From the NCBI RefSeq assembly GCF_000189635.1, contig NW_002476358.1, positions 448,616-512,615 of the forward strand: a DNA stretch of 64,000 nucleotides. Direction: 5' to 3'. Below, one piece after another: positions 1 through 64,000 of this stretch. Numbering within the stretch: the first letter of the stretch is position 1; each line of letters opens with the position of its first letter. The position numbers were made by a program, and so were the translations under genes. The notes under the pieces were generated by a model. That model did no database searches. It had not been told where the DNA came from and worked only from the letters and a program-made list of their open reading frames with translations. The DNA comes from Tetrahymena thermophila SB210 (taxonomy: Eukaryota > Ciliophora > Oligohymenophorea > Hymenostomatida > Tetrahymenidae).

Positions 1-1158
1 ATAATCTTTTTTTAAATCCTATCCTTCTCTTTTTCTTCCTTTTATAGTTCTTTCAAAACTATACTTAATTCTTAAGAAGCCTTAAATTATTCTAATTGCT
101 TCTTCTTATTATATTTTTATATTTCCTTAGTAAATTACGGGCTATCATCACTTGATTTTAAAATATCTTATGGAGGACTAATATCAGGATTCTTATGATT
201 AGATTTAAGATATTGAATAACCCTCTTAAAATTTAATTCAGAGTCATTATTTTTATTTCTATACCTAAATTATTATATTAAAATCAAATAAATAAATAAA
301 TTTATAACTAATAGATTTTATTATTGAATAAATACTTCTATTTAACAGGGCTTGCAGATTCAATATTTTATTTTTAATTTCTATTTGTTCCCATTTTCAT
401 ATCAGGAGAAGTGATAAAATCATTTTAACTCTCAGACTATGTATCGTTTCTTGAGTTATTTACAGAATTAGCTCTTTTATTAATTGAAAATTCAGATAAA
501 CCATTTTTTCTAGGAGTATTTTTTTCTTTTCTTTAATAATTTAAAACAGAATCAGTTTCAGAGTCATCCAAAGTATCCTATTTATTTTTTCCTCTCTTTT
601 CAGTATCTTATTTTCTTTGTGATGCAACCATTTATTTTTTTTCATCTAAAATTATTTTAAGTTTCACTAATTTAATTTAATGTAAATATGTATAAACAAA
701 CTAAATAAATACGCTTGATTTCTTTTCTTCTCTCATTGACTATATTTATTGCATCTATTTCATAATTATAATTATCCTTAAATAAAATGTAAAAAAATAA
801 AATTTTTAAACTTACTAGCTAATCTCTTATGATAATATTCAATCCTCAAATTCTTAATATTTTCAGTTAATTCACTCTCTTTAGTTTTTTCTATTTATTT
901 TACTCTATATTAAATTTAGCAAATATTTAAAATCACATTTATGTAAGATGTAATATAAATTTTATACAAATCTTTAAAGTAGCTTTTACAGTATCCTGTT
1001 TCTGCAATAGATTGTTTAGTTGATGGACTATCACAGCATATTGAATATACTTTTCCATAATACTTAACTTAAACAGTGGGTGCTTATGATTTACTTCTTT
1101 TTGCTGATCCCCTAGAACCTAATAAAGTTCTTTCTGCTTCTTCTTAGTAATTTAACAT
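1..1158 (-). CDS. Hypothetical charged, Gln-rich protein, partial at window edge
   Basis: The minus strand is open in the ciliate code from an ATG at 1158 to the window edge, so the C-terminus is missing. The first exon encodes MLNYQEEAERTLLGSRGS and a basic stretch. A second block, in good phase with the rest, encodes DNYNYEIDAINIVNERRKEIK. After a clear intron (about 636-700) it continues HEKKQMVASQRKQDTEKRG, followed by Ser/Asn-rich sequence and a second intron near 262-311. The visible C-terminal part is Glu/Lys/Gln-rich (KELQKEEKEKD) and likely coiled coil. No domain was recognised. The join between the first and second exons (about 787-825) is out of phase in my hand splicing, so the first exon boundary is uncertain. 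Confidence 0.6.
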
Positions 1159-3239
1159 TAATAATTTTTTTTAGATGATTTTTAATTAAGTTTATAAGAA
1201 TAAATATAATCAATTATATTAACTTTTGATTTATATTTATATGCTAAATACTTTCTACATAAAAACTTTATTATTAACATATAAACAATTAATGGTTATT
1301 TCCTATTTTATTAATTATCTTCTGGTTGAATCTATAAATTTGTAATCCATTAAATTATTATTCTAAAAATATAAATAAGTAATAATTAATCTAAAATAAT
1401 TATTTCAATTGAATTTCTTTATTTTTGATTATTTTTTAGATAATTTTATTCATAGCTCCCATAAAATAATTTTACTAAAATTCTTTGTTATGAATTTTTT
1501 CTTAATTAATTTTTAATTAGGTAATCGAGTTACTTCAATCTGATCCTTTTATTCAAAAACAAAAAAATTACACATAAAACAAAAACATCCTCAATTCATG
1601 ATTGAGCATAACTATTTTTAAAATATTTTTTTACTAAACGAAAAAAACAAATTTAAATAATTAAAAATTTTCTCAATTAATTTAAAAGAATTTTTTTATT
1701 CCAATAAGGAATTAATTTTTTATTCATCTTTTAAATATTAAAATTCTAAAACTTAATTAAATTTTAAATATTTTATCTTAAATATAAATTATTTTTTTAG
1801 AAATACATAAAGGTAAATTTTAACATTTTATTTTACTGATATGAAATAAAATATAGCGACTTGATCATTATTCAGCAATAAAAAAGAAAAAAAGAAGAAA
1901 AAAAACAAAATAAAAAAAAATAAACTAGATGCTAAATAATTCTAATTATGATGGTATTAGCTTTTTTAATTTTTTACAATTTATAATAAATTTTTAAAAA
2001 ATATTTGCTTTAGTTAATAATATTCTTGTAATTAAATTAAATTAACTTATTATTTGATCTGAATTATTTTGATTAATTTTCCTCATCTGTAAATAGACAA
2101 TTTCAAAATATTGATTATGAATAATTTTTAAAAGTATTTTATATTGATTAAAAAATAATAAATGGCAAAACCATAAAAATAAAAAAAAATATTTTATTTT
2201 GCTTATATTAAATAAAATACAACATTAATCAATAGTCAAGCCATTGAGTTACTTCCATTGCTTTACAAAAAATTCACAAAAAAAAAAAACAAACTAAAAA
2301 ACAAAAAAAAAAACACAAAAAACACAAAGAAGATAACATCTTCATTCACTCAACTCAACTCAGGGCGCTAAACTATTTTAAAAATATTTTTTACAAAATT
2401 TAACGATAATTATTGTAAATAATTTTTTATAATTAATTTAAATTACTATTAGACCTAAATTAAATTGATTAAAAAATACGTTCACAGGTAAATAAAGATC
2501 TTCAAAATATTAATTACAAATTAATTTTTAAAAGTATTTTATATTAAATTAATGTTTATAAATTATAAACTCATAAAAATAAATAATAAGATTTAATTTA
2601 TTTATGTTAAATTAAAAAAAAGAATTTTCAATAATCAAGTCACTTAGTTTATTTAGTAATTTGTAACAATTTAAAAAATTAATAAATATTTTAGTAATTA
2701 CTGTAATTCCTTATATATTAAAACATGTATTTTATTTTTCTAGTTTGTTTATATATTGCTGATACAGGTAAAAAGATTCTTTTTTACATATTCAGCTGAA
2801 AAAAATCCAAATTATTATAAAATAAAGTATATGTGTTATTAAATACCAAAAACAATTTTAATAAATATTTATGCTTTTGTGAAAATAAAAAAATTTTAGT
2901 AATACACAAACATTCTACTTAAATGTAAAATTTGCATATAAATTTATATTGTTGTTTGTATAAAAAGTAAGCAAGCTAAATAAATCTTTTTAGAATTGAT
3001 TATCCTCAAAATTCAATATTTAAATTAATAATTTGTTAATTTTAGTAAATAAAGTAATTCTAAAAGTATTCAAGCTTTAACTTTTAATCTTAAAACTAAA
3101 ATTTTTTTCGCTCTCATCTATAATTATGTGTTAAAAAGTGGCAACGCCTAATAGAAATTTTTTATTAAACACTCTAATACAATAAGTTAATTACAATAAA
3201 AAAGACATAAAATTTGATTAACATTTAGTTTTTAATATT
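1159..3239. other. Gene-free A/T-rich interval
   Basis: This interval holds very A/T-rich DNA with poly-A runs and a diverged tandem repeat (listed separately). No frame with coding character was seen on either strand. Confidence 0.6.
1965..2560. repeat. Diverged tandem repeat, about 400 bp period
   Basis: Two blocks match in order: the segment at 2098-2145 (TTTCAAAATATTGATTATG then TTTTTAAAAGTATTTTATA) recurs at 2501-2548 with a few changes. Upstream pieces beginning TTTTTTACAA recur at about 1971 and 2391, and poly-A-rich parts also align. The spacing is about 403 bp. A weaker third copy may start near 1540, and a related tail lies at 2590-2650. It is non-coding. Confidence 0.55.
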
Positions 3240-3685
3240 TCATTTGCCTTCTTCTTTCTTTTTTTGTTTTTATTCTTTTTAGAGAACATCTGAAGATTTT
3301 AAAATATGTAATCTTTCTTGCTCTATTTAATATTGTTAATTATTAGAAATTATATTTAACTTTTAAATAACTTTACTCTCAAGAAGTCTGTTAATAAATC
3401 TATCTTCATTAGCCTATCTGATCATGCTCTTGACTTTGTGAGTACCTTATCTCTTTTTCTATTCCTTAACGGTAAGCTTTTGGGTGTTTGGAGCAACGGG
3501 TTCTATTTATTTATTTATTTATCAATTAAATAATTATTTCTACTATTTCTAACTATGATAAATCATTTAAGTAAATTAAAAGCAAAAGATTTACAAGCTT
3601 TTCTGAAGCCTTGTTATTGTTGTTTTCCTCCTTTGACTTGCTTAGGTTTTGCTATTTACTTCTTTTTAATAGGTTTTTAAGCCAT
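3240..3685 (-). CDS. Small basic protein, 99 aa
   Basis: There are three exons: 3595-3685, 3377-3502 and 3240-3322. Two GT..AG introns of 92 and 54 bp separate them. The spliced length is exactly 300 nt, ending in TGA. The protein starts MAQKPIKKKQIAKPKQVKGG and is Lys/Gln-rich. The middle contains KVKSMIRQANEDRF, and the end is a charged helix finishing KKKEEGK. The composition suggests a nucleolar or ribosome-associated small protein, but no family was recognised. Consistent splice phases and the higher G+C of the exons over the flanks support the model. It is too short and interrupted to appear as one open frame. Confidence 0.65.
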
Positions 3686-4439
3686 TTGTCTTTTATTCTT
3701 TTTCTTAAGTATATTAGTTTATTCTAAAAAATTTATTTGTGGCAAATTATTTATTTTGAACTTTATAAAATATAGATTGAATTATTTATAATATATAATA
3801 TTGCTTATTCTGGTCTGCCTTAATTGTAGCAATAATAAAACATTAAAATTAAACAACAAATCTCTAACTTTTCAAAAAAATTAATTTATTTTAATAATAT
3901 TTATTTTAAAATTCTTTTTTAGATTTAATTATTTACTATTACAAAAAATGTAAATTTAAATTTTAAATTATTTATTATTAAAAACTGAAATAGAAAAAAA
4001 TTCAAAATTTTCATTAGATTAAATCAAAATTTAGTTTGATTAATAAATTAATTAATTAATTCTTTGCGTGATTAAAACAGATTGATATTTTTTGAAAGAA
4101 GCAAATGTAAATTGTTCTATTTTATTAAAAAAATTGAATTTTATATCATAATTTATCATATAGCAACTCCTTCAGAAGAAAATTTGGCTGATCAAGTAGC
4201 TAAATCCTTTTACAATTTTCAATAGCGTACAATCATAAAATAAATAAATAAACAAAAAGAAATATTTAATATAGAGTTTCAATCAATTAATAAAAAAATA
4301 ATCTAAAGAGATTAATCAAAAAAGAAATAATATAAATAAATTTCAAAGCAAAAAATAAATAAATTTGTTAATCGTCTGACAGAAAGCAAGTAAAAAAAAA
4401 TAATAATAATTATCAAAAACTATAGGAAAATTAATACAC
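3686..4439. other. Spacer between divergent genes
   Basis: This is the shared upstream region of the 99-aa gene and the CHMP1 gene. It is A/T-rich with several AATTAATT-type runs. A short coding-like patch lies at 4163-4225 (see findings). No promoter element could be assigned. Confidence 0.5.
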
Positions 4440-5078
4440 ATGGGAGGAAGTTAACCTAAACCAGCACCAGTCAAGCAACCCACAATGGATGAAATTCTTA
4501 TTGATATGAGAATGGCTGCTAAAAGATTCGAAAATGATGCTAGAAGAGCTGAAAAGGAAAAAGCAAAATAATTTGAAAAAGCCTAACAAGCACTTAAAAA
4601 GAATAATGAGGAGGGTGCCAAGATGTACTTATAAAATATGATGCAAAAAGACAAAGAAATGAAAATGATGTAAAGAATGGCAAACAAACTTGATTCGTTA
4701 TAAATTACTATTAAAAGTAACACCAGCAGTACTGTAATGATGTAATAAATTAACAAAATTGCTCCTATTCTTTATAACTAATCTCAACAAATCCCTACCG
4801 AGTAGATCTATTCTGATATGGACAGATTTGAAAAATCTATGGATGAAATAATGGTTACTGGTAAGGTTATGGATGAAGTTTTAAATAACCAATATGGAAA
4901 CGATGTTCAAGCTAATCAAAACGTAGATGCTATGCTCAACTAATTGAAGTTAGAGAATCTCAATAGTATTTAGAATAACTTAAATGGAGATAATATGCAA
5001 ATGTTCAAAGACTTAAAATAAAATGAATTTTAAGCTCAAAATAACAATAATTAAGTAATCAACAATCAAAACAAGTGA
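4440..5078 (+). CDS. CHMP1/Vps46-like ESCRT-III subunit, 212 aa
   Basis: A single intronless frame of 639 nt runs from ATG (context ACACATGGG) to TGA at 5076. After a short N-terminal leader ending in KQPTMDEI, the protein has the basic first helix of ESCRT-III (DMRMAAKRFENDARRAEKEK). A second helix follows (ALKKNNEEGAKMYLQNMMQKDKE), then the RMANKLDSLQ segment typical of CHMP1. The acidic C-terminal part has MDRFEKSMDEIM and VDAMLNQLKLENL. CHMP1 acts late in ESCRT-III polymers and recruits Vps4 in endosomal sorting and abscission; that role is known for the family and inferred here. The usual C-terminal MIM helix is not obvious, because the protein ends in Asn/Gln-rich sequence. The length is close to the family's about 200 residues. 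Confidence 0.85.
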
Positions 5079-6471
5079 AAAAATATTTAAGAATAATATA
5101 TTAAAAACCTTCTAAAAAATAAATCATTATTATTATTATTATTAAAGTTTTCTATTACATTATAGTAAAATATAATTTATGTGTTTCTCTAAATTCAACC
5201 TTTTTTTGATTCTATATCATAAATGTTTATGCAGTGCAGTATATTTATTGATTCACAAGCCAGCCTATTATATATTTCTTTAAATCATTTTATTAAAAAA
5301 AATAGAAATTTATCTGCTTTCTCTTAGAATTTTTGTTTGTATTTGAAATTATTGTAAAACTATAGTGATATAATATCATATTCTAATTTCAAACTGCTGA
5401 TTAGATAGCTTAAAAAATTATCTCCTAATTAATGAATTTTTATAAATTTATAAAATTATGCATGTAATTCTAATAAAACATAAATAAATGTATACATTGT
5501 GAATTTTGTTATTATGTGTTTTAAATATGATTATAATTACAACAAAATTGATTTAAAGGTAGTTGATTTTCTATTGATGCTATCCCTCAATTATACTAAA
5601 ATATCTAAAATTTAGACCTTGTAGTTTTAATCTAATTTAATTATTGTAAATAATTCAAATCCTTATGAGGAAACTCAAGAAATTTTTGTTATAGCTTTTT
5701 AAATTTTTATTTTAAAAATTTTTTTTAATTTGCTAAAAAAACAGTCATTTATTTAAATATTATTTACTTTTTTATTTTCTTTTATCAATTTATTATAATG
5801 TAATATTATGAATAGATTTTCTTAAATGAAAAAGTGTTTAATTAATTTTAGTATTTTAAATTTTTTTAATGCCTTTTCCTAATATGCTTGGTATATTACT
5901 ATCTTTTAATTAATTATTTAGACAAAATATGATTATCTTTTTCTAATTAAAATACTATTAAAAAGTCAAAATAATTTTCAAAAATTAAACTTCTTAAATA
6001 GATTCAAAATTTAAGCATTTAGGTTAATTTAAAAAGTAAAATATATATTTCATTACTATTAATTGTATTGGGTTACACTAATAAATAAAATTTTGGTTGG
6101 TTTTTAACAAGCAATTCAAATAATAATAAATTTTTTATTATCTTGAATATTTAAGAATCTAATTTTAGTTTCTATTTGAATAAAGATATATTAAAATTTT
6201 ATTTTAAAATAAATAATTATTTTATATTTTATTTTTATATTAACTGTCATTAAAACAATCATAATATTTAAGGATATGTTTTAAAAAATGGTAATTAATT
6301 GAGCTGTTAAGGGTATTAAAAGCTTTAATTGTAGAAATTTTTATTATTTCAAAAATTTAAAAACCAAACAATCTTTATATGTATATTATGCTTCATAGTA
6401 AAATTTATATCTATTTAGATTTTGGCGATAATTTGATCTAAAATTTATATTGATAAATAAAAATTAAATAA
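5079..6471. other. Gene-free A/T-rich interval
   Basis: This covers the downstream flank of CHMP1 and the upstream flank of the pseudokinase gene. It is poly-A/T-rich with (ATT)n at about 5127-5145. No coding frame or RNA gene was recognised. Confidence 0.6.
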
Positions 6472-9264
6472 ATGGGAAAATGTATTAGCCACATAACTAG
6501 AAAAGATTGGTATAAGAACTGCAACAAGGGTTGCTTATATTGTTTTGGATATAACTGTGATATGTGTGCAGTTGATTTACAAGATGGATGGAATAGATGT
6601 TGTGATGTTTTGTGCTTTTTTTGTACTTTTAGTTGCTGCTAATGTTAATGTACTCTAATCAAAAATTGCTACCATGGAATAATGAATAAAATTGAGCCTT
6701 GCTGTAGGTAAATTACTCATTAACTCTTTTAAAATTACATAAATTCTTACATACTAATAAGTGCATGTGGTAGACTAAATGATAAATTACTTAAATTTTG
6801 CTAAAATGAATGTGATGATATGTGTGAATGTCATTGCTATTGTGAGAATCCTTGTATAGTTAGGGATGTGAATAACAAATAATTTCTAGAATACATGTCT
6901 GAGTTTAAAATAAAAGTTAATTTTTACAATGATTCAATATTTGGTAATAAAATTTTGTTTGAACTTTCAAGTTTCCATAATTTTGATTTAATTATCTTAA
7001 TTTTAAAGGAGAAGCGTGTATCCTTTAGAAATAATCTACAGGAGAATTGTTTACTGTGAAAGTAATTTAATACAATAATGAAAACAAATTTTTGTAAGGA
7101 GATTAATAATTTAAAAGAAGACTGCAAATATTTCATCCAAATATTGTTAATTTAAAACGTAAGTACTTAATTCTTAATAATATATAAAAATAAAGCAAGT
7201 TTTCGTTTTTGTAATTTAGATGTTGAAAGCTTCACTGAAGATTCATTTTGTAGTTTAAGAATTAAAAATTTTCTATTTTTTGATTTTGTATTAATGGATT
7301 TATAAACTGAGATCAATTATCGAAAAAAGACAAATTGTTTTTTCAAAGAAGAGGAGCTTTGGAATTTAATTGAAGGAACTTTACAAGCTTTGTACTACTT
7401 TTATGAAATTAAATTGGAGCATCAAGGTATAAGAGCTGATAGAATATATGTTAGTTAATTAGGCTAATTTAAAATAGCAGATCCTTATTTACTCTAAAGC
7501 TCTAATAATTTCGATGATGTTAAAGAAGCATACTTTTAATCTGATACCATATCTGAAAATATTTTCTTATCGCCTGACTAATTTTATGTAAGAAAAGCTT
7601 ATTTTATATCAAATAAGTAGATTTGTTTAATTTTTTTTAAAGAAAATAACTTAAGATGATGAATATAAAGCTTCTAATAAATACGAAAATAGATTTAAAT
7701 CTGATATATTTTCTCTAGGAATGATTTTTCTATGTGCAGCATCTCTTGAAAATTTAGCTTCGTTGTATAACTTTGAAGATAGTTGTATCGATTTGCACAG
7801 TCTCAACTTTAAAATAGAAAATACAGCATCAAGGTATAAGTCCTAAATTTTAGGAAGACTATTGTTAGGGATGCTTGAAGAAAATTAAGACAAGAGATTA
7901 GATGCTAAAAAAGCGCTTTTACTTATTCAAACTGAAGACAAAGTTAAGTAATGTATAATAGAATCTAGGACAAATCAGTAATAATAAGGCCTAAAAGATC
8001 TATAAACACCAATAAGTAATTATTAAATCTATTAAGCTGACAAAGAAATAGAATAGTAAATTTGTTTATTTTATAATTAGAATAAAGGAGCTTGAGTGTT
8101 ATAAACGAGATACTGGAGAATGATAACTTCCATTTTTAAAATATTGGAAACAATTCTTTTGAAGATAAGATTTCGAATCCTCTGGAAATGTCGAGAGGAG
8201 GAGGTGGTACAACTTCAAATAAATAAATAACTATTCAGAGTATGTAGACACCAGTAATGAGAAATTAGACAATCAAGCAATTTAGCCCTTATAAATAAGA
8301 ATCTGAATAGGTACTTAAAAGTTTTTATAATTTAGAGTACAAAAAAATAGTTGATGGTCAAATCCTTAATTTTTAATTTACTGGCCTAGGTGAAGATTCA
8401 GAATAAATTTAGCTGTCTGATTTGGGAACTATAGCTGTAAATAATACTTAAAAAACTCTTTTAGAGAGATTGTGGGTTTAGTGTAAAGAAAGCAAATTCA
8501 TTCAAAAAGTGAATTGTTTTAAGAAAAAAAAATAAATTTCAGAACTGTCTCTATCATAAGTAAAATTTGGAATCTTATTCAATGAGAATAGAGATATAAT
8601 TTACGAGGGAAACCTCTATGAAGAAAATATCAAGCATGGGGAAGGAAAGTTGTTTGAAGGAAGCTAGATATATATAGGAAATTTTAGTTTTGATAAAAAA
8701 GATGGCATTGGTAAAATTACTGACTTGCAAGGACATGTTTTATTTGAAGGGAGTTTTGTGAATGATAAAAAAGAAGGTTAAGGAATAGAATATAATATGA
8801 CTTATGATGAAAATTAGCTTATACATTTTAAAAATTTCCATAAAAACTGGAAAAAATTTGAGGGCTAGTACTCAAACAGTAAAAAAAATGGTGAAGGAAT
8901 TTACACTTATCATAACAATCATAAATTTAAGTGTAATTTTATAAACAATTTTGCTGATGGAGAAGGGGTTTATTTAAATGAATAAGATTAAGTACTTTTT
9001 AAAGCTATTTATAAAAAAAACAAAATTTAAAGAGTTATTTAAAACTTTTCTTTATATCCTCAACCATTATCTACAGGTGGAGGACTTTCTCCATAGTAAA
9101 ATTTAAACAATTCTTTTGCTAATTAATCTCACCATTCACTTTTGCAATAAGATTAAGTAATTGAGAACTCTAATCGTATCAACAGTTAACAAGAGATGTA
9201 AAATATTTAAAAACTAGTTAAACAATCTAAAACAGTTGATGTAAGCGACTCTATTTTTAAATGA
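6472..9264 (+). CDS. Acylated pseudokinase with C-terminal MORN repeats, 841 aa
   Basis: There are six exons. Introns lie at 6708-6761, 6944-7008, 7159-7219, 7588-7642 and 8056-8087, the last only 32 nt (35 nt also keeps frame). The spliced length is a multiple of three and ends in TGA. The N-terminus is MGKC followed by a cluster of more than 20 cysteines in the first 110 residues, which suggests myristoylation of Gly2 plus palmitoylation. A protein-kinase fold follows. The ATP-binding lysine is in FTVKVI (about residue 157), then comes HPNIVNLK. The catalytic-loop HRD is replaced by HQG (about 257-259), DFG reads ADPY, and the activation-segment end is SPDQ. Loss of the HRD aspartate predicts no phosphotransfer. 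The C-terminal half has at least four MORN repeats (YEGNLYEEN.KHGEGKLFEG, FEGSFVNDKKEGQG, FEGQYSNSKKNGEG), known to bind membranes or lipids. It is probably a membrane-attached scaffold. Confidence 0.8.
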
Positions 9265-10257
9265 TAAAATATACTCCAAAAACTAATTATTTATTTTAAA
9301 TTTAAATTATTATTTAGTTTTAAAATCAAAAATTAGATTTATTAAAGTATATAATCAAAATGCAAATAATTTATAAAAATATCTTACTTATTTTATTATC
9401 CTTTTATTTTGAATTCTTACAAAATTAAATCAAAAAAATCAACTATTGGCAATAACTTTAAACTTATTAAATGTTTTATTGTTCTAATTTATCTCTACAA
9501 AAAACTTAATGTATAATAAACCCTAATGATCTGCCTGTAGTATTCTGTTATTTATTTGATTATTAATTAAAATGCACATAATGTACCAAGAATGATATAT
9601 GCAAATGATAACAATCATAATTTTCTATCACAAAAATCTAAAATTTGAATATGCATACGAAATAAATAAATATATTTTATAAATTTTTTATGATCAGTGC
9701 CTATATAATGCATGTTGTAACCAAATATTTATTTATTTATTTATTGTTTTCCTTATAGTTTAAGCGAATAATTAGTTTCATTAGAGAAATAAATATTTAT
9801 TAACTAATAAATGAATTCTTGAAGGATGTATTTTTTATAATTTAATTGATTTAATTAATTTAAAACAAAAAACTCTATTTTACACAAAAGTAAAATACAA
9901 TCAATATATTAAATTTGATGATATTTAAATTTGGATATTAAAAATATATTTTATTATTATAAGCAATTAGCTATATACAAATTAGGATGGGTGACTATAA
10001 AGAATTGAATTGAAAATATCAAATAATTTAGTTTTTGAAAGGTAGGGTTGGTAGGTAGGTAGGTAGGTAGGTAGATATGATTTTAATTTGTTATGAATAT
10101 TAAATCTGAGTCTAACTTATTTATTGTAAGTAGTAAGTATTTAGTATCTATTTATAATATTTCGAAAAGTTGCCTTAAAAATCTATTATCTAAAATAAGA
10201 TTATTATATATTTTTTATTGTATGGTTGATTTATTTTTTCTTATATATGCTTCACAA
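9265..10257. other. Interval between convergent genes
   Basis: This holds the 3' flanks of the pseudokinase gene and the minus-strand coiled-coil gene. It is A/T-rich with (TTTA)n near 9730 and a (GTAG)6 microsatellite. No gene was seen. Confidence 0.6.
10051..10074. repeat. (GTAG)6 microsatellite
   Basis: Six perfect GTAG units follow an imperfect GGTAGGGTTG. The G+C content stands out sharply from the flanks. It lies between two convergent genes. Confidence 0.95.
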
Positions 10258-12297
10258 TCATTAATTGAGTATCTAATTTTTTTTAAGCTGTATCAGTGGT
10301 TTATAAGTGAGCCAACTAATAATATTAGTGCAAATTTATTGTATTTCTTAATTATTTAGCTGTTTAGGTCCTGAAGGGTTTTGCTAATTTTGGTTGTTTT
10401 TGTTGTTAAAAATTTAATTTCCTATAAAACCACCACATCCTTAAAAGTTAAACTCTTATGGTGTGTGGTTTAATTTGGATGATTCAATAATCTCATCTTG
10501 ATAAGACGAAGATTTAAGTCCATCATACTGATACTGATTTCCAAAGTCAGAGGCTAACATTACTTTATTCATATTTTTAATAGGATTTTCTAACAGGACT
10601 GTTTATGTTGAAGATGGGTGCTCAGAAGATCTAGTTTTAGTTGAGGATTACTCTGTTGTATTTCCTGAAGATTCATAATAATTATTTTAATTTTTATCTT
10701 CTAATATAAAGGGATGAATATTACTAGCATATTTATTGTTTTTGTGGTATCCATTATTGATTATTTCTTCTCTGTCTGTTTCTGTAACAGAAGAAATAGG
10801 AGAAAAGAAATTTTCGCTGAATTGATCACCAATCTCATCCTTTAAAGAAGTAACTCCTACTTATTCGTAGTGAGCTGAAGTATTTTTACTGATATGCTAA
10901 TGATGCATACCATTTTCATGATGATCTGAAGAAAATGGTAGAGGTATTCCATTTTGTTGCAGATGTCCTAAAGGCATTATAATATTATGATCTGATAAAG
11001 CCTCTTCAATTTGATATTGTATAGATTCTCTTTAGGACATAAGAGCTTAATTTTACTCCAATAATTATCTGCATTACTATTATATTTATTAGATATTCTA
11101 CTTTTATTTCTAATTTTCTGTCATGGAAGTTTCTTGATCTTTTCTCATTTTATTTAATTTATCTTCAAACATCCTGTATTAAGCTTCAATTTGCAAATGC
11201 TCTTTTTGAAGTTTCTTAATAAGAGACTATTGGTCTTCTATTTAAGATTTAATCATTTTTTCCTCATTTAGCAACTGCAGTTTTTTTTCTTTCATTAGCT
11301 TATTTTAAAAGTTTATTTCATCTGTCTTTATTTTAAATTTATTGCTCTCATAAAATTCATTGTCTAGTTCCTTTTGTTTTAAATAAAATAATTCTTTATA
11401 GCATTTAAAACAACAAAGTATTCATACATGATATTAATTTTGAATGAAAAAGATGGAGGGAATTTATTAAATTATACTTTTTTTAAATGTTAAACAATAA
11501 ATAGTTTAAGTATTTTTTAATAGATTAAAATATAGCAAAAATAAGTAAATTAATTGTCTTAGAAACTCATAGCGCAAAAACGATAAAAAGAGTTTGATTA
11601 TTAATTTAATTTAATAGTATATTTTTATGTGCCCAATAGCTAATCTAAATATTAATTTAATACTAGTTTTTTCTTATTCTAATTAGAATTTTATATTTAA
11701 ATTTGAAAAAATATAAATTCCCTTTTATTTTATGAACCAAAATAAAGCTATACAAAATATCTTACCTAAAGTATTTGGCTGCTTTAAAAATTTTGTAGCT
11801 AACTTTTTGCAAGCTGCTATGTCATTTAAATATGTTATTCTTCTTCATTTTGTATTAATTTTTCAAGTTCCTAGTTTTGCTATTCAAAGATCTCTATTTC
11901 TTGCTAAAAGCAATTTATTTATTCTTACTGTCTTTCCTTTTCTTTTTCATATTCTTCCTCTTTTTCTTATCTATTAATACAAATATTTTTTCATTAAAAA
12001 TTAATCCATTATTGTTAATGCATTTATTGAACTATGCTTAATAGTCTGCAAAAAAAGATTAATAAATTTTTTTTTTGTAAGGATTTTGCATTTTATTAAA
12101 TGAAATTAAATTTACCTATCTCTTTTTAACTTTTCTTGTAGGTCAACAAGCGATTCGAGCAACTAGCTTAAAAAGTCTTATTCCTCTAAAATATCTAATT
12201 CACTTTTGTTTTAACTTTCTTACTGCTAATAAATACGCGAATTCATTAGAGTTCTTATTGTTTGCAAATAGATTCCCAAAGATTCTCCTTAATCCAT
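10258..12297 (-). CDS. Hypothetical Gln-rich coiled-coil protein
   Basis: The start at 12297 gives MDQGESLGIYLQTIRTLMNS. Exon 1 (12116-12297) and exon 2 (11766-11970) join in phase across a 145-bp intron and encode Glu/Gln/Lys-rich helices (QEKEEEYEKEKERQ, QQLAKSQLQ). A middle exon in about 11500-11690 is likely but its limits are unsure. The last large exon begins near 11416 and runs to TGA at 10258. It starts with a coiled coil (LQLLNEEKMIKSQIEDQQSL, LQKEHLQIEAQYRMFEDKL), followed by a Ser/Asn/His-rich disordered tail. A CFKC pair precedes the coiled coil if the frame is extended, but no full zinc finger is visible. No family was recognised. Confidence 0.6.
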
Positions 12298-13990
12298 TTT
12301 ATATATTTATTCAAGGTTAAACGAGATAATAGCTTGTATTATTTTTCAGCGTAATATAAGTTCTAAACGCCTTAAGCTTATAGCTATTATGAATTATTAA
12401 ATCTGACTTGCTATATACTTCTTAAGCTAAACCTTTGATTAAATAGTGTTTCTTAATTTATTTTCTTTGGTCTTATAGCAGTTAATTTAAAATATTAATA
12501 TGATACAAGTTTTTCTTTAATTATTCGCTATTCTAAAAATTTTACTTGTTTCAATCAGAAATTTATATGCTAATTAAATATTCATAAATTAGTTCTATTT
12601 CAAATAGATTCTATTTTAAAGCAAAGTTTTGATCAAATTTATTTCTTAGTCAATGAGGCAACCAGATAGACGAAAGACTCTTGTTAGTTCATTGATTTAG
12701 CATAGTATTAAAAGCATAATTTAAAGTATAGCGTGGTTTAATTAAAAATATGTCAAATTTATTTTGAAAACCACTTTAATTATTGATTCATCAAAAATAA
12801 TTAACAGGAAAAAATATTAGCAAAATTAAATGAAGTCTATTTTTTCCATTCCAATTTAAAGATTTTGGTAAAAATAAATTTATAATTAAATTTTTAAATA
12901 TCTTTAACCAACCAAATTTAATTAAAATTACAATTAAATCAAGAAATTTTGAAGTTTTTTAAATTAATATCTTTTTTCAAAATAAATATTGTCAAAAATA
13001 ACAAGTAATATTTTTTTAAGTTATATCTAATTCTGAAAACTGCACTAAAAAATTTTTAAAAAAACTTGGCAAGTAAAAATGTTAACTTTTCTTTACAAAT
13101 GCTTATATCTAAAAATCAAATTAAATACAGTAAGAAATTATTTGCAAAATAATAAAAATATAGATTTTATCTTTAAAAAAATCTAAGATTTCAATTAGTA
13201 CTAGTAAAATTATGTTAATTTTTAAATTAAATTTAAATATTCATGTATATAGTAAATAAATTAGCATTAAACTTAATCTTATTAAAGCTAAAAATTTGTT
13301 AGTAAACTAGCTGAATAATTTAAAGGTTGAGGTTTACAATAGTAGGTAATGTGCTGTAAAATAGTATTATTCTAAAAAGCTTTTATAATTGAATTCAAAA
13401 TAAAGTTTTTTTGTATTTATGCTAAAAAAGTATTTTTGTGTTTTATTTTTAATTCTTAAAAATAATAAAAAATAAAATCAATATAAAATTTAAAAATTAA
13501 ATAGTGATAAAATTAATCACTGATTAAAAAACTTAAAAAAATCTAACTAAAATAAATCTATAAATTTTAAAACTTTCATTGATTATTCATTTTTAAAAAA
13601 TTAATTCTAATTAAATATAAAGTTGTTTATGAAAGTAATAATTAATATTTACAAAGTTTTAATATTTTGAAGCTAAATCTATCATTTTTAATTTATTATT
13701 ATTTATTTTAAGAAAAGTTAATTAATGTTTTTTTATAAAATTAGAAAACTGAAATACATATTTTATTATTTTAGTGTTTTTCCTTTTCCTTGAAAATAAA
13801 TAAATAAATAAATAAAATGTGGAATATACAAAATAAAATTTGATGAATATTAATTAATAAAATATTTTTGATAAATTAAAATAACTTTAAAATTAAATTA
13901 GTTTTATACAAGATTTGTTTATTTATCTTTTTTAAATTGCTTATGTTTTATTTTAAATATTTAAGTTATTTAATAATAATAGAGATTTTT
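12298..13990. other. Gene-free A/T-rich interval
   Basis: The first 370 bases upstream of the coiled-coil gene contain a TGA-free minus-strand stretch (about 12235-12530). I could not join it to the gene and treat it as leader or chance. The remainder to 13990 is A/T-rich with no coding signal. Confidence 0.5.
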
Positions 13991-15301
13991 TCATTATTAT
14001 TCAGCAATACAAAAATTATCGTATCTTTTTTTATCGACTATATTTTCCTTAAACAACTTTAGCAGTTACCTTTTAATTAGATTATATTTAATAGATTATT
14101 CTTTGTTTACTAAATAGCTTTTCTTACTACTCATATGTTTTATTTGGCAATATGCTTTATACAAGTTATATTTACATAGTGCAGGGTAATTTTTTGGGAT
14201 TTGTGATCCTTTTTCACCCATTCCCCATTTTAAGCCACTGCTACCATTTAAAATTTCAGTAAATTCTACTTTCTTTTCACCATTATTATCAATATATTCG
14301 CTTAAATAGACTATATGCTAATCCAAATATTTTGGCTTATTTTAGCTAAGATTTCTATTAAGCTTAAAAAAATATTTTTTTGTTACAATTATTGGAGGAT
14401 TTTTAAAGAAGTAATTCTTGCTAATAGGTTTTTTTCTCCATTTCAAAACATTTTCTTTTAGACGTTTATTTGTAAACTACTCGTTTAATCTAGTTTCAAG
14501 ATTAATACCTTGTCTTACTTTTTGCTTAAATTCCTTCAAGTCATTACCATCACTTTCAATAAAAAAGTAATCAATATAGATTGGTCTGTCTAATAGCTCA
14601 GAAAGTAAACTTCCTTGTAAACCAATAACATTCCATATCATTATCTTATCACTACAACTCAAGCTTTAACTTCTTGAATCTTAAGGTAAATCACTTCTTC
14701 CTGGTTTTATTCTAAGTATATTATTTTGTTAATCTTTTTCTACTTGATATTTTTCATCGTACAAGAAGCTGTAGTATTTAGCTCCTGTGTTTTAAAAGAA
14801 TTTTTATTTCTGCTCAGGAGTTTAGGTTTCATTATTTGAACTATTAATTACTTAATCCTAGATACAATTAGAAACACTTGGTAGTATGTTGCCATTTAAA
14901 TTTTGAAATATTGAAGCCTATCCGCAAGGAGTTTAGCTCGTATAAAATAAAACTTTAAACTTTTAAACATATTTATTATTATCATTAATTTAAAAGTATT
15001 TAGGATTATTTAGATTATCATAGAGAAATTTTTTAAAAGCTCTTCTTGCTAGAATTTCAGCATGGGAGTCATTAACTAAATTGCCTAGCTCTGACATATT
15101 TTTCTTACCAATAGATTTTGTACCATTTGCTATAGAAATAATTTCAAATGTCTATGTTTATTGTAATATCAACACTATACTAGCTAATACAGTCTGCTCT
15201 TGAGCATCTGATATATCTTTTTTCAAAACCTTTTAAAATACGCTATTAAACTTATCGTGTATTGCTTAAAGTATTTGTTTTAGTAATTTTATGTCTACCA
15301 T
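13991..15301 (-). CDS. TAD1: tRNA-specific adenosine deaminase 1 (Tad1/ADAT1), 436 aa
   Basis: An intronless frame of 1,311 nt ends in TGA. It carries the deaminase/editase signature of Tad1 and the ADARs. The proton-shuttling motif HAE is at residues 80-82 in VNDSHAEILARRAFKKFL. The first zinc cysteine is in TSQTPCGQAS (about 126). The second is in RSQSLSCSDKIMIWNVIGLQ (about 216), followed by LLSELLDRPIYID. KPGRSDLP just before matches the Lys-Pro-Gly-Arg segment of editases. Tad1 converts adenosine 37 of tRNA-Ala to inosine. There are no double-stranded-RNA-binding domains, which argues for Tad1 rather than an ADAR. The length fits yeast Tad1 (about 400) and human ADAT1 (about 500). The C1D gene lies 181 bp upstream on the same strand. 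Confidence 0.9.
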
Positions 15302-15482
15302 TTGCTACAGAAAATATATATTGAATAAAAACTCGTTTAGTATTTAAGATTTATTAAATTGTAAACTTTTTTGAATCAAAGATTTATTTATATCAATTAA
15401 AGGAAATTTTTATAGTTATTATATACATTTAATATAGTATTATGGATGGTAGGTTTCATACAATTAAAAAAATTTTTTATTA

Positions 15483-16162
15483 TCATTTGAGAATTTCATT
15501 TATTTAATCTTTCCAATTTAAATGGCTTCCACTCGGGAGAAGAGCTCCTCTATGTAGCTTTTTTTATTGTTTTTAGGTATTTTGTATAGAGGCACTTTCT
15601 ATTTCCATTTTATCTTAATTATCTTGCCATTCTTTTGCTTACTGCTCAAGCACTCTTTAATTATGGGATTCAGTAGATTTAATTACTCTATGTAATGCAT
15701 CAGTGTTAACTTATTTAGGGTTTTTACTATATACCTCCTCAATTTTCTTTTATTCAACTCCTGCTTTTACTTTTTACATGTATGTCTTTACTCTTGTCTA
15801 ATGAAAAAATTAATTCAATTTAAAAAATAAGAGCTTAAAATAAAGGATAAGAAATATACCAATTCCTAATTTATCTTATGATCTTTCACTGGGAATCCAT
15901 TAGCCTTTAAGAACACTATTTGAAATAAATTTATTGATGTTAAAATTTAAGGCAGAGTAAAAATAGTAAACATACTAAAATATAATGAATTGGCATGGTA
16001 GGCTAGAGCATTATTTAATTCAGCGTATTATCCTAATGAAATATTTTCTGCTAGTTTATCAATATTTTGCTCATCAAATAAGACTTAAAGCATCTTATCT
16101 GCATCATCCAAGCCTTGTAGCATGTTATCTAAATTTTGATCTAATTTTTCGATTTCTGACAT
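15483..16162 (-). CDS. C1D/Lrp1 (Rrp47) exosome cofactor, 185 aa
   Basis: Three exons (15976-16162, 15860-15915, 15483-15797) with introns of 60 and 62 bp splice to 558 nt ending in TGA. The protein begins MSEIEKLDQNLDNMLQGLDD. It then shows the Sas10/C1D core: ELNNALAYHANSLYFMFLKA, then NGFPVKDHKINQELTRVKTY and MQKVKAGVEQKK. The C-terminus is basic (QKKLHRGALLPSG). C1D/Lrp1 pairs with the exonuclease Rrp6 in the nuclear exosome for rRNA, snoRNA and snRNA 3' processing. The splice junctions are confirmed because the conserved core is restored exactly across both introns. It lies head-to-tail with the Tad1 gene. Confidence 0.88.
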
Positions 16163-18217
16163 CTCTTTAGTTGAAATTCTACTTTTAATTAATGAATGTT
16201 GACTCCTTTAATAAAAATATAAATAAATAATATTTAATCTTGATAAATAATGATTATTTAATGATCAAATAATCATTCTTATTTTTGGTTGAACCTAAAA
16301 TTAATTAAGATTCCTAACTATAAAATATAAATCATTTGCTCATTATGAAAATATAGACTAATTCAATTTTATTAATGAATGATATTAATATAGATAAACT
16401 AATTTGCTAAAAGTATGAATGAATGTATGTATACATGAAATATGGTAGTTAAACTAAACTTAAATTCATTAAAACTATAATATTTAACTTCAAAATAAAA
16501 TAATTATTAATTTAAATGATGTTTATCATTTTAAACATATAAAATTTTTATGGCCAAAAAGAGTTTGTAGTTATATATCATTCTTTAATATTAATTAATT
16601 ACAAATTATTGTTTATATTTTTATTTATGTATTTTATTTGAATTTTTCATTTATTATTTTTTATTCATTAATTAATTATTTATTTATCTATTTATTTTTT
16701 TATTTTTAAATTTTTATTTATTTAATATTTAATTAAGTTATTATTTATATTTATTTGCTTATAAAATTTATTAAGTGTTGATATAAAAATATCTCAAAGC
16801 ATTTCAAGGCAAGACAGAGGCGAAGATGGTAGAAGATAGCTAATTTTTATGGTACCTATGATTTTAAATAATAGCTAATTATAATTTTAAATAATATCAA
16901 AAGAGAAATATTTTAAATTTATGTTTGTTTGTTTGTTTTTGTGGTTTTTGATATTCCTGTAAGAAGATAATCTCCTAAGTATAAATTAGATTAATAATAA
17001 AATAAATAATCACTAAAATACATTTAAAGATAAACAATTATCAAATTATATAAAATATATATATTTGACTACAACTCGCGTTTATCTTTTTTTATTTATT
17101 TATTTAGAAGTCTTAAAAATTAATGGATAGGTAGGACTTTAAGAGATTAAAAAACTAAGTGATCATATTTTAATTTATCTAATTTATACTTTTTATTTAT
17201 TTTCTTTGTTTTGTTTTATTTTTTCTTTTTTGAAAATATTAATTATTATGTTTTTTCTTTTTTTTCTTGATAGACAATTTAAAACTTCTCAGTCAAAGTT
17301 GTTTTTATAATTTATATAAAAGATTTTCTTTCCCATGAAAAAAATTTAATTAAATTAAATTTTATTTACAATAATCCTAATAAAAACTTTAGACACAAAA
17401 GAAAATACCTATTTTTAAAGTAATCAATATTCTTTGGATGTTCTAAGATTTTATAAAATCTTTAAAAGAATTAATTCTAATTATATTTTAACCAAAGATG
17501 CTTTAAGATTTCAATTCTAAAGAAAAGATAAGGTGTTGAAATTTAAAAAATTTAAAGTAGTGAAGATATATTTTACAACTAAAATTCTTTAAGTAAAGTT
17601 AAGTTTTCAAAAAATAGGGGATTCTATATTTCATAGAGAAATTTCATATCATGCCTTGATAAATACTATACATATGATATTTTAGATAAAGTTAAGTTTT
17701 TGCTTGTTTTTGTGAGAGTAAAAGTAAATGATTTAAATTTTTTTGGTGTATTTTAATTTTTCATTATTCAAAATTCCTCATTGTGAATTAGATTAAATTT
17801 TTAGTAAAATAAAATAAGAATATATATAATTTAAAATTGAATAATAATACAAAAAAATATTTATTAATGATTGAAAATACATTTATTAAAGCTTGTGCTC
17901 TTGAAGTGATAATCTTATTAATAAGAATAGTTTATCTATATATTTTTCATTCAATCTAAAGAAAATGAGTATAGTCTGATTCCAGCTAAGATAATGCATC
18001 GATAAGAAGTAAAAAAAAGTCCTTAAATACGTCAGTTTTGTAAAAAAATCAATCATTTAAAAAGAAATCTGTATCTTCTATTTATTTATTATTTAATTAA
18101 ATAACAAAAAAATTAAAAACAGAAACCTTTTTTTAAAGCCAAAAAAAAAAAACAAGTAATTTTAAGTTTTATATCGTAGAATATAATGTAAAAAAATGTT
18201 TGAAAAAATAGGATAAA
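16163..18217. other. Intergenic region upstream of C1D and cytidine deaminase
   Basis: This shared upstream region of two divergent genes is A/T-rich with TTTATTTA arrays at 16600-16770. A less A/T-rich patch lies at 16770-16860 (see findings). No coding frame was recognised. Confidence 0.55.
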
Positions 18218-18685
18218 ATGTCATCAGAAAGAAAGTTCACCCACAAATAGATAGATCCTAGTCCTTACAAGATTGAAGAAATAGAATCCTACATTAAATT
18301 AGCATAAGAAGTAAAAAAGAAAGCTTACTGCCCTTATTCTAAATTCCATGTTGGCTGTATTTTATTTGACTAAGATGGAAAGATGCATGAAGGTGTTAAT
18401 GTCGAAAATGCTTCTTATGGATTAACTATTTGTGCTGAAAGAAATGCTATTATCTCTGCTGTCACAAAAGGTATGAAGTCTATTAGTCTCATAGTTATTA
18501 ACTGTAAAACTGAAAAAGTTGGTAGCCCTTGCGGTGCATGTAGATAAGTAATAGGAGAATTTTCAAATGAAAAAACAATTGTTGTTCTCTCTAATGATAA
18601 TGGTCTCTATGAAATTACTGATTTTGAAAGCATCCTTCCAGGAGCCTTCGGACCCAAGGATTTATTTGGTTCTCCTAACTGCTGA
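18218..18685 (+). CDS. CDA: Cytidine deaminase, 155 aa
   Basis: An intronless frame of 468 nt begins at ATG (context GGATAAAATG) and ends in TGA. It is a homotetrameric-type cytidine deaminase that converts cytidine or deoxycytidine to uridine in pyrimidine salvage. YCPYSKFHVGCILF (about 38-50) is the N-terminal substrate segment. NVENASYGLTICAERNAI (61-78) contains the zinc ligand Cys72 and catalytic Glu74. SPCGACRQVIGEF (103-115) supplies zinc ligands Cys105 and Cys108. The end has LPGAFGPKDLF, matching the conserved LLP.aFgP.dL tail. Every key residue is present and the length is typical (about 140-155). It is divergently oriented from C1D. Confidence 0.95.
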
Positions 18686-19267
18686 TTTTATTATTTAAAT
18701 TTAAATTTACTAAACTTTATAAAGTATATACATATTTACGTATAGTGTTATAATTTTATTATTAGCGTAAATAATTAATCAAAAATATTTATTTATTTAT
18801 TTATTTGCCTCAAAGACAGGTACTACCTATCATAATCATAAATTCATGCTATTTTAAGTAATAACATCTTATTTAATATTTTTGTAGATTTTGTTTAAAT
18901 ATAGTTTTTTTAGTATAATTTGTTGTTTGGAATATCAACTATTTTACATATTGCTTCTTTTTACTGTATTTAGATAGTAGAATTATTATTTAAATAGTAT
19001 TTTAGTTTAGTATTTTCATCTAACATACAAAGTATATATAGCTTCTGGCTGAAAAGTATTAAAATATTATCAAATCCAAATGTATAGAAAATTTAGGGGG
19101 ACTACTAAATGCTATAAGGTTGATTAAAATTTGTGGAATTGTATCTATTAAAAATTAAAAGTGGCTTAACTAGTTAATCTCTATCTATTTAAAGACTAAC
19201 ATAATTTATAGTATGTAATTCTGTAACCAAACTTTTTTTTTACTTTTTAAATTAGGCCCCCTAGTAC

Positions 19268-19990
19268 AGTTATTAGGATTAAAGTTAACCATAAAGATAT
19301 AAAATTGATCAAATTTCAAATTTCTTTATTTATTTTAATATTTTTTAAATACCTGCAAAATAATTTAAGTATTCAGCATTGCATTTTATCTTAGAAAAAA
19401 GTACATAGTGCAAAAACAAACATTTCTCAAATATTATTTAATAAAATAGAGTAAAACTGATAGAGATTTGAATTAAAAAAAAAAGTACCTATTTTTTTTA
19501 ATAAATTTTCGATCATCTTATAATAAATCTTTAAACTTTATACCTAAAATAATTTATCACTTTATATACGATATAATTTATCTTAGAATAACCAATAATA
19601 GTTATTAAGATTAAAGTTAACCATAAAGATATAAAATTGATCAAATTTCAAATTTCTTTATTTATTTTATTATTTTTTAAATACCTATAGTGAAAAAACA
19701 AACATTTCTCAAATATTATAAAAATAATATAGAGTAAAACTGATAGATTCAAATTACAAAAAAAAAAAGAACCTATGTTTTTTTTTAAAAAATTTCAATC
19801 TATCTTATTATAAATTCTTAAATATTATACCTAAAATAATTTATTGCTTTAATATATTTTATCTTAGAAAAAACAATAATAATTTTATAAAATATATTTA
19901 TACTTATCAAAAAAAGAATTTAACACTATTTAAAAGATAAAATAGCAAAACTGATAAATTAAAATTATTGGAGAAAGAAAAAATTATTAA
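19268..19990. repeat. Tandem repeat, 332 bp period, two copies plus a degenerate third
   Basis: Copy 1 begins at 19268 and copy 2 at 19600. Each opens with an almost identical 68-bp block (AGTTATTA-G-ATTAAAGTTA...CTTTATTTATTTTA). Later shared blocks are AACAAACATTTCTCAAATAT, AGTAAAACTGATAGA and TACCTAAAATAATTTAT. Copy 2 lacks about 50 bp near its start. A degraded third copy, with AATAGCAAAACTGATAAATT, follows to about 19990. It is non-coding. Confidence 0.85.
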
Positions 19991-20491
19991 TGATAAAAAT
20001 AAATATTAAAATATTATTTTAAACAAACAAAAATATGAAATTAAATATCACCATTATCATGATGATATGCTGAATAATTAATATTACCTTTTATTTATTT
20101 TATTAAAGTTATAATAATATTTTTAAAGTTAATTTATACTAATAGTTAAAAATAAAAAATAAATATTACTTTTTTAAGATATTTTAAAATATAAAAAATT
20201 TATTTTATCCTTTAAAATCATAGTAGTTTTAAATTGCTTGGTAAATATTAAATGATAATTGATATTTAATAATTGATTATTTTTAATAAGATATTCATCA
20301 TATGGATTGGAGATATATATTTTTATAATTAATTAATAAATTAAGAAATTTTCTTATTAAAAAACTTTAACTGAAAAATTAATTAATTTCTTAAATTTAA
20401 AAACCCATTTTTGATTTCTTATATTTTCATAATTAATTTTTTCAATTAAAAATTAAAACAAAAAAAACAACACAATCTATAAATTGCAACT

Positions 20492-20827
20492 ATGAAAGGA
20501 ATTTAATTAGTTTTTAAAACCCAAATCTATTACAGGCGCTGCTATATTCAGATTATCTACTTGATTCTCTGTAAAGCATATTCAACACATAAATTGCCTC
20601 ATAGATTCAGACTATACTTTAAAATAGCATAGTCTCAAACTTTAGTAGTTTTTAATACATCAAATCTTTCGTTGCAAAGTATCGATTCTTTTTTCAAAAA
20701 TAATGAAAAATGGTATACCAAAAAAGCCTTCACATACTAAAAAAGCTACTTGCAAAAAACTTACTCATTCCTTTTTTTAAAATAAACATAACTTTCTTAG
20801 ATAAAATATTTTTTGAATTAAAATTGA
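20492..20827 (+). CDS. Doubtful small ORF, 111 codons
   Basis: A TGA-free frame starts with ATG in good context (GCAACTATGAAAGG). It encodes a basic, aromatic-rich sequence beginning MKGIQLVFKTQIYYRRCYIQ, with KKAFTYQKSYLQKTYSF near the end. Its G+C is higher than the flanks. With only one stop codon in this code, 111 open codons can arise by chance, and no family was recognised. It may equally be non-coding. Confidence 0.2.
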
Positions 20828-21583
20828 TTACTTAAAGATTATTCATACATGATATAAAAAGAATTAGACATATAATAAATAAATAAACACTTCAAATCAT
20901 TTGATATAAAAATAAACCAAAACACTTAAAATATATTAAAATAAAAAAATATTTTTCAAATGTTAAAAGAAAACTAATTTAAATAAAAATAAAAATTTTT
21001 TAACTTAAATTCTTTAAATAAGATTTAAGAAAAACCAATTAAAAACTCTTAATTTCTTAACTAAATTTTTATTATTTTTAAAATATTTAGAAAGTTTTTA
21101 TTTGATTGAATAAATTTGTAAAATTTAATAAAATCAATCAATATTTAGAAAGAGTAATTGTAAAATGTTGATTAAAACTACATTTTTAAAAGATAAGTTG
21201 TTGCCTATTTTGAAAACTTTTATGAATACATGTAGTAGCATAGATCGATCCTTCTTCACAAATTCTTAATTTGTTCCATATTATTATTATTATGAAATAG
21301 AAAGAAAGAAAAAACTGTAGTAGAAACTTTTTTTTTAGAATATTTTTTGATAATAATTCTTTGAGAATAGATAGTTAGCAAAAAAAATAAAACTAAGAGC
21401 AGAAATTTTTAACAATATAGAGACAGATTAATGTGTAAATAAGATATAGTAGAGCCTAATAATGGGTTTTAAAAATATTTGATTAAAATTAAAATAATAC
21501 TTAAAATAAATTAACTAATTATTAAAACTTGTTTTAAAATTTTTGCAATACTGAATTAGTAAATAATATTAAATTAAATTAAA

Positions 21584-22615
21584 ATGGAAGAAGAAACTCA
21601 AGTCAATTGTTCTAATTGCAACAAGCCTCAATTAGCATCTAAAGTTTAATTACATGAAGCATATTGCCTTAGAAATATTAGAAAATGCCCAGACTGTGAA
21701 GAATTTATTGATAAGCGTGAGTTAGAAAACCACAAACAGGAAAAGCATACCAAGTAATAATGCAAATTTTGCTCACAACCATTCCTTCCTAAGGATATGG
21801 ATTAGCACTTATAATAGTGTGTTATGAAGCCATAAAGGTGTACTTATTGCAATTTGGATGTAAATGGTGCAGAATTCGGTGAACACATATAAAATTGTGG
21901 CTCAAGGACACGTGAATGCTTCATATGCAACAAAAGTATTATCCTTTTTAACTTCGAAGAGCATGTGAATAATTGTGTTGGTGTTCCAGAGTAGCCTTAT
22001 GAATCTTAATTCCCTACTCACACCTAAGCCTTTTAAAAACCTAAACCTGGTTAATATAAACCTAGCGAAATCAAACCCTATAGACCATAAGTTACAAATG
22101 TTTCTTCTGCTCGAGTTTAGATAGGAGCAAACAGTAGTATTAAATAGAATGCTAATGACTAAGATAAAGCAGACGAAGAATTTGCTCGTAAACTTTAATT
22201 AGCTCAAGAAAACAATGATTTTGATTAGTTAAAGAAGTTGTAGGAAGAAGAAGATGAAAGGCTAGCTAGAGAATTAAATAAAGATTTCTCTCCTAAAAAT
22301 AAAACTGTATAGTAAGCCTTAAATACTTAAAATAAGCCCAAGTAAAGTTACGATGATTATGACTACAATTATAATTATGAAGAAGATGAGGAAGACAATT
22401 ACCAAAATTTTAATTAAGAAAATGAAATATAGTAATAAGAAATGCTTCAAGCACAACAATATTAGTAAGGCTTGAACAATCCTTTAGTTTTCCCATAGTA
22501 TTAAAAACCAGCAGATAATAAAACAAAAGAATAAAAAGAAATGGAGGAGTTAGGTGAATTTATTGATGATCCTGAACTATAGCAAGCAATTCTTCAAAGC
22601 CAAATGAATAATTGA
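21584..22615 (+). CDS. TRAF-type zinc-finger protein with ubiquitin-interacting motifs, 343 aa
   Basis: A single 1,032-nt frame runs from ATG (AAATTAAAATGG) to TGA. The first 150 residues hold four or five C2HC fingers of TRAF type: CSNCNKPQL..VQLHEAYC, KCPDCEEFI..ELENHKQEKH, QCKFCSQPFL..DMDQHLQQC, RCTYCNLDV..EFGEHIQNC and ECFICNKSI..NFEEHVNNC. The middle is Pro/Gln-rich. Two acidic helices (DEEFARKLQLAQEN and EDERLARELNKDF) and a C-terminal DDPELQQAILQSQ resemble ubiquitin-interacting motifs; the last fits best. The arrangement recalls TRAFD1/XAF1-like finger proteins joined to ubiquitin binders. A role in ubiquitin recognition is inferred from motifs only. Confidence 0.75.
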
Positions 22616-24152
22616 TCAAAATAGGAGTTAATTTTCTAAAATTTTTGTTCAAATTAATTAATTAATTGCTTTAGAAAAATAGAATGAAAGCAATTATAGT
22701 GTCTAAGAAGAATATTAATTACTTAATTCATTAATAAATTCCCCATCAATCAATCATTGAAGCTATCTATCTATCTTTCTTTCTATCTATCTTTTCTATA
22801 TAAAAATCTAAAATAATTTAATTTCTTTCTTAATTTTTTTCTATATTTCTTATTACTATATATTGTGTAAATCTTCTATTCATATTTTTATTACTGACTT
22901 CTAAAACAATTAATTGATTAAATACTTAAATTTCTAATAAGATTTACTATTAATTTGATGTTTCCTTAATATTTCAAGTTAATATTTTGGATTCAAACAA
23001 ATATTTTAGCATCTTTTTATAATTAGATTAGAACGCATTTATCTGTAAATAACATCTAATATAATATTTTCTTTTCATTTTAATAGACAACTATAATTTT
23101 TTTATTTATCTTTTAAAATAGTTTTGAACTAAAGCTTTCTATTATTAAAATATTTAAAAGTTAAAGATTATTTTTTAAATGGTAAAATAATTATTTTCAA
23201 ATTTTATTAAGAAAAATTATACTTATTTTGTGTTATTTTGGAATATTTAATTAAAAAATAAAATTATATTTTTTGTTAAAAAATTAGATTTGTAAGATTT
23301 TATATTTATCTCTTCAAATAAATTATTTAATTGCTTTGCTTAAGATTGTTTTGACAGTTAAATTCATAAAATTTTCTAACAGAAAATTGTTTAAATTGGA
23401 TTCTATTAATTATCATAAAAAATAATTAATAATTACAAAATTTAATAAAATTAAGAAAAAGTATTAATACGAAAAAGAAAGCAAGCAGAAAATAGTTTTT
23501 AAAACCAAAACAAAGTTGTAATAGGAGTAAACCACCTTTTTAAGTTTTTAAAAAATCCCTAAAATAATTTTCTGCTGCAATCTTTTTGCCTCGAAAGTCT
23601 TCGCATTAATCTGCAAAGCATTTGTATTATCAAAATAAAAAAAAACACCATGAAGCAAAACTTCAAATATAAAGAACAAGATTCATAATGAAAATTTTTT
23701 CTCCTTCTTAAATTCTATCAAAATAATTTTAAAAACTAGATTAGATAAACTATTTAAATATCTTAGTTCCTTTGAAAGATCACTCATTTCTCCTTAAATA
23801 TTAAAATCCTTAAACCATTTTTATCTCATCATAATTAATATTACAATCATTCATAAAAAAACATAAAAAATATGAAAGAAAAAGATAAAAAATATTTAAA
23901 GAATAATATCTATTAAATCCTATCCAAAACAAAATAAAATCATTAAAAAAAAATTTAAAATATCTCCATAAAAATATATCTTCGTCATTAACTTATAATA
24001 AATATATTATAAAGAATATTTCTATATCTATATACATTTGTAAAAATTTGCTACTTAATACTCAAAATAAACTTAACTGAAAAATTTAATCTAATTCAAT
24101 TCATTAAGAAATAAAATATTCTTGTTTAATAAATACAAATAAATATAAATAA
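22616..24152. other. Interval between convergent genes
   Basis: This is A/T-rich 3' flanking DNA of two convergent genes. It includes a (CTAT)n tract and a slightly GC-richer, non-open patch at 23480-23660. No gene was seen. Confidence 0.55.
22763..22792. repeat. (CTAT/CTTT)n microsatellite
   Basis: An imperfect run of CTAT units is interrupted by CTTT units just downstream of the zinc-finger gene. Confidence 0.9.
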
Positions 24153-27100
24153 TCATGCAATTTTATGTATTTATTAACGAATAGACTCTGAGAACATTGA
24201 GAAAGGTTCCCCAAGTATTTAATTCGTTTCATAGTTTATTATATTTCTGCGTGACTCTTCACACAAAATTCTAAATATTAGCATAATGCGATTACTTTAC
24301 TCCCTTTTTTATTGCAATGATGATTCATCACCTTCTTTTATTGATTCTTAAAAGAAATTTTAAATTTGATCTAACATATGTTGGTAAACAGTTTTATAAG
24401 ATTTAGAGTATATAAATCTTGTTTTAATAATAATACTAAGCAATTCCCAGTTGTTTTTAATCTCTTGAACATTATGAATTTTATTCTCTATTAAGCTGCT
24501 GTTATTACTTTAAAGAGAAAACTTTACAAAATCTTTTTGATCTTTTTCGAATAAGGTTTTATTTTCCTAACATAACATGCAAAATCTTTTTAGACTCATT
24601 TATAGTTGATAATCATTGTATTAATCTGCCTTCTATTTAAATATCTAAACCATTTCTATTTCTTTCAAATCCTTAATATTTAAATTTCTAATCAAAATTA
24701 AAAATTCCTCTAATCCTATTTTTAATTAAAATGTTATTAAATAAATTATTTAAAATAATTTTTCAAAATATTATTTAAAAAATAAATTTGTAAAATTAAA
24801 GTTTCTCAATAATTTTTGAAAATTTTTCACTTATTAATTTAAATAAAATAAAGTATTTGTTTTCTTCAAATCTCAAATCATTTTATTAAAAAATTTTTTT
24901 ATGAACCAATTTTATCAGCTTTTAAGATCTTATTTTCCTTATTAATCAAAAATTTTCACTAAATATTAAGCTTTTGCCTGAATTAAAATTTATTTAAATA
25001 ACATTTTTTCAGTCAGTTTAAAAGTAGTTATTAAGATCATTTTAAAAGAAATAAAGATAAAATATCAAAGTAATTTTTTTCTATCAAGTTGTTATGAAAA
25101 AAAATTAAAAATTTATTTTTGTGAAACACCATAAAATGTTTGCAAATCTTCAGATGATTTTTAATTTTAATCAACAAATTTCACTTTACTATTAAAAATA
25201 TTAGTTTATGATTTTTCTAAAACTCTTTACCTATAAAATTAGCTTACTGAACAATTTAAAATATTCCCTTATATTTTTACATATAAACTTCTTCAAGTTG
25301 CATATGTAGTGATAAGAATTTCTCAGAAATGATATCTATGTCAAAATCATGAGAATTATTTTATTCCTAATTAGCAATTAAGTTTTTAACTAAAATATTT
25401 CTAAAATTTTCAATATCTAAAGTAATTTCATCTACTGTGTTTTAGATAAATTCTTCTATTCCTTATTTTGAAATAATATTTCCGAAAAAAAAATGAGATG
25501 CGTCTGTTATTTATTATTTATTTATTTTTAATTTTTCTATTTAGATATTAGCTGTTTTTGCTAAATTTGAATACTCCTCAAATAGGGACATGCACTTAAT
25601 GAAAAATTGAAGATCGTAAAACTATAAAATTTCAGTTTTATAAAGTCCTTTTATTATTAAAATAAATTATTATTTATTCTTATAAGAGCAATTTACCAAC
25701 AATTTTTCCAAATGCACGTATTTTTGGATTGTCATCCGATTTTCTAATTTAAACAAGAAAATCTAATAATTTTTTTTCAGCTATATTTTTCACTCCAAAA
25801 CGATGTAAAAACCAATCATATAAAATATAAATTATAGCCTACTATCCATCACTTTCTCCTTTTTTGTATTGCTTGATGCACTCATTGTAAATAATATTTA
25901 TTATTTTTACAATTTAATTCATTTGCTTATAATCTGTATTTTCAACTAAAACTACTTTAGCTGTTTCCAGAATAAGTTCAGCTGCTTCTTTGTTTGCTAA
26001 AACTGAAGCTCTTTCTTTAGTGAGCAGGGGTTACCCTTTAGTAGTTTATTTATTACTATTTTTAACTTATATTTAATAAAATTATAGTTATTATTTGCTA
26101 TCAGTAAAGTATGTTACTTTATTTTCTTTTTGGACTTACATATTAATCTCTTTTTTACTATTTGGTCTAATTTAACTAATTGGAAATAGAAGGTTTTTTG
26201 AAATTTGAATTCTATTTCCACTTATTCTAAGAACTTTTATTTTTATTATCAATCAAAATAAGTTAAGAAAATTAAATATTTACTTTTGTGGACTGTTTGA
26301 AATAGACCTATTAGTGTTTATTAGCTAGATACTAAATTTTCTTTCACTACCTTTATTATTTTTTAAATAACTTGCTTACTTTGACTTCTTGGTAATGTCG
26401 CTTTAACGTTTATTAGATATCTATCCTGGTAATAATTGGGAAAAAAGTTAAAATAAATTCATCATAAAATTTTTCTATAATGGATATTGATCATGTTAAC
26501 ATTTAATTATAAAGAAATCACGGTAGATTGATGGAAGATAAACAATTAAATAAATAATTTATACCTTCTAAACAATTCTTAAATAATTATAAAATTAATT
26601 TTTTTTTTGTAAATAAAAAACTAATTTACTTTCTATCTTATTAATTGATGTATTGGATAATTCATGATTACTAAAATTATTTGTATTAGATAAAGAAGTG
26701 GCTTCATTATTTTAAATTATGCTTTCTTCACCTTACTACTAAACTTTTTGTTCTAATTCTTCATTATTTTGAGTTTCATGCAAAATTTGCTCTTTAATTG
26801 CTTCTTAAGTAGGAATATTAATGCTGTTAGCTTATTGATACAATTAAAATTCTTATTCAATATCTTTTCGCTTAGAATCTTTATAATGAGAATCCCTTTC
26901 TGCTATATTTCTAAATGTACTTAGTTATATTTGGTTAGAAGACCTGTATGGTTTTTGATTAAAAGAAAGAAGGTGGGAGCTTTCAATAATTTATTCAAAA
27001 CTTATTTAATCTAGGTTTTCGCTATTTTAGCTTGAATCGTTCAACTAATTCTCAATGTAAGTATGCTTTAAAATATCAATTTTTAACTGTTACGAACTTA

Positions 27101-30100
27101 TTTATTCTTCCAACCCTTGAATCTGTTTGAAATTATTAAATTAGACTATTTCAAGAATTAAATATCTAACAAATAAAATACTTTGATGTCTTTTTCAGCA
27201 ATTACAATTTTTTACTCTAACACTGTTGAGTTACTTTCAATTAACTATTGCAAAACATCTTTAAATATATTTTATTATTAATCTTGAATATTGATTGCTT
27301 TATTCTTTATTTCCTAAATAGAGACTCTCTTTTTTTTAAAACTATTTAGCAAATCTTGCCTCAAATCTCTTAGCTTTTTATAGTAAACTTCGGGACTGAC
27401 TTTATCTCTAGCTGCATTTTTCATCTCTAATAAATGGTTGTTCAGCTTATTTACTACTTCTTCATATTCTAAATCAGTTAAAACCTCACTACTTTTAATC
27501 TACTTTCTACTTTCTAAATACTGGAAGCTTTTTTCGAGCTAATCTGTCTGGACTTCTTGATTTAAATATACTTTATTTTCATAAATACTAGTTGTACTAA
27601 CACAAGCATCGACCCGATCTAAGAAAAATTTAAAGCTTGTATTTATTCCAACATTATTTATACCTTCTATTTCAATTTTAGACTTTTATTCTTAATTCTT
27701 AACAAATATTTCATTTTCTAAACTAACAGCACTAATTTAAATAAATAAATTTATTTATCTTATCACAATTAAATATAAATTTATTCATACCTGTCTATAG
27801 TCTTTTTATCTTCGGTGATTTGTTAATTTGTATTTTCAAAATTTTACTTATTGATATTTATTTTACTTTATTAAGAAGAAATATTTAACTTACTTTGCTG
27901 TTACTGAATAAATCTTTGTGAAACTAATTTATCTTATTGCATCTATAAAAGTTTTTAAGAAAGATTAAACAGCTCTAAATTAATTTATTCATTTTAAGAA
28001 TTTGAAGAATTAATGGTATTTGTTAAAGCAGGTACTTTATTGAGTGACTGCAGTATGTTATCGTTTAATTATTCTTCTAATTCAGTAAATTTGACTAAAA
28101 CGTGTTAATGATGAGTTTGTAATTCGTTAAATTCTTACTACACTGAAGAGAATTAGTTTTATAAATCATTTTTTTCTTTTTCTATTTTATTCAATTTTTT
28201 TCTCAGATAAAAATTTTGATCATTGACTTTTTAATTATTTTCAAACTAAAAAAAATAATAATGTAAATACATTGATAATAAATGACATAAAAATTTGTTT
28301 TACTTCTTCATCTAATCTCTGCTGCACTATTTTTATTTATACCATAAATTCTTATTATTTTTTATCAACAGCATCCGTTAAAAATTTTAAGCGATCATAT
28401 TCCATTTAGTTTTGCCTAGAATGCATTACAGAGTGCATAGAAAATAGCTTAGAAATTAAATAGTTATATTGGTTCCAAATTTAACATAAAATTTCTCCTC
28501 TTTCTTAGCATTAAATGGAAATTTGTCTTACCAGCTCTTGCATGCAGCCATGAAAAATTAATTCAAGCTTAGATTATTTATAAAAAAAAGTCATTTTAAT
28601 TTGCTCTTTCTATAAAGAATAGAAATATATTATTACCTCAGAGAACATTTATTGAAAAGAGTTGTTAGGCTTTTTAAGAACTTTGTCAATCATTGCTTTT
28701 AACCAATCCTAGAGTTGCTTTGATTCTTCCCTCTCTTAGCATATTTTGTAATCAGATTTTTAAACAAATGATTTCTAGTACATTAATATATCTTTTTTAA
28801 TTGCATCTAAATTGGCTACCTTAAAGAAATCCGAATGATTGTTTTGATATTAATTTCCTAGATTCTTTAGAGTCTTGTGGTGAATGTCAATTTACTCCAA
28901 TAAATCTACCACTTCAGGATTTTAAGTAAAGTGCATTTATCTTTTCCTCAGAAAATGAAGAGCAGGGTTTTACTGTTCTTCTTTATTCTCTTAATTTAAT
29001 ACTTATTTTATAAAATCATCTTAAAGGATAGATTTGTCAGTTATAAATTTAATAATTGTTTGATTTAGCTTGCTTTCTTGTTCATAAAATAAATTTTGTT
29101 AAAATGATTTTGCATTTTATTTTAACTAAATTGATCCAGCAGCTGCTATAGAATTTATCTACATCATATTTATATCTTGTTTCTTTTCCTCTTCAAATCC
29201 ATTCATCTAGTTTATTTAACTTACTAAGCTATCATTAATAATACTCTTTGTATTATTAATTCTACTAGGAAAATTAAAATAAGACTTACTGATTATATTT
29301 TCTTTAATTTTCATCAACTCTTTCTCAAATTAAAACAATTTTTTACCTTTTTCTATTTAAAAACTTTTCATAGCTAAATGAATTGAATTGCTATGATCTC
29401 TACTTTATTTTATAATATTGTTTATCTCTTCACCTTACTTGGAAAAAATAGGAGATTTCATATACTTTTCTTATGTAAATTGTCCAAGAATATCAGAGTG
29501 TTACTTTATTTACTTAAGGTACTTCGTTTGATTAGGATTTGTCTGATGAAAGTTATTTTTAGAGTCTTCTTCAATACTAAACTTACTACCTCTAAATATT
29601 TAATTAGTTTCGCTGTTCCTAAAATTGTTAGTTGACTGGTTTAGAAATGATTTTTCAAAAGAATTTTAACTTTATAATGTAGAACCATTTTTTAGAACAA
29701 AATATTAATCCAACAGTGAACTCTACTATGGTAATCTCTATTAATTTTGACCTTCCCTCATAATAAACAAAGATTCAAGTTTATTAATTTTTTATTTTGG
29801 GGTATTTAAACTCTATTAAATCTAAGAACTCTCTCCATTTTCTAATTATTTTAACTCATTTTTTATTTCTACTATATTACAAATATCTTCTACATTTTGG
29901 TTAATTTTTTATTCTACATCATCTATTTTATTTTTTATCGTGCCATTATCTTAACAAATACTGAGCTATGGATGTATTTGCTAGGTTGAAGAATTTTAAT
30001 CCTTGAATTTAGTTTGATTTTTAATGTAATTTCTTGTTTTTTCTGAAATAGCATTAGGATTTTTACCGCTCACAATATCATATTCTGTAAAATTAAAATG

Positions 30101-30286
30101 CTTTGAAGAAAAACTTTTTTCATTGTTTCTTGAAGTAGCAGGGTGAAGCTCCTTAACAAACTAAAATGAATGCTGAAATTATGGTAACTTTTTTTGTTTT
30201 TCTTGTTTTGGCAAATGTATTGAATGTGATTTTCTCTCTTCAGCTTGAAGGACAGAAGGAAGAGAAAACTTTTTTTTATCAAACAT
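24153..30286 (-). CDS. Large coiled-coil protein with p28/AXDND1-like segment, about 1,850 aa
   Basis: The frame starts at 30286 (MFDKKKFSLPSVLQAEERKS) and ends in TGA at 24153, with about nine introns. The N-terminal 300 residues are Ser/Asn-rich. A helical block follows with ALHFLRKRQMHFTQNPEVVD and QLQDWLKAMIDKVLKK. After a probable 27-nt intron (28610-28636) comes FHGCMQELVRQISIQCQERG then EILCQIWNQY. This resembles the signature of axonemal dynein light chain p28 and of AXDND1. Coiled coils follow. Near the C-terminus are YILYDWFLHRFGVKNIAEKK and KTEILQFYDLQFFIKCMSLF, then a final helical region of about 180 residues. Motifs and coiled-coil content suggest an axonemal or ciliary protein (inference). 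Exon limits in the 25-27 kb part were placed by phase and are approximate. Confidence 0.7.
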
Positions 30287-32971
30287 AATTTATCTGTTGA
30301 AATTAATAAAAATTTCTATATTGATTTAAAAGGACTAATTAAAATCATAATAAATTATATAGAACTGATTAGAACAAATAAATACTGTGTTAAAATATAT
30401 TGATATTTTAAAATTAAACCAAAAAATAAAAAATTATGTTAAAGCTATATCAGAATGTAAATTTTTTATAAATTTTTTTATAACAGATTAAAGGTTTTTT
30501 CATCCTATATTCGAAATTTTTATATATTTTTTATAAATCTCTAAATAACATGCCGATATTTAATACTGATAACTAAGATTAGAAAAAATTGTGTTTGTTT
30601 TGATATTAGTAAATAAATACAAAAAATTCATAAAATTTTGATAATTAATTTAGTGTGTTTAATTAATAAAATTGTAATTCGTTTTTTCTTCATTTAAGTT
30701 ATTAGTTAATTTAAATGATAGAAAAAAAATGATTTATTTTTTTTATTTAAATATATTTTAGAATTAATAGACTGTATATAGAACTAATTGATTAAAAGAA
30801 TTTACAAATAATTTATGATTTAAGTTTTTTCATAAGCTATATTTTGTTTGGATGAATGGCATATGTTTTTTATTTTATTATTAAACATTTTAATAATTAT
30901 ATTGAGAGAATTTTAATCCAAAAGCTTTTTTATTTTTATCATATTTAAATTTTATGTTGAGTTTTTTATATTTTAATGTGAAGTTGATTTTTTAATTTAT
31001 TTTCCAAAGTTAAATAAAATTTATTAGAAATTAATTTATTTTATATTGTCATTTGATTAAAAATTATTTTGCATACATAAAGAAAAGTAAGTTATTTTTT
31101 ACGTTTATTTTCAAAGTAATTCCTTCATCATTTTAAATATTCATTAATTAATTGAAAAAGTAGTTTATAAGATGAAATTTAAATTTTATCAAGAAAGATA
31201 AATAGTAGTTAAAATGTTTCATTTTTACATTAAAAATTGGAAACAAATTAATGAATTTCAGTTACAATAATTTAAAAAATTAATCTAATTATTAGAAAAA
31301 TATTAATTTGGTAAATTTATTCTTTTTCAATTAATTATATGTAAAAATTAATAGACCACCTCTAATTTAATCTAATTAATAATCTAAAATTACAAATTAA
31401 AATAATTTATGAATAAATTAACTGATTTAAATCTTTTCTTAAAGAATACTGCGGCTGAGAGGCATTTAAATTTTTTTAAATTTTATAATAAATATTTTAA
31501 TAATTACATTGATGAAATTATTATAAAAAAGATTTTTTACTTCTATCATATAAAATTTTTTTTTAATATATAATTTTTACAAAAATTAAACATTATTTAA
31601 ATTATTATCCAAAATTAAATAAAATTTATGAGAAATTTAAGTTAGTTTCTAATATGATTGATAAAAAATAATTTTTCCTTAATAGAGAAAAGTAAGGTAT
31701 TTTTTACTTTTATTTTCATAAAAGCAGTCATCATTAAAAATCTTTATAGATTGATGGAAAATTTGATTTCAAAGATCTAATTTAAATTTTATCAAGAAAA
31801 GTAGTAATCAAAATGCATAATTTAAAAATGAAAAATAAGTTAAATGAATTTCACTTCCTAACATTTTTTCTCTAAAAAATTAAATAATCTCTATAATTAT
31901 ATTAGCTTTATAATCTGCATCTACTAGGTATTTTTAAGTTATTATTAATTTAAGTAAATAAAAACTTTAAATAATTTTAAGATAATATTATTTAAGTAAA
32001 ATGAAATTCTGGTAAATTAAATTAAAAAGGATATTATTAAAAGTAATGTATTAAAACAAGAATTAATATTTATGTAATTATTTCAAGAAAATACCAAATA
32101 TGCTTATTCGTGTTTAATCATATTAAATTATCTATCTCATTTATTTCTAAGAAGTAGCCAAAGAATATATCTTCTAAAGCTATAAATAGAATAAGGTTTA
32201 GTTTTTATACATAATAAAATTATAAGTAAAGATTGAAAATAACAAGAAAAATCCAGATATTTTATTATTATTTGAAATAATTTATCTTTGCCTAAAAATC
32301 CTTCATTCAAAAATAAAACCATTTTTTATGTTTTTTTGGCAAAATCATTTATGAATAAACTATTCCTTATATTTCTTTTCTAAAGTATTAATAACGAAAA
32401 GAATAAACTATTTTAAAGATAAGTCTTTTAATATCAAATCAATAAAAATAATATTTTCATTATAAATAATAATTTTAAATATCTCACAAATGTTTTTGGT
32501 TTTCATTTGAAATAGATAACAAATAGATTTATTTACAATATCCAAAAATTTTTAATGAAGAATTTAGCAATTAATAAACATCAAAAAATAGAAACACATA
32601 AAAAAAATATTTATTCATCCATTCGATATTTAGTAATTCTGAGATTTAGTATAGAAAACAAAAAGTATTAATATTCTACTCGCCTTAACAAGTATTATTC
32701 ATGAAGCGAATTAAATAAATAAATAATTAATTCAATCACTCACTCTATTAAGAAAGCAAAGAAAAAAAATAAATCTATTAACTATTGAAATTGAAAAACA
32801 AAATCACATAAAATAATAAATTATTTATTGTAAATTACATTCAATTGTAAGAAAGTCTTCTTTATTCTTAAAAATAAGCACAAATATTAGCTAAGCAAAT
32901 TAAAAAATAAGCTAGTCTATCAAAAGATTCTACTATCCTTAAGTAAACTAAACCACAAAAGATCTGAAAAT
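30287..32971. other. Gene-free interval between divergent genes
   Basis: This very A/T-rich region contains a diverged direct duplication (listed separately) and the upstream flanks of two divergent genes. No coding frame was recognised on either strand. Confidence 0.55.
30884..31852. repeat. Diverged direct duplication, about 370 bp, offset about 600 bp
   Basis: Segments 30884-31262 and 31491-31852 match in order. Shared blocks are CATTTTAATAATTA/TATTTTAATAATTA, CAAA(G)TTAAATAAAATTTAT, AAGAAAAGTAAG.TATTTTTTAC, AATTTAAATTTTATCAAGAAA and AAATGAATTTCA. The spacer between copies differs. Divergence is substantial, so the duplication is old. It is non-coding. Confidence 0.65.
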
Positions 32972-34982
32972 ATGAAGAAAATAAAAACTTTATTTCGCGC
33001 TCTATCTTTGTCCTCTGAATACGATAAGGTACCTACCCATTTTTTTCAATTAAAAAATATTATTATCAAATATTTACTGAATTTTTAATTTTTAATTTTA
33101 TTAGATCCTACTAAAAATCTAGTCATCAGAAGATTACCTTAGGCCAACTGAAGATATGATAATGAGTAAAATTAACACATTAATAATTTATTGTTTTTTT
33201 ATTAAAGATTTTTTAGAATTAAAAGATGGGTTAGAAGGACATGACTAAGAATTATGTTAGTAAAAAGCAATTTAAGAGCTTTTTAGCTCTGCTAAATTGT
33301 ATGAGAATTGGAATTAAGCAATAAAGATGTTTTATATACTGCACAAGCTAGTTCATATGATGAAGCTAAATGTGACTTATATTATAACTGAAAATGACAT
33401 CACATAGCAATTAAAAGCAAATTTAAAGATTAATAATCAATGTATTTAATTAATTCATAGCTTTTCTTTGAATATGTTGATCATTAATTAGTATTTTAAT
33501 TTTTAACTTTCTATAAAAAAAATTAGGTGATGAAGTTCATGTGCCAATTATGCTTAAATATTACTAGTTTTTAAGATTGATTTCTAAAAATTTTAGTGAA
33601 TTCTATCAATGCGAGTAGTACTTTTAGTCTGAAAGCTTGGAGTATTTAAAATAGAAAAGCATATAGGAAATTATTAACACCATTTAACCTCTAATAAGCA
33701 TTCTAAAAAATGTTTTCAGAGTAATAAATATGAAAAAATTAATTTTTTATTTTAGAATGAATATTTGACAATTACTAAAAAGTATTTTTTAATATAATAG
33801 GTCACACAAAATCTATCATTTTCATTGCAAAATTACTCAAAATTTGAAATTATTAAATATGCAAGTTGTATGTTAATTAAGGACTCAATTATGATTTACG
33901 ATTTTGTTAGCGATGTTATGACAACAATTAAAGGTAATATTAAATTTTTAAGTTTGCATCAATTATTAAAAAATACAATATAGATTAATTTTATTAATCC
34001 CTAAAATAGAAAAATTTTATGCAAATAGCTTTAACATCTAACATTAACTTAGAAATAAAATACAAATTTGCTTTCATTATTTAAAATTTTTTTGAAAGTA
34101 ATAATAAAATATTGATTTTTCTTTGTAATTTAACTACACATTCATATCATTAAACTTTATTTTAAAAATGTAGATTTAATCTTAACAGAAAGCTAAAGTG
34201 TAAGTTTATAAATTTATGAAGCTTATGAAGAAATAGTAATCCTCACTAAGAATATAGAAAAAATCTACGACTTAAGAAATTTGACTGTCGATCCTTATAT
34301 TAAAAAACCAAAATATTTTAAGATTGATAGGGAAAACAATAGAAAAATTGAACTACATATTAACTAAATACAGAAAAGAGTGTATAATTCAGACAATGTA
34401 GCCGCTACAGTAAACAAATCTGTTAATGAATCAAATTTTAACAATTAAATTGAATAAATATCTCCTATCAAAGATCAACAATCAAATAAATAAGCTCAGT
34501 AAAATAGAAGAAATAGAGAAATGATGAAATACTCAAGCAAAGACACAGTACTAACTACTTGCGGATCTTATAGCAACAGAATAATCTACACAGAATTAGA
34601 AAATTTAAATTAAAAAAATAAAAATGGTTCATAAGAAGAGACAAAATAGCTTCGTAACTCAGATTCACCAAATAATGCTGAGAGTTATGATAATATTGAT
34701 GATGGTTCTAAATAATTTTTTTCTAAATATGAAAATCCTGAAATTTCAGAAAATAAAGAAGATTAAAATTAGTAAAATTTATTTGATGATGAATGTAACG
34801 AAAACCAAAGGATATACATAAATAATCTTTGCTCAAAAAATGATAAAATATAACCTGTTATGAAAAAAGAAAAATAAGATTAGAGGAAAATATTAAACAA
34901 CTAGCTAATAGAAAAAAACGAAAATTAATAAATTAAGAATGATATCATAAAATCTAACTCTGTAATAAAGCTTGATGTTTGA
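32972..34982 (+). CDS. ANTH-domain (AP180/CALM-like) endocytic adaptor, 507 aa
   Basis: There are six exons. Introns lie at 33029-33104, 33166-33216, 33442-33526, 33721-33755 (only 35 nt) and 33934-34173. The spliced total is 1,524 nt. The N-terminal about 300 residues follow the ANTH helical-solenoid pattern: LFSSAKLYENWNQAIKMFYI then LHKLVHMMKLN, PIMLKYYQFLRLISKNFSEF, YASCMLIKDSIMIYDFVSDV, and LQIYEAYEEIVILTKNIEKI then YDLRNL. ANTH proteins bind PtdIns(4,5)P2 and clathrin coats. The lysine-rich lipid-binding motif at the extreme N-terminus is weak (MKKIKTLFRAL). The C-terminal 200 residues are Asn/Gln/Ser-rich with no certain clathrin box. Reading through the 35-nt intron would hit TGA, so it must be removed. 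Confidence 0.75.
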
Positions 34983-37277
34983 AATCCTTCAAATAGCACA
35001 AAAATTCATAAATATACATACACATACACTTACCTATCTTACAAAACTTAATTTATTTCTTAAATACTACGATTAAAAATTTATATATTTTAATAATTTT
35101 ATATTTGGTAAAATAATATTTATATTAAAAAATAAATTATAAAAGTACTTATATTATTTTATAATTCGATTAGAAAACACTTTTCTAAATTTAATTCACC
35201 ATTTTTAATAATGACTATTTGATTTTAATCTTTTTAATTAGTTGCATGATAATTAATTAATTATTATTTTAAAATAAAAAAATTATTCAAATAAAATTAA
35301 ATCAATATTTAATTAAAGTTAACTTTAATCTCATTTTTTCTATTTATTGATATAACATATCACTAAATTTTAAATGAATTAAAATTATCATACATTTATT
35401 AAAGTTACTTTTAAGTGTGTTAACATAACAAATTCTATTATTTTTTAGGGATTTTTAATTTTTTTAATTTATTTTGAAATAAATTATCAAAAAGCTAAAG
35501 GGTATAAATTATTTTTAAATAAAATCCTGATTAATTAGGGTAAAAACCTTTTCTATAATTTTAAAATTTAAATTAAAATAATTAATCCTAAAATATATTT
35601 TTACTGTATTTTATGAAACAGCAAGTATGTAAATAATTTTTTATCACCAAGCTTTCATAGTTTTATCTAAGAGTTATAAATCTCTAAAAGTAAAATAAAT
35701 TTTACTCATAAAATTTTTCGACATTATGAAATATCAATATTATATTTTTTCTAAAATTTAGTTTGATTTAGAGAACAAGTTAATAAATATAATTTAAACA
35801 AGCATATTTTTTTTAATTTTTAGATTGCTTTAAATTAAAATTCTTAAAGTTTAGATACGATGGAGATGATTTTAATGATCTAAAAAAATGAAATATTTTT
35901 AAAAACATAATTTTATTTATATTGAGCTACAGCTGTATCCATTAAACTAATTATTTATGATAGCCGCTTATTGTTTATATATAGATTATATTACTAATGT
36001 TATTTAAAATTAGGTTCTAGAAGATATATTGAAATTGTAAAATAAAAAGTTTTACAAGGTTAGAACATAGTGACTTTATTTTTATTGTATTTAAAAACAA
36101 ATTTTTTTTTCAATTATAAATGGAAAAAAAGACATTAATACTAGAAAAACTCAAAAAGCATGCAAATTTCTTTATATTCTATTTTAAATTTATGAGTATA
36201 TTAATTTAAGATTTAAAAAGTTATGAAGTATTTATTTTTAAAAATTTATCTGCTTACACAAAAAGTAATAAAGAAATAAATTTGAAAAAATAATCTTCTT
36301 TTGTTAAAATAAAATGTGATACTAACCTAAAAAATAAAATATTTATATTTTATAATTTTAAACTTTTCAAAAATTAATTTTGTAAGGACATTCTAAAAAA
36401 AGTTTTGAGCTTTCAATTATTTTTATTATAATACTTTAGATTCTTTTTTTGTTTATATGCTAATATTCAAAAGGAATTTGTGAAGACTTAAACTGTAAAT
36501 TTAAAAGTGTAAGATTTAATTTAAGAAATTTCTTAAAGAAAGAAACCAACTTACATATTTTATCGTCATATTTTGATTATAAAGGCTTAACAAATGCATA
36601 ATAATAAAAAAATTAATTACCTTAATTCTCATAAACTTCTTTTTATTCGATAAATAAGCTTAGTTTTATGCTAAATATTTCATGAAAATTTTAAATTTAC
36701 ATTTATTACTTTTTAATGAATGCTTATTATTATAATAAATCTCTTCTACTTTATTTTAATAAATACTTTGATTGTTCAAATATTCATGCTACTCTTATTA
36801 TTTTTTATCTTTTTGAGATAGATACTAAATTCTTTTTCCTCTCAGCTTGTTTTAACTAAAAGAGAGTTGTTGGGGAGTTGAGTTTTTAAGGTAATATGCA
36901 TTTTGATATTAATAAAATTTGTAATTGTGATGTAAAAGAATAGTTAAGTTTTTGACGTTTAGCCTTATCTTTATTTGAGTAACACACACTTCTAAATTTC
37001 TATTTTTCTCAAAATAAGTCATTTATAGATAAAAAATATATTTTAAATATGGGTTTTTCGAATCAAAAACCATTACTGAACTATATAGTTTGATTTTATA
37101 CCACTATTTCAAGATATTTCATAGTAAAAATCTACTTTTCATTGCTGTTACAGAAAAGAGTAATTTAATTCAAGAATATTTAATAGATTCACTCATCTTT
37201 AAATTGCTTGACTTTCTTATTAGTAGAAAGATATATAAATAAATAAAAATAATATAAAAATCAAATAGAATCATAAT
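34983..37277. other. Gene-free A/T-rich interval
   Basis: This holds the 3' flank of the ANTH gene and the upstream region of the acid-amidase gene. It is low-complexity A/T sequence. No coding or RNA gene signal was seen. Confidence 0.6.
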
Positions 37278-38583
37278 ATGAATTAATTTAAATATCTAAT
37301 ATTGATAATTGCTATATTTATGATTAATATTGAAACAACGCAAGCTGTTGGATCAGATCCTTTGTTTATCATTAATTTGGATCTCCCTCATCTCGAAAGA
37401 TGGAGAGAAATTATGGGTGTTAAAGGCTAAATTTTGAAAGAATTTGCTTACAAATACAAATAACACGTAAATATTTCAGAAGATCTTGCTGAATAATTCT
37501 TATCTTATGGAAAGGCTCATCCTGAAATAGCAAAAAATATTGAGGCTATAAGCACTCTTACTGGAATTGATTTACCCACTCTCTATACATTTAACTTTAT
37601 GTATGATTTAGAAAATATGGGATGCACATCTGTTATTATAAGACAACCTGATAATACACTCTTCCATGCAAGAAATTTAGATTATAGCTTTTAAGAAGAG
37701 ATTTCGAAATTAGCTATTTAAGCTCAATGGACGAGAAATGGTTAAATCATATACAAAAGTGAAACTTTAGTAGGATTTGTTTCTCTCATTACAGTTACAA
37801 AAGTAGGATAATTTTCAATCAGTATTAACTATCGTACAAGTGATTCAATATAAAAGAATATTGATGCTCTTATCAAAGATCACTATTACCAAGGAATCTA
37901 TCTTCCATAAATTGTATTATTTTTTACTTTTTAATTCAATCTTTAAATTTTAATACCAACCAAAATTTATTTTAACTTACTCTCAAGGCATAGATTAGAT
38001 ATTTTAATTTTTTATCACCACAACTTGATATTTATAATTTAATTTATAAAAAACTTTTAAATTTTAATAGGCAGTTGATTAAGCTAACAATTTTGATGAA
38101 GCTGTTTAAATACTTAAAACTGTCAATGTTTCTTCTCCAATTTATTTTATTGTCTCAGGTTTACAAGGAAACTAGGGAGTAGTAATTGAAAGAAACAGAG
38201 ATAGTGTTTTAAATGTGTATACTTTGAGCGAATCTGATTGGTTTTTAGTCCAAACAAATACTGATAGAAGCAACACAAAAATAAAAGATTTCAGATATCG
38301 TGAAACTGTTAAAAATATTCAAGCGTTAGGCTAACAAAACTGCACAAAAGAAAATATCCTTAATAAAGTTATGGGTGTTTTCCCTGCTAATAACAAACTT
38401 ACCATATCAACAAGTGTCTATTCTGCTTATGATGGAGATTTTATTTCAAGAAACTACTTAATTGATGATCAAGCAATTCAATAATCATTATTAAGAGAAT
38501 AAATCAGTTCATCTTTAAGTAATGGAAGTATAATATAAAATTTACTTTTCCTTACCTTCATATTGTGCTTTAGTTTATATTGA
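37278..38583 (+). CDS. Acid ceramidase/NAAA-like amidase with GPI-type tail, 382 aa
   Basis: Two exons are separated by an intron at 37914-38070, with 1,149 nt coding. An N-terminal signal peptide (MNQFKYLILIIAIFMIN, cleavage near residue 23) is followed by the acid-ceramidase pattern. YTFNFMYDLENMGCTSVII places the nucleophile Cys at about 116, the residue exposed by autocleavage in this family. IRQPDNTLFHARNLDYSF gives the Arg-Asn-Leu-Asp motif. VGFVSLITVTKVGQFSISIN and WFLVQTNTDRSNTKIKDFRY match downstream family blocks. Family members hydrolyse ceramide or N-acylethanolamines in lysosomes. The last 15 residues (IIQNLLFLTFILCFSLY) are hydrophobic and end the protein after a small-residue stretch (SSSLSNGS), as in GPI-attachment signals. 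Surface location is therefore inferred. Confidence 0.85.
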
Positions 38584-39854
38584 GTAACTTAAAACTTTAT
38601 AAATATAACATTTACAATTATATATACTAAATTCAATTAAATATATTTTTTAATGATAAACATAAATTAAAATACCAAATTTATTCAAATAAAATATAAA
38701 TTTAAATTTTTTTAATTTAAGAATAAATATTTTTTTTATGGTTTATTTAATTATATTTATTATTTGATATATATTTTTAAAATATAATTATAGTATTAAA
38801 TTAATAGTTTAACATTTCAAATTCAATTTATTATTTTTTTGTAACGAGTGTAAATTAAAATTCTAAACTAATAATATCAAATATAAATATAATTAATAGT
38901 AAACATAAAATATTTAAAGACAAATTTTACAACCCAAACAAAAGTAAATTCATAATCCAAATTAAATAAATTTAAAGTATAAATTACAATTTAATAATTT
39001 TATAGATAAAATATTTTTAGAAAAGGTTTATTTAATTATTTTTATTTATTTATTATTTGATATACATTTTAAAAAAATATTAGAAGTTTAACATTTCAAA
39101 TTCAATTAATTATTTTTTTGTAATAAATGTAAATTAAAATTCTAAACTAATCATTTAAAATATAAATTAAAAATATTGTAATTAATATTAAAAATAAATA
39201 TTTTAAAACAAATTTTCTAACCTAAACAAAGTAAATTCATAATCCAAATTAATTCGATTTAATATTTAAATTAAAATTTTTTAATTAAATATAAAATATT
39301 TTAGAAAAGGTTTATTTAATTATATTTATTTATTTATTATTTGAATAATATTTTTTAACTTAAAAAAAGTAAATTGATAATCCAATCCAAACAAATTCTA
39401 TTTAATTAGAATTTTGTAATTTTTAAGAATAAAATATTTTTAGTGTTTGATTATAAATATATAAATTATTTTATATATTTTTATAAATATAATTAAAACA
39501 TTAATAATTTTATTTTTAAAATTCAATTAAATATTTTTTGTAACAAACGTAAATTAAAATGTCAAACTAATTCATATAAAATATAAATTAAAATTTTATA
39601 ATTATAAGAATAAAATATTTTTAGAAAAGGTTTATTTAATTATATTTTTTTATTTATTTTTCTATTTGATATATTTTTAACTGTGTTTACTATTTTAAAC
39701 AACATTATTTTCAATAATCTTATGGACTTAATTTGTCACTTAAAGAAGCATTAATTTTATAAATTCAAGGTTATAACTAAAGTTGCAAATTAGTAAGAGA
39801 CGCATTTATTTGATTACTCACTCACTTATTTTCTTACTTACTTAAACTATTCTC
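38584..39854. other. Repeat-bearing interval between convergent genes
   Basis: This is 3' flanking DNA dominated by the tandem repeat listed next. The remainder (39690-39854) is the 3' flank of the minus-strand kinase gene. Confidence 0.6.
38741..39690. repeat. Tandem repeat, four copies of about 285-320 bp
   Basis: The block GTTTATTTAATTAT recurs at 38741, 39026, 39310 and 39630, giving spacings of 285, 284 and 320 bp. Between these, further blocks recur in the same order: TTTCAAATTCAATT, TTTTTTGTAA then TGTAAATTAAAATTCTAAAC, AAGTAAATTCATAATCCAA and TAAAATATTTTTAGAAAAGG. The third interval is rearranged. It is non-coding. Confidence 0.85.
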
Positions 39855-42800
39855 TCAGGGTGTAATGCTTTTGAGTTTTATTTAAAGATTAGTAATAAAT
39901 TGAGCATCAAAATTTTTAGAGACTAGAGTAAGGTAATTATATGTGTTGTTAAATTTTGACAAGAAAGTATTAAATTTAGTAAAAATTTAATTGTGAAAGG
40001 AATCCATGCTGATAAGATTAGTTTTTAATATTTCATGGTATTCAAGGAAGTCATTTAGGAGAGTTACTGCTACAATATCATTTTTATCAGTGAATATAGG
40101 ATTTATATTTTATAGCGAAGTTTAAGGATTCATTGAGAGTTTTTAATTCAACAGCTGAATGAAAGATTTAACAAAACTTAGAGAGATAGAATAGAATCTT
40201 ACATCATCTGTCATATCTTTGTTGAATAACTACACGAAGGAGTAATCTTAATTTATTTATTGGGATTATGTAGAGTGATTATTTCCTTTATTCCATTCTT
40301 ATTCAAAACTGCTTTGAATTTCAGTGTACAAAAGGAAGAAAGAGGTTTGCATTTCAGTGTATTTTCCAGAAATTTTAAATGTATTCCAGTCGTTTAAATT
40401 AAATATATTTTCTCCATTTGCATACATTTTATCATTAACTTTAGTTAGTTTGATCATTGCATTTTTTAGGAGGATGAAAGTAATCTTTTCTAACAAGAAA
40501 TTGCTTGATTAGAATGCCATTTTATCGAAATTACTGTTATTTATTATACGCACTAAATTAGATAAAAGTTTGCAGAAATTGAGATAATTATTAAGGATAT
40601 CAGAGCTTGAGTAATTTTCTTACTATACGAGAGAATTGATAAAATTACTTTGAAAGGAAGTAAAATCACTACTTTTTTAAGCATACCTATTGTGCATTGG
40701 ATTGCTTTAGTTTTATTGAATGATTTAAGTATTTTATTGATTTGTTGTTGTGTGAGCTTATGGAGTTATATTGATTGAGCTAGAGTCAAAAGAAAATTTA
40801 TTATTTTTCAGTTGAGGAGAAAGAAAATCTGAATGTGTTTTCTTTAAATCTAGAGGAGTCATTGCTTATGAGCTTGCAACATTACTTGAAACAGATTTGT
40901 TTTCAATAATAGGACTTTGGTAGGATGAAGGATTGACTAAGTTGACAGCAACATGATTTGTAGCTGAATTTATTTACTAATTTCCTATTTCTAAGTTATA
41001 TAATTATGAAAATATATTCGAATTATTAGTAGCAGGAGATCCTAAGTATTAAGAATTACCTGGCTAGGTAGTAGTTCCTAATATATTCTTCATATTTAAA
41101 GGATAGTTTAAATTAACTTGAGTAATTTATTATTTCTGCTAGCTGCTAATTTCTCTTCTATTCAAATTTATTATCGGGTTATTTAAAATATGTTAAGGTG
41201 ATTTTTCGCTATTTGTATCACTATTTTTATTATCGTTTTATGATTATTCATCTAATCTGCATTAAACAATCTAAGGTACTAAACATAAGGAATTCTTTTA
41301 CTAATTTGTAGGTGACTAAGCTTAGTTCATTTAACTTCCTTAGTTTAAATTAATTTAATTTATTTTTTAAGTGTTGACTCCTTCATCGGCTTTTTAAATC
41401 TAATTAGAAAAATCATATGATTTATATTAGCATGGAACGTGATTTTGTTTTCCATTAAGTCCCTAATTAGCACCTTTAATTGAAGGAGATTAACTGCTAT
41501 TAAATTTTTTATCTGATTATAAATTATAAGCTATATTTCCTGAGTTAGAAGAGTTTAAATTTAGCTAAACATAGTTATGTTATGGCCTATTTAGATTCTA
41601 AGCAACTAATACCTGCTATTAATCAATTAAATTATCTTATTATTATTTATCATAATTTTTTGGGGAACCACTTGAATTTAGAGATTCATCATATACAGCG
41701 AAGTTATTTATCAACACCTAATCTGCAGTCTTGAAAGGATCAAAGCTTTAGTACGATTCAGTATTGCTACTGTTAAAGTTATTTATGTTTAGGTTTGATT
41801 TTGGATCAGAAAGTTTACTTGTTGTCATAGTTTATATTTAGCTTTATTACTATTGCTATGAAAGTCTATTATTAAACTTTTACCTTTTACCATTACTATT
41901 TTTACTTGATTGAGATGCATTTTGATGAGAATTACTGCTGATATAGTTACTATTAGATGACAGCTTAGATCCTCTGTCTTCAGTATTATATACAAAAGTA
42001 GCAAACTTATTAAAATTAGAAAGAGCTTTCTTTGAATTACTTAGTCCATTATTGTCTTTATTTCCAGTATCAGAGTGCTAGCTCACCTTTGGTGTATTAT
42101 TAGAAGTGTTTGGAGATATACCTTTCTAAGCTGAAGCAGACATTGTTGGGGTAATTGATCTAGTATTATTTTTCAAGTATCCTTTTTACTAATAAAAGCA
42201 CTACTTCAGTTAAAGTCCCACTTATTTTTCAGGAGTTCCTGATTATTCTAAGTTAATTACTCCTTAACCTACTCTTTAAATTTGAATTTGGTTATTTAAT
42301 TATGGATTAGAGTATAACGAATTAATTTCTGATTAGCTATGATCATTACTAAAATTAAGCATGTTACCAGACACCTACTCTGTCTTGGTAGGTGAGTTTA
42401 CTCTGCCATTATTTATAGAATTACCTCCGATAATTTAATTCATAGAACCTAATGTAATCAAAACAGTCGGAACTGGATTTTAAGAAGGCTCTGTAGATAG
42501 CGGACTTGAAGAACTCTAAGGCAGTTAATTTTGATTACCTTACGAGTTTTAAAAATTACTTTCTCTATTTATGCCCATGATTGTATTATTTTTGTTTGGA
42601 GAGAAGTTATCTTTACATTCATTCATCTGATTAGGCTCAGTCAAGATTCTATATTTATCTGATTATGCTTAATGCTTAGTAGGACTTGTGAGGGGAATGT
42701 AAAAATTATTTTAAGCTGAGTTATAATTAGAAATAACATCTCTTGCAGATTTTTATCTTTTATGGATGAAATTGAAAGATGATGAAGAATTTGATGAAGT

Positions 42801-45005
42801 AGCTGTTCCTGCAGCAGTTACATTAGATTTTTCTGATGGATTAGAATTAATGCTACCATAAACCACACCGCTATGATTACATATTGGAACCACGTTGTTA
42901 TTAATCTAATTTTCATTTGGTAAGTTGTGAATACTTCCTTGGCCATATTAATAATCACTAGATTTTTTATCCTTAACTTGCTTTTTGTATTATTACCTCA
43001 TATTTTCTAACTTATTTTAAGATTAAGATGAAATATTTTGTTATAAAAAAGAGGAAGTAGCTTAATTTAATGTTGCTTATCCATTAGCTTTCTTGTCCTT
43101 TAAGTGAGGCGAATTTATTTAAGACTACCTATTTTAAACATTAAAACTACTAGGTTGCTAGCATTATATTTGCTATTAAGCAGGCTGATAGTTATTAGCT
43201 GGGGAATTTGCTATAAAAGACCCAGACTAAGGAATTGTTGCATTATTTATATTAGCTAATTTTGCTGCTGTTTAGTATTGGTTTCCTAATTTGCTTTACT
43301 ATCTTGGAGTTGATTGCTAGCTGCTCTCAAAATTATTTTAGTTTTTAGCATCGTTAACTCCAGCTGGGTTAGCTGGTTAAATAGGTTATGAACTTTGATT
43401 TGTAGCTTGCTTTTATATAGAAGGAGTACTTTATCTAGAATTTGTTTTAGTCTTTTAATTGAAATCTTTATTTAAAATTGATTAAATATTGTTATTGTTA
43501 CCTGCTGCTATGCCTTGAACTTAATTAGCGTTCTAAGTATTATTATTAGACGAATTAGTGCTGCTAGAGAGAGTTGTATTGTTGTTATTAGAATTTAAAG
43601 CACCATTGATTATATTTTAATTGTTAGAATTTGCATTTATTGTATTTAATTGACTATTTGTATTTCCTGATTATGCTGCCTACTATTATTTTTAACCTTG
43701 TGATGACGAAGATCCACCCTTTGCTTGTTTTTAATTAGAATATAGATTATTTTATTATTTACTTTGATAACTATTTGAGTTATTATTTCCTTTTGCATTT
43801 TTAGTTGTATTTGAATTTCCTGAACTTGTGTAAGTTGTCATAAATGATGTTTAAAATGAGCTAATAAAGCTTCCCTTCTTATTTAGACTATCCCTATGAT
43901 TATTAGGAGATTTGAGTTAAGATCCTCTATCATCTTAATTTGAGAAAGGATTGTTTGTAGCTATGCTAGTATTGTTAGGGCTTTTTTATGCATAAGCGTA
44001 TAAAACATCTTTAAATAAAGAATGTCTGTATACCTCTTCCCAACCTAAACGATCAGCTTCTTCGAATTTTAAGCAGCCTTTAATAAAGTCCTTTACATCT
44101 TCAAGAATGACATCGCCAGCTTACCCTACATTAGGGAATTTGAGTGGGTTTGAAAACATATTATTTACTAAATCAATAACGGAATTGCTAGGCCAAGGAG
44201 TTTGACCATAAATCAGTTCATAGAAAATTAGACCTATACTCCAAACATCGCACTTGGAAGTATACATTTATCTTTTTAGAATTTAAGGAGACATATACAA
44301 GGGTGTTCCCACTAAGGATGTCATTAAGTAATCGGTTTTTTCTACCATACGAGCAAAACCGAAATCAGTAATTTTAAAGACATCCTTCTTTGATATCAAA
44401 ATATTGGCAGGTTTTAAATCTCTATGAATAATACCATGCTTTGCGAGTTCTTAAAGTCCTCTGAGAATGTCAGTAATAATTTTAACTGCTTAATTTTGAC
44501 GGATTTTTCCTGCATTTCTTTTCATAAAATCTACCAAATCTCCATCTTCACATAATTCAGTTATGATGTATGCATTATTTTAGGTTTAAAAAACATCAAT
44601 TAACTTAACTACATTTTCGCACTTGAGCTTTTTCATAATATCTATTTCAGAACATATCAATCCCCAAGTATATTCATCTTTTACCTAATGCAAATCTATT
44701 ACTTTAATTGCCACTAAGTCTTTTGTGACACTATTCTCTCCTAAATAAACTGTACCTGAAGCTCCTTTACCTACTAAATCACTAAGACAAAAGGTATAGT
44801 CTTCAATCCGTTTCATATCTTAATACTTTTACTAGTTAATTACCTATTATTATTGCTATTGCACATTTTACTAAGAACCTTGTTACGCTTTTTGTTACTA
44901 AAGATTTGGCGTATTTGAAGATGGTATAGCTATTGTTGCCTAACCTCCCAGTTAATTTGCTTAAGCTGCTTGTAAATTTTATTTGGCAGTCTGTTGCTTC
45001 ATCAT
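39855..45005 (-). CDS. ULK/ATG1-like serine/threonine kinase with long Asn/Gln/Ser-rich tail, 1,716 aa
   Basis: One intronless frame of 5,151 nt runs from tandem ATGs at 45005 to TGA at 39855. After a Gln-rich leader of about 75 residues comes an intact kinase domain. It has the glycine loop LVGKGASGTVYLG, VAIKVIDLHQ, IIHRDLKPANILIS, KITDFGFARMVEKTD, the activation-loop GTPLYMSP, CDVWSIGLIFYELIYGQTPW and ADRLGWEEVYRHSLF. All catalytic residues are present. The kinase most resembles the ULK/Atg1/Fused group. About 1,100 residues of Asn/Gln/Ser-rich sequence follow. The last 250 residues are ordered and helical (YLNFCKLLSNLVRI, LLEKITFILLKNAMIKLTKV, FYSISLSFVKSFIQLLNQKL), the place where Atg1 kinases carry the EAT/tandem-MIT domain. 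Autophagy is a reasonable but unproven role. Confidence 0.82.
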
Positions 45006-46805
45006 TATAAAAACTAGAATTTGCTAATTAAATATGTACTAGTATGTGCTTTTTCTATGTTAATATAATTTTTAAAAAATGAATGCGTTTCTGTAAGTCC
45101 TTCACCACTATTTGTTAAATATGGATTCTATAGTTCTCTTTAAGTGAAAGCTACCAATATTAATGAAATCGGAAAGTAAATTATTCAGTATAAGATTTAT
45201 TTATACTGCAAGCTTTGAACTTATTTAATTTCTTAGCGTATAATTATATAGCTCAACTTCAACTATATTCTTGTGTGCTACTTGAGTCGCTCTTCCTTTG
45301 TATCTTGTTTTTGCTGTGTGTTCTTGGTTTTTTTTTGGATAAACTTTTGTTAGCTATTTGTTTGCTTATTAGTAAATCCTAACTTAAAATATATATAATT
45401 ATTTATTTCTACGGAATTAAGGAATTAAAAAGTGAATGCTGATTAAAAATCAAAAAAAAAAAAAAAATAATGTTAACCAATTTAGTTTTTTTATAAATAC
45501 TTTTTTCTTACTTATTTTTTCTCTCTCTTTTTCAGCTGAATTGTGTTATGCTTCTTTAAATTATTCAAGTTCTTCCACTGTTTTTATTTTATTTAATTTT
45601 CTTAATTTAATAGTAAAATTTTAAATTTTAGGTAACATACAATACTATTTCGATAATAAAGCATAGTACTAATACAAGTAGTAAATTGAATTATTAAAAT
45701 AAAATAATAAAAATAACAGAAAATATAAAGTAAAATCTTACAAAAAACTCAACAAAGAAAATAAACAAATAACCTATTTATTTACAAACTTTGCTTAAAA
45801 ATAAAGTTATTAAATAAATCTATTAATGTACAAAATAAATTTTTGTAAATTCATGTAATACGATTTCTAAAATTTTAATAAAAATAAATTTACATTCTTA
45901 ATGATAACTCTTTGGTAGGTTTGCTAGTTTATTTTTAAAGATTTGAAGAATATCTATTAATTTATCTTATAATTATTAAAAATAGTCATAAATTTGCATT
46001 TCTGATAAGAATATTAAAGTAATCAAGTTATTTTTACCATACAAACTCTTAAAAATTTAGTTTTTATATCCAATAAATTTTTTTAACTAAATCACTACAA
46101 TATTATTTCAAAAGAATTTGATCGCTATTTTTAAAAAGATTATGATGTTACATCTTAAGAACAATAACGAACCAAATATTTTTTATAAAAAATTATTTGA
46201 TCAGTTTAATTTCAAGTACTAAAATTGCCTCATCAAAATTTTGCTTAATTTTAAAATACATTCAAGTGAATTTACTTGATTTTAGTGCGTAAACTATTTA
46301 CTGAACATATTTGAAATTAATTAACTATGATAAAAAAATATAATATTGCCAAAATTTTTAAATATTTTATTAATTCAATAGTTATTATTAAGGTATTTTA
46401 TAGATAGAAAAAATTTCTTAAAATTGAAAATATTTAAAGTATTTATTATGTATGAATTAATACATCATTTAAGTTGAAAAAATTTATTAATTTTTTACAT
46501 GAATTAACAATGTAAATAATAGATAGATAGTGTTATTTTTTATATAAAATTAGAAAGAAAATATTTATTTAAAAATAAAACAATAATCAATAAAATGGAA
46601 AATGATTAGCTCACAAAGCATAAAAACTGATAATGCTATTAAATTGTATTGATTAATATTAGGCACTTATATATTAAATTCATAGAATTCAATTTTTAAT
46701 TGAAATTTTTTATAGAAATAAATATTTATGGTTGATTAGTTATCTTGATAATTTAATTAGATTTAATTATAATTGAATGACAGTCTGGTTATATTGTTTG
46801 GAGAA
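45006..46805. other. Intergenic region upstream of the kinase gene
   Basis: The part from 45006 to about 45420 is less A/T-rich and is probably the 5' leader and promoter of the minus-strand kinase gene. It is followed by a 16-base poly-A tract at about 45452-45467. From 45640 to 46805 it is A/T-rich without coding signal. Confidence 0.5.
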
Positions 46806-47630
46806 TCATTTCTTTTCTTTTTTTTGTTTTTTTTAAGAAGAAGGAGATCTAGATGAAGAAGGTGATCTTGAAGATGACGAATCGTGTCTCTTTTTGAGAG
46901 ATTTATGCTTCTTTTTATCTTTTTTGTGTTTTTTATCCTTTTTTGACTTTTTGTCTTTCTTCTCTTTCTTTATTTTTTTACTTTTTCCCTCTACATTTTT
47001 TTCTTTTTTGTCATTCGAAGGCGATCTGCTGCCTTTCTTTTTATCTTTTTTACTTTTCTTATCTTTTTTTGATTTTTCTTTCTATTTTTAATCCTCGTCA
47101 CTGAATCCTTCAGCTTCAAGCTTTGTAGGGTCATAATTCAAGAATTTACTCATATCCATCCCTTATTTTACTTTTACTAATTATTCAGCAGTATGTCTAA
47201 ATCCGATACCTCTTATTTCATCATTTTCTTCGATATCATCCCAGTCATTTACTTTTTGCTTGTTTAAATCCATACCTTCACGAATTTATTTAAGTAATTA
47301 CATTTTTTCTTCTTCAGTAGCAGTTTCTGAAATGGTTTTTTTCTCTTCCTTTTCTAGACCTAAAGCAATTCTTATTCTTTTTTGATCATTTTCTATAATT
47401 TTTTATCTTTCTTATTTTATTTTTTCATCTTCTTCATCTTCATCATCTACATTTTTTGTGTACCAATCTTTCTTTCTCCACTTTCCTCCTTTATCTAAGA
47501 AACCCATCATTGCAGATTATCCGAGATACTGTTCACGATCTTTGTGAGACATCTGTCTAACATCATCCCATTTAAATTGATCACGACCACCTCTGGTACC
47601 TCCTCTTATTTAATATGATAAATACGACAT
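46806..47630 (-). CDS. MMTAG2 homologue (multiple myeloma tumour-associated protein 2 family), 274 aa
   Basis: An intronless frame of 825 nt starts at MSYLSYQIRGGTRGGRDQFK. The N-terminal block RGGRDQFKWDDVRQMSHKDR then EQYLGQSAMMG matches the family signature, RGGxDQFxWxxVkxDkxRExYLGxS. GGKWRKKDWYTKN follows as in the family's W-x(n)-DWYxK segment. A Glu-rich coiled coil comes next (EEDEKIKQERQKIIENDQKR then IRIALGLE). The C-terminus is a long Lys/Asp then Arg/Ser-rich tail (KDKKSKKDKK, SSSSRSPSSSRSP). Such tails are typical of nuclear, splicing-associated proteins. The molecular function of the family is poorly known. The start is supported by the conserved block beginning only about 8 residues in. 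Confidence 0.85.
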
Positions 47631-48055
47631 TGTGAATTTTTTATTATAAGCCACCCTAAATTATCTTTATTTCTTTAAATTATTTACTTTTTGAGAGTAA
47701 AAAATTGTATGATGATAAAATTTTAGAAATTTATAATTTATAATAAATATGCATCTAATTTAATATCTATAAATCGATAAAAACACAAGGTCAAAAAATA
47801 TGCAAGATCAACCATTCTTTAAAAATCATAATCAAAATATATTAACATCTAATTAATTTAACAAATAGTTTTTACTTAATTAAATAATATTTTTTTTATG
47901 TTTTAAAATACTCTATATACTTGATTTGATTAATATAGATTCGTTGAAAGAGGATAAGCACTCAAATTTTAATTTTTTGATTCATAAAATATATATAAAA
48001 TAAAATAAATTCTTCTCTATTGAAATATTGCAAATACTATTAAATCTGAATATAA
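47631..48055. other. Divergent promoter region
   Basis: About 425 bp separate the starts of two divergently transcribed genes. It is A/T-rich. No defined element was recognised. Confidence 0.6.
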
Positions 48056-51000
48056 ATGGAGGATGAGAGCGTAAAAACTCTTTTACGATTAGCTCAGAAA
48101 GATGAAAAATATCTAATTTAATTATTGAATGAGAAAGTTAAAAACGATTCAGAGCTATCAGCTATTAAATTAAAAAATGAGCAACAATAGATGTTATTAA
48201 TGTCTTAAATTAATGATTTCAAGCAACTTGTAAAATTTTCTACTTGAGATTTCATTTTAATGAATATAAAGTCATTGAGATTATTTTGTTTTAATAAAAT
48301 TATTATGGATAAGGTTAGAAAATATGAAGACAAAATCTAAAATTTAGAGAGTATGCTTAGAAATTATGATAGTACACAAACTGCGAATAAGATTAAAGCC
48401 GATTAAGATGAAAAGAGTTTAATCGAATACTCTTAAGCGATGAAACGTAAATTCAAGATAACATTTATTTAAATTGAAAATTTTTTCTAAATTCTAATTT
48501 AAGATATTAGAACAAGAAAATAAATATTTTTCTAGTTAATAACAGAATAATTAAGATATATTCAATTTATTATATTAGATGTTTGGAATAGCTTGATTCA
48601 CTTTTATAAAAATTTAAGTATTCAGAAAAGAGCAGAAGTTTGTACACTTGTTTACGATGATTAGCAGGTAAAAGAACTTTTTACTAAGTTAATTGAATAT
48701 GTATCAGAAGACTATCAAGAATTTTAAAGGGAGATAGGAAAATTGCAAAAAGAGAGCATCTAGTTCAAGATTATGAAGGAAAAGTACTAAAATTTTGAAA
48801 ATATCAAAGACGAGATGATGTAAAGACACTAGAATGAAATAAAGTTGATTGAAAAGCAAAAAGAAAATATCCTTGAAAAAAATGCTCTCCTTTAAAATTA
48901 AGTTGCTGATTTAGAAAACTAGCTAAAGCTATAAAAATAAGACAAGCAGTCAGATTAATAGCATCAATAAAGAAAAGTGAAAAATTTACAATAAAAAATT
49001 GATGAATTAAATTAAGAGATAGAAAATTTAAAATCAGATGCTCTTAGAAACTAGCCTCAGCCAATGCTAAATCATTAATTATTATTAGAAAGATAGCATA
49101 GTTTTGATAGAGAGAAAATGGAGTACTAAGAGAGACTGAGAATCTTAACTGAAAATGAAATAAGCTAAATATAACAAATAAGTGAAAAGAGATTAAAGTA
49201 ATAATCTTATGAATTTCAATCAATAATCAACTAATTAAAAGAAAAGTTAAGTATTTAAAAAGACAAACTTACTTAAAATAGCAAACATATAGAAAATTTA
49301 AATTCAATAATTAACAACACTTCCACAATAACAGAGAAAGAATAGCTATTATTATAATAAATTAAACAACTTGAATTATAAAATTAAAGTCTAAGAGAAG
49401 ATTTATAAATTGCTAAAGATTAATAATTACAGTTAAATATTTAAAACCATAAATTAGAGAGTGAACTATCTCACAGCAAGACTCTAATAGATAATCTGAA
49501 TAATATTCTTTAGGATTTTCGTACTAAATTTGATCACAGCTCAGACAATAACCTCAGTAAAATAAAACAGCTTGAATTGGAAAAGGATGCCCTTATAAAA
49601 TAGATAAATGAATAAAATTCTAAGATTGTTTTAGTATTGGAAGAAAATATTGATAGAGTTAGGAAAGAAGAAAAAGTAAAAAGAGATGATCAGCTTAATG
49701 AGTTGAAATAGTTACACAGAATAGAAATTAATTAAATTACTCATAAATTTGAATAAAAGATAATTGATCTCAAGGTAAATAAGTCAATTAACTTAAAAAA
49801 ATACTTTTAGTATTTGGATAACTATTTTTATAAGCAAATTTTATTTTTTTTGCTAAATTTAATGATTAAAATTTTTTGAATTTTGTTTGTTTGATAAAAT
49901 TTAAGAATTAAAAATTTTATTTACATTAAAAAATAAATTTATTTTTCCATTTTTAAATAAAAATTTTATTTATTTTTTGAATTATAAGGATCAAATAAGA
50001 GCTTAAATGGAGAAATAACAGTTAAAATTGGATGAATAAAATTAAAATCAATAAAAAATGAAAGAGCTTTTTGAGAGAGAAATTGCTAAATACCAACAAC
50101 AGATAAACCAAATGTGAGTTTATTTTACAAATTTATTTATTTAATTTTATTTACTTTTAGTATGTTTAAGAAACATAAAAACTGTTTAAATTAAGTAAAA
50201 TAACTTACAAAATAATTTTAATTATTTAAGTTAAATTTTAATCTTTGTTTCAAAAATAGAAATTTTGAGAATTAAAACCTTCTTAACTAGTACAAAGATG
50301 AAACTTTAAAGCAATTAGAAACTGTAAAATAGGAAAGGGAAAAAGATTTAGCCATAATGAAAGAGTAAAATGACAAATTTAAAGAAAGAGTGAGAAAAAG
50401 AGCATTAGAAGATGTCTAAAAAGAACAAAAATAATAAATGGAGAAGTTATAATAGATAATAAGTGAATGGGAATATAAATATAGTTAAGTATAAAAATTA
50501 TACAATAAATTAAATTTTTCTTTTTTATTAAAAATTGTCTGGTAGGTAGGCATATTCATTCATTTCCACTCTTTTTACTTAATAGGTTGAAGAAAAGCTT
50601 ACAAATCAGCATAGAATACAAACATAAAAAATTATCTCTTAGTATGATTAGCAAATTGGTGAGCTTAGAAGTATAAATGAGAATAAATAATTCGAATTGG
50701 AGTAGAGAGTGAAAAATTTGCAAGAATAAAACGTTTCTCTCAAGTAAACAAATATTGAATTAGAATAATAGATGAGAATAACAAAGTTAGAAAGCAATAA
50801 GTGCATAGAATCAGCTTCATCTTACAAAATTATGAACGAGGAATTGATTAAAAATTATGAACAACTTCAAAATCAATCTCTCAAAATGTAAAAAGAGCAT
50901 GTAAGTATTGAAATATTTTTCCTAATTAATTTATGATTAAAAATTATTATGAAGAGAGTTTTGTTCAATAATTTAAAAAACTATTTTTCATTTGTTTATT

Positions 51001-52386
51001 ATCTTGTGACCTTTTTTAAACATTTTCACATTTTTATCTTTCTAGGAATAAGAAGTTGAAAAGTTATGCAGTGAAATTAAGGAAATAAAAGGAAAAGTCT
51101 CATAAATCTATGAAGAATAATGCAATTAATATTTAACAGAACAGTAAGTTTTTGTTAAAAATATGGAAAAAAGTGTTAATGAATTGCAAAGTCTCCATAA
51201 GCAGGAAGTTCGAGACCTGAAAGAGTAATTAAAGGAAATGCAAATACTATTTAATTTAAGACCAAGTAAAACAGAAGATGTAAAAACAATAAGCTAACTT
51301 TAAGAAGAACTTACTTAAGCAAATAGGAAAATAAATTAGTTTGAATTAGAATATTAAAATATGAAAAAAACTTATGATGTTTTTAAACCACAACCTTAAC
51401 CTTTATCTTCACATGCTGCTTTACATTAGATCATTAATAATATATAATTAAACGCATCTTCAATAGTCATTCCAAACAATAACTTTTCTCATAATTAAGT
51501 TATTACAACTCTCAATAATTAGAATTCTCGAAAGGCAATTACTCCAACAAAAAATTAATATTCACCAATAGCTGGTTAAAAATTAAACCAAAATAGTTAG
51601 TAACAAAGAGTATAAAGCTCTTTAAGTAATTATCGCTTGAATTTATCATCTACAGATGATTTAATTCAGTATTAGCAATCTTAATAAAAGAGTGGAGGAA
51701 AGGAAGACATTCTAGGGAAAACTTTAAACGACATTGAATTTTGCAAGTTAGACGAGACGGTTCAATCTAAGACTACTATAAATATGTCTAAGACTAGTAA
51801 TTTAAAAAGAAACCATAAGCCTAAGAGGATTAAAACAGAATAAGAAGATGATGATGAAGATAGAGAAATTTACATATAAAATATAATTAATAACAATAGG
51901 AATCAAAGTCGTATTGGTAAATTATTAAAAGAGGGGTCATAAGTTAATTCGAGTTTAGACCAGTTTAAAATATAAGACTCATAAAGTCCTTTAAAAAACA
52001 ACTTGATTTAATAGAAAATGAAAACTAAATTTGGGTTAAAACTTACTTTGTAGGATGCCATATAAAAAAAAAGTTATGGTGTCTCCAAAGATAAATATAC
52101 TTTTGAAGTAGGAAATGTTTAGAATCAACTACCAGAAAGTGATTTATTGCATAAATTCAATACTATATCTAACACAAATAACCAAAAGCAAAATCAAAAT
52201 CAAAGCAACAATAAAAACTAAATTAGCAGTACAAAAAGACAGCGATTTAATACCATATCAAATTTAGGTGAAAAAAACTAGTTTTTAATGTAAAAACTTT
52301 AATTTTTCAATTATACTAAAGAATTTATTATAATAATAGGCCTAAAAATATACAATTTTCAAGAAAAATAAGAGACGAATAATTGA
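48056..52386 (+). CDS. Long coiled-coil protein, about 1,250 aa
   Basis: The start MEDESVKTLLRLAQKDEKYL lies in context AATATAAATGG. The frame passes through about six to seven introns (for example about 48230-48311, 49774-49988, 50114-50257, 50490-50585) and ends in TGA at 52384. Exon sequence from 48640 to 51400 is almost continuous coiled coil (LQKESIQFKIMKEKYQNFEN, LEKNALLQNQVADLENQLKL, RILTENEISQIQQISEKRLK, LEENIDRVRKEEKVKRDDQL). The last 300 residues are Ser/Asn/Gln-rich with basic patches and a short hydrophobic end (NYTKEFIIIIGLKIYNFQEK). It has no recognised domain. A cytoskeletal or basal-body role would be typical for such proteins but is not shown. Some exon limits, especially near 48450-48600, are provisional. 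Confidence 0.7.
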
Positions 52387-53769
52387 AATGTTTATCTATG
52401 ACTAGGCCTATGAGTTCTTTAGAATTTAATCAATGAGGACTTTTTCATGATTATTAATTAATTTATTTTAATTTGGGTTGTAGAATTTATCCTAATCTGT
52501 TCTAATTTATTTTGAGTGGTGATATTACTAACTAAGAAGTAAAATTTGTTAGTTTGTGATATTATTTATATTAACTCAAATAATAATTAACTGTAATAAA
52601 TGTTTATATTTTTATATGTAACAAATCAAAAATTCAACTCTATTGTTCCCAAAAATCTTACAATATAGTGAAATTAAATTCCACTTACGATCAAATTTAG
52701 TTTATTAAAAATAATAAAAATAAACCCTTTTATTTTATGGCTACTTTTATATCAAAATAAATAATAGTGAAACTGTGAATTAAGTTTCAATCATCTATTA
52801 ATTTAATATTTACCCTTACAAAAATAGAGAAAATACTTTGTTTTTTTTATTATTGGTTAAAAAGTTAATAATGCTTACAAAAATTTAAAAATGAAAACAT
52901 ATTTTACTAAAAAATAATAAAAAATATTAACTTGTAAAGGAATTCCATAATATGTAATTTATTTTATTCTTTATACTTGAGCACTATTTTAAAAAAACTC
53001 AGTAAAATCAACACCAGTAAAATGTAAAAAATTTAAAAAAAGCAGAAAATATATTTCACATGAAATTATCCTATTCAGTAAATTTGAATTATCAAAAGTT
53101 AAAAACTATAGAAGCAATAAAATAAATTCTATGGTTAATTTATTTGATTCAGGTAAAGCAATAATTGCATATCAAATTATTAAAAATTGCTTCTTGTTTA
53201 TTAATAAGTCAATAAATAAATTACTTTCTCAATTTATCTCATAAAAATATTTAAATTACTTAAAAATACATTAGGATTTTAACACTAATATGACAAGTAA
53301 TATTAAATATTTACATAATGAGTGTAATTATTAATATGAGTGACCTTCTTTACTAATTTTGCTTTATATTACAAAGATTTTTTAAATATTTAAGGAATTT
53401 TTTAAAAAATATTCCTATTTATATGAAATAATTATTTAATCTAATTTGTTTAATTAATATTTTCGAGCTAAAGCTAAATATTTAAGAAGAAATAAACTAA
53501 GTTTTAGTTTAAAATAAAATTCATAAGTAGACCACAATTTAGCTAGCACAGTAACTCAATTTTTCAGAAAAAATCTGATAGAATCTTTTTTTCGAGAATA
53601 ATCTAATTTACAAGATCAATTTGCATGAAAATAAACAATATGGTTGCTAAGATTAATAAAGTGTTATTTAAATTTATAATTAATTATTAAAAATTAACAT
53701 AAAAAAAATTAAAACAAAAAAATATAAAAACCAAATAACCATTTTCATAAACAAACATATTAAATAAAA
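52387..53769. other. Gene-free A/T-rich interval
   Basis: This holds the downstream flank of the coiled-coil gene and the upstream flank of the 156-aa gene. It is A/T-rich. Nothing was recognised. Confidence 0.6.
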
Positions 53770-54240
53770 ATGATGACCAACAAAAGATTTATCAAGAAAA
53801 ACGATTCTGAATTATTTAAATAATTCTGCTTTGAATTTAATTAACAACTTGATATTTAAATTCAAAAACTCGAATAAATAAGAAGCGTTGTTTACTAATG
53901 TGTACATAGACAAGCTAAGCCTCTGATTGATAGTTAACTCAATAAAGATCTAAAAATGATAAACAAATACATCGAAATAATGACAGAAGATGACTAAAAA
54001 ACTATATTTTAAAAAACTCTAATCACATTCTATGCATACAAAAATTAATTTGATAGCTTAAACTACTTAATAAACACTAAATTGAAAGAATATAGCTACT
54101 ATTAAACAAAACCATTCTCAACAAACAGAAAATTATATGATAATATTGTACATAAGAGAGAAATATTATATAATTTTTATAACTCATTATCCGACTGTGA
54201 CTCTCCCTGTAAAATTAGAGATGATGTATTTAAATTCTGA
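53770..54240 (+). CDS. Hypothetical protein, 156 aa
   Basis: An intronless frame of 471 nt starts at two consecutive ATGs (context AATAAAAATG). It encodes MMTNKRFIKKNDSELFKQFC and ends ...CDSPCKIRDDVFKF before TGA. It is basic with a predicted helical middle (KTIFQKTLITFYAYKNQFDS) and Tyr-rich stretches. No family was recognised. Its 3' part and downstream flank are repeated immediately downstream (see next entry). That repeated half has kept high similarity, so the duplication is recent relative to other repeats here. Confidence 0.6.
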
Positions 54241-54862
54241 AAAAATAATAATAATAACCATTTCAAATTATATATAAATAAACTTCTTAATAATAAAAAA
54301 TAATAAATATTGACATTCTTCTAATTAACAAATTTAAAAATATTTTCAAAAACTGTATAAAAAATCTTTATTTAGTTATTAATCAAATTTATTTTGTAAG
54401 TGTTTATTCATTAAAGTCAATTTCATAATAAATTTATTTGCTTTTCTAAATTTATTTTACTTAAACTACTTAATAACAAAAACACTAAATTGAAGGAATA
54501 TAGTTAATATTAAACAAAACCATTCTCAAAAAACAGAAAATTATATAATAATATTGTGCATAAGAGAGAAATATTATATAATTTTTATAACTAATTATCT
54601 GACTGTGTCTCTCCCTGTAAAATTAGAGATGATGTATTTAAATTCTCAAAAAATAATAATAAAAGCCATTTCAATTAATATAAACTTCTTAATAATAAAA
54701 AATAATAAATATTAGCAATCTTCTAAATAACAAATTTAAAAATATTTTCAAAAAAAGTAAAAAAAATTTTATTTAGTTATTAATCAAATTTATTTTGTAA
54801 GTGTTAATTCATCAAAGTCAATTACCTAATAAATTTATTTGCTATTCTAAATTTATTTATGC
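54060..54862 (+). repeat. Tandem duplication of about 400 bp including the 3' half of the 156-aa gene
   Basis: Segment 54060-54460 (last 60 codons of the upstream gene plus about 220 bp of flank) is repeated at about 54462-54862 with roughly 90 % identity by eye. Shared landmarks are CTCTCCCTGTAAAATTAGAG at 54201 and 54607, CATAAGAGAGAAATATTATA, and TTTTGTAAGTGTT. The period is about 406 bp. Confidence 0.88.
54462..54650 (+). pseudogene. Truncated duplicate of the 156-aa gene's 3' half
   Basis: This carries the duplicated final 60 or so codons without the first 97 codons or a start. Relative to the parent it has a small insertion near the beginning (AATAACAAAAACAC for AATAAACAC), and the parental TGA is replaced (TTCTCA). 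With no start codon of its own it is best read as a non-functional gene fragment. Confidence 0.7.
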
Positions 54863-55949
54863 AAATTTTTTCAAAAAGTTAAATTTTATTTATTTTTTTG
54901 ATAATTACTTCTAGTAAAATAAATGTATACTGTATTTATTTTTATGGAATTTTCATTTTTTAACTTTTATTATCTTTCTAAAAATTTTACTTTATTCCAA
55001 TTAATTTATTTTTTTCTTAAAAATATTAAACTTAAAATAATCATTCATTTTTATAAAAATGAACATTTGTCTTTATTTTTATTAAAATATTTTTTACATT
55101 TGATTATTACTAAATATTATGTAAAACAATCTATTATTAGCTTTGAACTTCATTGTTTCATATTTAATATCATTTTAATTAAATATAATGCGTTTTAAAT
55201 GATAAAATATTCATTTTATAAATATTAAAAATTGTTATTTCTTTAATTATTAATTTATTGTAAATAAAAAACATTAAAATTAAATAAAAAATTAAAAAGG
55301 TTCATTTAATACATCATCACCAGTTCATGAAAATAATTATTTATTTTTGAGAAGTATATATAAATATATAATAAGTAAAATTGATAAGAGTTAGATTAAT
55401 ATAGAAAATGGAAATTAATTTATTAATTTCTCTAAAGAGATTGAATGAAATAGGTTATTGTTTTAATAATTGTTAAACTTCAATAAAATATTATTGATTA
55501 TTTATTTAAATTTTATCAAACATTAAGCTGGCATATAGATAAAAACATTCTGTTAACTATTAATTGTACTTAAAATTAGAGAGTGTGAAAAAAAATAAAA
55601 TAAAAAAGCTAATTTAAGCAAATAATTTTTGTAATAAGATTAATGTGATAATTTATATATACATAAGTTAATGATTTATTCAAGATTAAAAATAAAAAAA
55701 TTATTATTTATTTTTTTATGATTTATTTATTTATATTTATGATAGAGAAATAATGTTATTTATTATATTTATCTTTTATTTATTTATCTATTTATAATTC
55801 TAATTAGGTGAGTGAGAAATGATTTCAATTCTGTATGTATTGTCTGTCTTTCATTAATTAAATATATAATTCCAAATTTAGATAATATAAACTGAATAAG
55901 ACTAATTTTATGAGTTTGTTTATGAGTAATCTTGTGTGTAAAAAGCTTT
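54863..55949. other. Gene-free A/T-rich interval
   Basis: This holds extremely A/T-rich DNA with TTTATTTA arrays around 55700-55790. The last 150 bp form the 3' flank of the Rab gene. No gene was supported. Confidence 0.6.
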
Positions 55950-57041
55950 TCAACCACAACTGCAGAGTGAATTTTTAGTGGGCTAAGCTGCTGTAGGAAG
56001 ATTTAAGTCAATAGTCTTATTTCCCTTTTTTACATCATCAACTTCTGTTTAAATAAGAGATCTTTCGCTTTAAAGGCGACACTTTTAATCATAAATTTCT
56101 TCTAATAGTCTTTCGAATACGTCGTTTATGTTTACATCAAAAAGAGCACTGCTTTCTTCGAATAGAAGACCATTTTATTTGGCAAAATTTGTAGCTTCTA
56201 TTTTCGATACTTTTCTTTATTCAGGGTTTTTATGAATTAAATCGACTTTATTCCCTACGAGCATAAGGACTATATCTTTATCTGCATGAAGCCTAATTTC
56301 TTCAAGCCATCTTTATATAGATTCAAAGGATTTTTCTTTAGTTACATCATAAACAAGAAGTGCTCCTACTGCTTTGCGGTAATGAGCACTTGTGATACTT
56401 CTATATTTTTCTTAACCAGCAGTATCCCAAATTTGGGTCTTTATAGTACCACCATCTCTCAGAGTGACAGTCTTTGTAGCAAATTCTATTCCTATAGTAG
56501 GAATTATTGCATGTGGTAGCTATCCTTTTACATACCTGTTAATTATATGTGTTTTACCAACACCAGCATCCCCAACTAAAACAATTTTGTACATATGAGT
56601 GTGAGTTTCAGACTTATTGTAAGTAGTTTGCTGATTTTATTAGCTAGCAGATTATGGTGTTTTTTAAGAAATTTATTATTATTGATTTTATTATCCATTT
56701 GGATACATATTTTATTGTGGTGGATAGTCTTATTGCTATTATTACTATTATTATTATTATTAGACAGATTATCTATTTTTTTCTACATCCCTTCCCAGAG
56801 ATGTTTACTATTAATAATTTTAGGTAGAATTAGGTTAATATTACTATTACTAATTCATATTATGTTGCTAATGACTCTATTCTGAAGACACACTTGTCCT
56901 TTATTAGTATGAGCCAGTATTATTATTTCCATTTGGCATATTTTCTTTACCTCTCATTTAATTATCATACCTTTATTTTTAAGATTAGTTATCCGAATCT
57001 TGCTTTTCATTACCTTAATAAGGTCCGCTATGTGAATTCAT
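55950..57041 (-). CDS. Rab11-like GTPase with Gln-rich N-terminal extension, 363 aa
   Basis: An intronless frame of 1,092 nt ends in TGA. Residues 1-149 are Gln/Asn-rich and disordered, with a run of 11 glutamines written mostly with TAA/TAG. The GTPase starts at [20 protein letters not shown] (P-loop, about 157-164). It continues with the effector region [15 protein letters not shown], switch [22 protein letters not shown], the base-binding motifs LVGNKVDL and ESSALFDVN, and the Rab segment [20 protein letters not shown]. The match to Rab11 is best. The C-terminus ends CSCG, a Cys-x-Cys with one trailing residue, so geranylgeranylation is likely though the form is unusual. Rab11 proteins act in recycling and exocytic traffic. 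The upstream ATG at 57041 and the internal ATG before Tyr151 are both possible starts. The extension is open throughout, which favours the long form. Confidence 0.85.
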
Positions 57042-58008
57042 AATTCTTATACTTGCCTATGATATATTTTTAGAAAATAAATATCAAAATTTCCCAAAAT
57101 TTAATGTCTTTTTTCTATCTATTCAAAATTTCTTAATTATATCTTGAAAATTTGTAGTAATTATTCTTATTCTGTTTGAATACAATATTTACTTATTAAT
57201 TAATAATTTGAAAATTAATGTTGTTTTTTCTTCGGTAAAATAGAAAATATGACTAAGAAAATAGTTAAAGTAATTAATAAATAATATATGTTTTTATATA
57301 CATATGGATGTATTAATTTTATAATCAGTATTTCAAATTCTATCAAATTTCATATAATTTTCATTTACATAAAAACATTTTCAAGGCATACCATAACTTA
57401 ACAAATAAAGCAACATTAAAGATCTTACTATAAGTCTTAAAAGGTAAATATTATCTTTATATTACTCTCTATTTCTTATGAAACTCTGCTTAAATTAGTT
57501 AAACCAACAAAAATTACAACTTTTTTCATTTATAGTTAGGCTTTGAATACTATCGAATTTATTTATTTAACATCTATGAAACACTTCATAGATAATTTAC
57601 AAATACTAAGTTAAGATTAAAAATCATATTGTAAATATATAAACAGCTATTTAATAGATTTTTATAATGTCGAAATATTGAGATTTATTTTTTAAGCTGT
57701 ATTTTTATGCAATAGAATTACAAAAAGGTTAAGAAAATAGTTAAAGATAGTTTATTAATTTTTGTCAAATTTTTTATTTAGGTCTAAATCATCTATAAAT
57801 ATTTTAATTTATAAAGATTATTGATCTCTATTACTTACAACTCCTTTACAAGAATATTTATGTCGTTAATATTTAAATTAATTCAATAATAATAATAAAT
57901 TTTAAAATAAATAAAAAATATACAATATTTATTATTTTTGATTGAGTAAAGCAAAGAGTTTATTAGAAATATATATAAATAGAATTAATTATAAACATGA
58001 ATTTCATA
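57042..58008. other. Upstream region of the Rab gene
   Basis: This A/T-rich interval lies between two minus-strand genes. It holds the Rab promoter and the 3' flank of the EF-hand gene. No coding signal was seen. Confidence 0.6.
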
Positions 58009-60344
58009 TCATTGTTATTATGCAATTGATAATTAATTTTAAAAGAACCCTTTGTTTTTTGGAGCGAAAGAAGTACCTTCTAATTATTAAAGTATCTCTT
58101 AAGTAAAAAAGTGCTTATTTGGAGAAGGTGTAGGAGAGATAAGCTGTTTCTTTTATTCTTAGTAAGTTTTGATTTAATCCATCTTTTTTCTGTATTGTTA
58201 AATAATAGCAGAATCTTCTATATTCATTAGTTTTCTTGCTATTTGTGATTGCTTTGAATTTACTGCTTCTTACAAAGTTAAATCCATTAAATATGTCATA
58301 TGTTTAGAATAGCCTTATTTATTTGCTTTTTATGTGATATCCCCTTAGCTTGAATTCTTTTTTAGGTAAGAAGGAACAAGTTAAGAGTTATTAAGAATTG
58401 TTGTTTCCTTTATTTCATCCATTTGGTTTTCGTCTTTTTTTAACAATCAAACAAATTATAAAAAATAAATAACTAATTTTTAAAATAAACTTGAAGCTTA
58501 TTAGATTTATTTTCCTCATTAAGAATAAGAATTTGCATATTTTTTAAATCTAAATTAAAAATTAATTAATTTATTTATCATAGCACCTAAATATTAAACT
58601 GTCAATTTTTTAATTTTAATTTTTAGAATTTTAATTTAAACTTTAATTATAATTTTTAATGAAGATCAGAGTTGAACTGATGATAAGCGAAGATTTATAG
58701 TAATTTATAAAATAAAACATCTTTTCTAAATATTTTTGTAATAATTTTTTAATTTTTAGTAAATTTCAAATTTATATGAGTAAGTTTATCTTAAAAATAA
58801 ATTAAAAAAATTACTTTATTATTTATCATCTAAAATACTATGAAATTTTTTAGTGCTCTAGTAATTCTAAAGCGTCTGATTAGTTGTATTCAAGTTTAGG
58901 CCTGGTAAAAAAGGAGCCTTCTTTTAAGTAGAGAGCTGCTTTGTGCTGTCAATAGAGCTCAAAATTACTTTTTAGTTTTCCACTTATATCTCTTAGAGAA
59001 GAGATCTTTTAGCTTTATATGAATTCTTTGCAGATTTTTCTCCTTGCGAGTTTGCTTTTTATATAATTTAGTCCATCTACTTTTGAAATTCAGTTTTTTT
59101 AACATTTAAGTTCTTTTTTGAATCAGAAGTATTGATAATTATTTTTTCACTTTTTCTTTGAGTAGTTGAACTTTTTTACATGTTATCTAATTCTGAATAA
59201 AAGCTATCAGAATCATTATTTGAATCAGAGGAAGTATTATTATTTTTATATATTATCTCATCATTTTACTTTAATGAAGATTTTTCATTCTGTAATGATG
59301 ATTCTTGTTAATTTTATTTTTATTAAGGACTTACAAAACCTAGCTAAGCTGTTTATTCTACATTCAATTTCCTAATCATTCTTTTATCAAAATCACTTTT
59401 AATACGAGTTTGTCCTTGCACCTTAATTAAATCTAACATTTTAATCAAGCCTAAGCTTTTATCTTTTACCTAATTTTAGTAAATAAATAGACTTAATGTA
59501 AGTTATCTATTTGTTCATCACAAGAATGAAAATAACATGATAAATATTAAAAAGTAGATATAAAATTTACCTAAAAGTTTGAATCATATAGAAACTCAGT
59601 GAGAAAGTCATGATTTATTCTGAAAGAAATAAAAATACAAAGTGCAGAAAGTGAAGTAGGTTTATAAATAATATTTTAATATTGTTTATATCTATGCTTA
59701 AATTAATCAAGGAATATCTTGTTTGCATTATCATTTAAAATTAAGTCTTAGAATTCTTATAAATTTAGTATGCTATCACGATCATGATCAACTATCTAAT
59801 AAATTTTAGATAAAACTTAGAAGCTCAACGGTAATTCATACTACTAAATCAATCGATTTAAATCATTAATTTATACCCCCTCAGGAGTTTTGAGGTGTCT
59901 AGTTATATTTTCAAATATAGATTTGATAAATTTTGATTGCTGAACATCTTCTTAATCTCCAAAATACTTTTTGTTTCCAGAATCAATGTACCTTTTTTTG
60001 AGCCAGTTAATAGTATTTTCATTTTTTAGCTACTTACTCTCTTTTTAGTAATTCACTTATTACTTCGATTATATTTAAGAATTACGTATCATTTAATTGA
60101 TTTCATTTAGTTTGTCTTTAGTTTACGAAGCAGTGGTGCTCAATTATAAATTATTATTTAAAAAACTGTATTCACATAAATTTTGATATTAAGGCAATAT
60201 AAAAGATTTATAAGCATTCTCAGTTGTTTGCTACTTCAATATTTTAGGTTGTGCAGTTGGTTTTTTTAATCCTTTTAATGAAATTCTAGAGCTCTTCTAA
60301 GAAGGGTTACGGCTTTAAATTACAGATTCAAATAATTCACTCAT
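58009..60344 (-). CDS. EF-hand protein, 617 aa
   Basis: Three exons (59571-60344, 58815-59469, 58009-58433) with introns of 101 and 381 bp total 1,854 nt, phase-consistent and ending in TGA. Residues 155-205 form an EF-hand: the loop DHDRDSILNLQE (186-197) has Asp at positions 1, 3 and 5, Leu at 8 and Glu at 12, so calcium binding is expected. The preceding helix is LSFQVLSKIYQIV. A degenerate partner hand may lie at 156-180. The rest is Ser/Gln/Lys-rich and mostly disordered, with a helical piece near the C-terminus (HMTYLMDLTLQEAVNSKQSQ). No catalytic domain was seen. It is divergently oriented from the gene at 61124. Confidence 0.75.
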
Positions 60345-61123
60345 TTGTGATATTATGAAAAAAAATATATTTAATATAAAAAGAATGTTAATTCTTATAA
60401 AAAATACCTTTTAATTAAATGTTATATTTTTAAAAAACTTAATGAAGATAATCATCGCTATTATAATTATAAAAGCTTTTGTATCAATATATCATTTTCT
60501 AAATGAATTATTCAATATTATATTAATAGCATATCATATAGAAGTAACTTAATTATTTAAATTATTATCTATCTTTTCATACTGCTATTTGTATTAGTGA
60601 ATTATTTATTTTATAAGAAATTATTTTTTACTTTTATTTTTAGATTTAATTAACTAATCATAAAAATAAAATTAATTTTAAAATAATTCAATTATTATTT
60701 TTTTCTTTTTAATTCAAATTTTATCCAATATAGATAGAAATAAAACTAATAAATTGATGTAATCAATCTTATAAAAAATTATAAAAAATATTTTCAATAT
60801 TTTATTATTGTAAAATGATAATAAGATTTCAATTAAAAGATTGAATGAATATTTTAAAATCATGTTTTAAAAAATTTAATAATTTAGAAATAAAATTTGT
60901 TTTATTCATAGCTTTTTTGTAAAATAAATAAAGTTTGGCGCAAGTAATATATTGATTATTAATGATTTTATTATGAATTTTAATTGCAATTAATAGCCGT
61001 TAACGAAAAATAAGAAAAAGAGTTGTTGTTTTAAAAGTTAATTTCGTATTTTAATTAAATTATATTTAATTTTGCGAACTAAAAATTATAAAATTAATTA
61101 ATAAGATAAAAACATATTAGATT
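60345..61123. other. Divergent promoter region
   Basis: A 779-bp A/T-rich spacer lies between the starts of two divergent genes. No element was recognised. Confidence 0.6.
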
Positions 61124-62224
61124 ATGAGCTTCTACAATTTTAACTAAGTTGAGAAGGAAGATAACTTAAATTTTACTGGAGGTTATTATGATTCTTACTA
61201 GTTTTAAATGAACTCTAACTAAGAACAAAGTTAAATAAATGAAAGCCAACAATCTATAATAAAAAAGTTGCTTTATAACGAATGTCCTTTTAATGCACAG
61301 ATGAGTGACTATTAAAAAAAGTTGCTTTTAAATGAAAATTCAAGATTGACCATGTAAACTGCATAAAAATTACTTTATTAGGAACAGTAAGGATATTCTG
61401 AATATGATACTCATTCCAGAAAGAGTGAATAAAAATAAAGAAACAGAGTAGGTTCAAGCTAATTTACTGATTAAAAGATGGTAAAAACTGCAAGCCAACA
61501 AATGAATTATATTAACTAAAATTAACAATAAAATAACAAGAATATATGGGATGAGCTATATGAAAAAGTATAAAAAGCAATATTTTTTTTTACATAATCA
61601 AATTATTTGTTATTTATTTAAATTAGGGATTAAAGAAGAAAATGATGGTTGAGCTATAGATGAAATAAGGAGAGTAAGAAAAAATTGAAAATGAAACTTA
61701 AGATTTAACTTTTTAGCCTAAGCTTGTTGCAGATAATAGCTCATTTAACATTAATTAGCCATTTTAGGAAAGAATAAATAACTGGTAAGATGCTAAAAAT
61801 AAAAGATTAGCTGAAATCAAGAAATATTATACTGAATCAGAAGATCACAAACAAGTAAAAGAGTGTACATTCTAACCACAAATTGTAAATAAATATTTTT
61901 TTTACCTACCTATTTTTATTTAATTAATTATCATTTTAATAAAAGCTAAATAAATCAAGAAAAATTACTTATGAAAAGATCAAGAAACAATAAAATGAGA
62001 ATTTATATTCCAACTGTGAATCCTAGCAAACAGAACAGGAGTCTTAAATAAAAAAAAATAATATGTCTTCATATGTATAATTTTTTTGATAAAAATAAAA
62101 TATAGATAATTAATTAATTACTTTTTTTAATTAAAAGAAACAGATTAATCTTACCAAACAAGAATTCAATAAGAAAAAAAATATCTTACATAATTAGCTG
62201 CAAAATCTTGAGATAGATTTATGA
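61124..62224 (+). CDS. Hypothetical protein with repeated T-F-Q-P motifs, 305 aa
   Basis: Four exons have introns at 61568-61626, 61885-61945 and 62075-62137 (59, 61, 63 bp). Exon lengths 444, 258, 129 and 87 nt are all multiples of three. It starts MSFYNFNQVEKEDNLNFTGG. The N-terminal half is Gln/Asn-rich. The second half has DLTFQPKLVADNSSF followed by PFQERINNWQDAKNKRLAEI, then ECTFQPQI. This T-F-x-P-x-[LI] then F-x-x-R pattern occurs repeatedly in cilia- and microtubule-associated proteins of protists. I infer a structural role but cannot name a family. Confidence 0.7.
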
Positions 62225-63401
62225 AGTATTTTCAGGTCAAAATCTAATTAAAAATGAAAAAAAATATTAAATTAAAAACAACTCATTAAACTTTATTTTC
62301 ATAAACTTTGTATATATTTTATAACTATATTATTAATCAAAATGTAAAATATTATTTAAAATTATTGACTAAACAAGTTTTTTTTGGGAGGTGGCCGGAG
62401 TAAGACTCATTACTAAAATTTTAGGATTGTTTATCCTTAATACTCTATTTTCTATTTTTTAAAATTTATTGGTCTTACCTCTTCACCCCCTCTGCCCGTT
62501 TTTTAGTCTTATTAATTAAATATGTAATTTACTAAATTAATATTTACATTTTTTCTCTTATAAGCATCAATAATTTTTGACAACCGAGGGTAAACAATTA
62601 ATAAATTAATCTATTTTAAGCATTAGCATAAATTGATATTAAATACAATTATTGCTTTTATAATCGAAATTTAATTTTAGACATAAACAGATTTAATGTT
62701 TATGCAATTTTAATGTTAATAAAAGGTAAAATAAGAAAATAAGAAATTCTTAATTGTAAAGATTGACAAAAAATATCATAAACAAAATATTTGAAAAGAA
62801 CAATATGTGCAAAATTAATGGCAAATAAACAACTTTACAAATTCAGAGAAAAGAAAGAAAATTGAGTTAAAAATAAAAGTAAATAGAAAAAAATTTTGTT
62901 TTCTTTATTTCAAAGTAAAATCAATAAGATAATGTTAAACAATTTATTTAAATTAATTACTTAAATGAAAAAAATAAAATTAAGAATGAGCAAAAGACTA
63001 AATAAAAATATTTGTATAAGTTATGTGGTTTTAAAGTTTTCATAATGTATGCTAAAATATGTAAAATAGGGCTTTTAAAATATGATTTTTGATGGCTTTT
63101 AGTATGCTTTAAACATTTAGTTAATGATTGATTTAAATTAGTTACTTATCAGCAAAGTGTTTGAATAGAAATCAATCGATTTAAATGCGTACTAAATATT
63201 ACTATCATCATTAAAAATTAAATAGTTATCAAGAATTTAATACATAAAAATATTTTGCTATTATTTATATTTTCTGAGTTAATCAAAATTATTATTTCTA
63301 ATAAGAAAGAAAAAGCAACATATAAATAATACATTCATATATATTAGATTGATTTATAGGTTGTAACTCAGTAGATTCTTTTTCATATAAATTAAAAGTA
63401 A
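62225..63401. other. Interval with one GC-rich island
   Basis: It is A/T-rich except for the structured segment at 62386-62505 (listed). No coding frame was seen. Confidence 0.55.
62386..62505 (+). ncRNA. Possible Pol III RNA gene (GC-rich, foldable, ends in T6)
   Basis: A sharply bounded GC-rich block sits in A/T-rich DNA. Its ends can pair: GTAAGAC (62400-62406) with GTCTTAC (62472-62478), extended imperfectly by GGTG/CACC and GAGG/CCTC outward. An internal hairpin GGAT-TGTTT-ATCC lies at 62423-62435. The right arm is followed by GTTTTTT, a Pol III-type terminator on the plus strand. No known RNA (tRNA, 5S, U6, telomerase RNA) was recognised, so the call rests on structure alone. Confidence 0.35.
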
Positions 63402-64000
63402 ATGTCAGAAGAGAACTCTATTATACTTAAAACAAAGAAGCCGCATGGTAAATAAATACTCAATTTCTAATAAAAAAGTATTTATACTATGCTAAATTCA
63501 TTTTTTTATTTAATTTAACAGGGATTTTAGCTTCAGTATTTTGTTGCAAGTGTTTCAAATGTTGTTAGGTAATAGTTTTATAATATTTTAACGTTTTCTA
63601 TAGGCCAAAATCTAAAACGAGAACATTCAATCACCATTTTATTTATGTAATGCTATTTTATGATTAAATAAAGGAGATAGACCAGTCTCTGCTCACTTCA
63701 AATGATAGAAAAAAAATCTTGAACAAGCTCATCAAAAATACGTCTGATCCTTAATTATATGATGCAGTAATAAAAATTATTTATTTTATTTATAGCTAGC
63801 AAATAGATAATCAATTATAATAGAGTATTTTTTTTAGCATGGCTTAAGTTAAAATATTAAAAAAAAGAATAGTTAGATAAGCGATCCAATTTAGATTTTA
63901 ATAGGACTGTATTTGTCTGAAAACGATGAAGATAAAAACGATTAATTTATGCAAAATTTGTTAAGATGTAGGTAAATAAAATAATCAATACTTCATAAAT
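63402..64000 (+). CDS. Hypothetical protein with N-terminal Cys cluster, partial
   Basis: The start MSEENSIILKTKKPHG lies in context AAAGTAAATG. An intron at 63448-63521 is followed by GILASVFCCKCFKCC, a cluster of five cysteines next to a hydrophobic stretch that could be palmitoylated. It continues to LLTSNDRKKILNKLIKNTSD. A probable 29-nt intron (63767-63795) then leads to RQSIIIEYFFQHGLS and LYLSENDEDKNDQFMQNLLR. The gene runs off the window. No family was recognised. Confidence 0.55.

Follow-up and report, generated by a model that had tools for sequence, protein, structure and literature searches.

In Apicomplexa, MORN repeats occur together with TKL or LRRK-type kinases according to passages of two reports (PMC3227725, PMC4177888), in which TKL-1, TKL-3 and a Plasmodium LRRK-type kinase carry kinase and MORN in one protein. 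For Plasmodium pTKL, of the TKL group, passages of a further report list two MORN motifs at the N terminus and a kinase domain without key residues at the C terminus, along with a putative N-myristoylation site and SAM, RVxF and BTK-like parts (PMC6544628). A reference title within the same paper names the N-terminal MORN domain of plant PIP5K. For ciliates, passages on the Ichthyophthirius and Tetrahymena kinomes report many expanded, ciliate-specific families and 38 Ichthyophthirius genes that are likely pseudokinases (PMC3341644), and a table row in another paper gives the MORN repeat proteins as a T. thermophila gene family with the number 33 (PMC2636879).

The gene analyzed here lies on the forward strand at positions 6472–9264 of the window, the 64,000-nt stretch of the Tetrahymena thermophila SB210 contig NW_002476358.1 that was examined. 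Like pTKL, its product brings MORN repeats and a degenerate kinase domain together in one alveolate protein, with an N-terminal Gly that may correspond to the putative N-myristoylation site of pTKL. Because apicomplexan TKLs and pTKL also carry MORN and kinase, the combination itself is not new. However, the order of the parts, kinase and then MORN, is the opposite of that in the apicomplexan fusions, which have MORN before the kinase. SAM is present in the apicomplexan TKLs, of which TKL-3 is reported to be active (PMC3227725, PMC4177888), whereas no Pfam SAM match was obtained for the window protein at E 1 and the profile of its family is nearest to NEK structures. Plant PIP5K also pairs MORN with a kinase, but its kinase is of the lipid kinase fold and its MORN domain is N-terminal. 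Among the matches listed from the open-licence literature, no paper on a kinase–MORN fusion in ciliates was found. Passages of PMC3341644 mention neither a MORN fusion nor an MG start; in PMC4143559 the string MORN appears only within the word “morning,” and PMC7586955 contains none of six terms for ciliates or MORN. The kinase–MORN genes described below may already be catalogued as ciliate-specific kinases in the Tetrahymena kinome.

Under the ciliate code, in which TAA and TAG specify Gln and TGA is the only stop, the gene was predicted to consist of six exons encoding 830 aa after removal of five GT-AG introns; the frame runs from the start at 6472 to the TGA at 9262–9264 without an inner TGA. 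Exon 1 (6472–6707) encodes aa 1–79, with the MGKC start and the first part of a Cys-rich stretch. Intron 1 (6708–6761, 54 nt, ends TACTAATAAG) is in frame and therefore possibly retained. Exon 2 (6762–6943) carries the Cys-rich stretch on to its end at about aa 112 (6861) and opens the kinase N-lobe, which continues after intron 2 (6944–7008, 65 nt) in exon 3 (7009–7158) with an ATP-type Lys157 at 7059–7061. Intron 3 (7159–7219, 61 nt) lies at aa 190 in phase 1. The hinge is encoded by exon 4 (7220–7587), in which HQG (7420–7428) replaces HRD and DPY (7480–7488) replaces DFG, and intron 4 (7588–7642, 55 nt) follows at aa 313 in phase 0. Exon 5 (7643–8015) completes the kinase C-lobe (KSDIFSLG, DKR), the Pkinase match ending at aa 404 (about 7918). 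After intron 5 (8016–8080, 65 nt), exon 6 (8081–9264) encodes a linker, the MORN repeats, a Gln-rich tail and the stop. The MORN module spans 8596–9042 (aa 609–757) and contains an insert typical of the family near aa 684–695, ahead of FEGQY (aa 696).

The model was compared with a purpose-written gene finder, whose codon use had been trained on 55 long open frames, drawn from the window and from loci elsewhere in the genome, and whose splice weights were set by hand. Run on 3801–11500 with unforced ends, it returned one gene at exactly 6472–9264 with introns 2–5 as modelled, leaving intron 1 unspliced for an 848-aa product. For intron 5, a rival at 8056–8087 (32 nt) is also in frame, and the total number of in-frame GT-AG pairs is 19, so the linker sequence is uncertain; every one of them yields the kinase–MORN fusion. 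Without splicing, exon 5 meets a stop at 8093. The Cys-rich MGKC start, the kinase fold and the MORN repeats thus stand in one spliced frame closing at the TGA, as the first-pass annotation had proposed.

Both domains were recovered by profile search above their curated cut-offs. Pkinase (PF00069) matched aa 139–404 with an E value of 4e-11 and 43.2 bits (cut-off 31.7), covering profile positions 12–258 of 263. MORN (PF02493) followed behind the kinase with 37.8 bits (cut-off 22.5), bearing out the C-terminal placement claimed earlier, and the module scored alone gave 51.1 bits. A Pfam scan at E 1 returned nothing beyond these two, neither SAM nor any zinc family. When the whole protein was searched against PDB sequences, CDK12 ranked first (aa 133–285), and MORN3 and MORN1 matched aa 610–750. 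A profile of 12 family kinase domains was closest to NEK1/NEK2 among solved kinases (E 3e-24), and a profile of 11 MORN modules to MORN1 and FAP266 (PDB 6t4d, 7sqc; E 2e-44 and 8e-44). A single-sequence fold of the MORN part, which lies in one exon, was poor (pLDDT 43.7), and no conclusion was drawn from it. MORN1 is not known to have a kinase domain.

For the motif calls, the 18 family domains were aligned by MAFFT with L033, a kinase of the same genome with HRD and DFG, as reference; the APE-Glu column was left unused because the outgroup itself lacks Glu there. HQG (aa 257–259), DPY (aa 277–279) and K157 of the window protein align with HRD, DFG and VAIK of L033, in agreement with the earlier reading of a kinase that keeps the ATP lysine and has lost the catalytic Asp. 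Replaced are the Asp and Arg of HRD, the Phe and Gly of DFG and two glycines of the Gly-rich loop; the αC Glu has become Gln, and the catalytic-loop Asn is absent. Of the VAIK Lys, HRD Asp, Gly-rich loop, αC Glu and DFG of an active kinase, only the Lys is intact; the structural F-helix Asp and αI Arg are retained. A pseudokinase lacks at least one of the VAIK Lys, HRD Asp and DFG Asp, and the absence of the HRD Asp places the window protein in this class. Since K157 and the Asp of the DFG position are kept, it could still bind nucleotide.

This protein is not an isolated case. The own-genome search with the spliced protein covered 101 Mb in 445 contigs, with only the best candidates scored, and listed 52 matches. 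A read-through translation of the TERT locus in this genome is identical over 223 residues to the TERT chain of PDB 6d6v, from T. thermophila, apart from a 21-residue insert that is probably an intron, in keeping with T. thermophila or a very near strain. Kinase and MORN matches on one strand within a few kilobases were found at C295, C60, C65, C114 and C184, and gene models with further searches added C264, C324, C214 and C263. T. thermophila therefore holds at least ten kinase–MORN genes including the window gene, the nine others having been modelled with the identical domain order; this lower bound excludes the MORN-module matches at C167, C134, C154, C160, C127 and C279:172283. The first-pass annotation was right about the fusion, but its single-gene view was too narrow, given this number. 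In Pfam searches of the ten genes, MORN was found in all and Pkinase above the cut-off in nine, just so in C264 (33.4 bits) and C324 (33.2 bits). The kinase part of C65/L028 gave no Pfam match at E 0.01, so its assignment rests on alignment to the family. Eight related kinases without MORN (L031, L032, L034, L035, L040, L041, L043 and L045) had no MORN-module match nearby. All 18 genes begin with MG or have MG in frame before the kinase, and the window gene has every family trait: MG start, kinase fold, insert-bearing MORN module and shared introns. The L034 domain gave 55 genomic matches at E 1e-5, among which ordinary kinases are to be expected. A scan of viral_contigs for the spliced protein turned up 25 pattern matches, none of them a relative. 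The MG-start degenerate kinases without MORN have long tails, and the family is probably larger than counted.

Motif loss differed between the two sets of genes. Compared with L033, all 18 rows have lost two Gly-loop glycines, the HRD Arg and the DFG Phe, and an intact HRD was found in none of them. The catalytic Asp is present in two of the ten MORN-fused genes and in seven of the eight MORN-less relatives (Fisher p 0.015, uncorrected for kinship among rows that were themselves collected by similarity to the window protein). The corresponding counts are 8/10 and 5/8 for the Lys, 7/10 and 6/8 for the DFG-position Asp, and 0/10 and 2/8 for the αC Glu. At the HRD position, seven MORN-less relatives have HGD or HCD and one has HKF. 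HGD or HCD with the Asp kept is the non-RD kinase state, and on this evidence these relatives should therefore not be called dead.

The MORN modules of seven kinase-fused and four kinase-less genes were aligned and have a common insert of the type DF-DF---W-KYEG, weakest in L027 and L037; by eye, the C324, C214 and C263 models contain it too. The four kinase-less genes (L037, L038, L039 and L042) are predicted to encode the same module without a kinase and without an MG start, and the insert-bearing module is thus wider than the kinase fusions. In L039, an apparent long coiled coil precedes MORN by eye.

Introns are also shared. Intron 3 of the window gene has counterparts at the same site and in the same phase in L027, L028, L029 and L047; in L030, whose model lacks a short exon, the match was made by eye. 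It was found in none of the eight MORN-less models, of which L035 and L045 are fragments. Intron 2 is common, in position and phase, to the window gene and C184/L030, and intron 4 to these two and L047. A single open frame of 649 codons in L027 spans both the kinase C-lobe and a MORN repeat; for L047 and L049 this single-frame check was negative, and it returned no row for L028. In the kinase tree, a branch supported at 73/82 (mark 95/80) separates the ten MORN-fused rows from the others, and MORN rows were equally clustered in 0 of 500 shuffles. Several branches are long, including those of the window row (1.75) and C264. The tree is suggestive only of a single origin of the MORN-fused members, its support being below 95/80.

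At the N terminus, the window protein begins with MGKC and contains 25 Cys in aa 1–112, 14 of them in the first 60. The Cys background is 1.0%, and ten or more Cys in the first 60 aa occurred in 0 of 43 other predicted proteins. Within the family, C184/L030 has 13 Cys in this interval and the remaining 16 rows have 0–2. The alignment of the window protein with C184/L030 runs through the Cys-rich end and on into the kinase, with identity in 30 of 87 columns in the exon 2 region; the likeness of the Cys-rich parts comes from a tblastn search limited to fetched loci (E 0.011) and pairwise comparison, and a genome search for the module elsewhere matched only the window gene itself. An unforced MG start was predicted in 15 of the 18 family genes, split genes being represented by their first fragment, vs 1 of 43 control proteins with a length of 200 aa or more (Fisher 2e-10); L032, L036 and L045 have a different unforced start, but MG in frame ahead of the kinase. 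As 16 of the 18 rows have MG without a Cys cluster, the glycine appears to be a family feature.

MG with a nearby Cys is the dual acylation form of Src-type kinases and G-alpha, and the product, annotated earlier as doubly acylated, is a putative case. Against a simple PROSITE-type N-myristoylation pattern, 15 of 18 rows passed; the window protein has G2 and Ser6 and fails at Lys3, as does C295/L026, and C184/L030 (MGNICEP) fails at Glu6 and Pro7. Lys3 is tolerated in N-myristoylated neuronal calcium sensors. The CxxC-rich stretch could, moreover, bind metal instead.

We read the window protein, with a probability of about 0.55 and on sequence evidence, as a membrane-associated, catalytically dead kinase-fold scaffold that forms one branch of an expanded T. 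thermophila family. The N-terminal Gly, likely myristoylated, and the Cys cluster, likely palmitoylated, would tether the protein to a membrane, possibly that of the cortex or cilia. The MORN module, of a kind that binds lipid or dimerizes, might provide a second contact, with lipid or the cortical or ciliary cytoskeleton, or serve as a dimer interface. Dead kinase folds are known to act as scaffolds or allosteric partners; without the catalytic Asp, the fold may be a binding surface for a partner, perhaps an active kinase, which it would scaffold or regulate allosterically. The MORN-fused proteins would branch inside the larger set of MG-start degenerate kinases. The sequence gives the predicted gene structure, the domains, the motif loss, the family and the shared introns; for the membrane-tethered scaffold suggested earlier, we infer the lipidation, membrane site, scaffold role and partner. 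Against this reading stand the failed myristoylation pattern, the retained K157 and DFG-position Asp, and the catalytic Asp kept by two MORN members.

The main competitor for the N terminus, tentative and clearly the less probable reading, is that the Cys-rich start is a zinc-type metal-binding module and that tethering is provided elsewhere, such as by MORN or partners. CxxC-like pairs (CLYCFGYNCDMC; CDDMCECHCYC) favor such a module, as does the comparable stretch of C184/L030 behind a start that fails the myristoylation pattern; however, Pfam at E 1 yielded no zinc family, and most family rows have MG without a Cys cluster. It is unlikely, though not negligibly so, that the protein is still an enzyme, an atypical kinase that holds nucleotide through K157 and D277 and uses a rearranged site, in the manner of WNK or SelO, to transfer phosphate or a different group. 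The frequent retention of the Lys and the DFG-position Asp among MORN members and the Asp-keeping HGD/HCD relatives agree with this idea, but the window protein itself lacks the catalytic Asp, the catalytic-loop Asn, the αC Glu and two Gly-loop glycines.

Two further explanations are very improbable. The many in-frame options for intron 5 and the stop in unspliced exon 5 would allow a kinase gene and an adjoining MORN gene to have been fused by a wrong intron, but the gene finder joined them with unforced ends, nine paralogue models have the same order, and L027 holds both parts in one unbroken frame, although L047 and L049 were negative in this check. Decay of a gene free of constraint would account for the long branch and the lost catalytic motifs; against it, six exons remain open over 830 codons with introns placed as in paralogues, the F-helix Asp and αI Arg are kept, and MORN scores above its cut-off.

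With the scaffold reading preferred, the recurrence of such genes in one genome points to a family of likely membrane scaffolds and not to a one-off, and it is this family, in place of a single gene, that is of note. If correct, a model ciliate would hold a whole membrane-type pseudokinase family of fixed architecture, in which a comparison of members with and without the Asp could help to trace the path from kinase to scaffold and to ask whether MORN has taken over from catalysis as the output. More speculatively, MG-start degenerate kinases might have given rise in ciliates to a membrane signalling layer specific to the lineage, with MORN gained once, in one branch, near the loss of the catalytic Asp; the MORN-fused members would be pure membrane–cytoskeleton scaffolds and may have the HGD-type members as partners.

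The one control protein with an MG start is encoded by the upstream neighbor at 4440–5078 (+; 212 aa, MGGSQPKP), an ESCRT-III/CHMP-like protein with a weak Snf7 match (24.8 bits, below the cut-off of 27.3). Downstream, a short intergenic (GGTA)n tandem run was seen by eye at 10050–10074. Farther along, the 343-aa product of a single-exon gene at 21584–22615 (+) matches an XAF1-type zinc finger at 27.5 bits (cut-off 27) and, weakly, the zinc fingers of CEP104/TRAFD1.
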